A stretch of DNA of 42,044 bases from an uncultured Paraprevotella sp. (lineage in GTDB: Bacteria; Bacteroidota; Bacteroidia; Bacteroidales; Bacteroidaceae). Location of the stretch: contig CALUNJ010000012.1 of NCBI GenBank assembly GCA_944321975.1, positions 1 to 42,044 on the forward strand, read 5' to 3'. The translations under genes and the position numbers were made by a program. Positions within the stretch are counted from its first letter, which is position 1. Every line of letters starts with the position of its first letter. Positions 1-42,044 of the stretch are shown here, in pieces. Under the pieces are notes generated by a model, which was given only the letters and a program-made list of their open reading frames with translations, was not told the origin of the DNA and did not search any database.

Positions 1-119
1 TAATCTTGATATTTTATTTAGCATACTCTGAAGTGCGGCAAAAGGATACGCGTTTCAGTCCAATGGCGGACAAAATCCCCTTTTTTTAAAGGCTGATTCT
101 TCCTCTTTGCTTATAAAAC

Positions 120-163
120 GCAAGAAACGCACACTGAATTTCAATCAGTTATGCGTTTCTTGC
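120..163 (-). terminator. Rho-independent terminator of tRNA-Thr
   Basis: A 12-bp perfect inverted repeat (GCAAGAAACGCA at 120-131 pairs with 152-163) lies just 3' of the tRNA on the minus strand. Read on that strand it is followed by GTTTTAT, as expected for an intrinsic terminator. An inner ACTGA/TCAGT pairing could extend the hairpin. Confidence 0.7.
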
Positions 164-168
164 CTTTG

Positions 169-241
169 AGCCGACACGGGGACTCGAACCCCGGACCCTT
201 TCATTACGAATGAAATGCTCTACCAACTGAGCCATGTCGGC
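169..241 (-). tRNA. tRNA-Thr (anticodon CGT)
   Basis: Read on the minus strand, the 73-nt sequence folds as a cloverleaf. The 7-bp acceptor stem is GCCGACA/TGTCGGC, the D arm contains AGTTGGTAGAGC, the 5-bp anticodon stem is TTTCA/TGAAA around the loop TTCGTAA (anticodon CGT, reading the Thr codon ACG), and the T arm contains GGTTCGAGTCC. The discriminator base is T and CCA is not encoded. It has its own promoter upstream and a hairpin terminator downstream, so it is probably a single-gene transcript. The isotype rests on the anticodon alone. Confidence 0.95.
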
Positions 242-256
242 TTGTGATTTCGGGTG

Positions 257-286
257 CAAAGGTAAGACTTATTTTTTAATCTCAAA
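257..286 (-). promoter_or_regulatory. Promoter of tRNA-Thr
   Basis: On the minus strand, TTTG (283-286) is followed after 18 nt by TACCTTTG (257-264). This fits the Bacteroidales -33/-7 promoter consensus TTTG-N19-21-TAnnTTTG closely. It lies 16 bp ahead of the tRNA 5' end. Confidence 0.65.
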
Positions 287-326
287 AATAAAATCGATTT
301 TTTTTCATTTAAAAATAGGAAAAAAC

Positions 327-334
327 TATCTTTG
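327..334 (+). promoter_or_regulatory. -7 box of the GH105-GH2 operon
   Basis: TATCTTTG matches the Bacteroidales -7 consensus TAnnTTTG. It lies 23 bp before the GH105 start codon, implying a very short leader. No clear TTTG -33 box is seen at the expected distance in the T-rich stretch upstream. Confidence 0.6.
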
Positions 335-357
335 CCTTGATTTTAGACCCAAATCTT

Positions 358-1524
358 ATGAAAAAGTACGTGTGGTTACCTCTAATCCTGTTATGCCTGT
401 GCAGTGTGGCATCCGGGCGTCTGCCTGAAAAAAAAGACATCATCGAGAAAATGACGCTGGTCAACGACCATTTCATGAGCGAATGGCCTAATCCTGGCGA
501 CTCCATACACATCAAGGGGCACCGCCCCTCCAATATTTGGCCCCGCGCCGTCTACATGGAAGGATTGCTTGCCCTGAATGAGGTCGACCCACAAAAGAGA
601 TATGTGGACTATGCCATAGACTGGGCCGTGGCCAACCTGTGGGGATTTCGAGGCGGGGCGCATACACGCAATGCGGACAATCAGTGTTGCGCCCAAGTGT
701 ACATAGACCTTTACCGGATGCATGGCAACAAACAAGTGTTGGGACACACCGAACGCATGGTGAACAACATTGTGAACAGTACCCAGCGGGATGACTGGTG
801 GTGGGTGGACGCCTTGCAAATGGCCATGCCCGTATATGCCAAAATGGGAGTGGAAAAAAGGGACATCCGCTATTTCCGCACCATGATGGAACTCTACAAG
901 CACACCCGCGACCACATTTCCCACATGGGGTTGTATAATCCCGTCGAAGGATTGTGGTGGCGCGACGCCGATTTCCTTCCTCCTTATAAAGAGCCCAACG
1001 GAGAATTCTGCTATTGGAGCCGGGGAAACGGATGGGCGATGGCCGCTTTGGTGCGCACGCTGGAAGAAATCAGCAAAACAACGGATTTGTTTCCGCCTGA
1101 CGGCGCAACCGAGATTTCGGAGATCCGCCAGTGGCTTGAACAAGATTTTGTGGCCATGGCCTTTGCCGTGAAAGCCTGCCAACGTGAAGATGGTTTTTGG
1201 AATTGCAGCCTGAAAGACGAGAGCCATTATGGAGGAAAGGAAACAACGGGCACTTCACTGTTCGTCTATGGCATCGCTTATGGCATACGGAAGGGGCTGC
1301 TCTCTCCCGTGGCGTTCGGCCCTGTCGTGGAAAAAGCATGGAAGGGCCTTTCAACAGAAGCCGTACATCCTGACGGGTTCCTCGGCTACGTGCAAGGCAC
1401 AGGAAAAGAGCCCAAAGACGGACAACCTGTGACTTACGACAGCCATCCGGATTTCGAAGACTTCGGAGTGGGATGCTTCTTGCTTGCAGGCTCGGAGATG
1501 GCCAAGTTGTCCATGCTTGATTAA
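358..1524 (+). CDS. GH105-family unsaturated glycuronyl hydrolase, exported
   Basis: Glycoside hydrolase family 105 enzymes remove the 4,5-unsaturated uronic acid left at the non-reducing end of an oligosaccharide after a polysaccharide lyase has cut pectin (rhamnogalacturonan) or a related uronic-acid glycan. The protein has 389 residues, the usual family size. It starts with a signal peptide (MKKYVWLPLILLCLCSVASG) and shows an (alpha/alpha)6-barrel-like pattern of Trp/Gly-rich helices. Visible family motifs are DDWWWVD at residues 145-151, where D151 is the likely catalytic Asp, and YWSRGNGW near 219-226. The ATG at 358 was chosen over an in-frame codon at 337 because it directly precedes the signal peptide and follows the -7 box. 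The GH2 gene begins 37 bp downstream, so the two are probably co-transcribed. The family is well supported; the exact substrate is not visible. Confidence 0.85.
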   Translation: MKKYVWLPLILLCLCSVASGRLPEKKDIIEKMTLVNDHFMSEWPNPGDSIHIKGHRPSNIWPRAVYMEGLLALNEVDPQKRYVDYAIDWAVANLWGFRGGAHTRNADNQCCAQVYIDLYRMHGNKQVLGHTERMVNNIVNSTQRDDWWWVDALQMAMPVYAKMGVEKRDIRYFRTMMELYKHTRDHISHMGLYNPVEGLWWRDADFLPPYKEPNGEFCYWSRGNGWAMAALVRTLEEISKTTDLFPPDGATEISEIRQWLEQDFVAMAFAVKACQREDGFWNCSLKDESHYGGKETTGTSLFVYGIAYGIRKGLLSPVAFGPVVEKAWKGLSTEAVHPDGFLGYVQGTGKEPKDGQPVTYDSHPDFEDFGVGCFLLAGSEMAKLSMLD

Positions 1525-1561
1525 TGATAAGACAATATCCACCCTATTAACCTATATTTCC

Positions 1562-4513
1562 ATGAAGAAAAAACATCTCTTAGCCTTAGCCGTTATGGCA
1601 ACCGCCTTGATCCCCCACTCGCGCCTCACAGCGCAAAATGACAAGGCTGACTTGTCGGGATCGTGGGAATTCCAAATCGACCGCACGGGGACGGAACAGG
1701 CGAAAATCCTGCAAGGACATCCGCTGGCAGACAAAATCCGGTTGCCGGGCAGCATGCCCCAACGCCTGAAGGGCGACAGCCCCTCGGTGGACACCCGATG
1801 GACCGCGTCCATCTACGACAGTTCCTACTTCTTCAACCCGCACTTGGAAAAATACCGCAGGGCGGACAACTTCAAGTTGCCTTTCTTTCTCACTCCAGAC
1901 CGGCACTATGTGGGTGTGGCATGGTATCGAAAGGAAATCAACATCCCGGCAGAATGGAAAGGCCGGCGGGTAATGCTGTTTCTGGAACGCCCGCACATTG
2001 AAACGGAAGTATTCTTGAACGGCAAGCCGGCAGGCCGTGCCCACAGCCTTTCAGTCCCGCACGTCTTCGACCTGACCGGACGGGTCAGAAGCGGCAAGAA
2101 CACATTGGCCATACGCGTGGACAACCGAATCGAAAACGTGTGCGTGGGAGCCGACTCCCACAGCGTGACCGACCAGACACAAGGCAACTGGAACGGCATC
2201 GTGGGGCGCATCGAACTGCAATCCTCCCCGTTGCTCTATATTGAAGACCTCCAAGTTTATCCGGACATCCACCAGAAGACGGCAACCGTGAGGCTGCTTC
2301 TGAGACAACATCGTGCAAAGGGGAGTCCGGAAGCTGAAATCCGGCTTTCGGCTTGCAGTTTCAATTCCTCCCTCGAACATAAAGTGCCTGCGGCCAGCCA
2401 AAAAGTCAAGCTGGAAAATGGAACCGCAAGGGTGGAAATGACCCTGGAAATGGGCGACGGGATGCAATTGTGGGACGAGTTCTCCCCCGCCCTCTATCGA
2501 TTGGAAGCCACAGTCACCTCGTCTTATGGCACAGAGCGCAGAACGCAGACTTTCGGCATGCGGGAATTTAAGGCCCAAGGAAAAATGTTTTATGTGAACG
2601 GACGCCTCACCCAACTCCGAGGCACGGTGGAAAACTGCGACTTTCCCCTCACGGGCTATCCCCCGATGGATGAAACCTCCTGGGAACGTGTGTTCCGCAT
2701 CTGCCGGAGCTATGGCTTGAACCACATGCGTTTCCATTCTTATTGCCCGCCAGAAGCGGCCTTCGCCGCGGCCGACCGCGTAGGATTTTACTTGCAGCCC
2801 GAAGGGCCAAGCTGGCCCAACCATGGCGTGAAACTGGGCAACGGAATGCCTATCGACCGCTATCTGATGGAAGAAACGCAGCGGATGAACCAAGCCTACG
2901 GCAGCCATCCCTCGTTCTGCATGCTGGCTTGTGGCAATGAGCCAGCCGGAAATTGGGTCGCCTGGGTCAGCGACTTTGTGGACTATTGGAAACGAACGGA
3001 TTCCCGCCACGTGTACACCGGCGCTTCCGTGGGTGGCGGATGGGCCTGGCAGCCCCGCAACATGTATCACGTGAAAGCCGGAGTCAGAGGGCTGGACGAA
3101 TGGCGCAGGAAACAGCCCGAAAGCCAGTTTGATTTCCGCGCCAAGATTGACACCGTAAGCGTCCCGTTCGTTTCCCACGAAACGGGCCAGTGGTGCGTAT
3201 TCCCGAACTTCGATGAAATCGACAAATATACGGGAGTGAACAAAGCCCGCAATTTCGAGATTTTCCGGGATCTCCTCAGGGAAAACCACATGGACGGGAT
3301 GGCACACAAGTTCATGATGGCCTCCGGAAATCTGCAAAAGCTATGCTACAAACACGAAATCGAACGAACCCTCCGCACTCCGGAGTATGCCGGTTTCCAA
3401 CTGCTTGCCCTGAACGACTATTCCGGCCAAGGCAGCGCCGTGGTCGGCGTGACCGATGTTTTCTTCGATGAAAAGGAGTATTGCAGCCCTGAAGAGTTCC
3501 GCGAATTCTGCTCGCCGACCGTACTGTTGGCCCGCATTCCCAAATTCACTTATTGGGACGACGAGCCATTTCGTGCAGACGTTGAAATCGCCCATTTTGG
3601 AAAAGCACCCATACGCGACGGCGTCGTGACTTACGCCATCCGCGATGGTTTCGGCAAGATTTTCGCCCACGGCATCATCCGCCGCGGCGACATCGCCTTG
3701 GGCAATCATATCAGCTTGGGGGGCATCCCTCCATTCTCCTCCCCAAGCGGGGAAGCACGAAAGCTCACGCTGGAAGTCTGCCTGAAAGGGCACTATGACC
3801 TGAACAACGGTGTCAAGGAGCCGGTGTGCAGCAGGAACCATTGGGACTTCTGGGTCTATCCCAAAGCCACGCTGCAGGCCCTTTCCGCCCCGCTGCCGGA
3901 AGACCTCTATGTCACCGACTCGTTGGACGCCCAGGCTGAAAACACGTTGAGGGCCGGAGGGAAAGTGCTCATTTCGGCTGCCGGGAAGATCCGTTACGGG
4001 CAAGGCATCGTGCAGCAATTCCTCCCTGTGTTTTGGAATACAAGCTGGTTCAAGATGCGCCCGCCCCACACCACAGGACTGTACATCAACCACTACCATC
4101 CGGTATTCCGCAACTTTCCCACAGACTATTACAGCGACTTGCAGTGGTGGGAGCTCGTCAACCGCCAACAAGTCATGCTGTTGTCCGACTTTCCCGAAGA
4201 TTTCCAACCCATCGTGCAAAGTATCGACACATGGTTCCTGAGCCGTAAAATAGGCATGCTCTTCGAAGCGAATGTGAACGGGGGGAAACTGATGATGACG
4301 ACCCTGCCGCTGGATGCCGGCGAGGCCTATCCCGTAAGGACGCAAATGCGCAAAGCCATCCTCGACTACATGGCATCCGAAGACTTCCGCCCGTCACAGG
4401 CCATAGATTGGGACTGTGTCAAAGCCCTTTTCTCCAAAGAGACCCCCAAAGTGAACTTGTACACCCGCGACTCTCCTGATGAATTGAAGCCCCCAATCAC
4501 GCCCAAACACTGA
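1562..4513 (+). CDS. GH2-superfamily glycoside hydrolase, exported
   Basis: This is a large (983-residue) retaining glycosidase of the GH2 clan (beta-galactosidase/beta-glucuronidase type). A signal peptide (MKKKHLLALAVMATALIPHS) is followed by a jelly-roll sugar-binding domain (about 35-230), an Ig-like domain (about 235-345) and the TIM barrel. Barrel motifs are the GMREF segment, CGNEP with E460 as probable acid/base, and SHETGQW with E540 as probable nucleophile. The last roughly 300 residues form extra beta-rich modules. The start at 1562 was chosen because it opens the signal peptide; upstream in-frame codons lie inside the GH105 gene. Pairing with GH105 suggests sequential trimming of one uronic-acid-containing glycan. 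The SHETGQW form differs from classic LacZ, so the exact sugar removed is uncertain. Confidence 0.82.
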   Translation: MKKKHLLALAVMATALIPHSRLTAQNDKADLSGSWEFQIDRTGTEQAKILQGHPLADKIRLPGSMPQRLKGDSPSVDTRWTASIYDSSYFFNPHLEKYRRADNFKLPFFLTPDRHYVGVAWYRKEINIPAEWKGRRVMLFLERPHIETEVFLNGKPAGRAHSLSVPHVFDLTGRVRSGKNTLAIRVDNRIENVCVGADSHSVTDQTQGNWNGIVGRIELQSSPLLYIEDLQVYPDIHQKTATVRLLLRQHRAKGSPEAEIRLSACSFNSSLEHKVPAASQKVKLENGTARVEMTLEMGDGMQLWDEFSPALYRLEATVTSSYGTERRTQTFGMREFKAQGKMFYVNGRLTQLRGTVENCDFPLTGYPPMDETSWERVFRICRSYGLNHMRFHSYCPPEAAFAAADRVGFYLQPEGPSWPNHGVKLGNGMPIDRYLMEETQRMNQAYGSHPSFCMLACGNEPAGNWVAWVSDFVDYWKRTDSRHVYTGASVGGGWAWQPRNMYHVKAGVRGLDEWRRKQPESQFDFRAKIDTVSVPFVSHETGQWCVFPNFDEIDKYTGVNKARNFEIFRDLLRENHMDGMAHKFMMASGNLQKLCYKHEIERTLRTPEYAGFQLLALNDYSGQGSAVVGVTDVFFDEKEYCSPEEFREFCSPTVLLARIPKFTYWDDEPFRADVEIAHFGKAPIRDGVVTYAIRDGFGKIFAHGIIRRGDIALGNHISLGGIPPFSSPSGEARKLTLEVCLKGHYDLNNGVKEPVCSRNHWDFWVYPKATLQALSAPLPEDLYVTDSLDAQAENTLRAGGKVLISAAGKIRYGQGIVQQFLPVFWNTSWFKMRPPHTTGLYINHYHPVFRNFPTDYYSDLQWWELVNRQQVMLLSDFPEDFQPIVQSIDTWFLSRKIGMLFEANVNGGKLMMTTLPLDAGEAYPVRTQMRKAILDYMASEDFRPSQAIDWDCVKALFSKETPKVNLYTRDSPDELKPPITPKH

Positions 4514-4522
4514 CGCGGCACA

Positions 4523-4571
4523 AACAAGCATCCCGGAAAACAGACGACGCTGGCTTTCCGGGATGCTTGTT
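4523..4571. terminator. Bidirectional terminator hairpin
   Basis: A perfect 17-bp inverted repeat (4523-4539 with 4555-4571, containing AACAAGCATCCCGG) fills the 69-bp gap between the convergent GH2 and Cys/His-rich genes. It is followed by CATTTTTCATTT on the plus strand. It probably ends transcription from both sides. Confidence 0.75.
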
Positions 4572-4582
4572 CATTTTTCATT

Positions 4583-4876
4583 TCAACAACCACAACAACC
4601 ACCGTGACGATGGCGGTGATGACGGCGGTGGCGGTAGTCGCAGCAGTGCCCTTCGTGGTCACAGTCCCGGCACTCCCGGCACGCCTCATACCTGCGACAC
4701 CCCGCACACTTTGAACAGTCTGTGTCACAACGGCATTTGCGGCACTCGCAATCCTTGCAGCAACATTCCACCCGCTCTTTTTCCTTTTTCCTGTCCGGCC
4801 GCCCGTCTTGCGCGGCAAAAGCGGTGAAAGAGATGGCGCAAAAAGCCAAAAGAAATCCGAATAATACTTTTTTCAT
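4583..4876 (-). CDS. Small exported Cys/His-rich protein
   Basis: I do not recognise a family. The 97-residue product begins with a clear signal peptide (MKKVLFGFLLAFCAISFTAFA). The mature part of about 76 residues contains 18 cysteines, many as CxC, CC or CxxC, followed by a His-rich tail (DYRHRRHHRHRH) and a GGCCGC end. This composition suggests binding of several soft or transition metal ions, or extensive disulphide bonding, outside the cytoplasm; that is inference from composition. The start was chosen because AAAGGAG lies 6 nt upstream and the signal peptide begins there; a strong Shine-Dalgarno is unusual in this phylum. Earlier in-frame codons would add an unlikely leader. It is convergent with the GH2 gene, sharing the hairpin terminator, and its upstream side faces a copy of the dispersed intergenic element. 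Confidence 0.65.
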   Translation of the reverse strand: MKKVLFGFLLAFCAISFTAFAAQDGRPDRKKEKERVECCCKDCECRKCRCDTDCSKCAGCRRYEACRECRDCDHEGHCCDYRHRRHHRHRHGGCCGC

Positions 4877-5060
4877 AAAAACTCCTTTCACGATGAGGTG
4901 AATAAAAAAACGTTTCCGGGCACGCCCCTTTTTATCTGCAAACATACAGACAATCTGCAAAACGACCAAATAAAAAGTGCCCAAAAGAAGATTCTTTGCC
5001 CTCAAAAATGCCTACATGCGCCGCGCCCTCGTCAGCCGAGACGCATCCGGACACACCGCG

Positions 5061-5367
5061 GCGGAATAGCACAAAATTGCTCCCGGGAGGAACGCAAATT
5101 TTTCTCTTGGGAAAAGTCGATGGACCGCTTGAGAAAAAAAAGTTAATCGCTTGAGAAAAGCCCACGTGTCTCAACAGATGTCGGCTCAATTGATTATCAA
5201 GCAAATAAGACTTTCCTTCAAAATAGGACAATATGGACTTGGAAAAAGAGATTACGGAAGGGGGAAAGGATGCAACGAGGGCAAGACCACATGGGAGCCG
5301 ACGAGGGCTATCCCCCTCCCACGCCAGGGGAATCCGGCACTGGGGTACGAAGGCCTATTAGGACAGG
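5061..5367 (+). repeat. Dispersed intergenic element, copy 1
   Basis: This is one of five related elements in the window. It begins with GAATAGCACAAAATTGCTCC and shows the AAATAGGACAATATGGACTT block at 5220-5239 followed by ACGGAAGG. It ends in GGTACGAAGGCCT, which it shares with copy 5. The left arm of the inverted repeat has decayed here; only CGCTTGAGAAAAAAAAGTTAATCG-type sequence is left at about 5126-5157. It lies between the end of the hybrid regulator gene and the start of the Cys/His-rich gene, both on the minus strand. No conserved reading frame is shared with the other copies. Confidence 0.8.
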
Positions 5368-5406
5368 ACATCGTTGAACCGCCTGACTTTTCTCGACGAA
5401 CAATCT

Positions 5407-6651
5407 CTATTCTTTACGAGATGGCATTTCGGAAGACCCGCACGACAAATCCGTCCCTCCGTCCGAGCAGAGAGGCGGATGAATGCCGCCAGCCATCCCG
5501 CCAGAAGGAGCTTCCGCGTATTCTGTGGGAGTCACGCCATATTGTTTCTTAAACAAAGTGGAAAAATGCGACTGGCTGGTAAACCCCACGGCATAGGCAA
5601 TCTCCGTCACGGTGAGAGACCGGACAGTCTTCAGCAACCGGGCAGCCTGGCGCAGACGCAAGTTGCGGATAAAATCCCCGGCAGCCATTCCCGTCATGTC
5701 TTTCATGCGCCGATGCAGTTGCGTGCGGCTCATCCCGATTTCCCTGGCCAGCAATTCGACATTCAAATCCGAATTGCCCAAATTCTCATTCACGACTTTC
5801 ATGATGCGGTCCATCAAGGCTTTGTCGCCATCGGGCAACTCCACGGATGCCACCGCCCCTTTTTGAGACTGGCGGCCGGAGAATTTACCCCTCAGGAGCA
5901 AACGGTTGCCGATCAGGTTGCCGATCAACACATTCAACTCTTCCAGCCTGAAAGGTTTCTCCAAATAGCCATCTGCCCCCTGGGCCAGCCCCTTGATCCG
6001 GCAGGAAAACTCTGTCTGTGAAGTCAACAGGACTACCGGGATGTGGTTGGTATGAGGATTTTTCTTCACCTCTTTCAGCAGTTGAATGCCATCCATCCCG
6101 GGCATCAGCACGTCCGAAACAATGATATCCGGCAAACCGGAAAGCGTTTTCCGCCACCCTTCCTCCCCGTCGGAAGCGACATCCACCTGATAGCAAGCCG
6201 ACAGATTTTCCTGCAAGAAATGCCGAAGTTCTTCATCATCGTCAATCACCAGCACCCGGTAATTGGTCCGGCTCCTTTCCGGCTTTTCTTCTGTTCCCAT
6301 TCCCGTTTCGCCTGCCACGCAACCGTGCAGGGAAATGCCGGCGTCCGCCTGGTCCGTCACCATTTCTTCGTCCCGCAGGTGTGCATTGCCCAAAGGCAAG
6401 CACACCACAAACCGGCTTCCCCGCGTGTCCTTCCGGTTTTCAGCCACGATCGTGCCGTGGTGCAATCTCACCAAAAGCTGGCACAAGTTCAACCCGATGC
6501 CAAACCCCAAAGGAGTCGCCCCGCTATTGGCATCCCCCTGATAGAACCGTTCAAATATTTTTTCCAGTTCCTTTTCATTCAATCCTTTGCCTGTGTCCGA
6601 CACTGAAATCTCCATATACTCCCGAAGCCCCCGGAAGCCTCCTGCCGGCAT
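5407..6651 (-). CDS. Hybrid two-component regulator, C-terminal part (after frameshift)
   Basis: This frame continues the regulator whose 5' part is at 6579-9464. It holds the rest of the HATPase domain (SDTGKGL at 18-24, GFGIGLNL near 49-56). Next comes a receiver domain (about 131-245) with acidic pocket DDD at 137-139, phospho-acceptor D180, T210 and K232. An AraC-type double helix-turn-helix follows (about 285-390, ending TSQSHFSTLFKKQYGVTP). In an intact protein, sugar sensing in the periplasm leads to phosphorylation of the receiver and DNA binding upstream of carbohydrate genes. The listed start at 6651 is only the first ATG in this frame; no good ribosome-binding site is seen, so independent translation is doubtful. 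The joined product would be about 1350 residues, the usual length for these regulators. Confidence 0.8.
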   Translation of the reverse strand: MPAGGFRGLREYMEISVSDTGKGLNEKELEKIFERFYQGDANSGATPLGFGIGLNLCQLLVRLHHGTIVAENRKDTRGSRFVVCLPLGNAHLRDEEMVTDQADAGISLHGCVAGETGMGTEEKPERSRTNYRVLVIDDDEELRHFLQENLSACYQVDVASDGEEGWRKTLSGLPDIIVSDVLMPGMDGIQLLKEVKKNPHTNHIPVVLLTSQTEFSCRIKGLAQGADGYLEKPFRLEELNVLIGNLIGNRLLLRGKFSGRQSQKGAVASVELPDGDKALMDRIMKVVNENLGNSDLNVELLAREIGMSRTQLHRRMKDMTGMAAGDFIRNLRLRQAARLLKTVRSLTVTEIAYAVGFTSQSHFSTLFKKQYGVTPTEYAEAPSGGMAGGIHPPLCSDGGTDLSCGSSEMPSRKE

Positions 6652-9464
6652 CCGGTGCTGACGCTGACTTGTATGCTCCCGCCCCGCGACGTGTACTTCA
6701 GGGCATTCATCAATAAATTCACCAGGACTTTGTCAAAGTGACGAGGGTCTATCCAAACTTTCGGCAGGCCGGTTTCAAAATCCGCCGTCAGGCAGATGCC
6801 TTTTTGCCTCGCCTGTCCGGAAAAAACATCCAACAAGTTTCCTAAGAACTTATTCATGTCCGTCTCCGCAAAATGAAGGCGCATTTGCCCTTTTTCTATT
6901 TTGCGGATGTCCAACAACTGGTTGAGCAAGTTCAGGATGCGCCCGGCATTGTAACGTATCATAAACAACAATTTCCGCGTTTCCTCGTCACAATCCCGCT
7001 CCTGCAACTTCTCCAGCGGAGCCAGGATAAGCGTGAGCGGCGAACGGATCTCATGGGCGATATTGATAAAGAACTGCAACTTCATTTCGCCGATTTTCTC
7101 CCGTCGCCGCCGCCTTATGGCCGCATAAGCCAAAAATCCCGCGCCCAAGGCGAACAGGACATAAGCGGCCTTTGCCGCCCAAGTCAGGTACCAAGGAGGG
7201 GCGATATGGACCTGCACGGATTTGACTGGGGAATAAGCCCCGTTTTCACAAGCCCGCAACTGCAGCGTGTAGGATCCCGGTGCAAGGTGATGATATTGTA
7301 TGCGGTTTTCCCCCGGTAGTGTCCGGTTCCAGCCTTCCCCGAACTCTTCCATCCTGTACTCGTAGAATACGCTTCCCGCATCGCGGTAATCCATCGTGGA
7401 GACTTTAAGGGTGAACGTGTTGTCCGAATAGGCCAAATGAAAATCCGTTGCATGGACCACCGCTTCCCCTATTACCGGTTCTCCTCCCGAAAAGGTCTGC
7501 GGGGTCACCCGCTTGTCGTAAATATACATGTCCGTGATGCAAGGAGCAGAGTCCCATCCGACCGGCTGCATCTTTTCAGGGTCGAAACTCGTGATGCCCT
7601 TTCCTCCGCCCAAATAAATCGTCCCGTCCTTTCCTTGTGCGCACCGTCCTTCCAGATAGAAATTTTCCTGCAATCCGTTTCCGGCATAATAATTAACCAC
7701 TTCACGTGTCTCGGGATCAATGTGGCTGATTCCTTTCATCGTGGCACACCATAAGTCACCCTTCCTGTCCTTCACCACGCTGCATACAAAATCGTCCGGA
7801 AGCCCTTGGGCTGCCGTCATGACCGAATAACGGTTGCTTCGCGGATCGTAGCACACCAGCCCGTCGCGGGTTGCCATCCAAACCGAATGATCGTCTCCTT
7901 CCGCGAAAGCATAAAAAGAACTGGACCTGATATCCGGCCCGAAAGGCAAATCTAAAAAACGACCTCCCTTTAAATCATAACAACAGACCCTTCCGAAATG
8001 CCCGAACCATATCCGCTCATCTGAATCACAGAAAATGGAACCGACCCAATTGTGGCCTCCCCCCTCCTTTTCTGAAAACGTCCCCAGCGGAAAGGTTTGG
8101 GTTTGCCCCGTCGACAAGTCATAACATAAGACGCCAGCCCCCGTAACCGCCACATACAATCTTTTATGGCGGTCTTCGGCTATGCTGCGGATATAGAAAT
8201 CGCCTTTTACCGGACAAACCGTTTCCAGCAGGCCGGATTCATGGTCGACCCGGCACAAGCCCTTTCCTTCCACACCGGCCCAAAGTGTCCCGTTGCTGTC
8301 TTCATACATTGAAAAGACCGTTTCCGCCATCGGGATATGACGTAGCACCCCACCGTTTCCGTCCATCTGGTAAATCCCGTTTCCCTCCACCGTACACCAC
8401 AAATTGTTCCGCCCATCGCAATACAGCACATTAATATGCCCGGGAATGCCGGAAACAGCAGCAGGCGACTTCCAAAAGGCAAAAGAGGTTGCCCGGTGAC
8501 GGCTGACCAACACTCCTTGATATTGGCATCCTGCCCACAGGTTTTGTTGGCGATCCTCAAAAAGCGCATTCACTTTTGCTCGTCGCGCGTCGAAAAACGC
8601 ATTCCTGAAAACGCCATCGTCCACGAGCCTCTTTCCATCCTGGCTCACGCGAAGCACCCCATGCCCATAAGTGGCGACAAGCAAATGGCCGTCTTTTGTC
8701 TGCATGGCCGTCTGACACAGCATGCCTTCGCCGTCCCCGTCATAAGACAAAGGAAAAAACCGATCGGACGGCTCATCGCGGCGGAACACCCCTTGAGGAG
8801 AGACGACATACATGCACCCGTCGTGCCCCTCCACCATGTCGTTGACGGTGGAAAAAGAAGACGCATACCGCCTTTCCATGTGGGAGTCAAGGTCAACACA
8901 AACCACCCCTTCACGATCGGTGCCGATCCAAAGCCTCTTCCTGCTGTCTTCGAACAGGGAATAGCTGTTGCCGGGGGTAAACACGTCGCTTTCCACCCAC
9001 AAGGGATAACCCTGCATGGTTTGGGCATCCACACGGAAAATCCCTACATTTGCAACCACACACACGATGTCCCCGTTATCCAATTGGATGATATCATGTA
9101 TTCGTCCCTTCAGGCTCACACCTTGAAACGTGACCAAACGGAAGGCATCGTTCTCGGGCACATAACATTGCAATCCGTTGGCTGTCCCGACCCACAAACG
9201 CCTGCTACGGTCCACACACAAGGAATGAACCTCATTGTCGGCCAACGAAGTGGAATCCTGGCCGCTATGGTAATAAGCCACAAAGTCCACCCCGTCAAAT
9301 CTTCTCAATCCTTGGCGGGTGCCGATCCATATGAAATCATCAGAGTCTTGGCAAAACGCATTGATGATTTGACTCCCGATCTGCCGGTCGTCATAAAAGT
9401 TCACGTTTTGAGCACAAACGAGTTGCCCCACACACCACAAGCAAACCAACAAGATGTTTCTCAT
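6579..9464 (-). CDS. Hybrid two-component regulator, sensor and kinase part (frameshifted)
   Basis: A signal peptide (MRNILLVCLWCVGQLVCAQ) leads into about 600 residues of two-bladed beta-propeller repeats, recognisable by repeated FIWIGT, LWVGT, LWCAT and VWMAT motifs. These are the periplasmic glycan sensor. A Y_Y_Y immunoglobulin-like domain follows (about 665-755), then a transmembrane helix (about 764-784). Next are a HisKA domain with phospho-accepting H804 in NIAHEIRSPL and the start of the HATPase domain (N-box NLLMNALKY near 162 residues before the break region ends, about 912-924). The frame then runs into a stop after GFGSIWRFQCRTQAKD. The continuation lies in another frame at 5407-6651; the shift is near a run of five G (6628-6632), where one missing base would explain it. 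The gene is divergent from the GH43 gene at 9727, its likely target. Confidence 0.85.
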   Translation of the reverse strand: MRNILLVCLWCVGQLVCAQNVNFYDDRQIGSQIINAFCQDSDDFIWIGTRQGLRRFDGVDFVAYYHSGQDSTSLADNEVHSLCVDRSRRLWVGTANGLQCYVPENDAFRLVTFQGVSLKGRIHDIIQLDNGDIVCVVANVGIFRVDAQTMQGYPLWVESDVFTPGNSYSLFEDSRKRLWIGTDREGVVCVDLDSHMERRYASSFSTVNDMVEGHDGCMYVVSPQGVFRRDEPSDRFFPLSYDGDGEGMLCQTAMQTKDGHLLVATYGHGVLRVSQDGKRLVDDGVFRNAFFDARRAKVNALFEDRQQNLWAGCQYQGVLVSRHRATSFAFWKSPAAVSGIPGHINVLYCDGRNNLWCTVEGNGIYQMDGNGGVLRHIPMAETVFSMYEDSNGTLWAGVEGKGLCRVDHESGLLETVCPVKGDFYIRSIAEDRHKRLYVAVTGAGVLCYDLSTGQTQTFPLGTFSEKEGGGHNWVGSIFCDSDERIWFGHFGRVCCYDLKGGRFLDLPFGPDIRSSSFYAFAEGDDHSVWMATRDGLVCYDPRSNRYSVMTAAQGLPDDFVCSVVKDRKGDLWCATMKGISHIDPETREVVNYYAGNGLQENFYLEGRCAQGKDGTIYLGGGKGITSFDPEKMQPVGWDSAPCITDMYIYDKRVTPQTFSGGEPVIGEAVVHATDFHLAYSDNTFTLKVSTMDYRDAGSVFYEYRMEEFGEGWNRTLPGENRIQYHHLAPGSYTLQLRACENGAYSPVKSVQVHIAPPWYLTWAAKAAYVLFALGAGFLAYAAIRRRRREKIGEMKLQFFINIAHEIRSPLTLILAPLEKLQERDCDEETRKLLFMIRYNAGRILNLLNQLLDIRKIEKGQMRLHFAETDMNKFLGNLLDVFSGQARQKGICLTADFETGLPKVWIDPRHFDKVLVNLLMNALKYTSRGGSIQVSVSTGCRQEASGGFGSIWRFQCRTQAKD

Positions 9465-9487
9465 ACGTTTCCCCTTCTTTTTTCTTG

Positions 9488-9495
9488 CAAAATTA
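9488..9495 (-). promoter_or_regulatory. -7 box of the hybrid regulator gene
   Basis: On the minus strand the sequence reads TAATTTTG, a match to the Bacteroidales TAnnTTTG box. It lies 24 bp upstream of the regulator's ATG. No -33 TTTG is evident. Confidence 0.5.
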
Positions 9496-9594
9496 ATAAA
9501 AAGGTTGGTTCTTTTGTGGATGCATTTCTCCTAAACCGCTCTGATTTTTCTTCAAATATAGGCATTTATAGTATGTCAGACCCATTGAGTTTTC

Positions 9595-9636
9595 AAAAAT
9601 GAACGATTTTGGAACAAAAATGAACGCCCCCGGAAC
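9595..9636 (+). promoter_or_regulatory. Two-unit direct repeat, probable regulator operator
   Basis: Two 21-bp units lie in tandem (9595-9615 and 9616-9636). Each is AAAAATGAACG, five variable bases (ATTTT or CCCCC), then GGAAC. The 21-bp period equals two helical turns, which suits the two helix-turn-helix units of AraC-type DNA-binding domains. The repeat lies in the gap between the hybrid regulator gene and GH43, about 55-95 bp upstream of the GH43 -7 box, so it is the most likely binding site of the regulator encoded next door. Binding itself is inference. Confidence 0.6.
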
Positions 9637-9688
9637 AAACACCAATCAAATCGCGACCTCCTTGAACCGGACAAACGCGCCCATGCCT

Positions 9689-9696
9689 TATCTTTG
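9689..9696 (+). promoter_or_regulatory. -7 box of the GH43 gene
   Basis: TATCTTTG matches the Bacteroidales -7 consensus and lies 30 bp upstream of the GH43 ATG. The -33 region is poor (CTTGAA only), as expected for a promoter that needs an activator. Confidence 0.65.
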
Positions 9697-9726
9697 CCTA
9701 TCCTTAAACATAAAAAACATTCATTC

Positions 9727-11295
9727 ATGAAGCAAAAACTTTTCGTTTTGAGTGCCATCCTCATGCATTTTGCCTTCGGGTTCAGCCAAGGGTTCAAAAA
9801 CCCGGTGCTGCCGGGCTTCCATGCCGACCCCAGCGTGTGCCGCGCGGGCGACGACTTCTATTTGGTGAACAGCACATTCCAGTATTTTCCCGGAGTGCCG
9901 GTCTATCACAGCAAAGACCTCATCCACTGGCAGCAGGTCGGTGCCTGCCTGACACGCCCCTCGCAAGTAGATCTGACGAACGCGGACGGCAACAGCGGCA
10001 TCTATGCGCCCACCATCCGCTACCACGAAGGACGGTTCTACATGATCACGACCCTGTTTCCCTCCCGCAAACACTTCTACGTCCACACCAAAGACCCCGC
10101 AGGCGAATGGTCAGAACCGATTTTCATAGACTCCACCACTGGCAGCTGCGACCCCACCCTCTTCTTCGACAACGGGAAATGCTATTTCCTCTGGAAAGAC
10201 GAATACATCAAGATCTGCGAAATCGACGTGGAGACCGGCAAACAGCTCTCCGAAATCAAACGGCTGTGGTCGGGCATGGGCGGGCGCTATCCCGAAGGGC
10301 CGCACATTTACAAAAAGGACGGATTCTACTACCTGATGCTTTCCGAAGGCGGCACCGAGCACGGACACCACGTCACCATCGCGCGCAGCCGATTCCTCGA
10401 CGGCCCCTACACGCCTTGCCCCGCCAACCCGATACTGACCCACTTCTCCAACCAAATGCAGAACAGTCCCATCCAAGGCGTGGGCCATGCCGACCTCGTC
10501 GATGCGCCGGACGGCTCCTGGTGGATGATTTGCCTGGGCTACCGCACCCACGGCTACCTGCAACATGTCATGGGGCGCGAGACATTCCTTGCCCCCGTGC
10601 GCTGGGACAAGAACGCATGGCCCGTGGTCAACGGGGACGGAACCCTGCAAATCGACATGGAATGCCCCACCCTGCCACAAGTGGAAATGCCGGAAGAACC
10701 GGAAAAGGACGAGTTCGACAAAGACCGGCTGGAACGTTACTGGAGCTACCTTTGCAACCCGCACACCGAAAATTATTCGCTCGCCGAACGCAAAGGCCAT
10801 GTCCGCCTGAAGGCAAGCACCGTCAGCATGGACGAGCTTGGCTCGCCCACGTTCATCGGCCGCAGACAGACCGAAATCAAATTCCAAGCCACGGCAGCCG
10901 TGGACATCAGCCAGCTGGAGAACGGGGTCACGGCCGGACTGACCGCATACGCCGCGCGCCTGAACCATTACGACGTGAGGGTGACCCGCGAGAATGGAAA
11001 AAACTATGTGGAAGCCAACCTGCGGGTCGGACAAGTCGGGCACGTGGGAAAGAGACTTCCCCTCAAGAGCCGGAAGGTGTACCTGCGCATCGAAGGAGAC
11101 CGGGACTTCTACCACCTCTCTTTCTCTGAGGACAACCGGCACTTCGAGCACCTCTTCCAAATGGATTACCGCTACCTGAGCACCGAAACCATCGGAGGCT
11201 TCACGGGAGTCCACCTGGGACTGTTCATCCAATCCGACCGCCCGTCGGACGCGTATGCCGACTTCGACTGGTTTGAGTATAAGGCATTCAATTAA
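9727..11295 (+). CDS. GH43-family beta-xylosidase/alpha-L-arabinofuranosidase, exported
   Basis: Inverting GH43 enzymes cleave terminal xylose or arabinofuranose from hemicellulose and pectin side chains. The 522-residue protein has a signal peptide (MKQKLFVLSAILMHFAFGFSQ) and a five-bladed propeller with the expected three acids: general base D34 (GFHADPS), pKa modulator D142 (SCDPTLFF) and general acid E190 (YPEGPHIY). A C-terminal beta-sandwich (about 335-522) of the type usually attached to the xylosidase-like subfamilies follows. The ATG at 9727 was chosen because it opens the signal peptide. The gene is preceded by the direct-repeat operator and faces the hybrid regulator gene. Its downstream neighbour is a truncated stub 26 bp after the stop, so an original operon seems to have been cut off. 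Which sugar is released cannot be decided from sequence alone. Confidence 0.87.
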   Translation: MKQKLFVLSAILMHFAFGFSQGFKNPVLPGFHADPSVCRAGDDFYLVNSTFQYFPGVPVYHSKDLIHWQQVGACLTRPSQVDLTNADGNSGIYAPTIRYHEGRFYMITTLFPSRKHFYVHTKDPAGEWSEPIFIDSTTGSCDPTLFFDNGKCYFLWKDEYIKICEIDVETGKQLSEIKRLWSGMGGRYPEGPHIYKKDGFYYLMLSEGGTEHGHHVTIARSRFLDGPYTPCPANPILTHFSNQMQNSPIQGVGHADLVDAPDGSWWMICLGYRTHGYLQHVMGRETFLAPVRWDKNAWPVVNGDGTLQIDMECPTLPQVEMPEEPEKDEFDKDRLERYWSYLCNPHTENYSLAERKGHVRLKASTVSMDELGSPTFIGRRQTEIKFQATAAVDISQLENGVTAGLTAYAARLNHYDVRVTRENGKNYVEANLRVGQVGHVGKRLPLKSRKVYLRIEGDRDFYHLSFSEDNRHFEHLFQMDYRYLSTETIGGFTGVHLGLFIQSDRPSDAYADFDWFEYKAFN

Positions 11296-11321
11296 ATTCT
11301 GACACTAAAAAGCATTCACTC

Positions 11322-11456
11322 ATGAAAAAAAGCCTGTTTATTCTCAGTTTCCTTTTCCTGTTCGGAAGCGCAGCTAAAAGCGAACCGGTAAAGACCGGCC
11401 TGCTCAGCAATGTACGACAGCATATCGGAAGCAAGGAGCATCAAGCGGGAGACTGA
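11322..11456 (+). pseudogene. Stub of a truncated exported protein
   Basis: This 44-codon frame starts 26 bp after the GH43 stop with a textbook signal peptide (MKKSLFILSFLFLFGSAAKS) and about 24 further residues (starting EPVKTGLLSNVRQHI) before a stop. The sequence context changes to AT-rich DNA from about 11.4 kb, and another reading frame begins at 11410 inside it. The simplest reading is that this is the 5' remnant of the second gene of the GH43 operon, cut by a deletion or insertion. I cannot tell which enzyme it encoded. A genuine 44-residue secreted peptide is less likely. Confidence 0.55.
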
Positions 11457-11604
11457 AATAGAGCTTTCCCGCTTGCTCCATTCTTATGAGGATTCCACGG
11501 GATTGCCCGTTTCCGGAATAAGGATTGTAAGGCGGGAAGCGACGGATGACTTGGGCAACGTAAAGGGTTTTGAATATGCCGTGGGAATGAATTGCATGTT
11601 GTAG
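11410..11604 (+). CDS. Small hypothetical protein, possibly of mobile origin
   Basis: This is a 64-residue product of unknown function. It has a charged N-terminal helix (SIKRETEIELSRLLHSYEDS) followed by a beta-like segment (GLPVSGIRIVRRE) and ends GMNCML. It is cytosolic, with no signal peptide. It overlaps the truncated stub by 47 bp in another frame. The region is more AT-rich than its surroundings, like the next gene. The helix-then-strand pattern resembles small phage or mobile-element proteins, but no family is recognised. The start may lie within the stub simply because foreign sequence was joined there. Confidence 0.45.
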   Translation: MYDSISEARSIKRETEIELSRLLHSYEDSTGLPVSGIRIVRREATDDLGNVKGFEYAVGMNCML

Positions 11605-11676
11605 AACATGTTTATTTTTACATTCCGCGTTGTTATTTGAGTTGAATTTGCGTTCAGGTTTTTAAATTTATTGGAT

Positions 11677-12051
11677 ATGTACGAGTTTTTAATCTTAGTG
11701 ATGCTTGTCATGGGCATCTTGCAGATTATCCTGTTCTTCAAGGTTTGGATAATGACGAATGACGTGGGGAAGATAAAGGGCATGGTCACTTCGGGGCTTT
11801 CCTTCAAGGAGTATATGGTTCTTGGTGATAAAGAGAAGGCGTTTGAATCATTGAAAATGTCTCTTACGAAAAGACTTATACGTAATTTCTCAGGCACAGG
11901 CCCTAATCTTAGCCTTGATGAAAACATCAGTCATGCTGACAATTATATTATTCCATCTTGTATAGAGCGGGCAAAACTGACAGGCCATGAGTTGCCGGAG
12001 CATCTGACGAGCGGGAAGAAGTTTTATGATTATTACCAGTCTCTCCCGTAA
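11677..12051 (+). CDS. Hypothetical single-pass membrane protein
   Basis: I do not recognise a family. The 124-residue protein has one N-terminal transmembrane helix (about 3-25, MYEFLILVMLVMGILQIILF) and a soluble domain containing SFKEYMVLGDKEKAFESLK and a C-terminal KKFYDYYQSLP. The topology suggests a membrane anchor with the domain in the cytoplasm. An ATG at 11677 is preferred to the in-frame TTG two codons earlier. Codon use is visibly more AT-rich than in flanking genes, supporting acquisition together with the small gene at 11410. A terminator hairpin follows 27 bp after the stop. Confidence 0.6.
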   Translation: MYEFLILVMLVMGILQIILFFKVWIMTNDVGKIKGMVTSGLSFKEYMVLGDKEKAFESLKMSLTKRLIRNFSGTGPNLSLDENISHADNYIIPSCIERAKLTGHELPEHLTSGKKFYDYYQSLP

Positions 12052-12078
12052 AAGCATTTTGGAACATGAATAAGAATC

Positions 12079-12114
12079 CCCGCGCGGCTTTCACAAGTGG
12101 CGCGGGAATTTTTA
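12079..12114 (+). terminator. Rho-independent terminator
   Basis: CCCGCGC (12079-12085) pairs with GCGCGGG (12100-12106), followed by AATTTTTAT. It lies 27 bp after the stop of the membrane-protein gene. Confidence 0.7.
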
Positions 12115-12249
12115 TGAACACAAAATTAAATAAAAAGCGAATGCAAATTTAGGTGTTTTCTTGGGTCAGTAGACACATGGCGGGGGCTAAAAGTTTGCAG
12201 TGCCGAGGCTGAAGACGTTTCCGCTGTCTCGTGAAGGAAAAAATGCGTG

Positions 12250-12569
12250 GCGGAACAGGACAAAACCCCACTCAAGAAGAAGAAAGATTTCTCTCTTGAG
12301 ATTTACATTTTTTCTCAAGCCAAAAAAAAGTGAATCGCTTGAGAAAAATCCGCATGTTTCAAGAGTTTTCTTATTCCGTTGATTGTTAATAGAATAAGAT
12401 TTCCTTCAAAATAGGATCATATGGACTTGGGAGTGGTACTTACGGAAGGGAAAAGGAAGGGATGAGGGGAAGGCCGCATGGGAATCCGGTGAGGCTTGTT
12501 GTCTTCCCCGTCGGAGAAATCCGGCATGGAGGCGTGCGGAAACCGGTCATGCGGAGAAAGCGGAAAAGG
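12250..12569 (+). repeat. Dispersed intergenic element, copy 2
   Basis: This copy lies between convergent genes (the membrane protein and ogt). It starts GCGGAACAGGACAAAACC. A partly decayed inverted repeat spans about 12291-12343, with right arm GTGAATCGCTTGAG. The TCCTTCAAAATAGGATCATA block begins near 12391 and is followed by TACGGAAGGGAAAAGG. It then has CGGAGAAATCCGGCA near 12510 and ends GGTCATGCGGAGAAAG. The length and order of blocks match copies 4 and 5. Confidence 0.85.
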
Positions 12570-12642
12570 CACATTTCCCGTGGTGAAGAAGCGTGAGGCC
12601 GTTTCCCACCATATTATTTCTACCGCCCCTGTTCTCAGCCCC

Positions 12643-13158
12643 TCATTGAGCCAGACGCCGTTCCAACGCCAACAAAAACGTTTTGGCATCAAGACCCCCG
12701 CCATACCCTGTAAGCGAACTGTCGCTACCAATGACGCGATGGCAAGGGACGAAAATGGAAATGGCATTGGCACCATTCGCATTGGCCACGGCACGTACAG
12801 CTTTCGGCCTGCCGATTTGCCGGGCCATCAGACCATAAGAAACCGTGCTGCCGTAGGGTATTTCCAGCAATCGCCTCCACACGGTTTTCTGAAAATCCGT
12901 TCCTTCAAAATGCAACGGAAGGTCAAAGTCCCTCCGTGTTCCACAAAAATATTCATCCAACTGGCGCACAGCCTCGCGAAGAAGGTCCGAGGTGCCTTCC
13001 TCGTAGTCGACGTTCAGTGCCGTTCGCAGCCTGTGTTCCACTCGCCCGGGATGCTTTTCCTGCACCCAATTGCATAAACAAAGTTCACCCCCGAAAGCAC
13101 CCAACACCAAGTCTCCGCAAGGCGAGACATAACGCTGTATCAAAATCTTACCCTTCAT
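12643..13158 (-). CDS. ogt: Methylated-DNA--[protein]-cysteine S-methyltransferase
   Basis: This suicide repair enzyme moves the alkyl group from O6-methylguanine (or O4-methylthymine) in DNA onto its own cysteine. The 171-residue protein has the N-terminal RNase H-like domain (1-80) and the C-terminal DNA-binding/active-site domain. The latter contains the PYGSTVSYG segment, the arginine-finger region and VPCHRVIGS with acceptor C139. It is a stand-alone Ogt-type protein without an Ada regulatory domain. The start is the ATG at 13158; a TATCTTTG box lies 139 bp upstream on the same strand. It is convergent with the membrane-protein gene, with an intergenic element copy between them. Confidence 0.93.
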   Translation of the reverse strand: MKGKILIQRYVSPCGDLVLGAFGGELCLCNWVQEKHPGRVEHRLRTALNVDYEEGTSDLLREAVRQLDEYFCGTRRDFDLPLHFEGTDFQKTVWRRLLEIPYGSTVSYGLMARQIGRPKAVRAVANANGANAISIFVPCHRVIGSDSSLTGYGGGLDAKTFLLALERRLAQ

Positions 13159-13296
13159 GATTTCTGCCTCTTTGCTTTTGCCTTTATTTTAACATCAAAT
13201 AGAAAAAGCCATACCTACCCACATTTCTACCCCCCTTCCCGATACGGATTCTCCGTCCATCGCGGAATAGCATGCCGTTTCCTTCTGTTACTACTG

Positions 13297-13304
13297 CAAA
13301 GATA
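13297..13304 (-). promoter_or_regulatory. -7 box upstream of ogt
   Basis: The minus strand reads TATCTTTG. It lies 139 bp upstream of the ogt start codon, implying a leader of about 130 nt. Confidence 0.5.
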
Positions 13305-13598
13305 CGGAATTTACACATAAGACATCCCATCGGCTTTCACATTCCACCTTTGTTTTTTAAAGCACATTCGTTTTCTTTTGTTCTTTTTGGCACGGCAGCG
13401 AGCGGCAGTTTCCTGAACAACCCCTCCATGAGTGCCAAGCGCAAGACCATGGCCGTGCTTGACGACGCACTTATACGCACACCGGATCTAGAAAATCCTC
13501 GCCCTTCGTCCAACTATCGAGTTTCCACGAACTGCTTTAATCTCAAATTCCATAGCATTAATCTGCGGGTTTTGTTCGATTATTCCGGCGATTATCCC

Positions 13599-13606
13599 TA
13601 TCTTTG
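13599..13606 (+). promoter_or_regulatory. -7 box of the ygiQ-menA-ettA operon
   Basis: TATCTTTG matches the Bacteroidales -7 consensus and lies 33 bp before the first start codon of the operon. A TTTG is present at 13571-13574, 24 bp upstream, slightly further than the usual 19-21 bp. Confidence 0.6.
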
Positions 13607-13639
13607 CAAAAAACAACTACTCAAAAACAGAATAGGGAC

Positions 13640-13966
13640 ATGTACGAAATTCCAACCAACGTCAAAGGGTCACGGCAGATGGCCATCGATGAACGCCATC
13701 TTGAAACCATCCGCAAACATTCACTCTTCAACCAACTGATTGACAGCAACGGCATCGTGGACGAAAATGTACTTGAAAAATTGCGCCTAAACGTGAGGGC
13801 GCTGATCGAAACGCACCACGACAACGCGGATTTGGTAGACTTATGCCAAAATGTGCTGTATCATGACAACATGAAAGCATATGGATTGAACCAGCTGATA
13901 GGGTTATACGCGAATTGGTCGGAAACGCACAGTGAAACAGATGCGGCCGACACCACAGGCGAATAA
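13640..13966 (+). CDS. Conserved-looking small hypothetical protein
   Basis: This 108-residue soluble protein of unknown function is rich in helix-forming charged residues. It has segments DERHLETIRKHSLFNQLID and VLEKLRLNVRALIETHHDN and an acidic C-terminal tail ending ADTTGE. It has no signal peptide or membrane segment. The ATG at 13640 is preferred over one at 13604, which would overlap the promoter box. It is first in a tight operon, ending 17 bp before ygiQ. No function is inferred. Confidence 0.6.
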   Translation: MYEIPTNVKGSRQMAIDERHLETIRKHSLFNQLIDSNGIVDENVLEKLRLNVRALIETHHDNADLVDLCQNVLYHDNMKAYGLNQLIGLYANWSETHSETDAADTTGE

Positions 13967-13983
13967 GGGCAGCAAGCGAATTA

Positions 13984-16062
13984 ATGAAAGAATTCCGACT
14001 GACAGACTGGCTCCCCACGACGAAAAAAGAGATGGAATTGCGGGGCTGGAGCGAAGTGGACATCATCCTTTTCAGCGCAGACGCCTACGTGGACCATCCT
14101 TCGTTTGGCGCCGCGGTCATTGCCCGCGTGCTGGAAGCCGAAGGCTATCGCGTGGCCCTCGTCCCCCAGCCCGACTGGCACGGCGATTTCCGCGACTTCA
14201 AGAAACTGGGGCGGCCGCGGCTATGGTTCGGCGTGGCGCCAGGCTGCATGGACTCGATGGTCAACAAATACACGGCCAACCGGCGACTGAGAAGCGAAGA
14301 CGCCTATTCACCGGATGGGCGCCATGACCTGCGCCCCGAATACCCCACCATCGTGTATAGCCAGATCCTGAAACGGCTCTATCCGGATGTGCCCGTCATT
14401 CTCGGCGGCATCGAAGCCTCGCTGCGCCGCCTCACGCACTATGACTACTGGCAGGAACGCTTCCGCCCCAGCATCCTTTGCGACAGCGGAGCCGACTTGA
14501 TTGTCTATGGCATGGGGGAAAAAGCCGTACTGGAAATCTCCGCCAAATTGCGCGAAGCCATCGAAAACAGCCACGAATGCCTGGATTACGATGCCGAAGG
14601 GCGCGGACGCATAGGCATGAAGGCGTTCCGCGAAATCATTGCCCGCCGCAACGAGATCCCGCAGACCGTTTCACTATACCGCAAAGATGAAATCCCGCGC
14701 GGCATACAGCCTGGCGACATCCTCCTGCATGCCCATGAAACCTGCGTGAAAGACATGAAAGCGCAGGCCGAGAATTTCCGCCACATCGAGGAAGAAAGCA
14801 ACAAGCTCCACGCCTGCCGCATACTCCAACAGACAGGAGCGGACTACGTTGTGGTCAACCCGCCCTATCCACCGATGACGCAAGCCGAAATCGACCATTC
14901 TTTCGACCTTCCCTACACCCGCATGCCTCATCCGAAATACAAAGGAAAAAGGATCCCGGCCTATGAAATGATCAAATTCTCCGTGAACCTCCATCGGGGA
15001 TGCTTCGGAGGGTGCGCCTTTTGCACCATCTCGGCCCACCAAGGAAAATTCATCATGAGCCGCAGCAAGGAAAGCATCCTGAAGGAAGTGGGGCAAATCA
15101 GCCAAATGCCGGATTTCAAGGGCGTATTGTCGGACCTTGGCGGCCCCTCGGCCAACATGTACGGCATGAAAGGGAAAAAACGGGAAACTTGCGAAAAATG
15201 CAAGCGGCCATCGTGCATCCATCCCGGGATATGCCCCAACCTGAACACGGACCACAGCGCGTTGCTCGACATTTATCATGCCGTGGACGCCATGCCGGGC
15301 ATCAAAAAAAGTTTCATCGGAAGCGGAGTGCGCTATGACCTTCTCCTGCACGACACGAAAGACGAGCGTGTAAACAAGGCCAATGCCGAATACACCCGCG
15401 AACTCATCACCCGCCACGTGAGCGGCCGCCTGAAAGTGGCACCCGAACATACGTCGGACAAAGTGCTACGCCTGATGCGCAAACCTTCGTTCAACCAGTT
15501 TGAAGCGTTCAAAAACATATTCGAACGCATCAACCGCGAGGCCGGGCTGCACCAGCAAATCATCCCCTATTTCATCAGTAGCCACCCGGGCTGCACGGAA
15601 GAAGACATGGCCGAACTGGCCGTAATGACACACACGCTGGACTTCCATCTGGAGCAGGTGCAGGACTTCACGCCTACTCCCATGACCGTCAGCACCGAAA
15701 CCTGGGCCACGGGCATTCATCCTTACACACTGGAACCCGTATACAGCGCACACACGCCGCAAGAGAAACTGACACAACGGATGTTCTTTTTCTGGTATAA
15801 ACCGGAAGAACGGCCGAAAATCAAAGCCGAACTCCGCCGCATCGGGCGGACAGACCTGGCCGACAAACTCTTCGGCACCCAGCCACAAACAGGAGGCAAA
15901 AGAGACAAAAAAAGCACCGAAACGCATCATGACACATATGGACAGAACCGCCCAAAAGGAGAAGACGTTTGCCATCGTCGAAAAGTTTTCAGCGGGAAAG
16001 ACTCCCGGCTCCCAGCAGACGACAGACAAGCTGTGCGAAGACGGCATCGTGACAAACGCTGA
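13984..16062 (+). CDS. ygiQ: YgiQ-family radical SAM protein
   Basis: This protein (692 residues) belongs to the YgiQ family, whose members bind a [4Fe-4S] cluster and S-adenosylmethionine but have no settled reaction. An N-terminal cobalamin-binding-like domain (about 1-310) precedes the radical SAM core, where the cluster motif is C340, C344 and C347 (CFGGCAFC). Further cysteines at CEKCKRPSCIHPGIC (about 405-419) could bind a second cluster or metal. The C-terminal part contains PEHTSDKVL and QDFTPTPMT, typical of the family. After FGTQPQ (about 635) the sequence becomes basic and low in complexity and overlaps the next gene by 134 bp, suggesting that an original stop codon was lost. It sits second in a six-gene operon. 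Confidence 0.88.
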   Translation: MKEFRLTDWLPTTKKEMELRGWSEVDIILFSADAYVDHPSFGAAVIARVLEAEGYRVALVPQPDWHGDFRDFKKLGRPRLWFGVAPGCMDSMVNKYTANRRLRSEDAYSPDGRHDLRPEYPTIVYSQILKRLYPDVPVILGGIEASLRRLTHYDYWQERFRPSILCDSGADLIVYGMGEKAVLEISAKLREAIENSHECLDYDAEGRGRIGMKAFREIIARRNEIPQTVSLYRKDEIPRGIQPGDILLHAHETCVKDMKAQAENFRHIEEESNKLHACRILQQTGADYVVVNPPYPPMTQAEIDHSFDLPYTRMPHPKYKGKRIPAYEMIKFSVNLHRGCFGGCAFCTISAHQGKFIMSRSKESILKEVGQISQMPDFKGVLSDLGGPSANMYGMKGKKRETCEKCKRPSCIHPGICPNLNTDHSALLDIYHAVDAMPGIKKSFIGSGVRYDLLLHDTKDERVNKANAEYTRELITRHVSGRLKVAPEHTSDKVLRLMRKPSFNQFEAFKNIFERINREAGLHQQIIPYFISSHPGCTEEDMAELAVMTHTLDFHLEQVQDFTPTPMTVSTETWATGIHPYTLEPVYSAHTPQEKLTQRMFFFWYKPEERPKIKAELRRIGRTDLADKLFGTQPQTGGKRDKKSTETHHDTYGQNRPKGEDVCHRRKVFSGKDSRLPADDRQAVRRRHRDKR

Positions 16063-16816
16063 TTTCGCAGCCGTCATCGACGGCTCGACCAGCAAAGGGG
16101 ATTTCCGATTCCAAGGAAAAACCTCCGGGCGGACAGCCATGGAAATACTCTCGGGCACCATCCTGCACGACCTCCCGCCAGAAGCCGACATGCCACAAGC
16201 CGTAGCCCTCTTCACCGAAAGCATCCGGAAGTGCTACGAAGCCCACGGCTGGGAAAAAGACATGGCACGCCAGCCGGAAAACCGCCTGACGGCAAGCCTC
16301 GTCGTATATGCCGCCCATAGGCGCGAAGTGTGGCAGATAGGAGACTGTTCGTGCCGTTTCAACGGAAAGACTTACTCCAACCCCAAGCCCACCGACCATG
16401 TGCTGGCCACCGTGCGCGGCGATGTGCTCCGCTATCTTCTCAAGAAAGGCCATTCCACCGCTTCGCTGCAAGCTGACGACCTTGGACGCCAGTGGATCTG
16501 GCCTTACCTGAAAGACCAGTGCGGGTTTCAAAATTCCGATGAAGCGGGGCTTTTCGGTTACGCTGTCATCGATGGTTTTCCGGTAGACCTTTCACTTGTG
16601 CGCGTATTCCCCCTTCCGCCCGACACCCGCGAACTGGTGCTGGCTTCCGACGGCTATCCCGTGGTGCGCGACACACTGGATGCTTCGGAACGCGAACTTT
16701 CCCGCCTGCTGGCCACCGACCCGCTGTGCATTGCCGAATGCCCGTCCACCAAAGGGCTGAAACCAGGCAACCGCTCTTTCGACGACCGGAGTTACCTGCG
16801 CATCGCATTTTCCTGA
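15929..16816 (+). CDS. PP2C-like protein phosphatase
   Basis: This cytosolic protein of 295 residues resembles metal-dependent Ser/Thr phosphatases of the PP2C/SpoIIE fold. The metal-binding acids appear in EDGI (D38), VIDGST (D51), IGDCSCRF (D in the middle strand), LASDGY and the final DDRS near 286-289. No receptor or membrane part is present. Its target is unknown. The first 45 codons lie inside the 3' end of ygiQ; the EDG motif in the overlap shows that this N-terminus is real. An alternative start three codons later (15938) is possible. menA follows after 12 bp. The family assignment rests on motifs read by eye. Confidence 0.65.
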   Translation: MTHMDRTAQKEKTFAIVEKFSAGKTPGSQQTTDKLCEDGIVTNADFAAVIDGSTSKGDFRFQGKTSGRTAMEILSGTILHDLPPEADMPQAVALFTESIRKCYEAHGWEKDMARQPENRLTASLVVYAAHRREVWQIGDCSCRFNGKTYSNPKPTDHVLATVRGDVLRYLLKKGHSTASLQADDLGRQWIWPYLKDQCGFQNSDEAGLFGYAVIDGFPVDLSLVRVFPLPPDTRELVLASDGYPVVRDTLDASERELSRLLATDPLCIAECPSTKGLKPGNRSFDDRSYLRIAFS

Positions 16817-16828
16817 ACTTTTCCAATA

Positions 16829-17722
16829 ATGACAATGAAGCATACGATCATTCGAACCAATTCTCCGCATGCCTGGCTGCTGGCCGCACGCCCGAAAACC
16901 CTCACGGGCGCAGCCGTGCCGGTGATGATCGGCGTAGCCTCGGCTGTGGGCAACGGGCATTTCCAATGGATTCCGGCTGTGTTATGTTTTCTTTTTGCAT
17001 TTCTCATGCAGACGGATGCCAACTTCATCAACGACTATTTCGACTTCCGCAAAGGACTTGACGACGAAACCCGCCTCGGCCCCAAAAGAGCATGCGCGGA
17101 AGGATGGATCACCCTCCCGGCCATGCGCAAGGGCATCGCGGCCACCACGGCTGCTTCCTGCCTTGCAGGCTTGCCGCTGATCTGTTTCGGCGGATGGACC
17201 ATGATGCTGGTCGGGCTTTGCTGCGTGGTCTTCTGTTTCCTCTACACCACCTGCATGGCCCGGCTCGGACTGGGCGACCTGCTCGTGCTGGTATTCTTCG
17301 GCATCGTTCCCGTCTGCACGACCTACTATCTCCAAGGCGGCATGCCGACCCCCGCCGTATGGACGCTGTCCGTAGCCTGCGGGCTGGTCATCGACTGCCT
17401 GCTCATCGTGAACAACTACCGTGACCGGGACAACGACCGTGCCGGCGGAAAAATCACCCTTGTGGTGCGCATCGGTGAAAAAGCATCTGAACGCATTTAC
17501 CTGGGACTGGGCCTGACGGCCGTAGCGCTCTGCCAGGTGCTGTGGACCACCGGAAAACCGGCGGCGGCCCTCCTGCCTGCGGCCTACCTCGTGCCCCATG
17601 TGGCCACGTGGCGGCACATCGTGCGCCTCAAACAAGGGCGCGAACTCAACAAGTGCCTGGGCGAAACGGCACGCAACATATTCCTCTTCGGCATACTGCT
17701 CTCAATCGGACTCATTATCTAA
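16829..17722 (+). CDS. menA: 1,4-dihydroxy-2-naphthoate polyprenyltransferase
   Basis: MenA attaches the polyprenyl chain to 1,4-dihydroxy-2-naphthoate, the membrane step of menaquinone synthesis used for anaerobic respiration. The 297-residue protein has about eight or nine transmembrane helices and the UbiA-superfamily signatures. These are ARPKTL (20-25), the first Asp-rich motif NDYFDFRKGLDD (68-79) and the second motif NNYRDRDND (195-203), which bind prenyl diphosphate through magnesium. Length is typical. A second in-frame ATG at 16835 is an alternative start. It is fourth in the operon, 12 bp after the phosphatase and 23 bp before ettA. No other men genes are nearby. Confidence 0.92.
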   Translation: MTMKHTIIRTNSPHAWLLAARPKTLTGAAVPVMIGVASAVGNGHFQWIPAVLCFLFAFLMQTDANFINDYFDFRKGLDDETRLGPKRACAEGWITLPAMRKGIAATTAASCLAGLPLICFGGWTMMLVGLCCVVFCFLYTTCMARLGLGDLLVLVFFGIVPVCTTYYLQGGMPTPAVWTLSVACGLVIDCLLIVNNYRDRDNDRAGGKITLVVRIGEKASERIYLGLGLTAVALCQVLWTTGKPAAALLPAAYLVPHVATWRHIVRLKQGRELNKCLGETARNIFLFGILLSIGLII

Positions 17723-17745
17723 CCCCATAAAATTCAAATAGAACT

Positions 17746-19443
17746 ATGGCTACAGTAGACGACAAAAAAATCATTTTCTCCATGGTCGGCGTGAGTAAAA
17801 CCATACGCCAGACCAACAAACAAGTGCTGAAAAACATCTATCTGAGCTTCTTCTACGGGGCAAAAATCGGCATTATCGGCTTGAACGGAGCCGGAAAATC
17901 CACCCTGATGAAAATCATCGCCGGATTGGACAAAGACTTCCAGGGAGAAGTGGTGTTCTCACCCGGCTACAGCGTGGGCTACCTGCCGCAGGAGCCTCAA
18001 CTCGATCCCTCGAAGACGGTGAAAGAAGTGGTCATGGAAGGTGTGCAACCCATCGTGGACGCATTGGCCGAATATGAAGAAATCAACCAGAAATTCGGCC
18101 TGTCGGAATACTACGAAAACGAAGACAAGATGAACGCACTCTTTGCCCGCCAGGGAGAGCTTCAGGACATTATCGACGCCACGGATGCCTGGAACCTGGA
18201 CAGCAAACTGGAAAGGGCAATGGATGCCCTGAGATGCCCGCCCGCCGAACAGCCCGTGGAAAACCTGTCGGGAGGAGAACGCCGCCGCGTGGCACTCTGC
18301 AGGCTATTGCTGCAAAAACCGGACGTGCTGCTCCTCGACGAACCGACCAACCATCTCGACGCGGAAAGCATCGACTGGCTGGAACAACACCTGAACCAAT
18401 ATGAAGGCACGGTGATCGCCGTGACGCACGACCGCTACTTCCTTGACGACGTGGCCGGATGGATCCTGGAACTTGACCGCGGCGAAGGCATCCCCTGGAA
18501 AGGCAACTATTCGTCCTGGCTGGAACAAAAGACCCAGCGCATGGCCCAAGAAGAAAAAACGGCCAGCAAACGCAGGAAAACCCTGGAACGCGAATTGGAA
18601 TGGGTGCGCATGGCACCCAAGGCCCGCCATGCCAAAGGGAAAGCCCGCCTGAACTCCTACGACAAACTGCTCAACGAAGATCAAAAGGAGAAAGAAGAAA
18701 AACTGGAAATCTTCATTCCCAACGGGCCGCGTCTGGGCAACAAAGTCATCGAAGCCATCCATGTGCAGAAGGCATACGGCGGAAAAGTGTTGTTCAATGA
18801 CCTCAATTTCATGCTTCCGCCGAATGGCATCGTGGGCGTCATCGGCCCCAACGGGGCAGGAAAAACCACCTTGTTCCGCCTGATCATGGAGTTGGAGAAA
18901 CCAGACCAAGGCACGTTTGAAGTGGGCGAAACCGTGAAGCTGGCCTACGTGGACCAAACCCACAAGGACATCTCTCCGGAAAAGAGCGTGTACGAAGTCA
19001 TGAGCGGAGGCAACGAGCTGATGCGCATGGGAGGACGCGACATCAACGTGCGTGCCTACTTAAGCCGGTTCAACTTCACCGGAGCCGACCAGGAAAAGAA
19101 ATGCGGCGTGCTGTCGGGAGGCGAACGCAACCGGCTCCATCTGGCCATGGCCCTGAAAGAAGAAGGAAACGTGTTGCTCCTCGACGAGCCCACAAACGAC
19201 ATCGACGTAAACACCCTGCGGGCCCTGGAAGAAGGACTTGAAGAGTTTGCGGGATGCGCCGTGGTCATCAGCCACGACCGCTGGTTCCTCGACCGCATCT
19301 GCACCCACATCCTGGCTTTCGAAGGAGACGGCAACGTGTTCTACTACGAAGGCAGTTATTCCGAATATGAGGCAGACAAGATGAAACGGCTCGGGCTGGA
19401 GGAACCCAAACGCATCCGTTACCGCAAACTCATGGAGGACTGA
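17746..19443 (+). CDS. ettA: Energy-dependent translational throttle protein EttA (ABC-F)
   Basis: EttA is a ribosome-binding ABC-F ATPase that gates entry into elongation according to the ATP/ADP ratio. Its 565 residues match the family length. There are two ATPase domains without membrane segments: Walker A K51 (GLNGAGKST) and K373 (GPNGAGKTT), signatures LSGGE near 175 and 456, and Walker B with DEPTNHLD at 198 and DEPTNDID at 480. The linker between them carries the basic helical region (about 265-320) that contacts tRNA, with RMAPKARHAKGKARL. It is followed after only 5 bp by a SUI1-type initiation factor, making a small translation module at the end of the operon. Confidence 0.95.
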   Translation: MATVDDKKIIFSMVGVSKTIRQTNKQVLKNIYLSFFYGAKIGIIGLNGAGKSTLMKIIAGLDKDFQGEVVFSPGYSVGYLPQEPQLDPSKTVKEVVMEGVQPIVDALAEYEEINQKFGLSEYYENEDKMNALFARQGELQDIIDATDAWNLDSKLERAMDALRCPPAEQPVENLSGGERRRVALCRLLLQKPDVLLLDEPTNHLDAESIDWLEQHLNQYEGTVIAVTHDRYFLDDVAGWILELDRGEGIPWKGNYSSWLEQKTQRMAQEEKTASKRRKTLERELEWVRMAPKARHAKGKARLNSYDKLLNEDQKEKEEKLEIFIPNGPRLGNKVIEAIHVQKAYGGKVLFNDLNFMLPPNGIVGVIGPNGAGKTTLFRLIMELEKPDQGTFEVGETVKLAYVDQTHKDISPEKSVYEVMSGGNELMRMGGRDINVRAYLSRFNFTGADQEKKCGVLSGGERNRLHLAMALKEEGNVLLLDEPTNDIDVNTLRALEEGLEEFAGCAVVISHDRWFLDRICTHILAFEGDGNVFYYEGSYSEYEADKMKRLGLEEPKRIRYRKLMED

Positions 19444-19448
19444 CGCAC

Positions 19449-19799
19449 ATGGCCGGAGGAAAAGACAACGACTGGAAGACGAGATTGGGAGTGGTGTATT
19501 CCACCAATCCTGATTTCGCCTTTGACGATGGCACTGCGGGCACAGAAGAAGACACCCTGCCCCGCGATGCCCAGCAACTGCGCGTGGGCATAGAAAGGAA
19601 AAACCGTGGCGGGAAAACCGTCACCGTGGTGAAAGGATTCGTCGGGCACGAAGATGATCTGAAGGCCTTGGGCCGATGGTTGAAGACCAAATGCGGCGTG
19701 GGAGGCACGGCGAAAGACGGCGAGATCCTCATCCAGGGAGAACGGAAGGAGCAGATTGTCGCATTACTTCGTGCCGAAGGATACAAAAACACCCGGTAA
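19449..19799 (+). CDS. SUI1/eIF1-like translation factor
   Basis: The 116-residue protein has the SUI1 fold shared with eukaryotic eIF1 and E. coli YciH. The C-terminal half holds the conserved ERKNRGGKTVTVVKGF strand-loop (about 49-64) and the GVGGTAKDGEILIQG segment (about 84-98). The N-terminal 45 residues are variable and acidic. Related factors help discriminate start codons; the bacterial role is poorly defined. It starts 5 bp after ettA, so both are surely co-transcribed. A GC-rich hairpin and the convergent CE1 gene follow. Confidence 0.88.
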   Translation: MAGGKDNDWKTRLGVVYSTNPDFAFDDGTAGTEEDTLPRDAQQLRVGIERKNRGGKTVTVVKGFVGHEDDLKALGRWLKTKCGVGGTAKDGEILIQGERKEQIVALLRAEGYKNTR

Positions 19800-19853
19800 C
19801 CTCAAGAAAGAAGAGATAGAAGCATAATCCCCCGTTATCCTATGGTTTTGCAA

Positions 19854-19889
19854 CCGCACAGGCCGTTTCCCGCGGGATGGCCTGTGCGG
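19854..19889. terminator. GC-rich hairpin after the ettA operon
   Basis: CCGCACAGGCC (19854-19864) pairs perfectly with 19879-19889. There is no T-run on the plus strand, so it may act as a 3' end stabiliser or weak terminator rather than a canonical one. Confidence 0.4.
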
Positions 19890-19958
19890 GCAGAATCAGA
19901 ATCATGAGGGGGATCGATGCAGTATGGATGGGGCGGGAATCTGTTTCCCTACCCAGTT

Positions 19959-20162
19959 TCGTTGCATCCTTTTCCCTTCCGCGAGCCCCACCCCCCAAGT
20001 CTAAATTGTTCTATTTTGAAGGAAATATTATTTTATTGACAATCAACAAAATAAGCACAACCTTGAGGAACATGGATTTTTCTCAAGCGATTCACATTTT
20101 TTTCTCAAGCAAAAAAGTGTGAATCGCTTGAAAGTAATTTGCATTCCTCTTCCTGACGTTGG
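19959..20162 (-). repeat. Dispersed intergenic element, copy 3 (3'-truncated)
   Basis: This copy is in reverse orientation between the convergent SUI1 and CE1 genes. Its inverted repeat spans about 20083-20131 (TCAAGCGATTCACA against TGTGAATCGCTTGA). On the minus strand the TCCTTCAAAATAGAACAATT block and CGGAAGGGAAAAGGATGCAACGA-type sequence follow, after which similarity is lost. The last 110 bp or so of the full element are missing or diverged. Confidence 0.8.
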
Positions 20163-20411
20163 CAGCCTGAAATTTCAACGGTTGTAACATTCCTAAATCA
20201 ACAGTTCCATAAATTATTCATGGTGACTCGGGTGACGCATTGTCAAGGCCAGGTAATGATTAACACAGCCATGGTAGTACAATACCCGCCCCAAAGGAAC
20301 TTTTTACGTCCAAGTATGTCGCTTTTTTTATCCTTTTGATGATGATGTCACCACGTTATACACTGCCCCAAAGAAGAACGCAACCAATCGAAATCATCAA
20401 AAATCTGCGAA

Positions 20412-20449
20412 TAAAAAAAGAGAAGGCCTTCATTCCTGAAGACCTCTCT
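20412..20449 (-). terminator. Terminator of the GH9-GH43-CE1 operon
   Basis: On the minus strand AGAGAGGTCTTC (ending at 20438) pairs, with one bulge, with GAAGGCCTTCTCT (20419-20431), followed by seven T. It lies 22 bp after the CE1 stop codon, a canonical intrinsic terminator. Confidence 0.8.
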
Positions 20450-20470
20450 ATGGTAATCCGTGCGGTGGAC

Positions 20471-21586
20471 TCACTTGAACAACAGCGGGGCAAACCGGTA
20501 GAGGCTCTCCCGCCACACCGGCCACGTGTGTCCGCCCGGCGTCTCAAAATAAGTGTACTTGATGCCGATTTCGTCGAACCGTTTCAGCATGACCTGGCAG
20601 TTCCGATAAGCGATGTCTTCCTTCCCGCCCATGGAGAACCAAAACTGCTTGAACCCCTTGTTGATCTCATCCTTGTGCGCTTTCAGGAACTCATATTGTT
20701 TCTCCGTGCCTTGTCCGGAAGAGGAGCGCGGCTGTGCCCACCAACCGGAACTGAACACGCCAATGTAAGAGAAATATTCCGGATGGGCGATGCAGGCATT
20801 CAGCGTCTGTATGCCCCCCATGGACAAACCGGCCAGTGCCCGGCTGTCCTTATTCTTCTTCACCCGGAAATTCTGCTCCACAAACGGAATGCACTCCCCG
20901 AACAACTCGGCGTTGAAGTCCCTGGTGTTCCCATCCAGCATGGCTATGATCATCGGGACGGCCTCGTTCTTGGCTATCAGGTTGTCCAATATGAGGTCGG
21001 TCCGCCCCTGTTGCGACCATCCCCGTTCGTCTTCCCCTCCCCCGTGTTGCAGGTAGAGCACGGGATAGGCCTTGTCCGACCGGTCGTAACCAGGGGGCGT
21101 GTAAACGAACATGCGTTTCCAAGCCTTGGCTGTCTTGGAATAATAACGCTTCATGCGGATGTCCCCGTGAGGCACATCGGCCAAGGCAAAACGGTCGTCG
21201 CCCTCGGCATAGGGAATCTCTATGCCACTGGTCATCGCACTACAACCATAGAACGACTCACTGGCCGGATCGGCCACCCGCACCCCGTCAATAATCAGGA
21301 AATAATAATGGAATCCCGGCCCGAGCGGCTCCGTGGTGCAAGTCCACACGCCGTTCTCGTCCCGCACCATGTCATATACTTTCCCCAAGTCGATTTGCAC
21401 TTTCTTCGCTTCAGGCGCCTTAATGCTGAAAGACGCGCGATGGTCGGCAGAAATGCGCGGATATTGCGACGCACGCACACTCAGGGCCGACCGTTCGCCC
21501 GGAAGGGGGCTGGTCCGGTCCGCACCGGGCTGGGCACACAGCGTCATTGCGCCAGCCAAACATAATGAGGTCAACAATGCTTTCAT
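20471..21586 (-). CDS. CE1-family carbohydrate esterase, exported
   Basis: This alpha/beta-hydrolase probably removes acetyl or feruloyl esters from xylan or a related hemicellulose. The 371-residue protein has a signal peptide (MKALLTSLCLAGAMTLCAQ) and an N-terminal immunoglobulin-like domain of the kind found in Bacteroidales CE1 enzymes (about 40-125, with WTCTTEPLGPGFHYYFLIIDG). The catalytic domain follows, with nucleophile S255 in GLSMGG, oxyanion-region QHGGGEDE and H353 in GGHTWPVWRE. It is the last gene of a three-gene minus-strand operon after GH9 and GH43, so esterase and glycosidases likely act on the same glycan. The ester removed cannot be told from sequence. Confidence 0.85.
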   Translation of the reverse strand: MKALLTSLCLAGAMTLCAQPGADRTSPLPGERSALSVRASQYPRISADHRASFSIKAPEAKKVQIDLGKVYDMVRDENGVWTCTTEPLGPGFHYYFLIIDGVRVADPASESFYGCSAMTSGIEIPYAEGDDRFALADVPHGDIRMKRYYSKTAKAWKRMFVYTPPGYDRSDKAYPVLYLQHGGGEDERGWSQQGRTDLILDNLIAKNEAVPMIIAMLDGNTRDFNAELFGECIPFVEQNFRVKKNKDSRALAGLSMGGIQTLNACIAHPEYFSYIGVFSSGWWAQPRSSSGQGTEKQYEFLKAHKDEINKGFKQFWFSMGGKEDIAYRNCQVMLKRFDEIGIKYTYFETPGGHTWPVWRESLYRFAPLLFK

Positions 21587-21673
21587 TTTTCTTCTTTTTT
21601 GGATCCGTGCCGTGGTTCCCGGAACCTGCTGCCCGCAGGCCGCCTGGAAGCCACGACACCGACCGGTTTCACC

Positions 21674-22690
21674 TTATCTTTCGCTCACTCCTTTCTGGGT
21701 CTGCACCACCGGATTCATCGTCCCGTCGGAATTATAGGTCAATTCGTCCACACAGACACTCCGCCGCCCGATGGCTCCCTTGTGGCCGTCCAACGTAAGC
21801 GTGGCGTTGTGGTAGAACAAATACCACTTGCCATTAAACTCTATGATTCCCGGATGAATGGTAAAACTGTTTTCCGCCATCCCGGTAAGTTCTCCGCGGT
21901 ATTCCCACGGCCCGGCCACCGATGAAGACGTGGCATAGGAAATGGTCTCGCGGCCACGCCCCATGGAAGCATAAGTGAGATAATACAAGTCACCATGCTT
22001 GTGCAACCACGGCCCTTCGACATACTTCGGCAAGTCCACCACCTGGATCTCGCCATCCAGTTCCGTCATGTTCGGTTTCAGCCGGGCAAGGAAGCAAGTG
22101 CCGTTTCCCCACGACATCCATGCCTGGCCTTCGTCGTCGATCAACACCGTCGGGTCGATGTCGTTCCACCATCCCCTTGCCCCATTGGAAGTCATTGTGT
22201 CGCAGACCAAAGGTTTCCCGATGGCATCCTTGAACGGCCCGGTGGGCGAATCGCCGACCGCCACGCCGATGGCCTTTCCCGTATAAGGCTCACCGGCCTG
22301 CACTGTGGTGTAATAGTAAAACTTGCCCTCTTTCTCCACTACTTGCGAAGCCCACGCCTCGCCCACGGCCCAACTGAAGTCCGTCGGTTTCAACACTGCG
22401 CCGTGGTCCGTCCAGGTCTGCATGTCCTCGGTGGAATAGCAGAGCCACTCCGTGATGTTGAATTCCTTTCCTCCCGAAGCCGAATCCTGCCCTTCGTAGT
22501 ACTCATCGTGGCCGACATACAGATACAATGTCCCGTTGTAGACCATGGGAGCCGGATCGGCCGTAAACTTGTCCGTCACCAACGGATTGCCGGTGTTTTC
22601 GAATGCGGGAAGAACCTCCGCCTGCTTTTGCTGCCCCAGACAGCCTGCAAACAGCAGGGCTGCGCCAGTCAATACCACTAAATTTCTCAT
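21674..22690 (-). CDS. GH43-family glycosidase, lipoprotein
   Basis: This second GH43 enzyme is unrelated in detail to the one at 9727. It is a lipoprotein: the signal peptide ends in a lipobox with C17 (LLFAGC), so it should be anchored in a membrane, possibly at the cell surface. Of its 338 residues, the propeller covers nearly all, with acids D45 (TADPAPM), D179 (DIDPTVL) and E225 (YVEGPW). No accessory domain is present. The pattern fits arabinofuranosidase/xylosidase-like subfamilies. It starts 9 bp after the GH9 stop and is followed 87 bp later by the CE1 esterase. Confidence 0.87.
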   Translation of the reverse strand: MRNLVVLTGAALLFAGCLGQQKQAEVLPAFENTGNPLVTDKFTADPAPMVYNGTLYLYVGHDEYYEGQDSASGGKEFNITEWLCYSTEDMQTWTDHGAVLKPTDFSWAVGEAWASQVVEKEGKFYYYTTVQAGEPYTGKAIGVAVGDSPTGPFKDAIGKPLVCDTMTSNGARGWWNDIDPTVLIDDEGQAWMSWGNGTCFLARLKPNMTELDGEIQVVDLPKYVEGPWLHKHGDLYYLTYASMGRGRETISYATSSSVAGPWEYRGELTGMAENSFTIHPGIIEFNGKWYLFYHNATLTLDGHKGAIGRRSVCVDELTYNSDGTMNPVVQTQKGVSER

Positions 22691-22699
22691 AATCCAGTA

Positions 22700-25177
22700 T
22701 TATTTTAATAAGTCGTTGATTGCATTCACATAATACACATATTCAGCTGCCAGGCTGATCACATACTCATTTTCGCTCCACAAGAAAGGATAGTCGTCGC
22801 GGTTCTCCGGGAAATCCGGTTTCAAGATGCGGACGCCCGGCACAATCCCACCCGGGATGAAGGTGTAATCCGCACGGTTGTTGCCATAAGCGACCCGTTT
22901 GGGACGCGCCCCGACACCGGACACAAAAGAAAGATTGTGGAAGGGATGGCAGCCCAGAAGATAATTGAGTCCACGATAGACATAAGCCGGATCCACCAAA
23001 TCCGGATAGACCCGATAAAGCATATAGTTCGTGATGCCCGTGTTGACAATGATGCCGTTCCCGGCCCAATTGCCGCGCGTGATCCGGACGCCATAGGGCG
23101 TCTCCTTTTCCATCTCGGCCATTCTTTGCACGTATTTTTCGACCAACGGGCGCACTCTCTGCTTCTCTTCACTCCCCATGTAGGGAAGCATGCGGGCCAC
23201 CGTCTGCACATTACGGTCGAATTGCGACAACAATTCGGGCCACAAGGCTTCCATCTTCGCCTTGTATTCACCCTTGCCGGTAGTCCTCCACAATTCAAAC
23301 GCGGCACGGCATTCCTGTCCCGCCGAGGCCTTCCGGCCGGAAGCCTCGGCCTCACGATGTTCATCCTGCCAGATTTTCTCGGCACAAGCTATGGCTTCCT
23401 GGCTCAAGACCGGGTTATAGGCCGCCAATGCCCGCGCAGCCGCCGCCAATGGGATGGCCGAACCATAATTCAGACGGGAGCTTTTGTTGGTGAAAGCCCA
23501 GCGGTCGTCGGGAGTCCCGCTCACGTCGCCTTTCACCTCCAGGCTGTCCAGGCGTGGGTCGAACACCTTGTTGTCTGTTTTGTTTACCGCATCGCCCAAA
23601 TGGCGGTATTGATACAAATGAGATTCGTTGATGCCCGGGATGGCATAGCCAAAGGCTTTCACCTGGGCGACAAGTTGCAACACGCCGTGTTCAATCTGTT
23701 GCAACACGTCGGGCTTCCCGTCCGGAAGATGGATCTCGACATAACGTGTTTGCTGGTCAACAGTCGTTTCGTCGTGAGTCGGCTCAAAATCTTCCCACAA
23801 ATTCGCCAACGCCGACACCACCGCCTGTTGTGAAGGTGTCTGTATGTCAAAGTCTCCGGCGTCAAACCACCCTCCTACATTGAGTCCGGGAATATGCTCC
23901 AAGGGTTTATACTGGTTTCCGGTGGTCGGGCCTTGCCGCCATCCGTCCCAATGCACGCGGTTCAAGGGAGCCTGCAAAGCGTCGTCCAGATGAGGCGCCC
24001 CGTGCCACACCCGATAGGCTTCGCGGACAAACATGTGGTCCATCTGCACCGGCATGAAGACATTCAGGGTCGGGAACCAGACTCGCTGATAAGCATCGGA
24101 GGAAATGGTGAAGGGGCCGGTCTGTTGGCCGTCGTAACGTAACACATAAACCCCTTCGTCCTGCACCTTTGAAAAATCGAACTGCAAATAATTATAGCGG
24201 GTATAAATGCCCCATTCTTTCGGAGCGGCAGACAAGACTTCGGTCAGCCTCCCGTCCGTCCCCACCCTCAGCAAGGCGACTTCCGATGCGGGACGGTCGT
24301 TCTTGTCCAGTTCGATCACCGCCATTTTTTCTTGCCGGGGATGATATCCAGCCTGGGAATAGGTGATGACCGGCTCGCGGGTCCAATTCTCTTGGATTTC
24401 CGCCTTGATGAACCATTCGGCTATTTTCCCCGTCACGCCCGACGGCAACAACGTGCGCACCACAAAGTTTCCGTTCTGTTGCTTGTTCCGTCCGTCAAAC
24501 AACATGAGCGTCTTGCCGTCCGTCGTCCGGATGCTCAGGTGCTTCAACGGGTCATCCGGGGCAATGTCTATGCTCTTCCCCGTCATCATGGGGGTGGGTT
24601 CGGGCATCCCGTTAATCGTCGTCATCCGGTCCGCCGGCGATGTTGGGAACAAACCATATTGAGCATTATCCATCATAAAGGAATGCCCCCAAAAGACCGG
24701 TGGAAAAAACTCCATGTTCAGCCCTGCCACTCCCTTTAAAGATTCCGGCAATGGCTTATCGGTATGCACACTGAGGTAAAATCCACCGTCGCGTGCCTCT
24801 CCCCTCAAGGTGTAAGAAAATCCATATTCCGGATAGGCCAAAGACACGTCAATGCGCCGGTTGGCCTGGTCCACCTTGCGTCCCTGGTATTTAGGCAACT
24901 TGTCCCATTGTCCCGGAGTGGGGTTCATGCGCACATCCCCGTTCGTCGCCACACGGATGCCGTGATGGATGATTTCCACCGCACTGATCTTGGAATCATC
25001 AAAAGTGGCATCATACACGTTGCTGAATACAAAATAGTTCAAGCCGCGCGTTTCAAAATATTCCGCATCGTTCAACGTCAAATCATTCTGCCACATAAAA
25101 TTTTGGGCCTGGCAAACCGAAATGCCGCCCAGGGCAAACCATGCCCACAAAGAAAATATCCGCCTAACCTTTTTCAT
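22700..25177 (-). CDS. GH9-family endoglucanase-like enzyme, exported
   Basis: GH9 enzymes are inverting glucanases acting on cellulose, xyloglucan or mixed-linkage glucan. The 825-residue protein has a signal peptide (to about residue 25). A beta-rich N-terminal module of about 240 residues, which I do not recognise, is followed by a CelD_N-type Ig-like domain (about 269-358) and the (alpha/alpha)6 catalytic domain. Active-site motifs are GGWFDAGDFD (435-444; D439 and D442 activate water), NYLLGCHPF, and SENEYVISLAAEY with probable proton donor E804. It is the first gene of an operon with a GH43 lipoprotein and CE1 esterase. The family is sure; the substrate is inferred from context only. 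Confidence 0.85.
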   Translation of the reverse strand: MKKVRRIFSLWAWFALGGISVCQAQNFMWQNDLTLNDAEYFETRGLNYFVFSNVYDATFDDSKISAVEIIHHGIRVATNGDVRMNPTPGQWDKLPKYQGRKVDQANRRIDVSLAYPEYGFSYTLRGEARDGGFYLSVHTDKPLPESLKGVAGLNMEFFPPVFWGHSFMMDNAQYGLFPTSPADRMTTINGMPEPTPMMTGKSIDIAPDDPLKHLSIRTTDGKTLMLFDGRNKQQNGNFVVRTLLPSGVTGKIAEWFIKAEIQENWTREPVITYSQAGYHPRQEKMAVIELDKNDRPASEVALLRVGTDGRLTEVLSAAPKEWGIYTRYNYLQFDFSKVQDEGVYVLRYDGQQTGPFTISSDAYQRVWFPTLNVFMPVQMDHMFVREAYRVWHGAPHLDDALQAPLNRVHWDGWRQGPTTGNQYKPLEHIPGLNVGGWFDAGDFDIQTPSQQAVVSALANLWEDFEPTHDETTVDQQTRYVEIHLPDGKPDVLQQIEHGVLQLVAQVKAFGYAIPGINESHLYQYRHLGDAVNKTDNKVFDPRLDSLEVKGDVSGTPDDRWAFTNKSSRLNYGSAIPLAAAARALAAYNPVLSQEAIACAEKIWQDEHREAEASGRKASAGQECRAAFELWRTTGKGEYKAKMEALWPELLSQFDRNVQTVARMLPYMGSEEKQRVRPLVEKYVQRMAEMEKETPYGVRITRGNWAGNGIIVNTGITNYMLYRVYPDLVDPAYVYRGLNYLLGCHPFHNLSFVSGVGARPKRVAYGNNRADYTFIPGGIVPGVRILKPDFPENRDDYPFLWSENEYVISLAAEYVYYVNAINDLLK

Positions 25178-25419
25178 ATATTAATCGTTATTTACAATAT
25201 GTTTTCACAGACCTAAGGCTCTGCTTTCATGCCGGGAAAGACTTTCAAGAAAGAAACTTCCTTTTAAGCAAAAGCTGTCGTTTGGTTTTTCCAGTGTTTT
25301 TATAGTCCGGCCGCTTTTGAGTTCCCTTCGCTGTTTCCGCGCACACCACAGAAGCAAAAACCTATAATGATACAAAGGAACAAAGAAAACTTTGAAAAAG
25401 AAACTTTTTTATGGATTTT

Positions 25420-26430
25420 TCACTCTTCAGGAAATCGCCATTCAAAATCCAGCAACAAGGGGAAATGGTCGCTATAACCGCCCCGGTAAAATGTCCCCTG
25501 GTAGGTCCGGAAAGGCCGGATCCCCCCATAAGTCTTGTCTGGCTCGTACATAAAAGGGAAAGCCACGATGCGGCAGTTCCCATGCAAAGTGTGGAACCTG
25601 TTCCGGACATCCATCAGAGCCGGACTGACCCACACATGGTCTATGGTTTCCCATATGCCTTGGTAGCGGTATGTGCCATGCACCTTCCTTGCCCGATCCT
25701 TCCGCCGCTCCGGCACACAATACCCGGAAGGAAACGCTTCGCTGAGAACCCGTTCTTCCCGCCCTGCATTGAAATCCCCCATCACCAAGACACGCGGAAA
25801 AGGAACGGCCGACTCCACCGAGTCCACCAACCTTCTCAACGTCCGCGCCGCCAACTGACGATGACGACGCGCCACAAGCGTCTTTCCCAAACGGCTGGGC
25901 CAATGGCAAACCACGACATGCAACGTGTCCCCACTCAACACTTGTCCTTTCACATAAAGCAGATTGCGGGTGGGGCGAAAGCCCTCACGTTCCGACGGTA
26001 TGACCCACTCGCGGGACTCCAGAAGACGGAAGCTGCCGGGCTGGTAAAGCAATGCCACGTCCATTCCCCGCACATCGGGCGAATGGGTCATCACCCCACG
26101 GTAACCCAACGTGCGCAAGGATGAACGGGCAACAAGGTCGAACAGCACACTGTCGTTCTCCACCTCGCAAAGCCCGATCATGTCCGGCAAACGTTCTTCG
26201 GCCACGGCCGCCACCACTTTGGCCACCGCATTCAACTTGCGCCAATAACGGAAGCGTGTCCACCGGCGTTCCCCTCCGGGCATGAATTCCTCGTCAGCCT
26301 TCAAGCTGTCATCCCGGCAATCAAACAGGTTTTCCACATTGTAGCACATCACCCGGAAGGGCTGCTGCGCCGCAACGCCGGCCACACCCGCACACCAGCA
26401 GGCCACCCAAAGCCACCGTCTCACGTTCAT
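25420..26430 (-). CDS. Endonuclease/exonuclease/phosphatase-fold protein, exported
   Basis: A signal peptide (MNVRRWLWVACWCAGVAGVAA) precedes a DNase I-like metal-dependent hydrolase domain in a 336-residue protein. The signature residues are in order: MCYNVENLFD (Asn), CEVEND (metal Glu), VVCHWPSRL (His), VMGDFNAG (Asp, Asn), ETIDHVWV (Asp) and GYSDHFPL (Asp-His). Such exported Bacteroidales proteins could act on nucleic acids, nucleotides or lipid phosphates outside the cytoplasm; the substrate is unknown. Its ATG overlaps the stop of the beta-helix lipoprotein gene by 4 bp, so the two are translationally coupled. Confidence 0.85.
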   Translation of the reverse strand: MNVRRWLWVACWCAGVAGVAAQQPFRVMCYNVENLFDCRDDSLKADEEFMPGGERRWTRFRYWRKLNAVAKVVAAVAEERLPDMIGLCEVENDSVLFDLVARSSLRTLGYRGVMTHSPDVRGMDVALLYQPGSFRLLESREWVIPSEREGFRPTRNLLYVKGQVLSGDTLHVVVCHWPSRLGKTLVARRHRQLAARTLRRLVDSVESAVPFPRVLVMGDFNAGREERVLSEAFPSGYCVPERRKDRARKVHGTYRYQGIWETIDHVWVSPALMDVRNRFHTLHGNCRIVAFPFMYEPDKTYGGIRPFRTYQGTFYRGGYSDHFPLLLDFEWRFPEE

Positions 26431-27899
26431 TCTTCCGGCACATATTCATAACACCCCGCGTCCGGTGCTTCATTGGCCGGACGGGCTATTCCGTAGCGGT
26501 CGGCCGGATAGTTGCCGACCCACTCCGGCGCCCCCTTCCCGCGCGCCGCCGACAAAGAATCAAGCCGGAAATCATACAGGAAATTGTCTGTGTCGAACAA
26601 GCGGAACTGCTCTTCCCACGACGGCTCCTCGGCGGACGGTTCATAAGTCACCCCCACGAACCGGGCCGTGTCTGCCGACTCCACGGTGCGGAGCACGCAA
26701 TTGGCAAAGCAATAATCCAACGTGTCCGGCTCGTCTTTCAGATTGCCTCTCATCACGTCATCCGCATAGCCCGTCACGAGACAATTCCGGAAATGGGCAT
26801 GCTCCAGCGGATAATCCATAGCCAGCCACTGATTGGCCAGATACAACGCATCGCCCCGCCCGGCGTCCCAGGGATAGAACTGCGCCAGCGTGCAATGCAC
26901 AAACTCCGCCCAACCGCCCACCACGGCCACACAGTGGCCCAGTGTGTTGCTGATCTGCGTGTTTCCCACATAAGCACGGCAATGATACAATCCCAACCCT
27001 TCGCCCCCGATGTTGTGCAAGACACTGTTTTCCAGCGTCAGTTTTGTGACCGTCGTGGACGAACTGTCACAAGCTATGCCATAAGAAGCACTATGGATAT
27101 CCACGTAAGAAAAACGGTTGTCCACACTCGACGCCCGCAACCGGATGCCTCCCCAGCGCGAGGGCGTGTTGTCATAAGGCAAATAGTCGAACATGCGGTC
27201 CGTGCGGTCGCCCCGGAACACCACCGGTTGTTCCAGCGTGCCTTCGGCCACCACGCGTCCGTCCACCCACAAGCTGGCCCCGTCATGGAAATACAGTTCC
27301 ACCCCCGGTGCCATGGATAGCGTTGCTCCCGGAGCCACGGAAAGACTGTCATAGACCACGATGGGGCGCCCGGCCTCCAATAGTGTGTCGCTCGCAATGA
27401 CCCGTCCGCGCCACATATAGGCATCTTGCCCCACAGCCGAAAGGATCACCCCTTGTTCCACTCCGCTTTCCAAGGTGAACATCAAGGTGTCATCCAGTGC
27501 CACAGGCTCGTCCTGTCCGCTTGCCGGCAGGGTCACCTCGGCAAACACGCGGATGCTGTCGCCCCCTCTCACCTCGAAGCCAAAAGCCCGCGCCCCGGCC
27601 TCCGGATCCAGGTAGGTGCCGTCCACGTTGACGCGAAACGGGGTGCCGTTTCCGCGGTGCAGCCGGACAGAAGCTATGCGCAACCCCTCGGCGTTCCGGT
27701 TGTAAACCATCAGCTGGCGGGTGCTCGACCCCACGGTGGAAATCACGGTGTCAAACTGCACCGTGTCGGTGGAGAACTGCAGCAACGCGCCCCGGCTGGT
27801 CGTGAAAGACATGGCATCATCGCAAGCTGTGAAAGACGGCATGAAGCCCGCCAGCCACAACGCCCCAAAGACTCCCACGCAAGTATGTCGTTTCCTCAT
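26427..27899 (-). CDS. Right-handed beta-helix lipoprotein
   Basis: The 490-residue protein has an export signal with a lipobox-like end (SFTAC, C26). It then has an Ig-like region (about 35-160), then repeated short strands typical of a parallel beta-helix (from VVYDSLSVAPGATL through SYVDIHSASYGIACD to FRNCLVTGY, about 185-410). The C-terminal AGCYEY is seen in choice-of-anchor-Q-type beta-helix proteins. It is likely a surface-attached carbohydrate-binding or structural protein; no catalytic motif is evident. It is coupled to the downstream nuclease-fold gene through an ATGA overlap. The pepD terminator hairpin lies just ahead of its start, so its promoter must be in the short gap of 58 bp or upstream of that hairpin. 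Confidence 0.7.
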   Translation of the reverse strand: MRKRHTCVGVFGALWLAGFMPSFTACDDAMSFTTSRGALLQFSTDTVQFDTVISTVGSSTRQLMVYNRNAEGLRIASVRLHRGNGTPFRVNVDGTYLDPEAGARAFGFEVRGGDSIRVFAEVTLPASGQDEPVALDDTLMFTLESGVEQGVILSAVGQDAYMWRGRVIASDTLLEAGRPIVVYDSLSVAPGATLSMAPGVELYFHDGASLWVDGRVVAEGTLEQPVVFRGDRTDRMFDYLPYDNTPSRWGGIRLRASSVDNRFSYVDIHSASYGIACDSSSTTVTKLTLENSVLHNIGGEGLGLYHCRAYVGNTQISNTLGHCVAVVGGWAEFVHCTLAQFYPWDAGRGDALYLANQWLAMDYPLEHAHFRNCLVTGYADDVMRGNLKDEPDTLDYCFANCVLRTVESADTARFVGVTYEPSAEEPSWEEQFRLFDTDNFLYDFRLDSLSAARGKGAPEWVGNYPADRYGIARPANEAPDAGCYEYVPEE

Positions 27900-27915
27900 A
27901 TGGCTAAAAAGACAA

Positions 27916-27948
27916 AGGCATATCCGCCCTAATAACGCGGATATGCCT
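27916..27948 (-). terminator. Terminator of pepD
   Basis: AGGCATATCCGC (27916-27927) pairs perfectly with 27937-27948 around a 9-nt loop. On the minus strand it is followed by TTTGTCTTTTTAG, and it starts 10 bp past the pepD stop. Confidence 0.75.
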
Positions 27949-27957
27949 GGCTTTATT

Positions 27958-29415
27958 TCATTTCTTTAAAGGAATATTTTTCAGGATGGCCTTCAAATGG
28001 TCCCACACCATCTGCACCGTGGAGATGAGCAGCCGTTCGTCGGGAGAATGCACGCCACGCAAAGTGGGTCCGAAGGAAATCATGTCCAGTCCCGGATATT
28101 TCTCGCTGAACAGCCCGCACTCCAGCCCTGCATGAATGCCCAGCACCTTTGGATCCCGTCCGAACAATTCTTTATAGGTGGCCACGGCAATATGCAGGAT
28201 CTCGGAGTCGGGATTCATTTTCCATCCCGGATAACCTTCGCCTACCTCCACCTTGGCACCGGCCAATTCGAAAGCCGCCTTCACCATGTTGCTCACGTAG
28301 CGCCGTGCACTCAACAGGCTGCTACGCTGGCTGCTCTTGACCAGGATCTTGCCCTCCCCGACCAGCTTGACGCTGGCCAGATTGGAACTGGTCTCCACCA
28401 GGTCGATATCCTGCGACATGGCCAACACTCCGTTGTGCACCGCCATCAACGCCCAGACCAACCTGCGCGCCACTTCGCGGTCCACAGCTTTCGGCCGCGC
28501 CTGTTCGCTCTGCAGTTCAAAGACCATAGCCGGTTCCGTCACCCGGTATTCTTCCTCCACGTCGGCGGCAAAGAGGTTCCAATCCACCCGGATATTCTCC
28601 TTGTCCGCCATCGGGATGGCGCACACGGCCATCGCCTCGCGCGGAATGGCATTGTGCAATCCTCCGGCCTGTATGTCGCACACATACAAATCATACTTCC
28701 CCATCGCGTCATAGAGGAAACGCACCAGCAGTTTGTTGGCATTGGCCCGTTTCTTGTTGATGTCATCGCCCGAGTGTCCGCCCGTCAGCCCTTTCACCTT
28801 GACCTCGAAAAAGAAGTAGTCCTGCGGAGCACTTGCAGGCTCAAAGCAGAACTCCGCCGTGGCCGTGGTGCCACCGGCGCAGCTCACGAAAATCTGCCCT
28901 TCATCCTCAGAATCCAAGTTCAACAGGATGTCGCCCGACATGAAACCGGGCTTCATGCCAAAAGCCCCGCTCAAGCCCGTCTCTTCATCGCGTGTGAACA
29001 CGCATTCCAACGGACCGTGCACGATGTCGGAGGCGTCAAGCAAAGCCAGCTCCATGGCAATCCCGATGCCGTCATCAGCCCCCAGCGTGGTGCCGCATGC
29101 ACGCAGCCATTCTCCGTCCACTTCCGTGCGGATGGCATCTTTCTCAAAGTCAAAATCCACATCACGGTTCTTCTCACACACCATGTCCATGTGGCTTTGC
29201 ACCACCACGCGCTTGCATCCCTCCATCCCGGCTGTGGCCGGCTTGCGGATCAACACGTTCCCCACTTCGTCCACCTGGCATTCCAGATTCCTATCCCGGG
29301 CAAACTGCTCCAAATAGGCAATCATCTTTTCTTCCCTTTTCGAGGGCCGGGGAATCTTGTTCACCTCGGCAAAGAACCGGAACACCTCTGCCGGTTTCAG
29401 CAAATCCATTTCCAT
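27958..29415 (-). CDS. pepD: Cytosol non-specific dipeptidase (aminoacyl-histidine dipeptidase, M20)
   Basis: This zinc-dependent M20 peptidase cleaves a broad range of dipeptides in the cytoplasm. The 485-residue length is typical. Metal and catalytic residues appear in order: SHMDMV (H75, D77), TTLGADDGIGIAM (bridging Asp), DEETGLSG (catalytic Glu and metal Glu), NLDSED (metal Asp) and HAGLECGLF (metal His). The dimerisation lid domain lies between about 190 and 390, including GLTGGHSGDDI. No signal peptide is present. It is transcribed away from the small membrane protein and ompH-like genes and ends in its own hairpin terminator. Confidence 0.92.
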   Translation of the reverse strand: MEMDLLKPAEVFRFFAEVNKIPRPSKREEKMIAYLEQFARDRNLECQVDEVGNVLIRKPATAGMEGCKRVVVQSHMDMVCEKNRDVDFDFEKDAIRTEVDGEWLRACGTTLGADDGIGIAMELALLDASDIVHGPLECVFTRDEETGLSGAFGMKPGFMSGDILLNLDSEDEGQIFVSCAGGTTATAEFCFEPASAPQDYFFFEVKVKGLTGGHSGDDINKKRANANKLLVRFLYDAMGKYDLYVCDIQAGGLHNAIPREAMAVCAIPMADKENIRVDWNLFAADVEEEYRVTEPAMVFELQSEQARPKAVDREVARRLVWALMAVHNGVLAMSQDIDLVETSSNLASVKLVGEGKILVKSSQRSSLLSARRYVSNMVKAAFELAGAKVEVGEGYPGWKMNPDSEILHIAVATYKELFGRDPKVLGIHAGLECGLFSEKYPGLDMISFGPTLRGVHSPDERLLISTVQMVWDHLKAILKNIPLKK

Positions 29416-29495
29416 ATCTTTACTTTTTTTGTCAGTTCCACATGCTAAATTTGGTTAAAAGCGGGCTGAACGCACGCTTCCCAGCTTTTATCTTT

Positions 29496-29503
29496 TATCT
29501 TTG
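29496..29503 (+). promoter_or_regulatory. -7 box of the small membrane protein-ompH operon
   Basis: TATCTTTG lies 21 bp upstream of the ATG at 29525. A further match, TAAATTTG at 29446-29453, could be a second start. Confidence 0.55.
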
Positions 29504-29524
29504 CACCACAAATATACGCAAAAA

Positions 29525-29743
29525 ATGTTGAAGACGCTATTGTTCACGCTGATAATTGTGGCCGCCAGCATGGTTTTCCTGGCCATCAAAATCCTGTTGA
29601 AGAAAAACGGCCGTTTCCCGAATACCCACGTGGGGCACAACGCAGCCATGCGAAAGCGCGGTATCACTTGCGTACAGACCATGGATGCCATGGAACGGAA
29701 AGAAAACCCTCACCGCATCCATGAAAGATCGACCAACAAATAA
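29525..29743 (+). CDS. Small single-pass membrane protein
   Basis: The 72-residue protein has one N-terminal transmembrane segment (about 3-22) and a basic cytosolic-type tail. The tail contains HVGHNAAMRKRGITCVQTMD, a motif I associate with small conserved Bacteroidales membrane proteins of unknown role. The start at 29525 follows the -7 box and opens the hydrophobic segment. It ends 25 bp before the OmpH-like gene and is probably co-transcribed with it. No function can be assigned. Confidence 0.65.
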   Translation: MLKTLLFTLIIVAASMVFLAIKILLKKNGRFPNTHVGHNAAMRKRGITCVQTMDAMERKENPHRIHERSTNK

Positions 29744-29768
29744 TTATCAATTAATACAGACGAACAAC

Positions 29769-30395
29769 ATGAAAAAACAACATCTCGCCTGCGCCGGACT
29801 CATCGCCCTCGCAAGCACATTGGGCATGGCAAGTTGCAGCCAAAAGGCTGCGGAAGAGACCGGCTCCAGCAGCCAAGCCACGGAAATCCCGGCCGGAGGA
29901 CTCAAAATCGCTTACGTCGAAATTGACACCCTCATGTCACAATACGAATTCTGCAAGGACTACACCATCCTGATGAACAAAAAAGGCGAAAATATCCGTG
30001 CCACCCTGGCCGGAAAAGAACGCGCGCTACAAGCCAAAGCGGCAGAAATGCAGAAAAAGTATGAAACCAACCAATTCACCACAAAGGAGCAGGTGGAACA
30101 AGCACAGATGGCACTGGCCAAACAACAACAGGACCTGCAAGCCCTCAACGACCGCCTGTCCAACGACTTTGCCGCCGAACAGATGAAATACAACAATGAA
30201 ATGCGCGACTCTATCCAAGCCTTCCTGAAGGAATACAACAAAGCCAAGAAATTCGACTACATCATCAGCAAGGCCGGCGACAATATCCTGATAGCCAACG
30301 CGAAGTATGACATCACGAAAGATGTGGTGAACGGACTGAACAAACGCTACAAGCAAAGCCCGGAGGTAAAGAAGCAATTGGAAGAAAAGGACTGA
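29769..30395 (+). CDS. OmpH/Skp-family periplasmic chaperone-like lipoprotein
   Basis: Skp/OmpH proteins are trimeric periplasmic chaperones that hold unfolded outer-membrane proteins. This 208-residue member has a lipobox (GMASC, C at about 20), so it is likely membrane-anchored. A Ser/Thr-rich linker leads to a first strand (GLKIAYVEIDTLMSQYEF) and then a long coiled coil of Lys, Glu and Gln-rich helices (about 65-150). Last come the returning strands (FDYIISKAGDNILIANAKYD). The ATG at 29769 was chosen because it opens the lipoprotein signal. A C/G-rich hairpin follows the stop at 30421. Confidence 0.85.
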   Translation: MKKQHLACAGLIALASTLGMASCSQKAAEETGSSSQATEIPAGGLKIAYVEIDTLMSQYEFCKDYTILMNKKGENIRATLAGKERALQAKAAEMQKKYETNQFTTKEQVEQAQMALAKQQQDLQALNDRLSNDFAAEQMKYNNEMRDSIQAFLKEYNKAKKFDYIISKAGDNILIANAKYDITKDVVNGLNKRYKQSPEVKKQLEEKD

Positions 30396-30420
30396 CACCG
30401 CCACGTGTCTCCTCCAAACG

Positions 30421-30458
30421 CCCCCCTTCCCGGCTCTTCACTGCGCCAGGAAGGGGGG
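30421..30458 (+). terminator. Hairpin after the ompH-like gene
   Basis: CCCCCCTTCC (30421-30430) pairs perfectly with GGAAGGGGGG (30449-30458), 25 bp after the stop. The downstream tract AATCGTCAT is not T-rich, so termination is plausible but not canonical. Confidence 0.45.
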
Positions 30459-30513
30459 AATCGTCATATCTGCCCCATCCGCCCACGGACAAACTTGGAA
30501 ACCGCCCGCGCCT

Positions 30514-30636
30514 CTACGGCTTCAACGGCCTGCCGACAGCGACCCATGAACTTGCGAACCTGGATTTTGAATAAGACAACGCTTTCAACTTGACGGCAAA
30601 AGCCACGCACTCCTCCTGCGGACAACCTTTGGACAT
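30514..30636 (-). CDS. Possible 40-residue small protein
   Basis: A short minus-strand frame encodes a basic peptide starting MSKGCPQEECVAFAVKLKAL and ending VGRPLKP. It has a balanced composition and an amphipathic middle, but no clear ribosome-binding site or -7 box. It lies in the gap between the ompH-like gene and the intergenic element copy. It may be a real small gene, a fragment of a lost gene, or chance. Confidence 0.2.
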   Translation of the reverse strand: MSKGCPQEECVAFAVKLKALSYSKSRFASSWVAVGRPLKP

Positions 30637-30704
30637 TTGCTCCCGCAAGTTTATGTTTATTAAATGATTTCAAACGAACAAAGTCAATTGTCAGTCAGCG
30701 TGAC

Positions 30705-31023
30705 GAAATAGGACAAAATGAACTTCTCAAGAGGAATGCAAATTCCCCTCAAGCGATTCACATTTTTTTCTCAAGCAAAAAAAATGTGAATCGCTTGAGA
30801 AAAACCCACTCCTTTCAAAAGACATTTATTTTGATGATTACTAATGAAATAGCTTTTACCCTCTGGATAGGAGGATATAGGCTTGGGAAGGGGGCCTACG
30901 GAAAGGGAAAGGGGGCGACGAGGGCAAGGCCGCACGGGGCGTGACGAGGCGACTCCCCCTCCCCTGCCGGAGAAATCCGGCACAGAGGGCACGCGAGTCT
31001 GTCATGCGCAAAAAAATGAAAAG
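30705..31023 (+). repeat. Dispersed intergenic element, copy 4 (best preserved)
   Basis: This copy lies between the convergent ompH-like and barrel genes. It begins GAAATAGGACAAAATGAACT and has AGAGGAATGCAAATT. A perfect 22-bp inverted repeat follows (30748-30769 with 30778-30799, around the loop CTCAAGCA). Then come GGATATAGGCTTGGGAAG, CTACGGAAAGGGAAAGG, CGAGGGCAAGGCCGCA and the small hairpin CCGGAGAAATCCGG. It ends GTCATGCGCAAAAAAATGAA. Every block recurs in the same order in copy 5 and most in copies 1 and 2. Bases 31024-31233 after it show nothing recognisable. Confidence 0.85.
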
Positions 31024-31233
31024 GAACACGCTCCTCCCTGAGGATAAAGCGGAAAACAGTCCCCCGCTGAGTTGCAACCGCCCTCCCGCTTTGGCAGCTT
31101 TCCGGGCAAGGTAAACGACCGCTTCCTGGCGCGATTCTGGCGGAGGGAGATGTAACCAGACAAAAAAGAGAGGGAAATCATTGCTGAAATCCCCCTTTTA
31201 CGCTGTGATCCCGGAGAAAACCCACTCCCCGGC

Positions 31234-32094
31234 TTAGAACCGGAAGCTGATGTATGCCCGGAACGATTTCGTGCGCATCCGTTGGGTGAATGTTTCCACG
31301 AAGTCGGAAGCATCCAGCGATTCGTCCCCATAGTAGTCGTCATAATAGTAATCATCCCCTTCGTCGTCCACGGAGACGCCGTGGTATTTCGTGCCGCCCC
31401 AACGGCCTTCCACACCGATGGAGATGGACTTCCAGGCCACAGCCGCACCAAAATTGAAGAAAGGAACGAACCCGTAATACACTTCATCGTCCAGCAACAT
31501 GACCGATGCCGAAGGCTGGAAACGGAAATACGTGCTGACCTTCAGATGGTCGATCGGATTCACGGTGACGGACGGACCGATCTGCATGCCGTACTCCAAC
31601 TGATGGCAGCCAAAATCCAAATCGTAGTCCTCTTCATCCGTGTAAGTGTCGTCATACCCAAAATCCGTGCCGTAGCTCCAATCGTCATCCGCGTAGACTT
31701 CCTCCACGCTCGAATACTTCACGTAATTGAAATCCACCCAGCTCCAGTCCAGGCCGATCTTGATCATGTTCAGCAACGGTTTCTTGTGCAGGTAGAAAGT
31801 CTTACCCCAAGTCATGTTCACCCCGGCGCTGCTCTTATATTTCACCACATCATCCTTTGAGGTCAGGCTCTGCTTCACATAGCCGATGTTGAAATATTTG
31901 GCACGATCCTTCCAAATCGCCTTGTCCAGATCATTTTGCGACGATTCTTCCACTTTTCCGGAAAGCGTTTCCACCACTTGTTTCAGGGAGTCCACCTGCC
32001 CTGCACTTTCACTCTCTTCTCCTACAAACTGCGCTTTTGCATTTCCGCATACGGCAAAAACAGCCAGCGCGAACACACCTAAAAATTTCTTCAT
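31234..32094 (-). CDS. Outer-membrane beta-barrel protein with acidic loops
   Basis: The 286-residue protein starts with a signal peptide (MKKFLGVFALAVFAVCGNAKA) and a short coiled coil (about 30-60). Alternating amphipathic strands follow, and it ends in ISFRF, with the terminal Phe expected for outer-membrane barrels. Two stretches are unusually rich in Asp, Glu and Tyr: residues 131-161 (containing YADDDWSYGTDFGYDD) and 241-265 (containing DDEGDDYYYDDYYGDE). They are probably surface loops that could bind cations. No family is recognised beyond the barrel fold. It has a TATCTTTG box 45 bp upstream and is divergent from the pseudouridine synthase gene. Confidence 0.75.
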   Translation of the reverse strand: MKKFLGVFALAVFAVCGNAKAQFVGEESESAGQVDSLKQVVETLSGKVEESSQNDLDKAIWKDRAKYFNIGYVKQSLTSKDDVVKYKSSAGVNMTWGKTFYLHKKPLLNMIKIGLDWSWVDFNYVKYSSVEEVYADDDWSYGTDFGYDDTYTDEEDYDLDFGCHQLEYGMQIGPSVTVNPIDHLKVSTYFRFQPSASVMLLDDEVYYGFVPFFNFGAAVAWKSISIGVEGRWGGTKYHGVSVDDEGDDYYYDDYYGDESLDASDFVETFTQRMRTKSFRAYISFRF

Positions 32095-32138
32095 GTCCCT
32101 ATTCTGTTTTTAGCTAAGATATGATAGTTTAACGACTG

Positions 32139-32146
32139 CAAAGATA
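32139..32146 (-). promoter_or_regulatory. -7 box of the outer-membrane barrel gene
   Basis: The minus strand reads TATCTTTG, 45 bp upstream of the ATG at 32094. Confidence 0.6.
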
Positions 32147-32231
32147 AGACTTTTCCACTTAAACTATGTGAAAACCATGCCCCATTTCGCGCTAAAAGCA
32201 AAAAAAAGCTCCAATCTCCGCCTCTTTTGCT

Positions 32232-32239
32232 TAATTTTG
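32232..32239 (+). promoter_or_regulatory. -7 box of the pseudouridine synthase gene
   Basis: TAATTTTG matches TAnnTTTG and lies 52 bp upstream of the ATG at 32291. Confidence 0.45.
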
Positions 32240-32290
32240 CAAAAATAAACTCAAGAATAAGCCGAATACTGTTTTTTAGATCCGTTCCGC

Positions 32291-33925
32291 ATGACATCGT
32301 TCCCCGCCCCCTTCCACCATTTTGCTTCAGTGGTTTCCCCGGACCATCTGCCCGGAAAGTTCACCTGTCCTTTCTACTATCATCCACACCCTTTGGCCGT
32401 CGAGGCCGCCGAAGAGGTGCAACACTATCTGTCTTCCCGCAAAGATTGGGAAGAGGAATTGTCGCACGGGAAAATGTTTGGCGTGCTCGTGGTGCAGCAT
32501 GCCGGGCAGACGGGATTCCTGGCCGCCTTTTCCGGATTGTTGGACGGACGCAACGACCATCGGTATTTCGTGCCGCCGGTGTACGACCTGCTCCGGCCGG
32601 ACGGCGTGTTCAAGACCGAAGAACGGAAAATCTCCGGCATCAACCGCCACATCCGTGCGCTGGAGCGGGGCCATCTGCATCAGGCGCTGTCGCTCCGCCT
32701 CAAGGCCGTGGAAGAAGAAGGTGCAAAAGAATTGTCCGCGGCCAGGTCGGAACTAAAGGCCGCGAAATCGCGACGCGACGAAATCCGTGCATCGGCTGCC
32801 GGAAAGGGAATGGAAAACGAATTGATTCGCGAAAGCCAGTTTCTGAAGGCGGAATACAAAAGGCTGGAAAGGAAATGGAAACAGGAGGCCGAGGCATATC
32901 AGGCCGTGTGGCAAAAGCTGGAAGAGAAGGTCAGGCGGCTGAAACACGAACGCAAACTGCGATCCGAAGCGTTGCAAAAGTGGTTGTTCGCACAATTCCG
33001 CCTGTTGAACGCCCGAGGCGAGGAAAAAGACCTCTGGCAGATTTTCCGCGAACACGGCCGCCCGGCCCCGCCTTCCGGCGCAGGCGAATGCGCCGCTCCC
33101 AAATTGTTGCAATATGCCTACCGCCACGGCTTGCGCCCGGTGGCCATGGCCGAGTTCTGGTGGGGCAATTCCCCGGAAACGGAAATCCGGCGACATGGGC
33201 AATTCTATCCGGCTTGCAAATCCAAGTGTGAGCCGATTCTCGGCCATATGCTGCAAGGGCTGGATGTGGAACCCAACGCGCAAGAAACCGTGAAACTCAA
33301 GCCGGCCGCCCCCGTCCTTTTATATGAGGATGAATGGCTGGCAGCCCTCGACAAGCCGGCCGGCATGTTGTCTGTGCCAGGGACGAACCCCGACGCACCC
33401 TCTGTGCTGTCGTGGGCGCGGGAGCATTATCCGCAAGCCCGCGGCCCGATTGTGGTCCACAGGCTGGACATGGACACTTCCGGCATTCTTCTGTTGGCCA
33501 AAGACCCGCAGACGTTCAATGAAATGCAACAGTTGTTCGAGCAGCGGAACATCCAAAAGACATACGTGGCCTTGCTCGACGGCCACGTGGCGGCCGACAA
33601 AGGCGTTGTCGAACTCCCGCTCCGGCCCAACATCGATGACCGTCCGCGCCAAATGGCGAGTCCCGACGGAAAGCCGGCGGTCACACGTTACCAGGTGCTC
33701 GGCAGGGAGGGAGGACACACCCGTGTGGCTTTCTATCCTGAAACCGGACGCACGCACCAGCTGCGCGTCCACGCCGCACACCCCCGCGGCCTGAATGCCC
33801 CCATCGTGGGCGACAACTTATATGGCAAGCGCGCAGACCGCCTTTACCTGCATGCCGAATCCGTCGGTTTCACACACCCGCGCACGGGAAAGCACCTCTC
33901 CCTCCATGCCCCCGTGCCTTTTTGA
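32291..33925 (+). CDS. RluA-family pseudouridine synthase with long N-terminal extension
   Basis: The C-terminal domain (about 340-544) is an RluA-type synthase that isomerises uridine in rRNA or tRNA. It shows LDKPAGMLSVPG, the catalytic motif HRLDMDTSG with D393, KTYVALLDG and GRTHQLRVHAAH. The first 340 residues are an extension without a standard S4 domain. It has a globular part (about 1-130), a long charged coiled coil (about 135-245, KAEYKRLERKWKQEAEAY) and a small Cys-containing segment (FYPACKSKCEPILGHML) just before the catalytic domain. Such extended RluA proteins are known in Bacteroidota; the RNA target is not identifiable here. The gene ends 16 bp from the convergent aldo/keto reductase gene. 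Confidence 0.87.
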   Translation: MTSFPAPFHHFASVVSPDHLPGKFTCPFYYHPHPLAVEAAEEVQHYLSSRKDWEEELSHGKMFGVLVVQHAGQTGFLAAFSGLLDGRNDHRYFVPPVYDLLRPDGVFKTEERKISGINRHIRALERGHLHQALSLRLKAVEEEGAKELSAARSELKAAKSRRDEIRASAAGKGMENELIRESQFLKAEYKRLERKWKQEAEAYQAVWQKLEEKVRRLKHERKLRSEALQKWLFAQFRLLNARGEEKDLWQIFREHGRPAPPSGAGECAAPKLLQYAYRHGLRPVAMAEFWWGNSPETEIRRHGQFYPACKSKCEPILGHMLQGLDVEPNAQETVKLKPAAPVLLYEDEWLAALDKPAGMLSVPGTNPDAPSVLSWAREHYPQARGPIVVHRLDMDTSGILLLAKDPQTFNEMQQLFEQRNIQKTYVALLDGHVAADKGVVELPLRPNIDDRPRQMASPDGKPAVTRYQVLGREGGHTRVAFYPETGRTHQLRVHAAHPRGLNAPIVGDNLYGKRADRLYLHAESVGFTHPRTGKHLSLHAPVPF

Positions 33926-33941
33926 AGGGGCACGCTCCCCC

Positions 33942-34964
33942 TTATCCTGCAGTAACCGGCGTTTGACGGCAGGCCTGCTCGATCTGTGCAAGCTCTTCCG
34001 GGGAAAAATCTGCGTTCTGCAGGGTTTTCAGATTATCCTGCAACTGTCCCACGCTGCTTGCCCCCACGATGACAGAAGTCACGGACGCATGGTTCAACAC
34101 CCATGCCAATGCCATTTCAGCCAGCGTCTGCCCGCGCCGGGCAGCCATGGCGTTCAACGCTCTCACTTTCGCAAGGACTTCAGCGGTTAGGACCTCGCGC
34201 TTCAGGAACCGTCCTTGGGCCATGCGCGAATCTTCGGGAACCCCGTCCAGGTAACGCGAGGTGAGCAAACCTTGGGCCAATGGGGAAAAAACGATGGTTC
34301 CCGTGCCGGCCGCTTGCGCCTGCGCCAAGATCCCCTGCTCCTCCAAAGCCCGGTCAAACAAATTATAACGCCCCTGGTAGAGCAAACAATGCACATCTCT
34401 TTCAGCCAAATAGCGGAAAGCCTCTGCGGCCTTGTCTTTGGGATATTTGGAAATGCCGACATAAAGTGCTTTGCCTTGGCGCACGATATCCACCAACGCC
34501 TGCATGGTTTCCTCAATCGGCGTCTCCGGGTCGTAACGATGGGAATAGAACACGTCCACATAGTCCAGGTTCATCCGTCGAAGGCTTTGGTCAAGACTGG
34601 CCATGAGCGACTTGCGGCTGCCCCAGCTCCCATAAGGCCCCGGCCACATGTCATGCCCCGCTTTCGTGGAAACAAAAAGTTCATCACGGTAAGGCAGGAA
34701 AGACTTTTTCAGGATCAGGCCGAAGGTTTCTTCCGCACTGCCATCGGACGGGCCGTAGTTGTTGGCCAGGTCGAAATGCGTGATGCCATGGTCAAAGGCA
34801 TAATGCGCCATGGCCAAAGCGTTCTCCAACGGATTGACATCGCCGAAATTGTGCCACAAGCCCAGGGAAATCTCCGGCAGCAACACTCCGCTCAGGCCGC
34901 AACGGCGATAGCGCATGCCGCTGTCATAACGGCCGGTAGCAGGGGAATAAACAGGTGGTATCAT
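33942..34964 (-). CDS. Aldo/keto reductase, YghZ-like
   Basis: This NADPH-dependent reductase has 340 residues and resembles the YghZ (L-glyceraldehyde 3-phosphate reductase) branch. The catalytic tetrad is visible as D65, Y70 (FDLANNYGPSDGSAE), K101 (VSTKAGHDMWPGPYG) and H142 (FYSHRYD). The C-terminal cofactor-binding part contains SVTSVIVGASSVGQL. The ATG at 34964 was chosen because conserved sequence starts there and a TATTTTTG box lies 35 bp upstream; earlier in-frame codons would precede that box. It is divergent from the GH30 gene and convergent with the pseudouridine synthase gene. The physiological substrate is unknown. Confidence 0.88.
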   Translation of the reverse strand: MIPPVYSPATGRYDSGMRYRRCGLSGVLLPEISLGLWHNFGDVNPLENALAMAHYAFDHGITHFDLANNYGPSDGSAEETFGLILKKSFLPYRDELFVSTKAGHDMWPGPYGSWGSRKSLMASLDQSLRRMNLDYVDVFYSHRYDPETPIEETMQALVDIVRQGKALYVGISKYPKDKAAEAFRYLAERDVHCLLYQGRYNLFDRALEEQGILAQAQAAGTGTIVFSPLAQGLLTSRYLDGVPEDSRMAQGRFLKREVLTAEVLAKVRALNAMAARRGQTLAEMALAWVLNHASVTSVIVGASSVGQLQDNLKTLQNADFSPEELAQIEQACRQTPVTAG

Positions 34965-34998
34965 ATCTAAATAAAGATGGGTTAAGTTATATTTCCTA

Positions 34999-35006
34999 CA
35001 AAAATA
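34999..35006 (-). promoter_or_regulatory. -7 box of the aldo/keto reductase gene
   Basis: The minus strand reads TATTTTTG, a match to TAnnTTTG, 35 bp upstream of the start codon. Confidence 0.5.
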
Positions 35007-35030
35007 GGTAAAAAACATAAAAACAGGCCG

Positions 35031-35058
35031 TTTGTGAAGCCAAAAGCCGTTAAATTTG
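35031..35058 (+). promoter_or_regulatory. Promoter of the GH30 gene
   Basis: TTTG (35031-35034) is followed after 16 bp by TAAATTTG (35051-35058), close to the Bacteroidales consensus though with a short spacer. The GH30 ATG is 32 bp downstream of the -7 box. Confidence 0.5.
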
Positions 35059-35089
35059 AATTTAATTATCATTAAAAGTTGTGCAACCT

Positions 35090-36667
35090 ATGTTACGGAT
35101 CGCAAGTTGCGCCCTCTGTGGTGCGTTCTTGACAACGATGGTCGCCCAAGTGCGGCCGGATGTGGCTTGTTTTGAAATCAATCCCCAAGAAAGGCTTCAG
35201 CCCATTGATGGCTTCGGGGCTTCCGATGCGTGGAGCATGCAGTATGTGGGCACGTGGGACGACAGCGTGCGAATCCGGGTGGCCGACTGGCTTTTCAGCA
35301 CAAGCACGGACACCCAAGGCCGTCCGTTGGGCATCGGACTCTCCATTTGGCGGTTTAACATTGGCGCGGGCAGCCACCCCCAAGGCGAGCATAGCGGCAT
35401 CGGGTCGCCTTGGATGCGCACGGAAAGCCTGGTTGACGCAAACGGAGCATTTGACCCGACCCGGCAAAAGGGGCAACGCTGGTTTCTTCGGCAAGCCAAA
35501 GCACGTGGCGTGGAAACGTTTGTCGGCTTCTTCAACTCTCCGCCGGTTTGTTATACCGAAAATGGGTTGGCCACCAACACAGGACGTGGGGGCACACTCA
35601 ACTTGAAACCTTCACACGAAGTCGACTTTGCACGTTTCGCCGCTCAAGTCGTGGAAGGCCTGGAACGGCACGACGGCATCCGTTTGGACTATGTATGCCC
35701 GGTGAACGAACCAGATGGGCATTGGAACTGGACCGGCCCGAAGCAAGAAGGATCGCCTGCCACCAACCGGGAGGTGGCCCGGTTGGCCCGCGCTTTCAGC
35801 CAAGTGTTCAGTGAAAAGAAACTCAACACCCAAATTTTAGTCAACGAGTCATCGGACTACCGCTGCATGTTTTCCACCCACATGACCGACTGGCAAAGGG
35901 GATATGCCATACAGTCGTTGTTTTGTCCCGACAGCACGGAAACCTATGTGGGCGACCTCCCCAACGTGCCGCGCCTGATGGCCGGACACAGTTATTGGAC
36001 CAACACCCCGCTGGGCGCATTGCGCGGCATCCGCATGCAACTGAAAGACACTTTGGACAAATACGGCGTGGAGTTTTGGCAAACAGAAACTTGCATCATG
36101 TCCAACGACGAGGAAATCGGAGGTGGAGGCGGATTTGACCGGACGATGAAGACGGCACTTTACGTGGCGCGCATCATCCACCATGACCTCGTCTATGCCG
36201 GTGCACGCAGTTGGCAATGGTGGCGGGCCGTCGGAGGGGACTACAAAGACGGGCTGTTGCGCGAATTCAGCAGCCATGACGGAATGGAAGGCCATGTGGT
36301 GGACTCCAAACTGCTCTGGGCCTTGGGAAACTACAGCCGTTTCGTGCGTCCGGGAGCTGTCCGCATGGGAGTCAAGGCCCTTGACCGTGAGGGCCGCACC
36401 ATTGCCGAAGGAGACACGGACCCTAAAGGACTGATGTGTACTGCTTTCCGCAATGCAGATAAGAAATGGGTCATGGTGGTGCTGAATTATGCCGAAGACG
36501 ACCGGAAAATCAGGATCCACGTGAAAGACCGCAAACTGAAAACCTGGCAGCCTTACCTGACGGCCGAGGAAGCTGCGGAAAACCTGCAACCGCACCCCGC
36601 CGTGGGCAATGGAGACACCGTCATGGTGCCCGCACGCTCGATTGTCACTTTTGTCGGTTGCCAATGA
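35090..36667 (+). CDS. GH30-family glycoside hydrolase, exported
   Basis: GH30 enzymes are retaining glycosidases that include endo-xylanases, beta-1,6-glucanases/galactanases and glucosylceramidases. This 525-residue protein has a short signal peptide (MLRIASCALCGAFLTTMVAQ) and a TIM barrel with GFGASDAWS (42-50). Acid/base E207 lies in CPVNEPDG and nucleophile E333 in WQTETC. The side beta-sandwich formed by both termini ends VMVPARSIVTFVGC. The ATG at 35090 is preferred to an in-frame GTG at 35081. The gene stands alone, divergent from the reductase and convergent with the flippase, sharing a hairpin with the latter. The subfamily and substrate are not resolved by eye. Confidence 0.87.
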   Translation: MLRIASCALCGAFLTTMVAQVRPDVACFEINPQERLQPIDGFGASDAWSMQYVGTWDDSVRIRVADWLFSTSTDTQGRPLGIGLSIWRFNIGAGSHPQGEHSGIGSPWMRTESLVDANGAFDPTRQKGQRWFLRQAKARGVETFVGFFNSPPVCYTENGLATNTGRGGTLNLKPSHEVDFARFAAQVVEGLERHDGIRLDYVCPVNEPDGHWNWTGPKQEGSPATNREVARLARAFSQVFSEKKLNTQILVNESSDYRCMFSTHMTDWQRGYAIQSLFCPDSTETYVGDLPNVPRLMAGHSYWTNTPLGALRGIRMQLKDTLDKYGVEFWQTETCIMSNDEEIGGGGGFDRTMKTALYVARIIHHDLVYAGARSWQWWRAVGGDYKDGLLREFSSHDGMEGHVVDSKLLWALGNYSRFVRPGAVRMGVKALDREGRTIAEGDTDPKGLMCTAFRNADKKWVMVVLNYAEDDRKIRIHVKDRKLKTWQPYLTAEEAAENLQPHPAVGNGDTVMVPARSIVTFVGCQ

Positions 36668-36710
36668 CAAGGCAAATGCAGGAAATCCAGCCCGTTCTCA
36701 TGGGGAAACG

Positions 36711-36752
36711 CCCGCGTCCGCAGAGAGGCTCACCTCTCCCTGCGGACGCGGG
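36711..36752. terminator. Bidirectional terminator hairpin between GH30 and flippase
   Basis: CCCGCGTCCGCAG (36711-36723) pairs perfectly with 36740-36752, and AGAGG with CCTCT inside it, leaving a tiny loop. GAAAACTTT follows. The stop codon of the flippase gene (36730-36732) is in the loop, so the right arm is also coding sequence. Confidence 0.65.
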
Positions 36753-38286
36753 AAAACTTTGCGGACAACCGTTTCTTAAACGATGAAAACAATGTCGTTT
36801 CGCGGCGCAGCACCTGCACCGAAACGCCTATGCTTGCTGCAAGGACCACGGCTCCTGCGACCACCTTCAGCCACCAAAGCGGCTGCAAGCCTAATGCCAA
36901 GGCCAGCACCACGCACACAAACTGGCAAGACATGAACGCATGCGCGCCTTGTTCCAGCCGGAAACCATACCTGCGTCCGTAGACGGCGTAAATCATGCAC
37001 CAGTCGAAAATTCCCGCCAAAGCCAAGGCTATCCCCGTGCCAAGCACTCCGCAATAAAGATATCCCGCCATGACACACAACGCCATGAAGGCGTCATAGG
37101 CCACTTCCATGCAGAAAAACATGATCGAGTCTCCCTTTGACAAGGAAATGTAGGCCACCGGAAGGGTCATCGATTTGAAAAACATGTGCATCGAGGCCCA
37201 TATTGCCATGTCCACCATGGGCAGAAATGCCGAGGTGTAGAGTGTGCAGACCACCAAAGGCATGGCCAACATAAACAACACCAGGAAGGGGGACATCAGC
37301 AACACGCCGACCTTGATTTGACGATTCACCACCGAGTTCATCCATTCCTGGTCATGATTCACGGCCGAAAGGCGCGGGAAATAATCCGCATCGACTGCCG
37401 TAAAGACAATGCCGGCATACACAAAGACCAAATTGTAGCCCATGTTGTAAAGCCCCACGTCGGACAACGACCCCATGCGGGCAATGAACAGCCCCATGCC
37501 CATGCCCACGGCCGTAGTGACCACAGTGGCCATGATGTAGGGCACTCCCAGACGCACCATGCTCCACCCTGCCCGGAAATAGTCTTTGCTCCACAATCCG
37601 ATTTTCCAAGGAAACACCCGGACAGAGAGCCATAAATGCGCAGCCATGACCCCCAATGCGCTCACGACCAACGCCGGCACCACGCCACGAATCCCCCAAA
37701 AATAATAGAAAGGTATTGTGGCCACCAAGGCCGCCAAGGCACTGAGCACGGAAATCAACGCCACGCGCTTCAGGCGGCGCACGGCTTTCAGCACGGCCAA
37801 TTCAGCTGCCGTGACCGACATGAAACCCACCACGGGCGACAGCAGGCACACCGCACCCACATGCGAGAAATCCTTGAATGCGCAAAAACTGATGAGCGGG
37901 GAAAACAACACGCAAAACAGCATGCCGGCCAATCCGGTCCACACCCCCCATGTACGCACGATTCCGACGTGGCGCACAATCTGCGCTTCGTCGCCTTTCC
38001 CGTAAAACTCCGAAATTTCCTTGATGGAACTGAACGAAATGCCCAACCCGGAAGCATTTTGCAAGAAATTCAACACGTTCAGATACAAGGACGAAAGCCC
38101 CACTCCGGCCGTGTTCAGCAACACGGCGGCCAGCTTATTGCGTATCACGCCGACCAGCAAGGTGAGCACCTGTATCCCTCCCAGGAAACCCGTATATTTC
38201 ACGATGTGGTCATAAGTGGAGTCGTCGTCCTCGATGTTTGCCGAATGCCCCTGTCGTTTTTCGTTTGTTTCTGATGCCCTGTTCAT
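36730..38286 (-). CDS. Polysaccharide/O-antigen flippase (Wzx-like, MATE/PST superfamily)
   Basis: This integral membrane protein of 518 residues has about 12-14 hydrophobic helices and the layout of Wzx-type flippases. These move undecaprenyl-linked oligosaccharide units across the inner membrane. An acidic soluble N-terminus (about 1-30) precedes the first helix (YTGFLGGIQVLTLLVGVIRNKLAAVLL region, about 35-62). The motif GLSSLYLNVLNF and later GVPYIMATVVTTAVG are typical of this group. The ATG at 38286 lies 11 bp from a TATCTTTG box on the same strand. It is divergent from an operon of three glycosyltransferases, so all four probably build and export one cell-surface glycan. Confidence 0.82.
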   Translation of the reverse strand: MNRASETNEKRQGHSANIEDDDSTYDHIVKYTGFLGGIQVLTLLVGVIRNKLAAVLLNTAGVGLSSLYLNVLNFLQNASGLGISFSSIKEISEFYGKGDEAQIVRHVGIVRTWGVWTGLAGMLFCVLFSPLISFCAFKDFSHVGAVCLLSPVVGFMSVTAAELAVLKAVRRLKRVALISVLSALAALVATIPFYYFWGIRGVVPALVVSALGVMAAHLWLSVRVFPWKIGLWSKDYFRAGWSMVRLGVPYIMATVVTTAVGMGMGLFIARMGSLSDVGLYNMGYNLVFVYAGIVFTAVDADYFPRLSAVNHDQEWMNSVVNRQIKVGVLLMSPFLVLFMLAMPLVVCTLYTSAFLPMVDMAIWASMHMFFKSMTLPVAYISLSKGDSIMFFCMEVAYDAFMALCVMAGYLYCGVLGTGIALALAGIFDWCMIYAVYGRRYGFRLEQGAHAFMSCQFVCVVLALALGLQPLWWLKVVAGAVVLAASIGVSVQVLRRETTLFSSFKKRLSAKFSRVRRER

Positions 38287-38297
38287 AATATCGACAG

Positions 38298-38305
38298 CAA
38301 AGATA
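38298..38305 (-). promoter_or_regulatory. -7 box of the flippase gene
   Basis: The minus strand reads TATCTTTG, 11 bp ahead of the flippase ATG, giving an almost leaderless transcript. Confidence 0.55.
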
Positions 38306-38327
38306 GTGCTTTTCCATTTATTTTTTA

Positions 38328-38335
38328 TACCTTTG
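38328..38335 (+). promoter_or_regulatory. -7 box of the glycosyltransferase operon
   Basis: TACCTTTG matches TAnnTTTG, 12 bp before the first glycosyltransferase ATG. It is back-to-back with the flippase promoter (22 bp between boxes), so the two transcripts may compete or be co-regulated. Confidence 0.55.
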
Positions 38336-38347
38336 TCCAAAAATATC

Positions 38348-39484
38348 ATGAAAGTCCTACTACTCGGTGAATATAGTAATGTGCATTGGACGCTCGCCCA
38401 AGGGTTGCGTGTCCTGGGGCATTCTGTCACAGTGGTTTCGGGCGGAGACGACTGGAAAAATTACCCACGGGACATCTCGCTGCACCGCAAATCAACCGGA
38501 AAGCTCGACACATTGGATTATTTGTGGCGGCTGGGACGTGCGCTTCCTGCCATGAGAGGCTATGATGTGGTGCAACTCATCAACCCCATGTTCCTTGAAC
38601 TGCGCGCGGAAAGGATTCCACCCATTTATCATTATCTGAGGAAACACAACAGGGGCATGTTCCTCGGAGCCTTTGGAATGGACTACTATTGGGTAAAGAC
38701 GGGATTGGACGGAAAAACATTCCGGTACTCCGACTTTAACATCGGCCCGGAAATCCGGCAAAACGCCGACAACGACCGTTTCATCGCCGATTGGATCAAC
38801 GGCCCCAGCAAGGCCCTGAACCAAGAGATCGCCGAGGATTGCGACGGCATTATAAGCGGGTTGTATGAATATGACGCCTGTTACCGTCCTGAATTTCCCG
38901 GGAAGACCCGTTTCATCCCCTTCCCCATCAATCGAGACGAAGTGACCCCACGCATCCCGCACCCTGAGACCGGCCGCACACGGTTCTTCATCGGAATCCA
39001 GCGGAACCGGAACGCCTATAAGGGCACCGACATCATGTACAAAGCGTTGGTCCGGTTGGCCAGCCGTTACCCTGACCGCATAGAAATAGTGAAAGCAGAA
39101 TCCGTGCCTTTCGCACAATACAGCCGGATGATGGACCGTTGCGACGTGTTGCTCGACCAGCTCTATTCCTACACGCCCGCCATGAACGCACTGCTGGCCA
39201 TGGCCAAAGGGCTTGTGGTGGTGGGAGGAGGTGAAGAAGAAAATTATGAGATTTTGGGAGAAAGCCGTTTGCGGCCCATTGTCAACGTGCTGCCTTCGGA
39301 AGAGGATGTCTACGAGAAATTGGAAGCTCTCATCCAGACACCCGGCGAAATCGAAAGAAGGTCGGCTGAAGGGTTGGAATATGTCGCCAAGTACCACGAC
39401 CATGTGAAGGTCGCGGCGCGCTATGTGGATTTTTGGAACGAACGCATCTGCCCGCAAAACGAAACCGCACAAGATTGTCCATGA
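38348..39484 (+). CDS. Glycosyltransferase (GT-B fold, GT4-like)
   Basis: The 378-residue cytosolic protein has the two Rossmann-like halves of a GT-B transferase. The N-terminal half starts MKVLLLGEYSNVHWTLAQGL and the C-terminal half has IGIQRNRNAYKGTDIMYKAL, a donor-binding region, and SYTPAMNALLAMAKGLVVVGGG near 280-300. The usual EX7E pattern is only weakly visible (GEEENYEI), so assignment to GT4 is tentative. Its stop overlaps the next start (ATGA at 39481-39484). The divergent flippase gene points to a surface polysaccharide. Donor and acceptor sugars are unknown. Confidence 0.78.
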   Translation: MKVLLLGEYSNVHWTLAQGLRVLGHSVTVVSGGDDWKNYPRDISLHRKSTGKLDTLDYLWRLGRALPAMRGYDVVQLINPMFLELRAERIPPIYHYLRKHNRGMFLGAFGMDYYWVKTGLDGKTFRYSDFNIGPEIRQNADNDRFIADWINGPSKALNQEIAEDCDGIISGLYEYDACYRPEFPGKTRFIPFPINRDEVTPRIPHPETGRTRFFIGIQRNRNAYKGTDIMYKALVRLASRYPDRIEIVKAESVPFAQYSRMMDRCDVLLDQLYSYTPAMNALLAMAKGLVVVGGGEEENYEILGESRLRPIVNVLPSEEDVYEKLEALIQTPGEIERRSAEGLEYVAKYHDHVKVAARYVDFWNERICPQNETAQDCP

Positions 39485-40419
39485 AACTTTCCATCATCAT
39501 CCCGGTGTACAAGGTAGAAGCCTACTTGGACTTTTGCCTGAAAAGTATTGCCAGACAGAATGTGGACGATTGCGAAGTCATCCTGGTCGACGACGGATCG
39601 CCCGACGGAAGCGGGGCGCTCTGCGACGAATGGGCACGCAAGGCACACCTATTCCACGTGGTGCACAGTGAGAAGAACCAAGGACTTAGTGCGGCGCGCA
39701 ACAAGGGCCTGGACTTGGCTTGCGGGGATTTTGTCACCTTCGTGGACTCCGATGACTACCTGTCTCCAGGCACGTTGGGAAGCAATCTCAAGCTCTTGGA
39801 AAGCATGCCGGAAGCCGACGTGCTGGAATATCCCGTGTGTGTGGACCACGGCACACAACAGTCCTACCATTATGTGCCGGGGAAATGCGAAGCCGTCAGT
39901 TTCAAGGATTGGGTTACGCAAAAGGGCTACCTCCACAGCTACGCCTGCAACAAAATCTACCGGCGCTCCTTGTGGAACGGGCAACGTTTCCCGGAAGGAC
40001 GGCTTTTCGAGGATGTCTTCACCATCCCTTCCGTGCTACGCCGGGCACGTGCCATTCTGCGGTCGGACAAAGGGCTGTATTATTATTGCAACCGGAAAGA
40101 CTCCATATCGCACACCGTAACCCCGCGCAGCATCGACGACTTGTTGCAGGCTCATCTTCAATTGTACCACGACATGACGGACTTTCCTGAAATTTCAGAA
40201 AAAGCCTTGGACGACTTATATCTTTGTCTGTGCAACCCGCAGATTGTCCGCCTCCAAATGGGCGGGTCGGCCTGCATCCCGGACCGCAGAATCCCGCTGC
40301 GACGCGCCTTGTTCACACGCCGTCCGGCAAACTATCACCTGAAAGCCATCCTGAAGTCGGTGAGCGGGAAGAATTATTGCACCCTCATGGCCAAAGCCCG
40401 AAAAATACTAAAGAAATGA
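39481..40419 (+). CDS. Glycosyltransferase family 2
   Basis: This 312-residue GT-A transferase shows the family 2 signatures: SIIIPVYKVEAYL at the start, VDDGSPDGS, NQGLSAARNKGL and the DXD-type FVDSDDYL (about 88-95). The catalytic-base region LFEDVFTIPSVL follows near 177-188. It is probably cytosolic, using a nucleotide sugar to extend a lipid-linked oligosaccharide. The N-terminal start overlaps the preceding stop by 4 bp and its own stop overlaps the next start, so three genes are translationally coupled. Confidence 0.9.
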   Translation: MKLSIIIPVYKVEAYLDFCLKSIARQNVDDCEVILVDDGSPDGSGALCDEWARKAHLFHVVHSEKNQGLSAARNKGLDLACGDFVTFVDSDDYLSPGTLGSNLKLLESMPEADVLEYPVCVDHGTQQSYHYVPGKCEAVSFKDWVTQKGYLHSYACNKIYRRSLWNGQRFPEGRLFEDVFTIPSVLRRARAILRSDKGLYYYCNRKDSISHTVTPRSIDDLLQAHLQLYHDMTDFPEISEKALDDLYLCLCNPQIVRLQMGGSACIPDRRIPLRRALFTRRPANYHLKAILKSVSGKNYCTLMAKARKILKK

Positions 40420-41414
40420 AGCCGCTTTCCGTCAGTTTCATCATGCCCTACTATAAAGTGGAAATCGCCCTGCTCGCACGGGCGGTAGAGAGCGTGCGAG
40501 CCTTGGAAGACGCAATCGACTGGGAAATATGGATCATCGACGACGGGACACCGGGGGATGAAGCCGGAACATACGTCGGCCGCCTCAATGACCGGCGCGT
40601 CCACTACCATCCACAGTCCAACCAAGGGCCTGGCGGGGCAAGAAACACCGGCATGGAACTGGCACAAAAGGAATACATCCATTTCCTGGACGCCGACGAC
40701 TACCTGTTCCGAAGCCCTATGCTCAAGGCGTTGGACCTGCTTTCCGCCCGACGCCCCGACATCTTGGCTTTCCGCTCGGAAAAAGTCTATGCCCGCGCGG
40801 TCTCCGACGTACCCACACATTGCCAGGAGCAGGTCGTGTTCCAGGGAAGCGGAGTGGACTTCATGCTCCGCCACAATCTGCACGGCAGCATGGGGAGCTA
40901 CATGTTCAGGCGCGACATCGCCGGAGGATTGAGATTCACCCCCCTGGCCTATCATGAGGATGAAGAATTCACGGCTCTCCTGTTCCTGAAAGCCCGGAAA
41001 CTCATGGTCACCACCCTGCCCGTATATGCCTATTATCAGCGGAAAGGCTCCATCATGCACCGGAGCGACACGAAATTCGTGAGAAAACGCTTCCTGGACC
41101 TGATCACCATCATTCAAAACCTGAAGGCACAACGCACCGGCATGCCCCCCCCCGCCTCCGTGGCATTGGAAAAACGGATTGACATGCTCCAAATGTCGAT
41201 GGTCTACACCTTGCTGGGAGACAGCCCGGACACCGGCTTCCTGCTCGACATGCTGAGGCGGATGAAAGAAAAAGGCATGTTTCCCCTTGCGAAGCGCAGC
41301 GGCTCCCTGCCATACACTCTCGTCCGGATAAGCACGCTCAACCCGCATGCAGCCATGGCCGTCAGCAAGATTTTCCGGCTTTTCCACTACCGGCATGCCG
41401 GAAAATCATCGTGA
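40416..41414 (+). CDS. Glycosyltransferase family 2
   Basis: This second family 2 enzyme (332 residues) shows SVSFIMPYYKVEIALL, IIDDGTPGD, NQGPGGARNTGM and FLDADDYLF (DXD motif near 92-96). The sequence AYHEDEEFTALL near 184-195 probably contains the catalytic base. The C-terminal 100 residues are helical and variable, likely for acceptor binding. It is the last gene of the coupled three-gene operon. A separate promoter and candidate small RNA begin about 60 bp downstream. Confidence 0.9.
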   Translation: MKPLSVSFIMPYYKVEIALLARAVESVRALEDAIDWEIWIIDDGTPGDEAGTYVGRLNDRRVHYHPQSNQGPGGARNTGMELAQKEYIHFLDADDYLFRSPMLKALDLLSARRPDILAFRSEKVYARAVSDVPTHCQEQVVFQGSGVDFMLRHNLHGSMGSYMFRRDIAGGLRFTPLAYHEDEEFTALLFLKARKLMVTTLPVYAYYQRKGSIMHRSDTKFVRKRFLDLITIIQNLKAQRTGMPPPASVALEKRIDMLQMSMVYTLLGDSPDTGFLLDMLRRMKEKGMFPLAKRSGSLPYTLVRISTLNPHAAMAVSKIFRLFHYRHAGKSS

Positions 41415-41475
41415 ACAGATTGTTTTAAATTCATAAAAAGAGTTTATGGGAAACGGGAAATCCATTCGTTTTTCT

Positions 41476-41483
41476 TATATTTG
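41476..41483 (+). promoter_or_regulatory. -7 box ahead of a candidate small RNA
   Basis: TATATTTG fits TAnnTTTG exactly, in a gap with no gene after it. The following 85 bp end in a hairpin and T-rich tract. Confidence 0.5.
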
Positions 41484-41489
41484 CATGCT

Positions 41490-41572
41490 CTTATAAGCAA
41501 AGAGCTTTAGTTTAAAGGTATTAGAAGGTATATTGGCAAGTCCCCGTGCGTGAGCATGGGGCTTGTTTCTTT
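41490..41572 (+). ncRNA. Candidate small RNA
   Basis: This stretch of about 83 nt lies between a perfect -7 box and a terminator. It can form a small hairpin (AAGC-AAAGA-GCTT, 41495-41507), then a CTTTA-GTT-TAAAG pairing that competes with it. A terminal stem CCCCGTGC/GCATGGGG (41542-41549 with 41554-41561) with a GTGA tetraloop follows, and then CTTGTTTCTTT. No reading frame longer than a few codons is present. Alternatively it is merely the 3' end of the glycosyltransferase mRNA with a late terminator and a chance -7 match. Confidence 0.4.
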
Positions 41573-41666
41573 AGTAGCATTCATCCTCCTTCACCAAGGG
41601 GGAATGCGGGGCAGCAGAGATATAGCGGGGAACTGTTTCCCGCTTCCCCCCACAAGGGGGATGCAC

Positions 41667-41984
41667 CCTTTTCACTTTTTCGCATGACAGGCCTTCGTAC
41701 CCCCGTGCCGTATTTCTCCGGCACGGGGGAAGGCGGCAACCCTCACCGTGGCTCCACGCAGCCTTGCCCTCTTCCCGTCCTTTTCCCTTCCGTAGGCGCC
41801 ATTCCCAAGTCTATATCGTCCTATTTCGAAGATGAATCTTATTTTATTAATAATCAAAGGCATAAGAACAGCTTGAAACACGCAGGTTTTTCTCAAGCGA
41901 TTCACATTTTTTTCTCAAGCCAAAAGAATGTGAATCGCTTGAAGAATATTTCCGTTCCTCTTGGGAGCGATTTCGTGCTATTCC
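41667..41984 (-). repeat. Dispersed intergenic element, copy 5
   Basis: This is a near full-length copy in reverse orientation after the glycosyltransferase operon. On the minus strand it reads GAATAGCACGAAATCGCTCC, then AAGAGGAACGGAAAT. The inverted repeat follows (plus-strand 41892-41942, TCAAGCGATTCACATT against its complement), then GAAATAGGACGATATAGACT, CTACGGAAGGGAAAAGG, GCCGGAGAAATACGGC, GGTACGAAGGCCT and GTCATGCGAAAAAGTGAAAA. It shares its start and GTACGAAGGCCT with copy 1 and its end with copy 4. Confidence 0.85.
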
Positions 41985-42044
41985 CGTCACACACTTTTCC
42001 AAGCACAAGCAGCCCCAAAGCCGCCGCAAGGAGAAGGCCATGGC

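Follow-up and report, generated by a model that had tools for sequence, protein, structure and literature searches.

An ISAon1-type MITE in an uncultured Paraprevotella carries short boxes at a 22-bp period, and arrays of the same period with other sequences occur in related genomes

The repeated block and its transposon ends

The window, as the whole analysed stretch of 42,044 nucleotides is called here, is the entire contig C12 of a draft genome of an uncultured Paraprevotella sp. (G000; 2.65 Mb, 171 contigs, 86% complete). At 30705-31023 it contains an intergenic block that an earlier note, made from the letters of the window, counted as one of five copies of a 320-bp element. All five blocks are present where they were reported, three on the + strand and two on the - strand (Table 1). 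The 21-mer CTCAAGCGATTCACATTTTTT has eight matches in the window at up to three mismatches and none in 100 shuffles. Further copies had been predicted beyond the window, and a genome search with the middle copy indeed gave at least 81 matches (40 of 225 candidates scored; both strands of the palindrome counted). A 42-bp palindrome core lies at 102 places genome-wide (up to three mismatches), the control, in which the pattern is read backwards, giving none.

Table 1. Copies A to E of the MITE in the window, with their terminal inverted repeats and their box arrays of 22-bp period
Feature	Position	Strand	Remarks
MITE copy A, internal part only	5061..5367	+	no recognisable terminal repeat (best 10/24 mismatches)
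Box array, copy A	5095..5163	+	exact boxes at 5126 and 5148
MITE copy B, end to end	12163..12629	+	467 bp
5' terminal inverted repeat, copy B	12163..12186	+	6/24 mismatches
3' terminal inverted repeat, copy B	12606..12629	-	7/24 mismatches
Box array, copy B	12286..12351	+	
MITE copy C, decayed	19916..20151	-	possible 3' terminal repeat 19916-19939 (8/24 mismatches); 5' end not recognised
Box array, copy C	20073..20141	-	
MITE copy D (block of the earlier note)	30705..31084	+	5' terminal repeat not recognised
Box array, copy D	30726..30807	+	exact boxes at 30726, 30748 and 30792, degenerate one at 30770
3' terminal inverted repeat, copy D	31061..31084	-	7/24 mismatches
MITE copy E	41608..42044	-	contig stops short of the expected 5' terminal repeat
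3' terminal inverted repeat, copy E	41608..41631	+	3/24 mismatches
Box array, copy E	41885..41951	-	

The size of 320 bp does not hold, since the copies resemble each other beyond the block, over about 100-125 bp more on its upstream side and, for some of them, about 100-130 bp more on its downstream side. Among 42 copies, in-register similarity begins about 100-125 bp before the block and is gone by about +450. These 42 copies were hits to the window sequence, and the conservation profile drawn from them therefore favours the core. Of 16 copies found by the terminal repeat, one sits at a contig end and was omitted; in the other 15, the array described below is still better conserved than the rest of the element (mean share of the commonest base, 0.85 vs 0.72).

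Matching terminal inverted repeats had been reported as missing, but they exist outside the coordinates of the block. The repeat is 24 bp long, GGRGCAGTAGRAATTTAGYGGGGA, and is inverted at the two ends (outer parts aligned). At up to 7 of 24 mismatches it is found at the 5' end of 33, at the 3' end of 30 and at both ends of 17 among 75 non-redundant copies, shares that are high because part of these copies was fetched via a terminal-repeat search; when each copy was shuffled once, one match appeared at each of the two ends. The 5' repeat lies mostly 87-104 bp ahead of the core, decayed copies included. Target duplications are testable in 22 of the 75 copies, which measure 279-538 bp end to end; the other 53 were excluded with an end missing, misplaced or too decayed. 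The 8-bp flanks are identical at 7 or 8 of 8 positions in five of the 22 copies (for example, AGAAGATG/AGAAGATG and CCCTCCCG/CCCTCCCG) vs 2 of 462 cross pairs, and a clear 8-bp duplication is absent in the remaining 17. Identity in the long matches between copies is only 71-78%, so that the copies are old.

The element itself is short and numerous (22 MITE-flanked arrays in 384 kb) and has no transposase within, as judged from the list of open reading frames. The report of no transposase falls at the level of the family, since an insertion sequence of the ISAon1 group (ISL3 family) with the same ends exists. In G007, a genome of the same genus, the same ends lie 1.42 kb apart and enclose two overlapping genes (L117:102-1524), of which the first belongs to the N-terminal ISAon1 family of NCBIfam (3.9e-35) and the second matches DDE_Tnp_ISL3 (PF01610; 3.1e-52) and the ISAon1 family of NCBIfam (5.8e-159), the NCBIfam pair being NF049916 and NF049917. 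An 8-bp target duplication is usual for the ISL3 family. The shared ends and the target duplications of 8 bp imply that the two-gene transposase of the insertion sequence spread the MITE through action on these common repeats. The MITE has the same terminal repeats and the same duplication as the ISAon1 group and differs in having no transposase. The element is thus a non-autonomous transposon (MITE) of the ISAon1 group, and the block is its inside; the MITE-like reading that the earlier note had offered among others was right. This identity is solid. As a member of the ISAon1-type MITEs it is new and of modest interest, and a MITE alone is ordinary.

An origin from a phage or plasmid was rejected, as phages and plasmids searched with the element gave no match and viral contigs held no exact match to the 21-mer. 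A protein scan of genome contigs found no relative. Exact matches to the 21-mer occur in contigs of Gastranaerophilales, Lachnospiraceae and Solibacter (L088, L089 and L090), and they may be due to chance or contamination or may be real.

Boxes at a 22-bp period within and outside the MITE

The most unusual part of the block, which the earlier note missed, is an array of short boxes. The conserved inverted repeat noticed there is present as a feature, although it is really one arrangement of this array. In G000, the boxes are 8 bp long, CGCTTGAG or CTCTTGAG or their complements CTCAAGCG or CTCAAGAG, and are separated by spacers of 14 bp, often AAAAAAATGTGAAT or its complement, so that a box starts every 22 bp. 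Both boxes and spacers occur in both orientations at one phase, and a run contains at most five boxes. The boxes are only partly palindromic, and the spacer is conserved as well, the same one being found at many loci. In 311,767 bases that were fetched for array cores, and are thus not random (one array, C15, is counted twice), 284 boxes give spacings of 22 (98), 44 (69) and 66 (40), with every other spacing up to 140 seen fewer than six times. In 384,057 bases of large contigs, chosen regardless of arrays, neighbouring boxes no more than 60 bp apart are spaced at 22 (31) or 44 (6) only.

This sample of 384 kb holds 32 arrays: 17 have both MITE flanks, three the tail only, two the leader only and ten none. 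Extrapolated to 2.65 Mb, it gives about 220 arrays and about 150 MITE copies, so that the guess of hundreds per genome was about right, although the sample is only about half as dense as the underlying figure of one per about 8 kb. Every MITE copy carries short boxes at an exact 22-bp period, and the array also exists without the MITE. Because ten of the 32 arrays have no MITE flank, the array is separable from the MITE. This bears on the reading that takes the array as part of the mobility machinery, with boxes bound by a transposase or by some other protein of a mobile element. Some transposases, such as those of Tn7 and Mu, do bind 22-bp repeats, and all leader and tail pieces of the MITE in the sample adjoin an array, none above 12 bits standing without one. 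Besides the arrays that lack a MITE flank, however, the related genome G002 has arrays but no ISL3-type terminal repeat at up to three mismatches, and the RAYT Y1 transposase (PF01797) has no match in G000 at its 86% completeness, while one of 18 genomes of the genus (G009) has one. A role in mobility is thus quite improbable, and the same lack of PF01797 in G000 speaks against a REP-type family of the RAYT kind, which had also been suggested.

The arrays are intergenic and not evenly placed. None of 44 arrays from G000, G002 and G012 lies inside a gene according to a codon-trained gene caller made for this analysis; a cruder first caller had put 23 of the 44 inside open reading frames, which were judged spurious, and that count was set aside. 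With three arrays at stretch edges, the 41 that can be placed fall into 19 convergent, 19 tandem and three divergent gaps, compared with 54, 152 and 78 among the 284 gaps of 90 bp or more that separate genes in the same DNA. The arrays are enriched in convergent gaps (Fisher p = 0.00025) and depleted in divergent ones (p = 0.0036). They avoid promoters, as REP elements and many MITEs do, and purifying selection by itself can give such placement.

The preference for gaps between converging genes also fits arrays that act as RNA, in which tandem small hairpins at gene ends would stop transcription or protect messages, like the enterobacterial REP/BIME elements of 3' regions. The hairpin of the window copy is very stable (-31.3 kcal/mol vs a shuffle mean of -6.4), and 36 of 63 arrays are in the top 5% of column-shuffled controls for palindromicity, the other 27 being mostly from G000 (9 of 15) and G012 (10 of 16). 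On the other hand, the array L163 of the same class reaches only -0.6 kcal/mol and three single units of G025 only -0.5 to -1.7, and one unit of G002 reaches -6.1, which is equalled by 19 of 200 shuffles. Complementarity between the arms shows no excess over column-composition shuffles in 40 units of G002, chosen by an exact TGCGCA centre, and 58 of G000, except at one distance in G002, which 35 of 2000 shuffles reach; apart from that distance, covariation was not found in these two genomes and was dropped as a proof of structure. An exact step of 22 bp is also unnecessary for RNA. An intrinsic terminator was rejected as a general reading, as the consensus hairpin has no run of T on either side and L163 does not fold. 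The only Rfam match of the window at gathering score is a tRNA at 169-241. The repeated non-coding RNA that the earlier note considered is not supported by the Rfam, L163 and covariation results, and a function of the arrays as RNA seems improbable.

The repeats also fragment the assembly of G000. Six fragments of ISAon1-type transposase, 94-100% identical, each lie at a contig end, as expected of a repeated insertion sequence; one has an internal stop codon, and the terminal repeat is listed beside four of them. Contigs C2, C11, C15, C58, C92 and C134 end inside an insertion sequence of the ISAon1 group, and C5, C6, C7, C9, C12 and C21 end within about 300 bp of an array. The MITE and its insertion sequence thus help explain where this assembly breaks. 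At the locus C91, the orthologous flanking genes in the three relatives examined (G009, G017 and G015) enclose a short gap with no MITE, but the gap itself cannot be aligned between genomes, so that a target duplication is not visible there. The MITE-free gaps of the converging pair (L328, L329 and L334) hold a GC-rich, terminator-like hairpin, and G000 (L327) has one beside the MITE. Contig C96 of G000 (L080) is 98.4% identical over 1.4 kb to C28 of G017 (L021), whereas one other locus compared between G000 and both G017 and G009 is 77-79% identical. C96 is therefore likely misbinned or recently transferred, judging from these identities, and the orthologous solo array shared by the two contigs was dropped as a proof of conservation.

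Arrays of the same period in related genomes

Arrays with other boxes were found with R1, a sequence-only model built from 26 arrays picked for exact 22-bp spacing. It matches CTCAGGCG in G012 (best E 1.6e-5), CTCAGGAG in G014 (2.4e-4) and CTCCTGAG in G015 (6e-7), and weakly a box GCGCAAG in G002 (E 0.015); its best matches in several other relatives (e.g. L185-L191, L203) look like chance. When stretches were scanned for tandem similarity at any lag, the strongest direct-repeat lag, multiples of 3 aside, was 22 in G012, G002, G025, G026 and G001, and in a stretch of G014 it ranked second. With arrays defined by an identity of 0.66 over 44 bp and low-complexity hits discarded, 38 arrays of period 22 are present in 2.02 Mb of 16 family genomes, in stretches that lie mostly on previously matched contigs rather than random ones and range from 18 kb (G018) to 400 kb (G012). 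Eleven of the 16 genomes have at least one array: seven each in G000, G012 and G002, five in G027, four in G025, two each in G022 and G001, and one each in G026, G008, G016 and G013. The sampled DNA of the other five (G014, G018, G005, G017 and G032) has none. Among the other lags from 14 to 40, those that are not multiples of 3 give 0-2 arrays each, and multiples of 3 give up to seven (lag 33). No array of period 22 was found in 246 kb of five genomes from five other families or in 150 kb of E. coli K-12. Some of the period-22 hits may be ordinary minisatellites; L320:1226 in G027, for example, has a near-perfect 22-bp period (0.93) and looks like one, not like palindromic sites.

In G025, which belongs to another genus, two arrays 20 kb apart (L272:8309-8749 and L273:8447-8887) share one order of sites: AAACAC-nn-GTGTTT comes first, AAGTAT-n-ATACTT second and the AAACAC type once more third (A, B, A). 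All of these sites keep to one 22-bp phase, and the 8-bp spacers differ between the two arrays. At least three palindromes occur among the arrays of this genome, two of them within one array. A G025 array used as a query has many relatives in G025 itself (12 of the 96 candidates were scored); at the sensitivity of blastn, none turned up among the 60 other genomes, which include 14 of the same genus. In G002, the site is approximately GTYTTGCGCAARAC, with positions 10 and 11 from the centre near random and position 9 weakly biased in units chosen by an exact TGCGCA centre. Among 28 neighbouring TGCGCA pairs up to 60 bp apart in this genome, 26 sit exactly 22 apart. Arrays of fixed geometry and private sequence are thus a wider class in the family, which is well supported as a pattern.

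Such arrays could be neutral minisatellites, trapped by the MITE in the way of the 23-nt repeat of BrickBuilt in Porphyromonas gingivalis (PMC4596501, in its available text), so that the step of 22 bp would come from descent and slippage with no protein involved. Apart from this precedent, the box and the spacer are common to the arrays of G000, as copying would give, and tandem 22-bp direct copies exist, as in L163. However, the same period recurs in other genera with unrelated sequences, the spacers of G025 differ within one array while the sites hold, and steps of 21 or 23 bp are nearly absent. A minisatellite origin is therefore considered rather unlikely.

A putative protein-binding array and its known counterparts

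Collectively, the element is most probably, albeit with moderate confidence, an ISAon1-type MITE carrying a 22-bp array of operator-like sites for a cooperative DNA-binding protein. The protein part, taken alone, is less certain than this whole picture, and from their sequence the boxes are putative operator-like sites. They would be bound by a dimeric protein that acts cooperatively on one helix face, 22 bp being about two turns. At its frequent sites in convergent gaps, the protein could serve to pack DNA, to insulate or to block transcription. Within each species, protein and box would co-evolve, and the MITE would have captured an array in the source species and multiplied it. Sites for a cooperative dimer are favoured because the consensus palindrome and the free spacer (in G025; the outermost positions are weak in G002) are combined with an exact two-turn step. 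Several observations count against this picture. The several palindromes of G025 are not easily explained by one protein, and the boxes of G000 are only partial palindromes with a conserved spacer. Also on this side are the five family genomes whose sampled DNA has no array, the 17 MITE copies with no clear duplication, the period-22 hits that may be minisatellites and the 27 arrays that fell short of their palindromicity controls.

A broader proposal, put forward tentatively and as somewhat short of probable, is that the intergenic arrays of the family might form a chromosome-wide nucleoprotein system. Their geometry, with palindromic sites 22 bp apart along the same DNA face, would be fixed, the site sequence would be species-private, and the site would change jointly with its binding protein. 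In the source species, the MITE would have captured and amplified this system. The class of arrays is not ordinary: a geometry common to different genera, combined with private sequences, points to a putative DNA-binding system in gut bacteria. If true, a transposon would be spreading ready-made protein sites through the genome.

Several known systems share some of these features. REP/BIME and REPIN are hundreds of short intergenic motifs in mixed orientation that tend to gene ends. The arrays described here differ in their fixed 22-bp period, in their larger carrier with ISL3 ends and in having no RAYT match in G000. Phased operator or iteron arrays of plasmids and phages consist of palindromic or direct sites about two turns apart that are cooperatively bound. 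They occupy one or a few control regions, whereas here about a hundred chromosomal gaps are occupied by a species-private sequence. In CRISPR arrays, unique spacers separate repeats of some 23-47 bp, and cas genes accompany them. Judged on repeat geometry, the present arrays are not CRISPR arrays, with boxes of 8 bp, spacers of 14 bp and the same spacer at many loci of G000.

The TAACTGA heptamer repeats, which occur in Beggiatoaceae, Cyanobacteria and some Bacteroidetes, are short words at many intergenic places. They are direct repeats of 7 bp, and in the Beggiatoaceae genome that was studied most of them immediately precede a start codon (PMC4679880). They resemble the present boxes as short intergenic words, but a 22-bp step is not described for them in the available text of that paper. 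The term ISL3 is absent from the accessible text of a review of prokaryotic MITEs (PMC10969869), and neither "22 bp" nor "Bacteroid" occurs in that of a paper on finding periodic repeats (PMC6344855). No description of 22-bp-phased arrays in Bacteroidales was found in the accessible open-licence literature, subscription papers being mostly outside this scope.

The nearest precedent, as far as the available texts go, is BrickBuilt of P. gingivalis, which is the only MITE named in the accessible part of a paper on the genomes of this species (PMC5771137). BrickBuilt is a MITE with IS5-type ends and internal 23-nt direct repeats (AGAYCATARTATCCTCTCRTRTG) in 1 to 22.8 units, and 19 copies are present in strain ATCC 33277 (PMC4596501, available text). 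The likeness lies in an intergenic MITE that is bounded by terminal inverted repeats and contains a tandem repeat whose unit spans about two helical turns. It extends to the distribution of the parts: the repeats of BrickBuilt are also found without leader or tail, and a leader or tail bearing the terminal repeat is never found without the repeat (PMC4596501, same text). The present element is not a member of BrickBuilt, as its period is exactly 22 bp and not 23, its sequence is another one and its ends are of the ISAon1 group of ISL3 and not of the IS5 type. It also differs from BrickBuilt as described there in that its boxes occur in either orientation, in its copy number of about 150 (extrapolated), and in the arrays of the same period and other sequence that occur across the family.
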